In this document: piece by piece, positions 1-22,852 of the stretch
How positions within the stretch are numbered: the first letter of the stretch is position 1
How the letters are laid out: the number at the start of each line of letters is the position of its first letter
Virus record (IMG/VR): IMGVR_UViG_3300005346_000095
Location: 1-22,852 of that record
Strand: one strand, 5' to 3'
Length of the DNA: 22,852 bases
Source of the DNA: a virus
Made by a program: the position numbers and the translations under genes
Notes under the pieces: model-generated
The model's database searches: none
What the model saw: the letters and a program-made list of their open reading frames with translations, nothing else
What the model was told of the DNA's origin: nothing

Positions 1-54
1 ATTTTTGATTTCTTTTAACATTATCCCAAGTTCCCGGTTAGTATAATCTTCCAT
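1..54 (-). CDS. Partial small hypothetical protein (5' end only)
   Basis: An ATG at 52-54 opens a frame that runs off the window edge after 18 codons (MEDYTNRELG..., then ML-KEIKN). It begins three bases after the stop of the preceding small gene, so it is probably the next gene of the tail operon. The visible start is acidic then helical and resembles many short phage proteins, but no family can be assigned from 18 residues. Confidence 0.4.
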   Translation of the reverse strand, partial: MEDYTNRELGIMLKEIKN

Positions 55-57
55 AAT

Positions 58-210
58 TTATTCTCTAAGACTTATCTCAATTTGAGCACGCAAGTGCATT
101 ACTAGATTTCTTAATCCATCATCCTCAAAATCATCTTTGTTATCATCAATGATTTTCAATAATCTCTCTCTAAAATCTTTTTTAGTTTTTGGTTTTTTTA
201 TTTTTGGCAT
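58..210 (-). CDS. Small charged hypothetical protein, 50 aa
   Basis: The frame starts MPKIKKPKTKKDFRERLLKI and ends ISLRE before TAA. It has a Lys-rich N-terminus, an acidic patch near residues 24-31 (DDNKDDFEDD), and a predicted helical C-terminus. The ATG lies one base after the stop of the fibre gene, the same 'TAA-T-ATG' junction used repeatedly in this operon, which supports it as a real translated gene. It sits downstream of the tail-fibre genes, where phages often carry small chaperones, holins or unknowns. There is no hydrophobic segment, so it is not a holin. I do not recognise the family. Confidence 0.6.
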   Translation of the reverse strand: MPKIKKPKTKKDFRERLLKIIDDNKDDFEDDGLRNLVMHLRAQIEISLRE

Positions 211-211
211 A

Positions 212-1199
212 TTAAATATTTACTTGAATTGTTGAACCTGCATTACCTGCTGTACCAGCAACACCGGGATTTGCTTGTTGTACACCGTCAATCTCTGTAC
301 CACCAGTACCGCCTGTTCCAGCAGTAGTTGTTACTGTTCCTAAGGTTATTGTGTCATATATCAAAATTACTACTCCACCAGAGCCACCAGCACCACCGCC
401 GCCACCACCAGCATTGTCCCCAGCACCAGCAACGGCATTTGCACCATTTCCACCGTTTCCACCGTTTGCAGATATGGTTCCATTGTTGATTATTGTATGA
501 GCCGCAATCCAGATATACCCTCCACCTGATCCAGCACCACCGCCGCCACCACCGCTAATTGCACCAGTTGAAGATGCTCCACCGCCGCCACCACCGGACC
601 CAGTATTGGCTTGTATTGGGTTTTATAATTCCAGACACAACTTGCTGCAATAATCCAGCACTCCAAATATCTAACAAAGAAGTGACCGCCGCTGTTTTAG
701 CACCTGCCGCACCGCCGCCACCACCGGGCGAGCCACCATTATCCGATGAACCGCCACCGCCCCCAGCCGCCCCAGCCGGACCTATAACTGGCTCATATGC
801 TGTTCCTGCCGACCCTGCTGACCCACCACCAGCAGCAGATCCATTACCACCAGCACCACCTGCTTCCGATCCAAGCAAAGTACCCTCGGGAGTGGCTGCA
901 CCACCAGCACCAGCAGTTATTCCAGATGCATTAGCCCCAGCCGAACCGCTATTGTCTATGGTTCCATTATTAGTTAATGTTCCTTTTACAAAAACTTTAA
1001 AACCAGCAGTGGTCAAAGTGAATGTATTATCTATGGTCAAATCATCATAATACATATCCCTTGTGAGGGTTGTGTTACTATAGATTGTTACAGTTCCATC
1101 TGATGCATCACCAAAAAATGGTGTATCCACCTCTAGAAAATTTGAGTTTAAATCTGCTGCCGCTACCTCCTCACCAGCAGCCCAAGTTTTTAATGACAT
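212..1199 (-). CDS. Glycine-rich tail fibre protein (one frameshift)
   Basis: This is a tail appendage protein, probably exposed at the tail tip and involved in host contact. The N-terminus (MSLKTWAAGEEVAAADLNSNF) matches the widespread phage-fibre opening 'W-x-aGE-x-x-aaDLN-xNF'. Residues about 35-85 are beta-rich (TIDNTFTLTTAGFKVFVKG), followed by roughly 200 residues of Gly/Ala/Ser with runs such as GGGGG. That composition is typical of the polyglycine-helix sandwiches at tips of some phage fibres. The frame breaks near 616-624; one base fewer in the 'GGGTTTT' stretch (plus strand) restores a Gly-rich frame that continues to TAA at 212-214 and ends STIQVNI, giving about 329 aa. The start lies one base after the stop of the upstream gene. 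The low-complexity nature makes assignment by composition safe, but exact function is inferred. Confidence 0.75.
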
Positions 1200-1200
1200 A

Positions 1201-1665
1201 TTATGATATGGTTATAGTCCAATCTATTGTTAATGTTTCCGTAACCCCTTTGGTTACATTGATTGCGACCCTTGAAAATAAAACCCCACTATCAGCAGCA
1301 CCAGTACCATTTGCAAATAGTCCACATTCTCTGAATGTTCCGCTAGTTTCAGTTGCACTAAAAAATCCAGTACAATATGCAATATTGTTGCTGTTAGTCT
1401 GAGATGCAACTGTGTTGCGATATGTTTCAGTCTGCAAAGCCGTATCTGCATTTGCCGGAGCATTGGTACCAGTACCAAGGGCAACATAATTTATTCGCGG
1501 ATCATCTGTCGGCGTTGCGTCTGTTAAATTATTTGCAAGCATAGCACGCCCAACTGTCGGAATAATATTAGAGTAATTATATACACGCAAAATCTCATTA
1601 GTAATCGCATCTCTAATAGTAAATTTATAATGACCCTTTAAACAAATTGTTTCTTCTTTTTTCAT
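1201..1665 (-). CDS. Tail fibre/baseplate-associated structural protein, 154 aa
   Basis: This is an intact 154-residue frame. It opens MKKEETICLKGHYKFTIRDA and contains the block NYVALGTGTNAPANADTAL followed by ETYR. That block is a hallmark of a common, poorly characterised group of phage tail-tip proteins encoded next to fibres. The C-terminal half is beta-rich (SGTFRECGLFANGTG, then VTKGVTETLTIDWTITIS). It lies between the baseplate hub and the glycine-rich fibre, with a one-base gap to the latter, so an adaptor or fibre-base role is likely. The specific function is inferred from position and sequence style only. Confidence 0.65.
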   Translation of the reverse strand: MKKEETICLKGHYKFTIRDAITNEILRVYNYSNIIPTVGRAMLANNLTDATPTDDPRINYVALGTGTNAPANADTALQTETYRNTVASQTNSNNIAYCTGFFSATETSGTFRECGLFANGTGAADSGVLFSRVAINVTKGVTETLTIDWTITIS

Positions 1666-1679
1666 ATTTTTAGCTAGTT

Positions 1680-3213
1680 TTAGCCCAATCTTGAGCCATT
1701 AGTTATAAATAATCTTTTATTATCTCCGCTACCCTCACCATTCCAAACATACGGCCCAGCTACAAAATCCACATCATAATCTATACTCTGAGCTGTTAAA
1801 CTTTCTGAAACTGTCACTGCTTCTGTCTGTGCATTGTGGATCAATGCCGAGGTTATAGCTTCTGACAAGGTTATAGTTTCATCAGCTCCCTCAATTAAAT
1901 TTAATACTTTTTTTAAATTACTATCTACTCTATTATTTTTAGATGCCATCAAATCTTGCAACATTTCAATCATTCCCATAGTCCGTGTTGTAACTAGCGA
2001 CACTCTATAAAATAAAGTGTCCTCTGTTTGCATCCGTATAGTTACTTTATTGATTATAAATTTTTCCTGATCTATATCCCCGAGCTGTACTATCTATTAT
2101 CAACTGTTGGCCTGATCTAAGTCCGTCAACTTCTGTGTCAAATTCTCCCTCGCTGATAGTTCCTGAATATCCAAGTAGTTCCGCATTAGCCCCTTTCAAT
2201 TGCTCCATCTTTTGAGTTTATAGACGGATCATTTATATAGTAATGGTATTCTCCATCTCCACCCTCAGCACTAACCATTGACTGAACTGATACATTATCT
2301 TTTTACTTTACCATTACCGGCAAATATGGTCTACCAATTACCTGCAAGAGGGCGGCATTTGACGGCTTATCTGCTTCTTTAAATTTCAATACTTTTTCAT
2401 CTCTGTTAAACAGAGCGTCATAATCATCTGGCTCTCCACTAAAGTCAATTCCAACCGACAATGCTTGTCCTGATAATGTCGCTTGAAAATCCTCAAATTT
2501 ATAGCCTAAATTATATATATAATCCACTCCGTTACTAGTTAATATCTGATGTCTAAAGTATTTGCTAAATATTCTCCGCCCTCAACTTATTATTACATTT
2601 TTAATTTGTGAGTTATCCCGGCGTATTTTTTAAAACTATTAAATATATAGCTCCCGTCATCATCATTTAGATCAAACGGAGCTGCATTTTCCTCTTTGTC
2701 AAAAAAAATGAATGTCCTTGCTATAATCCACATACCAATCATAGTTGAACATATCTGCCAAGCGTTTCAAACATTTGGATATAGGCTGGTAATTAAAATT
2801 GATATAGTCAACTGTATCAGTTACGGTTACATTAGTGGTTGTAAATCCACTGGCCCACCTACTCACTAAACTATCAATAATTGTATTAAGTGGTTGGTTC
2901 TCAAACACCTCGGATACATACTGTCCGTCTAATAACCGAGTATAATCAATGCATTCAATTTTATATCCGATTATATCCAATGCTGCTGGCACCTCATTTA
3001 TTTCAGTGATCACCCCTCCAAAAATAGTTGTACCACCATTCTGAACAATAACCTCATTTCCCAGATCGGGAGTATAAGTAGTAGTTCCATATTTTCTTAT
3101 TATGAATGAGCATCTATCAACTCTGCTTGTCAAAACATTTTTGGATTTTCAAAACTTCTCCAATCTATTCGCCTGCTCCTGTCAACCGATTTTATTGATA
3201 CTGTTACAGCCAT
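1680..3213 (-). CDS. Baseplate hub / tail-associated protein (multiple frameshifts)
   Basis: This is the probable tail-tip hub that closes the distal tail and anchors fibres. I reconstruct about 510 aa from several frames: start MAVTVSIKSVDRSRRIDWRS; then GTTTYTPDLGNEVIVQNGGT and TIFGGVITEI (hub beta domain); LLDGQYVSEVF with W-A-S-G and SKCLKRLADMFNYDWYVDYS; SINSKDGAIERA followed by AELLGYSGTISEGEFDTEVD-GLRSGQ; and a C-terminal TTRTMGMIEMLQDLMASK. The order resembles siphovirus hub proteins of the Gp37-like type. Shifts are needed near 3138-3142 (T5), 2701-2708 (A8), 2585-2602, 2538-2544, 2190-2193 (C4) and 2060-2067, plus an in-frame TAA at 2303-2305. All but one lie in homopolymers. The stop at 1680 gives a tail SRLG; a neighbouring frame would end AKTS at 1670. 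The start is one base after the tape-measure stop. Confidence 0.7.
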
Positions 3214-3214
3214 A

Positions 3215-4762
3215 TTATATTCTTATATTTTGTTTTAAAACCCTAACTATTTGATCGCCAAAATGTTCAGCCGCTGTATCATCTAAAAATGTATTACCAC
3301 TAATATTCAAAGTAATTCCACCAGCTCCTGCTAATTTATTATTTGGCACTATATTACCAGCAACATTTGGTATAAATAATTCTGGCCCACGCTCACCAAC
3401 CAAAAAAGATTTATTAGACTGTACAAAACCACCCTCTGCTCTGCCACCTCCAAAACCCAATACACCACTAACAAAATTTCTTGCAGCTTTGAATACATTT
3501 AATTCCTTTATTTTTGATATTAAACTATCAATTTGATTGATAATTTTTGCCAAAGTATCAGTCAAGAAATCCCAACCAGCTTTAAAACCTTTAACAACTG
3601 ATGTCGCAATCCTAATAGCCCTAGTTAAGACATTTATAGTAACTATCAGACCAACTCTTAATAATTGTATAAAACCAATCAATACTCCAAATAATATAAT
3701 ACCAATAACTTTTGCAAATTCTTTTAAGAAAGGCATTAGTGGCTGTAATTCTTTCCACAATTTTTTTAATTCTGGCAACAATTCTTCTTGAAACATCACG
3801 GCAACATCATTCCACACTTGTCTTAATATAGTTATTAAGCCAGTTTTTTCCTCTATTAAATTAAATAATTGTGTAAATTTATCTCTTATTATATTTATTG
3901 ATCCTCTGATCAACCCACCTTCTTCTTCCATTTTCTTTCCAAAATTTTCTATTGTTATACTAATTCTATCAACAAATTCTTTTGTTCTATCACTATTTAC
4001 AAATTCGCTTAATCTTTTCTATAAATGGACCTAATTGCTTTTTGATAATGCTCCACCAATTGTTTCTTGTAAAATCACCAAAAGCATTTTTTAAATGTTT
4101 TATTCTACCAGCGAATGTCTCTGCCTGTTCTTTTGCTGATCCACCAAACTCGGTATCAAGTTCTTTTAATATAAATTTCTGTGCTTCCATAGTCTTACCA
4201 GTCGCAACCATAGTTTTAATCATTTCCTGTTGCTGTTCTGTAAAATTTACACCAACCCTCCGTAAAGCAGTAACTCCAAGAATAGGATCTTGGAGCGCTT
4301 TACCAACCTGAACGGCTGATGATTTTAAATCTTGACCCAAAGCCACACTCATATCCAAAACTATCTGTGTTGCTTCCGGGAATGTTTCCTTACCAATATT
4401 GGTAAATGTAAGTAGTAAATTTTGAGCAGTCAAAACTGCTTCATCTCCGAATGTAGTTACTTTCTGCAATTCTCTGGCCATCTTCTTAACTTCCTTTGCG
4501 GTCAATCCAGCAGCATTTTTTGTACTTTTCAAAACAGAATTAAGTTGTGCTTCCGCTGCTATCTGTTCATTAAATTTATCAATACTATTTTTCATAGCAA
4601 AAGCCAATCCACCAAATGCACCAACCAATCCAACGCCAATAGCCTTTGCCAATCCACCGGCAAGTTTCTTTAGTCCTCCAAACCCTTTGCCAACTTCATT
4701 AAAGGTTTTACCTGTTTTGTTGGTTGCGGATTATTACAACTTTGTACTTTTTCAGTCGCCAT
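3215..4762 (-). CDS. Tail tape measure protein (frameshifted)
   Basis: The tape measure sets tail length and occupies the tail lumen before DNA ejection. The N-terminal part has a Gly-rich hydrophobic stretch (KAIGVGLVGAFGGLAFAM), then helical segments typical of tape measures (LTAKEVKKMARELQKVTTFG, and ALRRVGVNFTEQQQEMI). The middle holds hydrophobic segments (IIGIILFGVLIGFIQLLRVG-type) that could enter the membrane. The C-terminus has the very common tape-measure ending EGGFVQSNKSFLVGERGPEL-FIPN. Three single-base shifts near 4014-4017, 4714-4719 and 4738-4743 split it. Repaired length is about 515 aa, short for a siphovirus; at the usual 0.15 nm per residue it would specify a tail of roughly 75-80 nm. 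The ATG at 4762 overlaps the end of the chaperone gene by 11 bases. Confidence 0.85.
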
Positions 4763-5174
4763 AATTTTTGTTTATTGAGTCTGCAATTTTTGAAACAAAA
4801 TCAAAAGTATTATCATACATCAATTGTCTTTCAGTCCAGCCCATTTCAACGCATAACATAGCCAAATTTTCTACTACTTTTTTTACTTCCTCAACAAACT
4901 TTTGTATTTCTGTAACTAAGTATTCAACATCATCTGTATTTAATAATTGTAAGTGTTCACCATCAATCGGCATTTTATTCCCTTGCTCATCTACAAAATT
5001 CCATTCTTTAATCAATTTTGGGCAATATTTTTATAACATATTCAACATCATTCTTATAATCCATTCCAACTGCATCACCAAATAATACACCAGATAATAT
5101 AACAACCTTGCTATCAGGATTAATTTGGCAATTGTTAATTCTTTTGATTGTCTAAAATCTTTTAATACTGGCAT
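4752..5174 (-). CDS. Tail assembly chaperone (frameshifted)
   Basis: This gene lies between tail tube and tape measure, the standard place for the chaperone that coats the tape measure during tail assembly. The frame starts MPVLKDFRQSKELTIAK at 5174, continues PDSKVVILSGVLFGDAVGMD, then IKEWNFVDEQGNKMPI and LLNTDDVEYLVTEIQKFVEE, ending NKNYGD. The 'W-N-x-x-D-E-x-G-x-x-x-P-I ... L-x-x-x-D-V-E-Y-L' pattern is typical of small phage tail assembly chaperones. Two shifts, near 5124-5126 (T3) and 5013-5018 (T4), must be repaired to give about 140 aa. There is no clear slippery heptamer or second overlapping frame of the lambda G/GT kind. The stop overlaps the tape-measure start by 11 bases, suggesting translational coupling. 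Confidence 0.7.
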
Positions 5175-5176
5175 TA

Positions 5177-6145
5177 TTAGTATGATGCAGTTTCATTTAT
5201 TACATAACAACTATTTATAACATTTTCATTTGTAATATCCCATAGAGCAGAGAAGTTTATTTTTTCTACCATCACCTCATCATTATTGCGAGTTGGTTCC
5301 CAACTACTAAACTCTACCCTAGACAAGTCTAGTCTGAATGACGGATTAGTTGAGCCAATAGTTACATCAGTATTTACCAGATCAATTCGCATAGCTCGGT
5401 AAGTTCCATCAAGCATATAGTTGGCATAAGTTCTGTTGTCATATACTAGCTCTAACTCACCTGTAATGCTAAACCCTTGATTGAGTATATCCTCTGGCTG
5501 TACTGTTCCTAAAACCTGATCAAGCATTAAATTCTTGTTGATTGTTAGTTTCAAAGATTTTGGAGATATTGCTGTTGCGGCTGCTAGATCACCAGTAGTT
5601 GCCGCTATTTTCAAAGCTAAGTGTTTGCCTAAAAACTTATTTTGCGCGACATAAGTTGCAGATGCTGAACTGCCAGCGGCGGATTTGGATTTAAAATCAA
5701 CTGTAAATTTAACAACATCATTCGGATCAAATGTTAGTTCCATGCTTTCAATCATAGCTAGTTCAAATAGCAAATCACCATTTGGCTCATCAATATACAT
5801 GCTCAAACTTTGATGCTGATTTGTTTCAGCTAAAGTATAAGTATGAGTATATGCGCCAGATACTGACGCTGAACTAACAGTTCCAAATAAGGCATACATC
5901 AATAATCCGAATGATCGGTCTAGTACTTCGCCCTCTATGGTACCCTCAGCCCATTTTTGAGCTACCAATGATTGATTACCAAATACATTGATTGATCCAT
6001 AAGAAAGAGCCGAAGTTACTTTTGTTACTTTATCATCATAAGATAAAGTGATTTTTGGTACCCAAAATTCAGCAGCTACACCAACCCCTCTTGATGCTTC
6101 TCTGCCTATTCCTAGATTGGCTAATCGCCCGATTGCTTTAGTCAT
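5177..6145 (-). CDS. Major tail tube protein, 322 aa
   Basis: This subunit polymerises into the tail tube. The frame is intact and is followed immediately by chaperone and tape measure, which fixes the assignment. It starts MTKAIGRLANLGIGREASRG and continues with alternating beta-strands, including WVPKITLSYDDKVTKVTSAL, QKWAEGTIEGEVLDRSFGLL, MYIDEPNGDLLFELAMIESM and a C-terminal VEFSSWEPTRNNDEVMVEKI. The 'W.EGTIEGEV' block and the internal ESMELTFDPNDVVKFTVDF are typical of long tail-tube proteins of metagenomic siphoviruses. About 320 residues is at the large end, suggesting an added domain after the tube fold (about residues 230-322). The leader is A-rich with no Shine-Dalgarno. Confidence 0.85.
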   Translation of the reverse strand: MTKAIGRLANLGIGREASRGVGVAAEFWVPKITLSYDDKVTKVTSALSYGSINVFGNQSLVAQKWAEGTIEGEVLDRSFGLLMYALFGTVSSASVSGAYTHTYTLAETNQHQSLSMYIDEPNGDLLFELAMIESMELTFDPNDVVKFTVDFKSKSAAGSSASATYVAQNKFLGKHLALKIAATTGDLAAATAISPKSLKLTINKNLMLDQVLGTVQPEDILNQGFSITGELELVYDNRTYANYMLDGTYRAMRIDLVNTDVTIGSTNPSFRLDLSRVEFSSWEPTRNNDEVMVEKINFSALWDITNENVINSCYVINETASY

Positions 6146-6155
6146 ATTTTTTTTA

Positions 6156-6581
6156 TTAACTTATTAGAATTTTATTATTTTTATCAAATTTATTATGGCA
6201 TAATGCACATAAACTAACCCAATCTGATAAATTTCTTTTATATTTATGATTTTTATTAGCCCATTGTAAATTTTCAATACTACCACACATCATACATTTT
6301 TTTGGTTTTCCTTTTACTCTTTTAACCCAATGATGTATAGCACTATAACTAGCATTTTGACCTTTCCAATTAGGATTTTTATCAAATTTACATTTACCTT
6401 TTCTTTTTTTAGATATTTTATTTTTAGTTTCCTTAGTATGTTTTTTCCCTTTCCTATGACCACCAGATAATGACATTTTTTGTTTTGTTTCTGCACTTAC
6501 TTTAGTTCCCAATTTTTGTTTTCTTATTTTTTCTATTGTTTCCTTAGTATGTTTATAACCTTTTTTTCTTCCTACTGACAT
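6156..6581 (-). CDS. NUMOD3-HNH homing endonuclease, 141 aa
   Basis: A free-standing homing endonuclease, likely a selfish insertion in the tail operon. Residues about 8-62 carry three NUMOD3-type DNA-binding repeats (YKHTKETIEKIRKQKLG, then KVSAETKQKMSLSGG, then KKHTKETKNKISKKRKGK). The C-terminal half has a zinc-binding HNH-like core: HHWVK, then CMMCGSIENLQW, N-K-N-H-K-Y, and CALCHNKFD. The paired CxxC motifs would hold a zinc ion, and the His/Asn residues fit a nuclease site. It lies between the tail terminator and tail tube, genes that are normally adjacent. It is very Lys-rich and more AT-rich than its neighbours, and has a probable promoter of its own at 6610-6638, all consistent with lateral acquisition. 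Confidence 0.85.
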   Translation of the reverse strand: MSVGRKKGYKHTKETIEKIRKQKLGTKVSAETKQKMSLSGGHRKGKKHTKETKNKISKKRKGKCKFDKNPNWKGQNASYSAIHHWVKRVKGKPKKCMMCGSIENLQWANKNHKYKRNLSDWVSLCALCHNKFDKNNKILIS

Positions 6582-6609
6582 ATATTTTGATTAAAAATTA
6601 TATATCAGT

Positions 6610-6638
6610 ATAATACACTACTTTAATTACCTAATCAA
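6610..6638 (-). promoter_or_regulatory. Probable sigma70-type promoter for the homing endonuclease
   Basis: On the minus strand, TTGATT (6633-6638) and TATTAT (6610-6615) are separated by exactly 17 bases. They match the -35 and -10 consensus at 4/6 and 5/6 positions. The -35 overlaps the stop of the tail-terminator gene, and transcription would begin about 20 bases before the endonuclease ATG at 6581. AT-rich DNA gives such matches by chance, so confidence is moderate. Confidence 0.45.
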
Positions 6639-7087
6639 GAAATCAGTGTTGTATCAACGGAAACATTGGCACCGAACGGGCGATATCTGCGAACCTATAA
6701 AACTACCTTTGGCCCCTCAATATTATACCCCCAGTCTGACCGGCAACGCTTCTACAAATAAAAGTTGTTTTGCCAGTCGAATTTGTGATCCCTGTTAATG
6801 TACTAATTTTTGTCAAAATCATCTAAAACTGTATCTGTTAAATCCCTCAAAAGCACTCTCGCAATCCTCACTGTTTCTGCTAGTACGGTCAATCAATAAT
6901 CTGAACTGTAAAAGCATATATTCTCCTATTGTCTGTTGTAGTTTCAAACTCGCTTTCATTCCCGGAGGGTGTAACCAATGCTACTGGATCGCCCCTTAAA
7001 TTCCTCTGCTTCATAGTCATAGACATCAGCAATCAATGCATTCGCGTCTAATATTGAAACTAACTGATTTCTTAGTTGTCGCCACAT
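6635..7087 (-). CDS. Tail terminator / tail completion protein (heavily frameshifted)
   Basis: By position (after gp10-like protein, before tail tube) and sequence style this is the protein that caps the tail tube and joins it to the head. It starts MWRQLRNQLVSILDANALIA at 7087, then DVYDYEAEEFKG; another frame gives DPVALVTPSGNESEFETTTD followed by NRRIYAFTVQII; a third gives RTVLAETVRIARVLLRDLTD and TVLDDFDK; and a fourth STLTGITNSTGKTTFICRSV. The pattern 'IYAFTVQI-D ... E-x-VR-x-LL-D-x-x-DxVL-x-xFD' is typical of this family. At least four shifts are needed, near 6975-6995, 6885-6895, 6805-6815 and 6700-6720, and the last 30 residues are uncertain. The frame ending in TGA at 6635 (FGANVSVDTTLIS) is the most protein-like. 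Expected length is about 150 aa. Confidence 0.6.
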
Positions 7088-7088
7088 A

Positions 7089-7465
7089 TTATTTATTTAG
7101 TGATTTTCTTATGCTTTTTCTTAACGATTTTATCATAGCACCAGACAAAACCTGTCCTCTCTCAAAATTTTCACAACTGCCTGCTTCATAAATGGTCTTG
7201 CTTTCATTCTACTTGTACCCTCATGAACAAATAATGCATAGTTAGTTTTTGGTTGAACAATCGCGCTCATGCTTCTCAGTGTTGTATAAATACTTGCCCT
7301 TAATCTGCCAGTGTCAACTGGCGTATAAAATTTACCCCAGCCCTCAATAATCAATGCAGCTTCTTTAATTGCTGATCCAGCATCTTTTGTTATTTGGCGT
7401 GGTACTCTTTCAAATTTTTTGGCTACCTTTTCAAATGCTGGTTTGGAGCCAATTTTAATTCGCAT
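7089..7465 (-). CDS. HK97 gp10-like head-tail / tail completion protein (one frameshift)
   Basis: Contains the classic HK97-gp10 core: after MRIKIGSKPAFEKVAKKFE comes KEAALIIEGWGKFYTPVDTG with R-L-R-A-S-I, then KTNYALFVHEGTSRMKARPF. The 'TPVDTGRLRASI ... YA-xFVHEGT ... RPF' motifs are definitive for the family. It acts at the head-tail joint, probably as a neck component. I choose ATG 7465 rather than an upstream in-frame ATG at 7483 because 7465 gives the recurrent 'TAA-T-ATG' junction with the preceding gene. Near 7145-7155 the frame breaks; the shifted frame ends VLSGAMIKSLRKSIRKSLNK with TAA at 7089, one base before the tail-terminator ATG. Confidence 0.85.
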
Positions 7466-7466
7466 A

Positions 7467-7784
7467 TTAACTAACTTTCTCAATTAAAACTTCTTGATAA
7501 TCTATACTGCCCTCGGCCCGGGCTGTAATTCCACCCTTTCTGATTTTGTAAAAATTACCGTCATCATCTTTCAATCTGTCCCCATCTTCTAAGCTAACCC
7601 CAGTATCAACCCAAATCCTGTATGATTTACCATACACTCCATCAATCAATCGCGTTCTTTCAGCGTCTAGTGGCTGTATATGCCCTCTTATAGAGGTTAC
7701 AGTGGCTAATATCATTGTATTATTACCACCAGCCGTCATGCGCGATACTATCACTGTTTTACTTGAAAAATGTAAAAACCTCAT
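7467..7784 (-). CDS. Head closure protein, 105 aa
   Basis: This is a small head-tail joining protein (SPP1 gp16 / HK97 gp7-type head-closure position) that binds below the connector ring. The frame is intact, with content expected of the family: NTMILATVTSIRGHIQPLDA, then RIWVDTGVSLEDGDRLKDDD and GNFYKIRKGGI. The 'I-x-G-x-I-x-P-L ... V-D-x-x-V-x-x-x-G-D-x-L ... Y-x-I' pattern is typical. Its ATG overlaps the connector stop in an ATGA tetranucleotide, indicating coupled translation. Assignment depends strongly on its position between connector and gp10-like genes. Confidence 0.75.
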   Translation of the reverse strand: MRFLHFSSKTVIVSRMTAGGNNTMILATVTSIRGHIQPLDAERTRLIDGVYGKSYRIWVDTGVSLEDGDRLKDDDGNFYKIRKGGITARAEGSIDYQEVLIEKVS

Positions 7785-8380
7785 AAAACGGGTACTCTAT
7801 ATTGATTTAAAGTGTTATATACGCCCATAGCTTCGGCAACTTCATCAATTTTTCCATAAGTAAATGCTACATCTCCAACCTTTTCAGCTACTGTCGGGCC
7901 ACCTTTCATATTCTTTTGTAAAATAGCCGCCATCAGTTTTGTTGCTACTAATACAATATCTGCCGGAGCAGTAGTCATAGCAAAGTTGGCTGTTACTTTC
8001 AATCTGTACTCACCCTTTGGCCAATATCCAATCCGATTGTTGCCCTCTATCAAAACTAACCTATTTTTTACTGTTTCATTCCATGGATAAGTCCTATAAT
8101 CATCATCTACTGTCAAAGTCTGATCATCATCTCCATCATTATCCAGCGTTGTAACTTCTGTCGGATCACCCTCAAAATCATCAATATAAATTTCCTTACC
8201 TCCATGAGTATCATAATATTTAGTATCTGACGCAATATCTTTAAACTTTCGGTTGGTATAATTTTCAATCCAATTATCAACTGATAAAAACCAGCTTGTC
8301 AAAATGGCGTCTGCAATACTACTTGGTATATTTTCTCCCATGTAGTCTTGTACCTTTTCTTGGTTTGTGTAATTTGACAT
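7781..8380 (-). CDS. Head-tail connector (gp6-like), 199 aa
   Basis: This subunit of the adaptor ring docks on the portal after DNA packaging. The intact frame begins MSNYTNQEKVQDYMGENIPS with helices (ADAILTSWFLSVDNWIENYT-NRKF) typical of gp6/gp15-like connectors. A beta-rich middle follows (YYDTHGGKEIYIDDFEGDPT, then VTTLDNDGDDDQTLTVDDDY), then KGEYRLKVTANFAMTTAPAD-IVLVATKLMAA, the conserved 'G-x-Y-x-x-x-A-x-F-x-x-x-P-x-D-I-x-x-A' connector motif. Its leader is A-rich without a Shine-Dalgarno sequence. It overlaps the 3' end of a small upstream frame. Confidence 0.8.
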   Translation of the reverse strand: MSNYTNQEKVQDYMGENIPSSIADAILTSWFLSVDNWIENYTNRKFKDIASDTKYYDTHGGKEIYIDDFEGDPTEVTTLDNDGDDDQTLTVDDDYRTYPWNETVKNRLVLIEGNNRIGYWPKGEYRLKVTANFAMTTAPADIVLVATKLMAAILQKNMKGGPTVAEKVGDVAFTYGKIDEVAEAMGVYNTLNQYRVPVL

Positions 8381-8495
8381 ATTTTTTAGCTTTAACTTTT
8401 TTGTCTCTAAATCTAACCATCTTGTCCTTTGATCCCGGGAACATTTTTAGTTTATATTCTGCTAATTGTTCACGCCAACTTAATGTAATACTCAT
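8319..8495 (-). CDS. Small basic protein, up to 58 aa
   Basis: The frame starts at an ATG at 8495 (MSITLSWREQLAEYKLKMFP, then GSKDKMVRFRDKKVKAKK). It lies between capsid and connector genes, a place where phages often keep a small accessory head gene. As read, it continues 62 bases into the connector gene to TAG at 8319. The six-A run at 8397-8403 could be miscounted; one more A would end it earlier, before the connector ATG. The first 36 residues look protein-like and the last 20 may be artefactual. I know no function for it. Confidence 0.5.
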   Translation of the reverse strand: MSITLSWREQLAEYKLKMFPGSKDKMVRFRDKKVKAKKYVKLHKPRKGTRLHGRKYTK

Positions 8496-8505
8496 ATTTG
8501 TTACT

Positions 8506-8533
8506 TATCCTTGGCTCCGTAAAGAGCCAAAGG
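8506..8533 (-). other. Hairpin just after the major capsid gene
   Basis: Perfect 7-bp inverted repeat TTGGCTC (8511-8517) / GAGCCAA (8524-8530) with a 6-base loop, extended by CC/GG pairs past a single bulge. It lies between the repaired capsid stop (8548) and the next ATG (8495). No T-run follows on the minus strand, so it is not an intrinsic terminator. An mRNA-stabilising or processing stem at the end of the abundant capsid message is a plausible role. Confidence 0.55.
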
Positions 8534-8547
8534 AAACAACGAACAGT

Positions 8548-9809
8548 CTAAGGAATGTTTGTCATGGCACGCAATGCTTCTGGATCCCCAAGCGTTACCA
8601 GCAATACGCGCAACTACGCGGATTGCGGTTTGATCTTTAGTAAATGCTGTTTCTGTCTCTTGTGAGATTTTAACAGTCATTTTCTTGCGATCACCCAAGA
8701 CATAAGCACGCTTGAAGTCTGCGAACAAAATGTTAGCTTCGCCAACATAATCATTCTCAACTACTTCATAGCCAAGCATTCTAGCTGGTTCCCCAGTTAC
8801 TCTGCTTTCTTCCCAGAGATAGCGACCGTTGCTATCCTTGAGCTTTCGCAATTCGCGAATGTTAGCCGTTGCGACTACCCATTTTGCGCCCCTGCGATAA
8901 GCCTGTGGGAGGGAATATACAAGATCTATCAAGTTATCAAAGCTCAAATTTGAGCCTGCGATACTGGTAGATGCGTATGTTCCGGCTGTGACTGCGGTGT
9001 TTATACCTGTTGGTTGAGTGGTTCCATTACCCTGCAAAATAACTTTATCTTCTTCATCTTTGATAGCGTCTGCGAACAGACCGATAACAATCTTGACTAC
9101 ATCAAGCTCTGTGCTATCTTCTATCAATTCATCAGAAGAATAAAGAATTGCAGCCAGCTTTTTAGCTGTTAGAGTTCTTTCATTGAAGTGAGCGGTTGTG
9201 GTTGATTTAGTTTCATTTTCAGCAGTCCATGTAACTTTTGGTCTACTAACCAATGTTGGGATTTTCATAACATCCCTACGCATTGGAATAACTGGTAACC
9301 AGTCCTCTCATAGAGAAAGGCCCAACCAAACTTTTAATCAATTCAGCGCGGAACTCATCAGGAAATAGGAACCCACCATCAGCGGCGGTACCTTCGGAGA
9401 GAGCCTTACAAACTGTCTTGTCATTAGTGACTAAAGCATGGTAAAAAGCAACAATCTTTTCATCAGCAGTCAAATTGTTTTTATCTGTAAGATCTTTGCC
9501 TTGCAGCATTTTAGCGATCTTAGTATCAGACTCAACTTTTGATTTTGATGCGTTGATTTCTGCAATTACATCTTTAGCAATTGACTTAGCAAGTTTTTTG
9601 GCTTCACTTTCTACATCAGGAGTTGGCTCAGCGGCTGCTGGAGCTTCGGGAGCTTCGGGAGCTTCGGGAGCGGCTGGAGCTTCGGGAGCTTCTGGTGTAG
9701 CTGGAGCTTCGGGAGCGGCTGGAGCTTCTGGTTTTTCCTCAACTGCTGGAGTTCCTGCTTCCTCACTCTTGATATAGTGTTTCTTTCCGTTTATAACTAT
9801 ATATTTCAT
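8548..9809 (-). CDS. Major capsid protein, HK97 fold, with N-terminal delta domain (two frameshifts)
   Basis: This is the main shell protein. The N-terminus MKYIVINGKKHYIKSEEAGT is followed by a Pro/Ala/Glu repeat (about residues 20-62) and a Lys/Ala/Glu helix (ESEAKKLAKSIAKDVIAEIN), together forming a scaffold-like delta domain to be removed by the protease. The mature shell part begins around LSEGTAADGGFLFPDEFRAE, with the HK97-typical 'G-T-x-x-x-G-G-x-L-x-P'. It continues KIPTLVSRPKVTWTAENETK, QGNGTTQPTGINTAVTAGTY, and AKWVVATANIRELRKLKDSN. Two shifts split it. One near 9296 joins RGLV to P-V-I-P-M-R-R-D-V-M-K. The other, in CCCC at 8586-8589, changes an unlikely tail into DPEALRAMTNIP with TAG at 8548. 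Repaired length is about 420 aa. The preceding protease and following connector support the call. Confidence 0.9.
9640..9729 (-). repeat. Imperfect 9-bp tandem repeats encoding APEAPE in the capsid delta domain
   Basis: About ten imperfect copies of a 9-base unit (plus strand GGAGCTTCG or close variants such as GGAGCGGCT) lie in frame within the major capsid gene. They encode Ala-Pro-Glu triplets (A-P-E-A-P-A-A-P-E...). Multiples of nine can change in number without breaking the frame. This is coding low-complexity sequence, not a CRISPR or attachment site. Confidence 0.8.
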
Positions 9810-9813
9810 ATAA

Positions 9814-10617
9814 TTATTTTTTACGCTGTCTTAAAACTTCGCGCTTGATAAAGCCTAATTTGCCCTCAAGCGCCGCAAGAGCATCAACTAGATTCTCTTG
9901 GACCCGACCTTTTGTTTCCTCTGGTTTTTTAACCTTTGGTAATTCTGTTTTAATTTCCAGTTCCAATTCTGTACCCTCAATCAAATCAACGCCTTTCTCA
10001 TCATCTTCTTTTGGAATATCAACTTCTAAAACCGATACTAACGCATCAACTGCATTTTGTATAATTGTTCTATTTTTCTTTGAAATAACACGCCCAGCTT
10101 TCTCCTCAACCTTAAATATCTGATCAACTTCTTTTGTAATCCATTCATTTACCTTTTTTTCTGACTCCTCATCTTTCTCAAGGGCTTTCTCTGTAACTAC
10201 TGCGGAGGGATTAGCCGGGATAGGAACTGCGGATATTTCTAGCAATTCATAACTCACCTTTGCATCTTCACCCTCGCCTTTATAATGCGGTATAAATCCA
10301 ACGCTAAACGCTTTCATAATAGCTGGATCAGCTTCATACATAGCCTTAACTTCCCGGGCTAACTGTGTATGCTCATGAAATACTGGCTCAAACATTAGCT
10401 TGTCGCCATCTCTCTTTAATTTCTTAGCAAGTCCAACTGGCGGTAAATTATAATTATGAGCAAATTGCAAAACAGGATTTTTCTTAAAATTCTTTAAATC
10501 CCATGCGTCTATTGACAAGCTTTCGCCATGTCTATCAATTGTTTCATCTGTTGCAATAGCGACCATCTTCCCGTCTTTTTTTTCAACAAATGCTTTTGCT
10601 AGTATTTTTTTATTCAT
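9814..10617 (-). CDS. Prohead maturation protease, 267 aa
   Basis: An HK97-type (U35) serine protease that cleaves capsid delta domains during head maturation. The intact frame shows DETIDRHGESLSIDAWDLKN, the catalytic His in LQFAHNYNLPPVG, and the catalytic Ser in AIMKAFSVGFIPHY. The family's 'LLEISAVPIPANPSA' signature follows. After the protease domain (to about residue 150) comes an acidic and Lys-rich tail of about 115 residues. I choose ATG 10617 (MNKKILAKAFVEKKDGK); an upstream TTG at 10641 lies inside the preceding gene and is unlikely. It sits directly before the capsid gene, as usual. The leader is AT-rich with no Shine-Dalgarno. Confidence 0.9.
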   Translation of the reverse strand: MNKKILAKAFVEKKDGKMVAIATDETIDRHGESLSIDAWDLKNFKKNPVLQFAHNYNLPPVGLAKKLKRDGDKLMFEPVFHEHTQLAREVKAMYEADPAIMKAFSVGFIPHYKGEGEDAKVSYELLEISAVPIPANPSAVVTEKALEKDEESEKKVNEWITKEVDQIFKVEEKAGRVISKKNRTIIQNAVDALVSVLEVDIPKEDDEKGVDLIEGTELELEIKTELPKVKKPEETKGRVQENLVDALAALEGKLGFIKREVLRQRKK

Positions 10618-10627
10618 ATATTTAAAA

Positions 10628-10870
10628 TTATAGTTTTTCAACTTGTTTATTTTTAACTTCTTCAGTTTTATTAGTGTTTCTATCCCATTTATATTTTTTA
10701 CCAGTCTTTTTGTTTTTCAATCTCAACCATTTGTCTAATTTGTGATTAGAATAACTATAATCTTTAGCGTCAAGCATAGAAACGCATCCATTATCCTTGA
10801 TCCAGTCTTTCAGCTTTTTTGGCGGTTCTTCCTTTTTCTTAAATTTTATTGGACCCTTTATGGTGTACAT
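10628..10870 (-). CDS. Small basic hypothetical protein, 80 aa
   Basis: This intact frame starts MYTIKGPIKFKKKEEPPKKL and continues KDWIKDNGCVSMLDAKDYSY, LDKWLRLKNKKTGKKYKWDR, ending QVEKL. It is strongly basic (Lys-rich), with aromatic residues spaced as in small nucleic-acid-binding proteins, but no recognised motif. It starts one base after the stop of the C1q-like gene ('TAA-T-ATG') and lies just before the protease. A head-assembly accessory or DNA-binding role is possible. I do not recognise the family. Confidence 0.6.
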   Translation of the reverse strand: MYTIKGPIKFKKKEEPPKKLKDWIKDNGCVSMLDAKDYSYSNHKLDKWLRLKNKKTGKKYKWDRNTNKTEEVKNKQVEKL

Positions 10871-10871
10871 A

Positions 10872-11378
10872 TTAGTCTGCTATTTTCTTAATATACATTG
10901 ACCCACAAACTGCTGTTGAAAACTGAGCACCAGCATTATATTGCGATGTTAGAGCATCAACTTTCATTTGTAATGTCAAATAGTCATTTGCACTTAACCT
11001 GACAATAAAAGTTGCTGACAACTGGAACGCCCAAGCACCACTAGCAGCCTGCGCAACTTCACTGCCTATTACTTCTGTTGAACCATTGACAATAACATGA
11101 GCAAAATGAGTATGAGGATCAGTATCAGCAATACCATTTATGATATATGAAACTTCATACACCCCTGCTTTATCAACAGCAACTCGCTCTGGATTAGATC
11201 CAGTGTCATGAGTAATATTTTTCAACTCAACCTGTCCACCAGTAAAATCCATGTCAATAAAAGTGGTTGATATTCCAGTAGTAGTTGCGGTTCTATAAAC
11301 CAGTCCATGAACTGGCTCAAAACCTGACACTTCACCATCTACTAAAATGGTACTATTTTCAAATCCTGTTTTAGACAT
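10872..11378 (-). CDS. C1q/TNF-like jelly-roll decoration or fibre protein, 168 aa
   Basis: The intact frame has the look of a C1q-like trimeric jelly roll. After MSKTGFENSTILVDGEVSGF come GISTTFIDMDFTGGQVELKN, then the 'AG-x-Y-x-V-S-Y' strand (VDKAGVYEVSYIINGIADTD), HFAHVIVNGSTEVIGSEVAQ, FQLSATFIVRLSANDYLTLQ, and a final STAVCGSMYIKKIAD. The G-x-Y-x-V strand and 'L-x-A-x-D-x-L-x-L' near the end are typical of C1q/TNF-like phage and spore-surface proteins. Such domains trimerise and often bind receptors or sugars. It lies in the head region rather than near tail-fibre genes, so it may decorate capsid or neck. The domain call rests on pattern recognition. Confidence 0.6.
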   Translation of the reverse strand: MSKTGFENSTILVDGEVSGFEPVHGLVYRTATTTGISTTFIDMDFTGGQVELKNITHDTGSNPERVAVDKAGVYEVSYIINGIADTDPHTHFAHVIVNGSTEVIGSEVAQAASGAWAFQLSATFIVRLSANDYLTLQMKVDALTSQYNAGAQFSTAVCGSMYIKKIAD

Positions 11379-11387
11379 ATTTTTTTA

Positions 11388-12115
11388 TTATAAGTAAGTA
11401 TATTTAACCGTTACTAACCAATTGATAGTAGTTGCTGCTTTACCAGTTACTTGAACATCTACTGCTTGAGCTCCTATATCAGCTACCAAATCACAATCCC
11501 AAGTTGCATTTCACTTTCTATTGTACTAATTGATGTTGTTGAACCTTGCTGAGTAACATTTCCACCAGAATTGCGATAAAATAATCCAGTCAATTTATAA
11601 TGAGCTCTATCTGCACCAGTTGCATTTTCATTAGCTACAACATCAATCTCTATGCTTACTACACTTCCTTCTGACATAACTAAACTATATAAATCCGTTA
11701 CTGTCGCATCTGTGGTTTGTGTATAAGACAACTTTTTAACACTAGTACCACCACTTGTGCTCTCCAGCTGTCCAATATAATTCGGAGTTTGTATTCCTCC
11801 ACTTCCTTTGGCTATCAAGTTAATAGAAATATTAGTGTCATCACCTATAGATTTAATATTCGGATTATCACCAGTTATAGAGCTATTTATTTCTAAATAA
11901 TTAACGGCACTATCAACAGAAACTAAGCCTAAAACATTTTTTACCCCATCTGACGGGCTGTCTGACCTCAATAAAGAGTTTTGATAAAAATCAAGCTCAC
12001 CATTTTCATTAAACTTAAAAGCTGGATTTGTGCTATTGTCATTCAGCACAAAACCTGCTGGCAAGACATATCCATCTGTAAGTGTATATCCCGAGATGTT
12101 TGTTATATAAGTCAT
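11388..12115 (-). CDS. Fibre/appendage structural protein, about 242 aa (one frameshift)
   Basis: The frame opens MTYITNISGYTLTDGYVLPA and has fibre-like beta repeats: PAFKFNENGELDFYQNSLLR, NYLEINSSITGDNPNIKSIG, and INLIAKGSGGIQTPNYIGQL. The C-terminal domain contains TDATVTDLYSLVMSEGSVVS, ATGADRAHYKLTGLFYRNSG, and, after a one-base repair near 11503-11506, T-W-D-C-D-L-V-A-D-I followed by VQVTGKAATTINWLVTVKYT. The 'A-x-Y-x-x-x-G-x-x-x-x-x-G ... V-x-V-T-G-x-x-x-x-x-I-x-W-x-x-x-V' pattern is common at the C-terminus of phage fibres. The stop is TAA at 11388, 10 bases before the C1q-like gene. Attachment site on the virion is unknown. Confidence 0.65.
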
Positions 12116-12131
12116 ATTTTTTCAATTATGT

Positions 12132-13004
12132 TTAAAAGGCAAACCAATTAGTACCATTACTAAACACAGTCCAACCATTCCCATCTACTGTAATAGTTAT
12201 TGAAGCACCGCCGTTTATAAGTTCAGCTCCCTGTGTATCAATAGTAATTGTATTTGTTCCAGCATTCCGACCAGTATCAACAATGTGGTAAATCTTTCCA
12301 TCTAGCAAATCGGCTGTTCTCAAGGTAATAGTGCAAGTTCCAGTTACAGAATAATCAACCATAATGATATTATCTGTTGACGCTGTTGAGTAAGTAGCTG
12401 CATTTACAGCAGTAGTCTCATATTTCAATCCACCTTTTAAATAAAGTGAACCAGTACCTACTTCTATCAAACCATCTGTCTGGTTATGAGATAAACTTAA
12501 ATATTCAGTCTGAGATTGATTAGCTGAGTGAATAAAGATTGTCGGATCAGTAGTATTAGCATGTCCAAAATTATAAGTTCTATCAGCATATTCAGCCAAT
12601 ATTACATAATGACCAGATGAACCCACTAAAAACATACCACAATCAACAGTTTGCGATGTCTGTCTTGTTATTATGGTAAATATATTCGGATTATTACCAA
12701 AATAGGCATTTGAAGCTTGAACAACTGCTGGACCATCAAAAAAGACATTACTGTCTGTTTCCAACTCACCAGTTACATACAAATCATTGGTTGAAGCTGT
12801 TATCTTTCCCGGAGTTCCACTACCAATATTAACCGAGGTATTGCCACTAGCTGATCCTTGTATATATCCAGCTACTGTTAAAATATCTGTTCCAGCATCA
12901 CCAAAATTTAGATTACCCTCAATTGTAACATTACCCGTGAATGTGACATCATGGTTAAAAACATGAGGAGTACTGTCTGCTTGAAAAATCGGGCTATTTA
13001 ACAT
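12132..13004 (-). CDS. Fibre/appendage structural protein, 290 aa
   Basis: This intact, beta-rich frame has repeating short-strand units: HVFNHDVTFTGNVTIEGNLN, GNTSVNIGSGTPGKITASTN, LYVTGELETDSNVFFDGPAV, and LSHNQTDGLIEVGTGSLYLK. These alternate as in trimeric beta-helical fibres. The C-terminal 80 residues (DGKIYHIVDTGRNAGTNTIT, then GGASITITVDGNGWTVFSNG-TNW) match a widespread fibre tip domain. It shares composition (Thr, Asn, Gly, Ser-rich) and style with the next gene. Together with 13015-13286, 11388-12115 and 10872-11378 it makes up a four-gene appendage block between minor head and protease genes. Confidence 0.7.
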   Translation of the reverse strand: MLNSPIFQADSTPHVFNHDVTFTGNVTIEGNLNFGDAGTDILTVAGYIQGSASGNTSVNIGSGTPGKITASTNDLYVTGELETDSNVFFDGPAVVQASNAYFGNNPNIFTIITRQTSQTVDCGMFLVGSSGHYVILAEYADRTYNFGHANTTDPTIFIHSANQSQTEYLSLSHNQTDGLIEVGTGSLYLKGGLKYETTAVNAATYSTASTDNIIMVDYSVTGTCTITLRTADLLDGKIYHIVDTGRNAGTNTITIDTQGAELINGGASITITVDGNGWTVFSNGTNWFAF

Positions 13005-13014
13005 ATATTTCTAA

Positions 13015-13286
13015 TTAAGGGTTTTGAATAAATGTTACATAAATAGTTGCGGCTGTACCGCCACTAGCTAACTGATAATGTAAATCAATAAAATCTGCAC
13101 CTATATTTAGCGAACCTCCTGACGGAACTAATCTACTATCTCCGTCTATAATATGATCAAAATCAACCAATATATCATCATCTCCATTATTATAGATTGA
13201 TATTCCGCTAATCATTGATCCCAAAGTAATGGGTTTGGTTCGGCTGCACTAGCATCTAACCTTTTATTTAATATTTTCCTAGACAT
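13015..13286 (-). CDS. Small appendage-associated protein, about 90 aa (one frameshift)
   Basis: The start MSRKILNKRLDASAAEPNP at 13286 is followed, after a one-base repair in GGG at 13231-13233, by TLGSMISGISIYNNGDDDIL, GDSRLVPSGGSLNIGADFID, and AATIYVTFIQNP. The pattern (short basic N-terminus, then a compact beta-sandwich) resembles small head-decoration or fibre-anchoring proteins, including the 'I-x-N-x-G-x-x-D-I ... L-x-P-G-x-S' motif seen in many phage surface proteins. It precedes the 290-aa fibre gene by 10 bases. Confidence 0.6.
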
Positions 13287-13297
13287 ATATTTTTTAG

Positions 13298-14096
13298 TTA
13301 AGATTTTACTCTTGGAATTATTGTACACCTGCAATTTGGATGCAAAGGCGGTCTATTTATTGGTTCATACTCTATTGGCAAAACTCCTCCGTCCTCGCCT
13401 ATAAAATCTGACCCTTGTTGTAAAAATGTTCTACCTAGTCCGACCTCCTCGCCGTCCATTGGACCACACCATTCGCAAACCCTCTCATCCATGGCTGTCA
13501 ACCAAATCTTTGCTTCCACAACCTTGCTTTCTATATAGGCTTGTTCAGTCGCCCAATTAGTCGCTCTTATAACTTCTGATCTAGCTATCCTATTTGCTCT
13601 CATTCTAGTCATTCCATCAAATACTCCCTCCACCCGGGAACGCAACTGTGGTACGCTTTCGCCTAGTTCTACTCCCTCAGCGAGTTGCGTCCCCAATAAC
13701 TTGTTTGTTTCCTCGGTTACTGCATCTGAAAATTTGACTGTATTTTCTTTTAAAAATTTTTGTGCGGCTGGATTGCTAACATCAATTTGATCATCCATTC
13801 CAACTAATTTAAACGCATCTTTGCTGGCATCTTCTATGACTTCACCCTCTATTGGCACAAGCTCTTTTTTGGCTAGTTTTAGCTGTTTTTCTTATCTAAT
13901 AGCCATTTTTTACATCTGCTGGTAATGCTTTCTTAGGCATTTTCCCCAACACTTCCTGCTTCTGTTTTCTGAATATGCCCCTCATTTTCTTAGCAAATAT
14001 CCTTTCAAAGTTGGTTGCTCTTTTAATTTGAGCTTGGCTAAAATTCTGATAAACTGGCTCATCTGTTATTCTTTCGGTCTTTTTTTTTTATTCATC
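13298..14096 (-). CDS. Minor head protein (SPP1 gp7 / Mu gpF-like), possibly fused to portal; frameshifted
   Basis: The minor head protein joins the portal and helps DNA ejection. The C-terminal domain is clear: RMRANRIARSEVIRATNWAT, then AKIWLTAMDERVCEWCGPMD and NRPPLHPNCRCTIIPRVKS. The motif 'RSE-x-x-R-x-x-N ... W-x-x-x-x-D-x-R-V-C-x-x-C ... P-P-x-H-P-N-C-R-C' defines the Phage_Mu_F/gp7 family. The N-terminal region in a shifted frame (TDEPVYQNFSQAQIKRATNF, then ERIFAKKMRGIFRKQKQEVL) is the helical part normally present. That frame has no ATG of its own, so either it is fused to the portal through the A10 run at 14080-14089 or its start is hidden by error. Further shifts lie near 13905-13911 and 13886-13892. 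Confidence 0.8.
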
Positions 14097-15467
14097 ATAT
14101 TTTTTATGATTGGTTGTAAGTTCTTTGCAATAGTATCAGCAGTCTTTTTATCAGTTTCTTTTTTAGCTTTTTCTTTTCTATTCCTAGCATTCAAATATTT
14201 TGTCGGAGCAATTATTTTTTCTGGTATAGGCTGTCCACTCTCGCCAAGCGGTACAAGATTAAGCGGTAAATAAACTACATCTCCATCTTTTCCAATATCT
14301 TCCATGCCCTCATTTTCTCTAACTTCATTGATTGTCATGTATCCATTTCTCAAAGCACTCTCATAGCCTTTCAATTTCAAGTCGGTATTTTCTGGCACCG
14401 GATCATCAAAAGTCAAAAACATTTTTTCAGTACCAGCAAACTGTGGCAATAAAAATTCATTTAACTGTTCAATCAATCTGATCATTTTTGGTCTAATAGT
14501 ACGCTTTGCAAATATGTAGTCTGTTGCTTCTGCATTAGCTCTATTTACATCTTCAGTTAATACCCAATGCTGTTTTTGGTACTCGGAATATACCAAGTAT
14601 TTTATCCCTGCTAAATCTTTGCTGTTCTAAGAAATCCATATCACGCTGGCTCAACTGCATTGGTTTCCAATCTAATCCCTGCTCAAGTACCATGGCCTTA
14701 TGAGCCTTATCTACGCCCTTATATAATTTATTCAAATCTGCTTTTAATTGCTTGGCAACCTCTGGCCTTAGCTTCTGTTCTGTTTTTAATACTGATCCCG
14801 GCAAAGCAGAATTAAAGAAAAAATTGCGATTAAAATCTTCACTAAAATTATCTATATCCACCGTTTTAGCGGCTGCCTGCAAAGTTCCTTTTCCTCTAAA
14901 TGCATGAGTAGTATCTGGATATTTCAAGAATAAAACCTCCTCTGGCGCTAAGTTTACAGTATTACCGCCATTGATTTTGTATTTATATCCGTCTATATAA
15001 TTATTCCCTGTTCCGGGTAAAATACTCAATAAATCTGGTCTAATTAGTAAAATATCTGTAATTGTATTACCACTCTTAGCTAAATACCATGGAGCTTCAC
15101 CTGTCAATTCAAGATACTGCTGTGTACTCCAAAACAAATCAAATTTAGTAGTAAAATTATTCGCCTTAAATAATAAATCAAGGATTTCATGTTCCTTGAC
15201 TTCTTCCACTCCATCTTTAACTTGTTTGAATAGTTTAATTTCAATTGTTGCTACCTCATCAGCGATAGCACTTGCACAAGCGTAAACCCAGCCCAATGCA
15301 GCCTTTAAATAATCCGTTGATTTCATCAAAGGAAATGCTTCATTTAAAAATGACGGTCTTTCAATGAGCGAACTCAAATCAACTGCCTTTGCTTTTGGTT
15401 CTGGTTTACTTTCTTCAATAATCTGTGCTGCCCTATTGTATATACTGTTATAAAAATCTATATTCAT
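14066..15467 (-). CDS. Portal protein (HK97 family; one frameshift)
   Basis: The portal is the dodecameric channel at the head vertex through which DNA enters and leaves. Start MNIDFYNSIYNRAAQIIEES at 15467, then YLKAALGWVYACASAIADEV (the 'WVYACV-x-x-I-A' opening motif), ILDLLFKANNFTTKFDLFWS, PEEVLFLKYPDTTHAFRGKG, and FSRDKILGIFRVPKTALGI joined to TEDVNRANAEATDYIFAKRT. The last motif is diagnostic for HK97-type portals. One extra base near 14557-14560 splits it. I reject an upstream start at 15545 because the promoter at 15544-15572 would put it outside the transcript. The normal stop follows RPKE at 14066; correcting the A10 run would instead fuse it to the minor head protein. Confidence 0.9.
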
Positions 15468-15477
15468 ATTTTTGCAT

Positions 15478-15499
15478 AAAAAAAACGCCTTTGCGGCGC
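15478..15499 (-). terminator. Terminator-like hairpin with U8 in the portal leader
   Basis: On the minus strand the stem CGCC / GGCG (15495-15498 and 15486-15489) has a 5-base loop and a possible extra G-U pair, followed immediately by eight T (15478-15485). It lies in the leader between the promoter at 15544-15572 and the portal ATG at 15467. It reads as a short intrinsic terminator or attenuator, limiting transcription of the whole late operon unless bypassed. The stem is short, so strength is uncertain. Confidence 0.65.
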
Positions 15500-15504
15500 A
15501 CATA

Positions 15505-15525
15505 GTCCAAAATAATTTTGTGGAC
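15505..15525 (-). other. Leader hairpin upstream of the portal attenuator
   Basis: On the minus strand GTCC (15522-15525) pairs with GGAC (15505-15508). Inside, AAAA and TTTT pair around a TTA loop, with a two-base bulge. It would be the first structure in the leader transcript, directly before the terminator stem. Pause or antitermination sites often have this arrangement; the role here is inferred. Confidence 0.4.
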
Positions 15526-15543
15526 ACTCTTGGTTCCATTTTC

Positions 15544-15572
15544 ACTATAACAGTTTTTTACAACCTTGTCAA
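15544..15572 (-). promoter_or_regulatory. Strong sigma70 promoter for the head-tail operon
   Basis: Minus-strand TTGACA (15567-15572) is a perfect -35, and TATAGT (15544-15549) matches the -10 at 5/6. The spacer is exactly 17 bases. Transcription should begin near 15537, 70 bases before the portal ATG. The promoter begins just after the stop of the Com-like gene and is the best promoter match in the window. It would drive portal through tail genes. Confidence 0.8.
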
Positions 15573-15573
15573 G

Positions 15574-15772
15574 TTACACAAAAGATATTCCGGGCTTTTC
15601 ATTCCTAGAGCAGTCTTTTAGTTTAATTCCTTTGTAGTCTGCCTGTACATGAATGAGATGTCCACAGTGATAACTATTTTAATTTCATACTTGTTGTTGG
15701 AGGTAAATTTGCTTCTTTCAATAATAATTTTCTACAATCATGATTTGGACAATGTATAACTATGCCTTGCAT
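15574..15772 (-). CDS. Com-like zinc-ribbon protein, about 66 aa (one frameshift)
   Basis: The frame starts MQGIVIHCPNHDCRKLLLKE and continues ANLPPTTSMKLK; after a shift near 15671-15681 comes Y-H-C-G-H-L-I-H-V-Q-A-D-Y-K-G and IKLKDCSRNEKPGISFV. The CPNxxC knuckle followed by K-L-L and a second C-G-H resemble the small Com family (Mu Com-type translational regulators) often placed near terminase and portal genes. The first Cys of the second knuckle falls at the frameshift and is not visible. The ATG follows the terminase stop by one base. A nucleic-acid-binding role is likely, but the target is unknown. Confidence 0.6.
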
Positions 15773-15773
15773 A

Positions 15774-17151
15774 TTAAATAATTGTTATAGCTGGCTGTGG
15801 CTGTTCTTCATGTTTGAATACCAAAGCTATACTCCAAAAACTATCAGCATGGCCCTCTGGCGTTTCAACAGCCTGCAAATCATTAGTTACCATCAGCATT
15901 TGACTTAGCATTCGCGGATCATTCAAAAACTCTATTTCCTTATTTGTTATAGCCTTATCCAGTTGTACTGACATTGAATGTTTAGTCTTAGTATTTAAAC
16001 ACTACACCCTCCATTTGCACTGGCAATATACCCTGTTCCTTAAAAACTCTCAAAATTCTCCCCGAGTATCATCATAATATAATTTGTCAATTTTAAAAAT
16101 TCTCAATAGCAATTCTTAAAATATTCTAAATTGCCTGATATAATCCCAGCCGTCCATAAAAAAACTGGTGTATCTGTATTTTTTTTCTGTCCTCATTTTC
16201 TTTGAATACAGCCAAGTGGCTCGGGTGAGATTTTTTACCTATATCAAACCCAGCTACAACCTCACAATCCAAATCCAAATTTTTAACATAGCTGTAATTT
16301 TCTAGTTCTGGATTTACCAATGCATATAATTGCTCCTTATTGATAAATGCTTCCTCTGCATAAGTTGGAGCGCATAAATACTCCTGATTGTATAATTTAG
16401 CCCCTTTTTCCACTTTTTTAGCCTGTAATTCTTCCCAATTCATCCACTCTGGCCATAGAGCTATTTTATTTTTAGCGTCAACTTCTGCTGGCCTGATCAT
16501 GACCCCGAACCTAGCCATCACATTTTTATCAAAGAAAAAATCCTGATTAGTTTGTGGTGTACCGCAAACATGGATTTCATCTTGCACCATGTCCAGTATT
16601 TGAGCCTTAAATATATTGTTAATTTTGTCTATAACAGTAAGTATCATTTTATTGCTCGGATCTTGAAATGGATCATCAACATAAATCAATGGAGCATGAA
16701 TACCACGCTTAAACTCCAACAGTCCATGCGGTACTAAGTTTATAAAATGAACATTATCCCAAGTAAATTTGATAACACTCTCGGCTGTTTTCTTTTTGTC
16801 AATTATACCCTCAAAATATGGATTGGATTTTATAGCATTTTTTATCTTGGCAATATGATAGCCTGCCATTGTGTACTGATAAGAAAAATAATGAGCTTCA
16901 AGATTTTTTCTAGTATTGCGCCAAACTTTCCACATAAAATGAGCATAGAAAGCAGTTGATTTGAAATGATCACGGGCTGCAACCCTAGCAGTCTTTTTAT
17001 TACCCTGTAAAAATTCGCATATCTCTTTTACATAATCTCCGTCAACAAAACCATCAGGAAATAGACTTTCAGACTGACTAAAAATATCCTTTACAAAATC
17101 ATAAAAGTTAATCCTGCTCCGGTATATTTTCTCTATTTCTTTGTTGTTCAT
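15774..17151 (-). CDS. Terminase large subunit (several frameshifts near the 3' end)
   Basis: This is the packaging motor ATPase plus head-full or cos nuclease. N-terminal ATPase: KTARVAARDHFKSTAFYAHF (a deviant Walker A), LEFKRGIHAPLIYVDDPFQD (Walker B, hydrophobics then DD), and EIHVCGTPQTNQDFFFD (coupling C motif region). The nuclease domain starts CEVVAGFDIGKKSHPSHLAV, with the first acidic residue. It continues through shifts at 16158-16164 (A7), 16128-16130, 16118-16121, 16095-16099, 16052-16055 and 15994-15996 as M-D-G-W-D-Y-I-R-Q, KIDKLYYDDTRGEF, EQGILPVQMEGVVF, then MSVQLDKAITNKEIEFLNDP. It ends ETPEGHADSFWSIALVFKHE. The YYDD and GHxDSFWS motifs supply the remaining nuclease residues. 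Repaired length is about 458 aa. The start overlaps the small subunit by 44 bases. Confidence 0.92.
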
Positions 17152-17581
17152 CTTCTACTTTTTCAATAGCTTTTAAAACATCAACCACGGCGACCCCGAC
17201 TGTACCGCCATGCTCAACTTGATCTTTCACTTTGCCCTCAACCCTTTCTAGTATTTCCTTTCCTGCAACTATTGCTGGCATTTCTGCACCAGTATTGACT
17301 ATTTGAACAAAACGCCGGGCCACATCATCAATATGAGCCGCAAAAGGTTTCTTTTGAATGCTTGCGTCTATAAGCCATTTCTTTTGCTGCATAATCTTTG
17401 ATATGCTTCATGCAAAAAGTCCACCCGTACAAAATAAAGTCCGCACATGACCCCGGCGTTTAATCCTACTCTTTTTGCTATTTCTCGGTATTTATATCCA
17501 TCAAATCTCAACTCCATAGCTCTAAAATAATGCAAAGGCATTAGCTGTGTTGTCGCTTTTTTGTCTTATTTTTTTAGTCAT
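17108..17581 (-). CDS. Terminase small subunit (frameshifted)
   Basis: The small subunit recognises phage DNA and loads the large subunit. The N-terminus MTKKIRQKSDNTA shifts into a helix-turn-helix region: HYFRAMELRFDGYKYREIAK followed by R-V-G-L-N-A-G, the 'G-Y-x-Y-x-E-I-A-x-x-x-G-L-N' signature of these DNA-binding domains. After further shifts in 17390-17460 the C-terminal half reads MQQKKWLIDASIQKKPFAAH, then GAEMPAIVAGKEILERVEGK and VKDQVEHGGTVG. The 'ERVEGKV-x-x-x-V-E-H' ending is frequent in small terminases. It directly precedes and overlaps the large subunit. The middle (about 30 residues) cannot be reliably read. Confidence 0.75.
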
Positions 17582-17586
17582 ATTAG

Positions 17587-17622
17587 AGCGCCAAGGTCGG
17601 GTTCGCACCGCCAACTCTCGCT
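17587..17622 (-). promoter_or_regulatory. GC-rich hairpin upstream of the small terminase gene
   Basis: This 36-base block is about two-thirds G+C inside DNA well below 40%. Its ends pair as AGCG/CGCT (17619-17622 with 17587-17590), and inside GTTGG pairs with CCGAC (one G-U) around a 10-base loop. It ends six bases before the small terminase ATG (17581). No T-run follows, so a terminator is unlikely. Packaging-site structure or translational control are candidates. Confidence 0.45.
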
Positions 17623-17634
17623 ATGATTTTTATT

Positions 17635-18201
17635 CTATACTTCTTTATCTCCATAGTCGGTTGCTGTAATTAAATTTTTTACTTTCTCGGATATATTTGC
17701 ACCCTCATAAGAGTTTATTTTTGATAAAATTTCCTCCATAACATCTTTTTCATAATAGACTGTGATTGATTGCATTCCGCCCTCCATGTCCTGTATTTCT
17801 GGCAATTCTGGTGTTTCTTTCTCACCAAATTGAAACTCCAAATCTTTTGGCTGAAAACCTACTGCCAACAAATCCTCTGGCTCAAAATTAGCCAACATAT
17901 CCCAATCCCAGCTACCAACATTCTTATTTAGCCTTAAATTTAGCTCTCTCTCCTTTTCTAGCGATAAATCTAGATATACCACTGGAACAGTGTCAAAACC
18001 CAGCAGACGGGCTATTCTGAGCCGCTGGTGTCCTCCTATAACTACATTATGCCTTTCTTGGTTCTTATTTACCAAAATAGGATCAACAATGCCAAATCTC
18101 TGAATACTGTCTTTTAATTCCCCAGCCTGTTGCTCCGTCATTTTCCGGGGATTATATTCAGCTTCCACTAACTCCGTGATTTTTACTTCAACTATCTGCA
18201 T
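17635..18201 (-). CDS. ParB/Srx-domain DNA-binding protein, 188 aa
   Basis: Intact frame with an N-terminal ParB-like nuclease/CTPase fold: VEAEYNPRKMTEQQAGELKD, RFGIVDPILVNKNQERHNVV, then IGGHQRLRIARLLGFDTVPV. The 'N-P-R-x-x ... L-x-x-S-I-x-x-F-G ... V-x-x-x-x-x-G-x-x-R' order and the GGHQRL motif (residues about 56-61) define the domain. The C-terminal 100 residues are acidic (EPEDLLAVGFQPKDLEFQFG) without a recognised DNA-binding helix-turn-helix. Phage proteins of this kind usually sit upstream of terminase genes and next to methyltransferases. This is not a plasmid partition gene: no ParA is near. Confidence 0.85.
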   Translation of the reverse strand: MQIVEVKITELVEAEYNPRKMTEQQAGELKDSIQRFGIVDPILVNKNQERHNVVIGGHQRLRIARLLGFDTVPVVYLDLSLEKERELNLRLNKNVGSWDWDMLANFEPEDLLAVGFQPKDLEFQFGEKETPELPEIQDMEGGMQSITVYYEKDVMEEILSKINSYEGANISEKVKNLITATDYGDKEV

Positions 18202-18232
18202 ATACTTGAAATTAAATATTTTTTATTTCAAT

Positions 18233-18526
18233 TTATCGCACTAAGGTTAATTTATTTCGTGGCTCCTCGGCTTCCAATTTAGCTTTGGTTAATTTCCATT
18301 TCATTCTCCAAGTATTTGTTTCAAATCCCTTAACTTCGATATATTCTAAAGTGCCATCATGATGAGTAATAACAAAATCAATGTAGTAATTACAAATGTG
18401 TTTATTATAGGCACGCAACTCAATTTTGTGCTGTCTGTCCCACTTCTTAAATTCCTTTTGCTTTAAGTCGGCAATCCAGTTCAAAGGCATATTGTGCTTC
18501 TTTTTTTGAATGATAACTGTATCCAT
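18233..18526 (-). CDS. DUF1064-like PD-(D/E)XK nuclease, 97 aa
   Basis: Intact frame. The middle contains NYYIDFVITHHDGTLEYIEV followed by K-G, then FETNTWRMKWKLTKAKLEAE. The Asp of YYIDF and the E-V-K of YIEVKG are spaced as the D...E-x-K residues of PD-(D/E)XK nucleases. The following 'T-x-x-W-x-x-K-x-K' is typical of the DUF1064 group found in many phages. The N-terminal glutamate of that family may be E45 or E25. It is short (97 residues), near the lower end for the family. A role in phage DNA processing or recombination is likely by family, but not shown. Confidence 0.65.
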   Translation of the reverse strand: MDTVIIQKKKHNMPLNWIADLKQKEFKKWDRQHKIELRAYNKHICNYYIDFVITHHDGTLEYIEVKGFETNTWRMKWKLTKAKLEAEEPRNKLTLVR

Positions 18527-18538
18527 TATAAGTTTGTT

Positions 18539-19387
18539 TTACTGCTCCGTATTTGTTTGGCATATCTCTGCAATTAGATTTTTATACTCTGCAACGCTGT
18601 TTTCAACATTATATTGTTCCTTAACCTGTTGCAGACGCTGTTTTGCTTCCTCTTGGCGATGAACTGGATCAATAAAATATTTCATTTCCTGATCATTGAC
18701 TGCTACTGGCATACCTAACGCCCAAGATTTTACTGTTTTATTATCCGACTTATATTTGAACCTTAAATTGGATAGCTTAGGATTGAGTACAATATCCCCT
18801 TTTAAAATATCATCATTGACTGTTTCAGCGCTCCAAGCATAATTTGTAATGTCAACTTTCTTTACAAAAGATGGCGGAGGGTGATATGGTTTTTCTGATA
18901 TGACTATCATATCTAATCCTAGTTTGGATATAGGCATCATGCACTGGTTCAAGCTATCAAAATTATGAGAATAACCAAACCAAACTAATGTTTGTGCTCT
19001 ATTTTCATGCTGTTTCTGTTTTCTATGTTCTGCTAAATCCACCCTGTCCGGTATTACCCATACTGGCTTATCAGTCATCTGTGTTACAAATTCAGCTAAT
19101 TTAATTGATGAACAAGTGATAGCGTCAACTTCCTGCATAGCTTCCACAATTCGGATATTGAACTGCAACCAGTCGGGATCGCATAAATCTAAAATCTTTA
19201 TTCCCTTAAATGCTTTCATGTGGTCAATCCAATACGCTTTTTGATATATGACAACATCATATTTATTCCCCATAACAAACCGCTCTGCTTCTGGCCAATA
19301 CCGAATAGGCCAATCGCACCGAATAGTTGATGATCCAATATTAAATTTTCCATGGAACTGGTCAAATCCCAAAAATCCTATTTTCAT
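18539..19387 (-). CDS. GT-B (GT4-like) glycosyltransferase, 282 aa
   Basis: Intact frame starting MKIGFLGFDQFHGKFNIGSS. The N-terminal half shows the Rossmann order of GT-B enzymes (YDVVIYQKAYWIDHMKAFKG, ILDLCDPDWL). The C-terminal half has QTLVWFGYSHNFDSL, the usual first strand of the donor domain, and KYKSDNKTVKSWALGMPVAV, matching the donor-binding 'K-x-x-x-x-x-A-L-G-x-P-V' loop. The canonical EX7E glutamates are not both evident, so the sugar donor is uncertain. It is 4 bases downstream of the next glycosyltransferase, in one operon. The acceptor could be DNA, virion protein or host glycan. Confidence 0.75.
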   Translation of the reverse strand: MKIGFLGFDQFHGKFNIGSSTIRCDWPIRYWPEAERFVMGNKYDVVIYQKAYWIDHMKAFKGIKILDLCDPDWLQFNIRIVEAMQEVDAITCSSIKLAEFVTQMTDKPVWVIPDRVDLAEHRKQKQHENRAQTLVWFGYSHNFDSLNQCMMPISKLGLDMIVISEKPYHPPPSFVKKVDITNYAWSAETVNDDILKGDIVLNPKLSNLRFKYKSDNKTVKSWALGMPVAVNDQEMKYFIDPVHRQEEAKQRLQQVKEQYNVENSVAEYKNLIAEICQTNTEQ

Positions 19388-19391
19388 AAAA

Positions 19392-20411
19392 TTATTTTTT
19401 ACTTTTAAAATCTTCTATACTCGCATTTATAAACTTCAACCATTCACCATGGTACCTATCCCAATTAAAAGTTTCTATTGCAGTCTTTTTACCAGCCTGA
19501 CCTATTGCTATGGCTTTGTCATAATGGTTCAATAAATCTTTTACCAATTCGCAAACCTCATACGGATTGCGAGGTATTAAATACCCATTTTCACCATGCT
19601 TGATAAATTTATCAGCATCTTGATGAGGTGTAGTCAAAACACAACACCCTGACATCATGGCTTCTGTCCTACTTCTCGGCATCGGGCTTTCTTTAGTTGG
19701 ATTGATATATATCAGACTGCGACCTAAAAAGTTTTTGTAATCCTCCCAATCTTTTGATTGCCAATCTACTGTGATATGACAATGCTGGATACTCTCATCC
19801 CATAAAATATCCCTAATAGCAGATAAAAATTGCCTATCATAATATTTATCCAAACCACCCGGGCTAATCATGGTTACAACTCTGGCTTCCTTTGGCAAGT
19901 CATACCACTCATCTGGATTTATACCATGCCAAATAGGCGTACCAAAACCCCACTGTTCGGCTGCCTTTTTACTGTTCATTATCACATAATTACCCTTTGA
20001 CGCTTTCTTAGCCAGATCAATCAGCTCATCACTTAGCCCATCACAAGGCTCATCAAATTCATTGGTTGCTGAAAACATCTCGGGATAATACGGCGTACCA
20101 TGGCAAATAACAATTTTCGGTATATCCTGTATTACCTCATTTAGTTCGCGATATACACTTCCCTTGCCTTTTTCCCATAGCTTAGGAGCAAAACACTGTT
20201 GATCATAATGGAGCAACGCAAAATCATACTTTCCCGGCTCATAATGATCAACCCAGTTAATGCCAAACTTCTCCACTAGATCACCGCGTGGAACATTCCC
20301 AGTTTGCCGTCTATGTTGGATTAGCCAATCCCATTCTATCTCTGGCATTTTAAAAATTTCATATTGATGCGCCAAATGCCAAGGGTGACCAAATGCTTTT
20401 AGTTTTTTCAT
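19392..20411 (-). CDS. GT4-family glycosyltransferase, 339 aa
   Basis: Intact frame starting MKKLKAFGHPWHLAHQYEIF. The acceptor half has KIVICHGTPYYPEMFSATNE and YVIMNSKKAAEQWGFGTPIW with H-G-I-N-P-D-E-W, the hinge and 'W-H-G-I' motif of GT4 enzymes. The donor half has VVTMISPGGLDKYYDRQFLS and the signature PRSRTEAMMSGCCVLTTPHQ, followed by KHGENGYLIPRNP. This 'TEAMxxGxxVxTTxxxxxxxxxxxGxNGxL' block is the GT4 nucleotide-sugar site. The stop is 4 bases before the next gene. It overlaps the upstream small gene by ATGA, so the two are translationally coupled. Confidence 0.85.
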   Translation of the reverse strand: MKKLKAFGHPWHLAHQYEIFKMPEIEWDWLIQHRRQTGNVPRGDLVEKFGINWVDHYEPGKYDFALLHYDQQCFAPKLWEKGKGSVYRELNEVIQDIPKIVICHGTPYYPEMFSATNEFDEPCDGLSDELIDLAKKASKGNYVIMNSKKAAEQWGFGTPIWHGINPDEWYDLPKEARVVTMISPGGLDKYYDRQFLSAIRDILWDESIQHCHITVDWQSKDWEDYKNFLGRSLIYINPTKESPMPRSRTEAMMSGCCVLTTPHQDADKFIKHGENGYLIPRNPYEVCELVKDLLNHYDKAIAIGQAGKKTAIETFNWDRYHGEWLKFINASIEDFKSKK

Positions 20412-20572
20412 AATTTTTCAAGTGATTTTAAAAATTCCTCTTTGCGTCTTTTTTTATAATCCAAAAAGGCCAGTTTTTCTTTTCTTTTCCTAGATACTTT
20501 CTTTTCCATAGCTTCCCATTTCATTTTTTTTCTTTTTAATCTGCGTCTTTTTTTGCGTTTACTATTTTTCAT
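20408..20572 (-). CDS. Lys/Arg-rich small protein, 54 aa
   Basis: Frame MKNSKRKKRRRLKRKKMKWE, then AMEKKVSRKRKEKLAFLDYK and KRRKEEFLKSLEKL. By count 18 Lys and 9 Arg make half the residues. The N-terminal 16 residues are almost only basic; the rest looks helical with scattered Glu, possibly a coiled coil. Both ends overlap neighbouring glycosyltransferase genes by ATGA tetranucleotides, which is strong evidence that it is translated, and it is not broken. It could bind DNA, RNA or an acidic partner. A role as a cofactor of the glycosyltransferases is speculation. Confidence 0.65.
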   Translation of the reverse strand: MKNSKRKKRRRLKRKKMKWEAMEKKVSRKRKEKLAFLDYKKRRKEEFLKSLEKL

Positions 20573-22086
20573 AAACCCATTTTGTACATTAAAAATTTAG
20601 ATTTAATAATATCTTGTCTGCGTTCTCTAGTTTTATGAGTACCGCACATTGGTTTACACTTCGCGTCTGCTGTAAACTTTAATTTAAAACCATTGAACTG
20701 GAACCGCTCCCTCAATTCTTGGCTCATAGCTCCATACTGTTTTATTTGTTCACAACACATTCCTCCCTTGATAAAGTGTTCGCGCCTTATAGCACTAAAA
20801 TTCTCAACAAATGCTTTTTTACCTGCTCCCTTATCTCCAAAGCACCAGATAAGCTCTTTTTTGTCCTTAAAATAAACAACAAATTTCTCAACTGCATCTG
20901 GTTCTGGCAACATTCTGCTGTCATTAAAAATAAGTATTTCTCCACTAGCATTGATAGCCGCTTCATTTCTTATCTTTGCTAAATTATATCCCGGCTCAGT
21001 ATCTTCAATTTTTATAAATTCAATATTTTTATATGTCTGGTTTTTGTATGCTTCCTCAATTTTATCAACATACTCTTTGCGCTCCTCGGTATATGGAACT
21101 ATAACTGATACAAGTGGCTTATCACCACCAAATGCTTTTTTGTACAATCGCCTATATTCCAATGCCATTTTTTCCTCGCACATATTCTTGACTGTATTCC
21201 AAGCATTACCTCGCAATTTTTCCTGCAATTTTTCATCACTCATCAATCTACTCATAGCACTTTTAAGAGCCTGATAATCCCCGAATGGAACTACTAAAGC
21301 ATTGTAATTATCCTCACAAATATCAGCCGCTACCCCAGACGGAGTTGTAACCACTGGTACTCCGCACGCCATAGCTTCTAACAATCCTAGTGTTCCCTCC
21401 TCACGGCCCGGGCCAGAGTTTCCAACATAAACTGTCATATCATAATAGCCCTCAATTCTCTCGCCATCACTACAATTCATAAATGTTGGTAAAATATTGC
21501 TCCGATCCATGACATCAATCCCCTCCCAGTAGTTTGCTTTTTCAACCTTACCCATAAATGATATTGGATAGCCTATTTCTCGGGCTGCCTGAGCAATTTC
21601 TTTCATTCCTTTCCAAGGTACTATCCTGCCGACATATCCAAAATACTTTTGATCATGCGTTGCTTTTTGATTGTACTCAAAATATTTTAAATTTATTCCA
21701 TGCTGTATAACCCAAACATTCTTGTATCCTGCTTCCATCAATTTCCTTTTTGAATATTGAGTATGACAAACATGATAATCTATACCAAGAAAATCCCATT
21801 GTTCAGACAATAAATTCTTTTGATTGTGGTGAGTTAGAATAGTCTTTTTTTTCTGTAACTCTGGTATTTTTTTGATTAACTTCTGTGCTGTATTCCAGTA
21901 TTGGAAATGTATTAAATCAGCGTCCTTGCTCGCTTCTTTTACTTTGTCAATTGACTCCTGACTTTCAGCATCCCGAGGGTGAATATATAAAATTTCAATA
22001 TCCATATCCGCATTATGCCTTTTGATTGACTTGGATAATTTGCCTATGGCCCAATGAGGGACATCTGGTATAATTAGTATTTTCAT
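20569..22086 (-). CDS. GT4-GT2 fusion glycosyltransferase, 505 aa
   Basis: Intact frame with two catalytic domains. Residues 1 to about 305 form a GT4 enzyme: MKILIIPDVPHWAIGKLSKS, VWVIQHGINLKYFEYN, QKYFGYVGRIVPWKGMKEIA, and the EX7E-type loop GREEGTLGLLEAMACGVPVV. From about 312 a GT2 (GT-A) domain begins LVSVIVPYTEERKEYVDKIE, with EIDTEPGYNLAKIRNEAAIN-type strand and ILIFNDSRMLPEPDAVEKF. The expected DxD is replaced by N-D-S, so the metal site is atypical or weakened. The C-terminal 40 residues are basic. Fusions of GT4 and GT2 usually add two sugars in sequence. The gene overlaps the methyltransferase upstream and the basic microprotein downstream. Confidence 0.85.
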   Translation of the reverse strand: MKILIIPDVPHWAIGKLSKSIKRHNADMDIEILYIHPRDAESQESIDKVKEASKDADLIHFQYWNTAQKLIKKIPELQKKKTILTHHNQKNLLSEQWDFLGIDYHVCHTQYSKRKLMEAGYKNVWVIQHGINLKYFEYNQKATHDQKYFGYVGRIVPWKGMKEIAQAAREIGYPISFMGKVEKANYWEGIDVMDRSNILPTFMNCSDGERIEGYYDMTVYVGNSGPGREEGTLGLLEAMACGVPVVTTPSGVAADICEDNYNALVVPFGDYQALKSAMSRLMSDEKLQEKLRGNAWNTVKNMCEEKMALEYRRLYKKAFGGDKPLVSVIVPYTEERKEYVDKIEEAYKNQTYKNIEFIKIEDTEPGYNLAKIRNEAAINASGEILIFNDSRMLPEPDAVEKFVVYFKDKKELIWCFGDKGAGKKAFVENFSAIRREHFIKGGMCCEQIKQYGAMSQELRERFQFNGFKLKFTADAKCKPMCGTHKTRERRQDIIKSKFLMYKMGL

Positions 22087-22654
22087 ATTAGACTTTTTTT
22101 AGTTGCTTTAACTATTAACTTATAAATATTTGGTTGAAATTCTATATATTCAAAAACCAGCGTCATCTAAGATTTTTTGAATAATATATCCTCTGTAAAA
22201 ATGATTAAGATGATCATCAAAATTTATGTTTCTGTGCGCCTGCAAAGGCATATCTCCAACGCTCCGGGGTGTATTAACGCCTTTCCTCCGCAATATGGAC
22301 ATTCTGGTTTAGCTTTGTAATCTGAATATCTGTTGGCTTTCCTTGGAACACATAAACAAAGTTGCTTGTTTGTAAACATCTCACACATTCTGCCAATATC
22401 TGGAACTTGGATTGTAAATACACCATCTGGTTTTAAAATTCTGTAACACTCTTTTAAAACTTCATGTGTTTTTCTAAAACTAATATGTTCTAGTACCTCT
22501 ACACATATAAATTACCTTCTGCTATACCACCCTCAAAGGGATATGGTGTTTCGGTTAGATCATGGACAACATCAACTTTCTCTAAATCTAAACAATCAAC
22601 ATTCACAAATCCCTCCATGATTTTATTATGACTTCCTAAATTAAGTTTGAGCAT
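22083..22654 (-). CDS. SAM-dependent methyltransferase (frameshifted)
   Basis: A class I methyltransferase reconstructed over several frames. It starts MLKLNLGSHNKIMEGFVNVD with the motif-I loop (L-N-L-G-S), then VDVVHDLTETPYPFEGG, VEVLEHISFRKTHEVLKECY, RILKPDGVFTIQVPDIGRM (motif 'L-K-P-x-G' typical of sugar or small-molecule methyltransferases of the Methyltransf_11 type), a Cys pair in CPYCGG, then P-E-R-W-R-Y-A-F-A-G, LNHFYRGYIIQKILDDAGF, and EYIEFQPNIYKLIVKATKKS. Shifts lie near 22502-22508, 22262-22267, 22215-22223 and 22151-22155. The stop overlaps the glycosyltransferase ATG. The tight linkage with three glycosyltransferases suggests a glycan-tailoring role. Confidence 0.75.
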
Positions 22655-22851
22655 AGCATTTTTTTATTTTTTTTGTTATGGTAAGCTTTGTGTTCGCTTT
22701 TTGTAAATAAATATAAATTTTCAATTCTATTATCATCCCTTTTTCCATTTATGTGATGAACTTCCTCTTTTCTTTTTAATTTCCTTTTTATTTTTTCCTC
22801 CACAATTAGTCTGTGTTCATATACAGTAGTTCCGTTTGATAAGCAAATCAT
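22636..22851 (-). CDS. HNH endonuclease, probably incomplete at its 5' end
   Basis: The visible frame MICLSNGTTVYEHRLIVEEK is followed by KRKEEVHHINGKRDDNRIEN and LYLFTKSEHKAYHNKK. The pattern 'Y-E-H-R ... E-x-V-H-H-I-N-G-x-x-x-D-N-R-x-E-N-L ... H-x-x-x-H' is the HNH_3-type core, with the catalytic HH and Asn residues present. The ATG at 22851 is at the window edge, and family members usually have 20-40 more N-terminal residues, so the true start may be outside. The end as read runs into the methyltransferase; one more A in the A8 run at 22664-22671 would stop it earlier after HNKKK. Confidence 0.75.
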   Translation of the reverse strand: MICLSNGTTVYEHRLIVEEKIKRKLKRKEEVHHINGKRDDNRIENLYLFTKSEHKAYHNKKNKKMLCSNLI

Positions 22852-22852
22852 T

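Follow-up and report, generated by a model that had tools for sequence, protein, structure and literature searches.

Lambda Q is loaded by way of a DNA element located at the promoter. The put element of phage HK022, which spans about 70 bases, needs no dedicated protein for its action on polymerase (PMC9378689). The dual-hairpin antiterminators of the ANTAR proteins EutV, NasR and AmiR carry hexaloops with A1 and G4, and the RAT is a single element of 29-30 bases (PMC3369931). The Com protein of phage Mu is a translational activator that acts on a hairpin beside the start codon, with mom as the target; SELEX and SHAPE mapped the binding of a Mu-type Com to the sequence CC(N)2-3GAG within a C-G-closed hairpin loop, the sites usually being paired (Nowacka et al. 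2019, PMC6483171).

The window analyzed here is a stretch of 22,852 nucleotides from a virus (IMG/VR record IMGVR_UViG_3300005346_000095), in which the leader of the head-tail operon carries an RNA element that can be compared with these systems. BlastN of the window against sequenced phages gave no match, and the Rfam covariance models gave none in the window at the gathering score. Among 14 relatives, the single Rfam match was a group I intron lying outside the leader (RF00028, 52.4 bits; L018, from 6268 to 6485). The closest relative, L127, with 67% portal identity, is also present in a Candidatus Magasanikbacteria genome. On that contig (G026 contig C48), the phage genes run from approximately 44 kb onward (about 44-77 kb), after chromosomal-type ORFs that were read by eye and that we take to be dnaG, an ATP synthase operon, mreB, lysS and serS. 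The nearest relative is thus a prophage in a Patescibacteria chromosome (Candidatus Magasanikbacteria), which provides a host for this phage group. Patescibacteria have barely been cultured, and to our knowledge next to nothing has been learned of how their phages regulate genes.

Several genes of the window are split by frame changes, including portal (14066-15467), the com-like gene (15574-15772) and the capsid region (8501-9809). The portal gene, found in pieces in the window, is one ORF of 722 amino acids in L127. Because several of the split genes are whole in a relative, the frame changes are likely uncorrected sequencing indels. Additionally, two ORFs resembling HNH-type homing endonucleases (6156-6581 and 22636-22851) and, upstream of the terminase region, three glycosyltransferase-like ORFs with counterparts in L127 (18539-22086) were recognized by eye.

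Promoter, terminator and portal start

The region before the head-tail operon contains the following features.

15544..15572, (-), sigma-70 type promoter, TTGACA-17-TATAGT with an extended -10, recognized from the sequence, with equivalents before most relatives' leaders
15478..15499, (-), intrinsic terminator, GCGCC-GCAAA-GGCGU-U8, in the minimum-energy fold, with equivalent hairpins in relatives
14553..15467, (-), portal gene, N-terminal part, first gene of the head-tail operon (PF04860, E 1.6e-53), frame broken near 14590

The promoter begins 2 bases past the com-like stop codon, with TTGACA at 15572, TG before the -10 and TATAGT ending at 15544. It was the best among 32 promoter-like sites between 12000 and 20000. 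Because the number of such sites equals the shuffled expectation (32 versus 32.2), the site alone is non-significant, whereas its conserved position in relatives is significant. The terminator stem (15499-15485) lies about 45 bases downstream of the promoter and directly before portal, and is followed by a U8 tract, the exact length of which is uncertain because of the many apparent frameshifts in the window. The stability of the whole leader was no greater than that of shuffled sequences (z -0.21); stability was therefore dropped as evidence, and the case rests on comparison rather than on energy.

A portal scan of viral contigs yielded 50 loci, to which alignment-based scans added more, and after duplicate removal the comparison set comprised 76 relatives and the window. 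A terminator score of at least 14 was found at 51 of 77 portal starts versus 4 of 256 other ORF starts. When a promoter score of at least 11 was additionally required, the counts were 34 of 77 and 2 of 256, respectively. The promoter and the terminator are genuine features, conserved at the portal start. A previous reading of this DNA from the sequence alone (hereafter the sequence-only reading) had proposed a near-consensus promoter, a GC stem followed by eight T and a portal ATG at 15467, and all three hold: the promoter has 11 of 12 matches, the terminator is in the predicted fold, and the ATG is correct and starts the PF04860 protein. Its argument that late genes transcribed from this promoter need read-through is likewise supported, because both the promoter and the terminator are real and conserved.

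The portal frame remains open across the window leader, up to position 15545. A translated leader was considered and rejected, as relatives have in-frame stops upstream of the called start (6 bases in L003, 21 in L061, and 33 in L011 and L016).

A covarying hairpin overlapping the terminator

Thirteen leaders, designated class A (the window, L002, L003, L005, L007, L008, L011, L016, L056, L057, L061, L066 and L075), contain a hairpin with the ten-base loop ACYANGNGNG in one or two copies each; seven of them have a single copy. This conserved, terminator-overlapping hairpin was missed by the sequence-only reading, which instead listed a bulged hairpin. The three structures of the window are as follows.

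15522..15537, (-), loop-motif hairpin copy 1, GGA[ACCAAGAGUG]UCC, at the predicted transcript start, loop containing CCAAGAG, supported by covariation
15495..15508, (-), loop-motif hairpin copy 2, the proposed antiterminator, GG[ACUAUGUGCG]CC, with a 5-base overlap with the terminator 5' arm
15505..15525, (-), bulged hairpin GUCCA/UGGAC in the predicted fold, the 3' arm of copy 1 paired with the 5' arm of copy 2

Because the pattern was first spotted by eye in these class A leaders, the same loci provide no independent test, which comes instead from the absence of the motif elsewhere and from covariation. With a stem of at least 3, the motif matched 16 times in 25.4 kb of leaders (11 leaders) and not once in 1043 kb elsewhere in the same loci, both strands included. 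Across 19 hairpins, 90.8% of the stem cells were paired versus 62.2 ± 4.0 after shuffling, two-sided changes affected 29 cells versus 9.7 after shuffling, and control structures slid along the alignment reached at most 47% pairing. Selection of the hairpins required two or more pairs adjoining the loop, a bias toward pairing at the two inner positions; the two outer positions, which are free to vary, are nevertheless paired in 15 and 16 of the 19 hairpins. Among the stems are AGGA/UCCU, UUGA/UCAA, GCUAA/UUAGC, UAAG/CUUA, GGCGA/UCGCU and CGG/CCG. The stem of the motif hairpin covaries, so stem conservation in relatives, on which the sequence-only reading had staked its proposal, is borne out. 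Searches for new cases were less productive: a promoter-motif pattern mostly returned chance stretches, a stricter pattern returned three known leaders and two matches judged to be chance, a companion pattern returned none, and a search with the proteins of the Com-like gene described below (Com-A) returned known loci only.

The last motif copy overlapped the 5' arm of the terminator in 10 of the 11 leaders scored by script. In L005, a second terminator fold overlaps a motif copy, and in L003 and L075 the overlap was read by eye, bringing the total to 13 of 13 class A leaders by script and inspection together. In L011, for example, GGCGA[ACUAAGAGAG]UCGCU competes with GAGUCGCU-GCA-AGCGACUU-UUUU. 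In the seven single-copy leaders, the lone hairpin is the one that overlaps the terminator. The motif hairpin and the terminator are mutually exclusive, which is the layout of an attenuator.

The minimum-energy fold was the terminator in all 13 leaders, and forcing the motif hairpin cost 6-16 kcal/mol; therefore, the default state would be off and a binder would be required. The antiterminator hairpin, which has 2-3 pairs in the window, is weak and would have to prevail through kinetics. These energies are most naturally read as termination by default, relieved by a binder that acts on the RNA as it is made, and not as equilibrium switching between two states. The bulged hairpin is indeed in the predicted fold of the window and can form in L002. 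However, it pairs two neighboring motif copies and cannot form in others such as L008 or in the single-copy leaders, so it was rejected as a conserved element and is probably not the functional unit.

The Com-like gene and other leader classes

Directly upstream of the leader, two pieces of a gene for a small zinc ribbon were found by translation.

15674..15772, (-), N-terminal piece of the Com-like gene, MQGIVIHCPNHDCRKLLLKEANLPPTTSMKLK then TAG, frame broken; the intact homologue in L002 has 67 amino acids
15574..15672, (-), C-terminal piece in the next frame, YHCGHLIHVQADYKGIKLKDCSRNEKPGISFV followed by a stop, aligning with the C-terminal half of the L002 protein

The one-base frameshift between them is probably a sequencing error. 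A gene for a Com-like zinc ribbon directly precedes 12 of 12 class A leaders with readable upstream sequence (L056, cut too short upstream, was left out), and the 11 leaders besides the window have an intact homologue. In leave-one-out scoring, the Com-A proteins reached 35-73 bits with their own model and 12-22 bits with other zinc ribbons, which separates them from the class B type described below. On the portal tree, class A appears four times separately, and the presence of the gene matches that of the motif in four of four independent pairs; with only four such pairs, a sign test cannot reach significance (p 0.125). Two long relatives without the leader (L004 and L062) contain neither Com-A nor a DUF2292-like gene in their whole 39-kb contigs, and in 11 relatives a leader terminator is found with no factor gene next to it. 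The Com-like gene is associated with the class A motif, the association being defined among portal relatives. The sequence-only reading had mentioned this gene as one possible factor, and it is now the best candidate.

Compared with six Mu-type Com proteins by hhalign, Com-A gave a probability of 95.2% (E 2.5e-8). The four cysteines are kept in 11 of 11 Com-A proteins, with the layout C..C-KLL-K ... C..C. The Com family, PF10122, ranked among the top three by number of Com-A members matched, with 2 of the 11 proteins matching; the best score, 22.2 bits for L008, stays under the Pfam cut-off of 22.9 bits, and most scores fall far below. Because the scores remain below this cut-off, we named the proteins Com-like rather than Com. 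Comparison of the modelled protein with solved structures returned a weak zinc-ribbon resemblance (best E 0.084).

When the class A loops were compared with the Com consensus, 2 of 19, including window copy 1, fitted exactly, 7 of 19 fitted CYNNGAG and 19 of 19 fitted CYNNGNG. The known Mu site, AUGC[CUGCGA]GCAU, was recovered as a positive control. In Moraxella phage Mcat3 (L346, from 1632 to 1639), a hairpin that fits the Com consensus, AGTC[CCAAGA]GACT, lies between com and the next gene. The same seven bases, CCAAGAG, occur in window copy 1 and in this hairpin, as C[CCAAGA]G.

Two further leader classes were explored far enough to show that the arrangement recurs. Class B has UUACGA-type hexaloop hairpins in about 20 relatives (35 matches versus approximately 1 expected), which overlap the terminator in 11 of 18 and have a second type of zinc-ribbon gene (YIWHCP...) upstream. 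The class B form C[UUACGA]G is similar to C[CUGCGA]G of the Mu Com site, and eight leaders contain two or three copies (L030, L038, L041, L044, L091, L113, L122 and L123). Class C has a short hairpin, G[ANRAA]C, in 10 leaders (10 versus 1.2 expected), with covarying stems (CGG/CCG, CAG/CUG, CCG/CGG and UAG/CUA), and mostly a DUF2292-like gene just upstream (weak Pfam matches). A DUF2292-like gene replaces the Com-like gene upstream of portal in L006, L027, L029, L046, L078, L089, L097 and L103, and these eight loci mostly have the G[ANRAA]C hairpin near or overlapping the terminator. L013 has a related leader without an adjacent DUF2292-like gene, and one is found approximately 2.5 kb upstream.

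We tentatively suggest, while regarding it as less than an even chance, that the head-tail operons of Patescibacteria phages are controlled by interchangeable cassettes, each combining a promoter with an RNA attenuator and, in most cases, a small factor to match. Zinc ribbons of the Com-like kind would pair with ACYANGNGNG or UUACGA loops, and DUF2292-like proteins would pair with GANRAAC loops. If so, Com-family proteins would be transcription antiterminators, and DUF2292 would gain its first molecular role, as an RNA-binding antiterminator.

Proposed mechanism, alternatives and comparison with known systems

We consider it reasonably probable that the leader is a transcription attenuator that holds the head-tail operon off until a phage RNA-binding protein, the Com-like protein, appears. 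Polymerase would start at the strong promoter, make about 60 bases and, by default, stop at the intrinsic terminator. Of the two ACYANGNGNG hairpins in the leader, the second would take bases of the terminator 5' arm. The Com-like protein from the upstream gene may bind the loops as they emerge and hold the antiterminator shape, and with the terminator blocked, polymerase would enter portal and the later genes. We infer that this protein binds the leader RNA, raises expression and acts during transcription; antitermination is favored over repression because formation of the motif hairpin removes the terminator arm.

The same attenuator might respond to a host RNA-binding protein or a small ligand instead of the Com-like protein, an alternative that we regard as unlikely. 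The relatives with a leader terminator and no adjacent factor gene would fit it, as would the weakness of the forced antiterminator folds, which need some binder. Against it, the Com-like gene and the class A motif are always found together and vary in step across the tree, the motif resembles the known Com loop consensus, and 2-3 base pairs closing a loop of 10 bases would make a small pocket for a riboswitch. Processive antitermination, in which the hairpins alone (as in HK022 put) or with the Com-like protein (as in N/nut) would remodel polymerase to ignore this and later terminators, has a small chance of being correct. Tandem hairpins by a promoter with a terminator just downstream do form a put- or nut-like layout (PMC9378689). 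However, local switching, unlike put, requires a hairpin that overlaps the terminator, and the lone hairpin of the seven single-copy leaders is of this kind; the Q-type antiterminator family (PF06530) was also absent from the window record and five class A relatives (partial records; control positive). The sequence-only reading had drawn a parallel with Q-type and put-type control; a loop-hairpin that is conserved and shares bases with the terminator favors local attenuation over such a modification of polymerase.

Com is a known translational activator at a start-codon hairpin (PMC6483171), so the Com-like protein might instead act on translation by opening the RNA around the portal start, in the way of Mu Com on mom; the U-rich hairpin would then matter mainly as mRNA structure. 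We regard such translational control as improbable, because neither hairpin includes the start codon, which follows the U tract, and because nearly all leaders keep this tract, for which translation control would have no need. It is very improbable that the leader has nothing to do with late-gene control and instead encodes a stable small RNA between its own promoter and its own terminator, or serves as a simple boundary terminator. A promoter and terminator in this order would yield a 60-base RNA by default, and to that extent the small-RNA option offered by the sequence-only reading accounts for the terminated product; it leaves unexplained the loop conservation and the covarying hairpin that overlaps the terminator arm, and such terminators sit at portal starts (51 of 77) and rarely at other ORF starts (4 of 256).

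If attenuation by the Com-like protein is right, the reach of the Com family would extend from the translation of a DNA-modification gene to transcriptional control of virion genes, an RNA motif that no Rfam family matches would have been described, and the RNA switch and its protein would seem to move as an exchangeable pair. The locus would offer a concrete, testable late-gene switch, with an RNA and its likely protein partner within a few hundred bases, and the parts are small enough for an E. coli reporter. No description of such an arrangement was found in the open-access papers searched.

Compared with lambda Q, the leader shares a strong late promoter, a short RNA and a terminator before late genes, but it has a conserved RNA element, and no Q-family protein (PF06530) was found in the six partial records searched. 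As in HK022 put, two hairpins lie downstream of a strong phage promoter; unlike put, the leader has its last hairpin in overlap with the terminator and comes with a protein gene. The proposed exclusion of an overlapping terminator by a protein-stabilized hairpin is shared with the RAT of BglG, SacY and LicT, and the CAT RNA-binding domain was absent from the window and five relatives (partial records; controls positive). The ANTAR elements also have tandem loop-hairpins, the second of which overlaps the 5' arm of an intrinsic terminator, but their loop is a hexaloop with A1 and G4, whereas the loop here is the 10-base ACYANGNGNG; a search for the ANTAR domain gave no match in six records, and control genomes gave none either. 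There is also a likeness in parts to Mu Com, a small four-cysteine zinc protein whose gene lies directly upstream of the presumed target, with two tandem sites and target loops, CC(N)2-3GAG, that resemble the CYNNGNG loops of the phage leaders. Mu Com, however, activates translation of the DNA-modification gene mom, whereas the element here overlaps a terminator before portal, a gene of the head operon.
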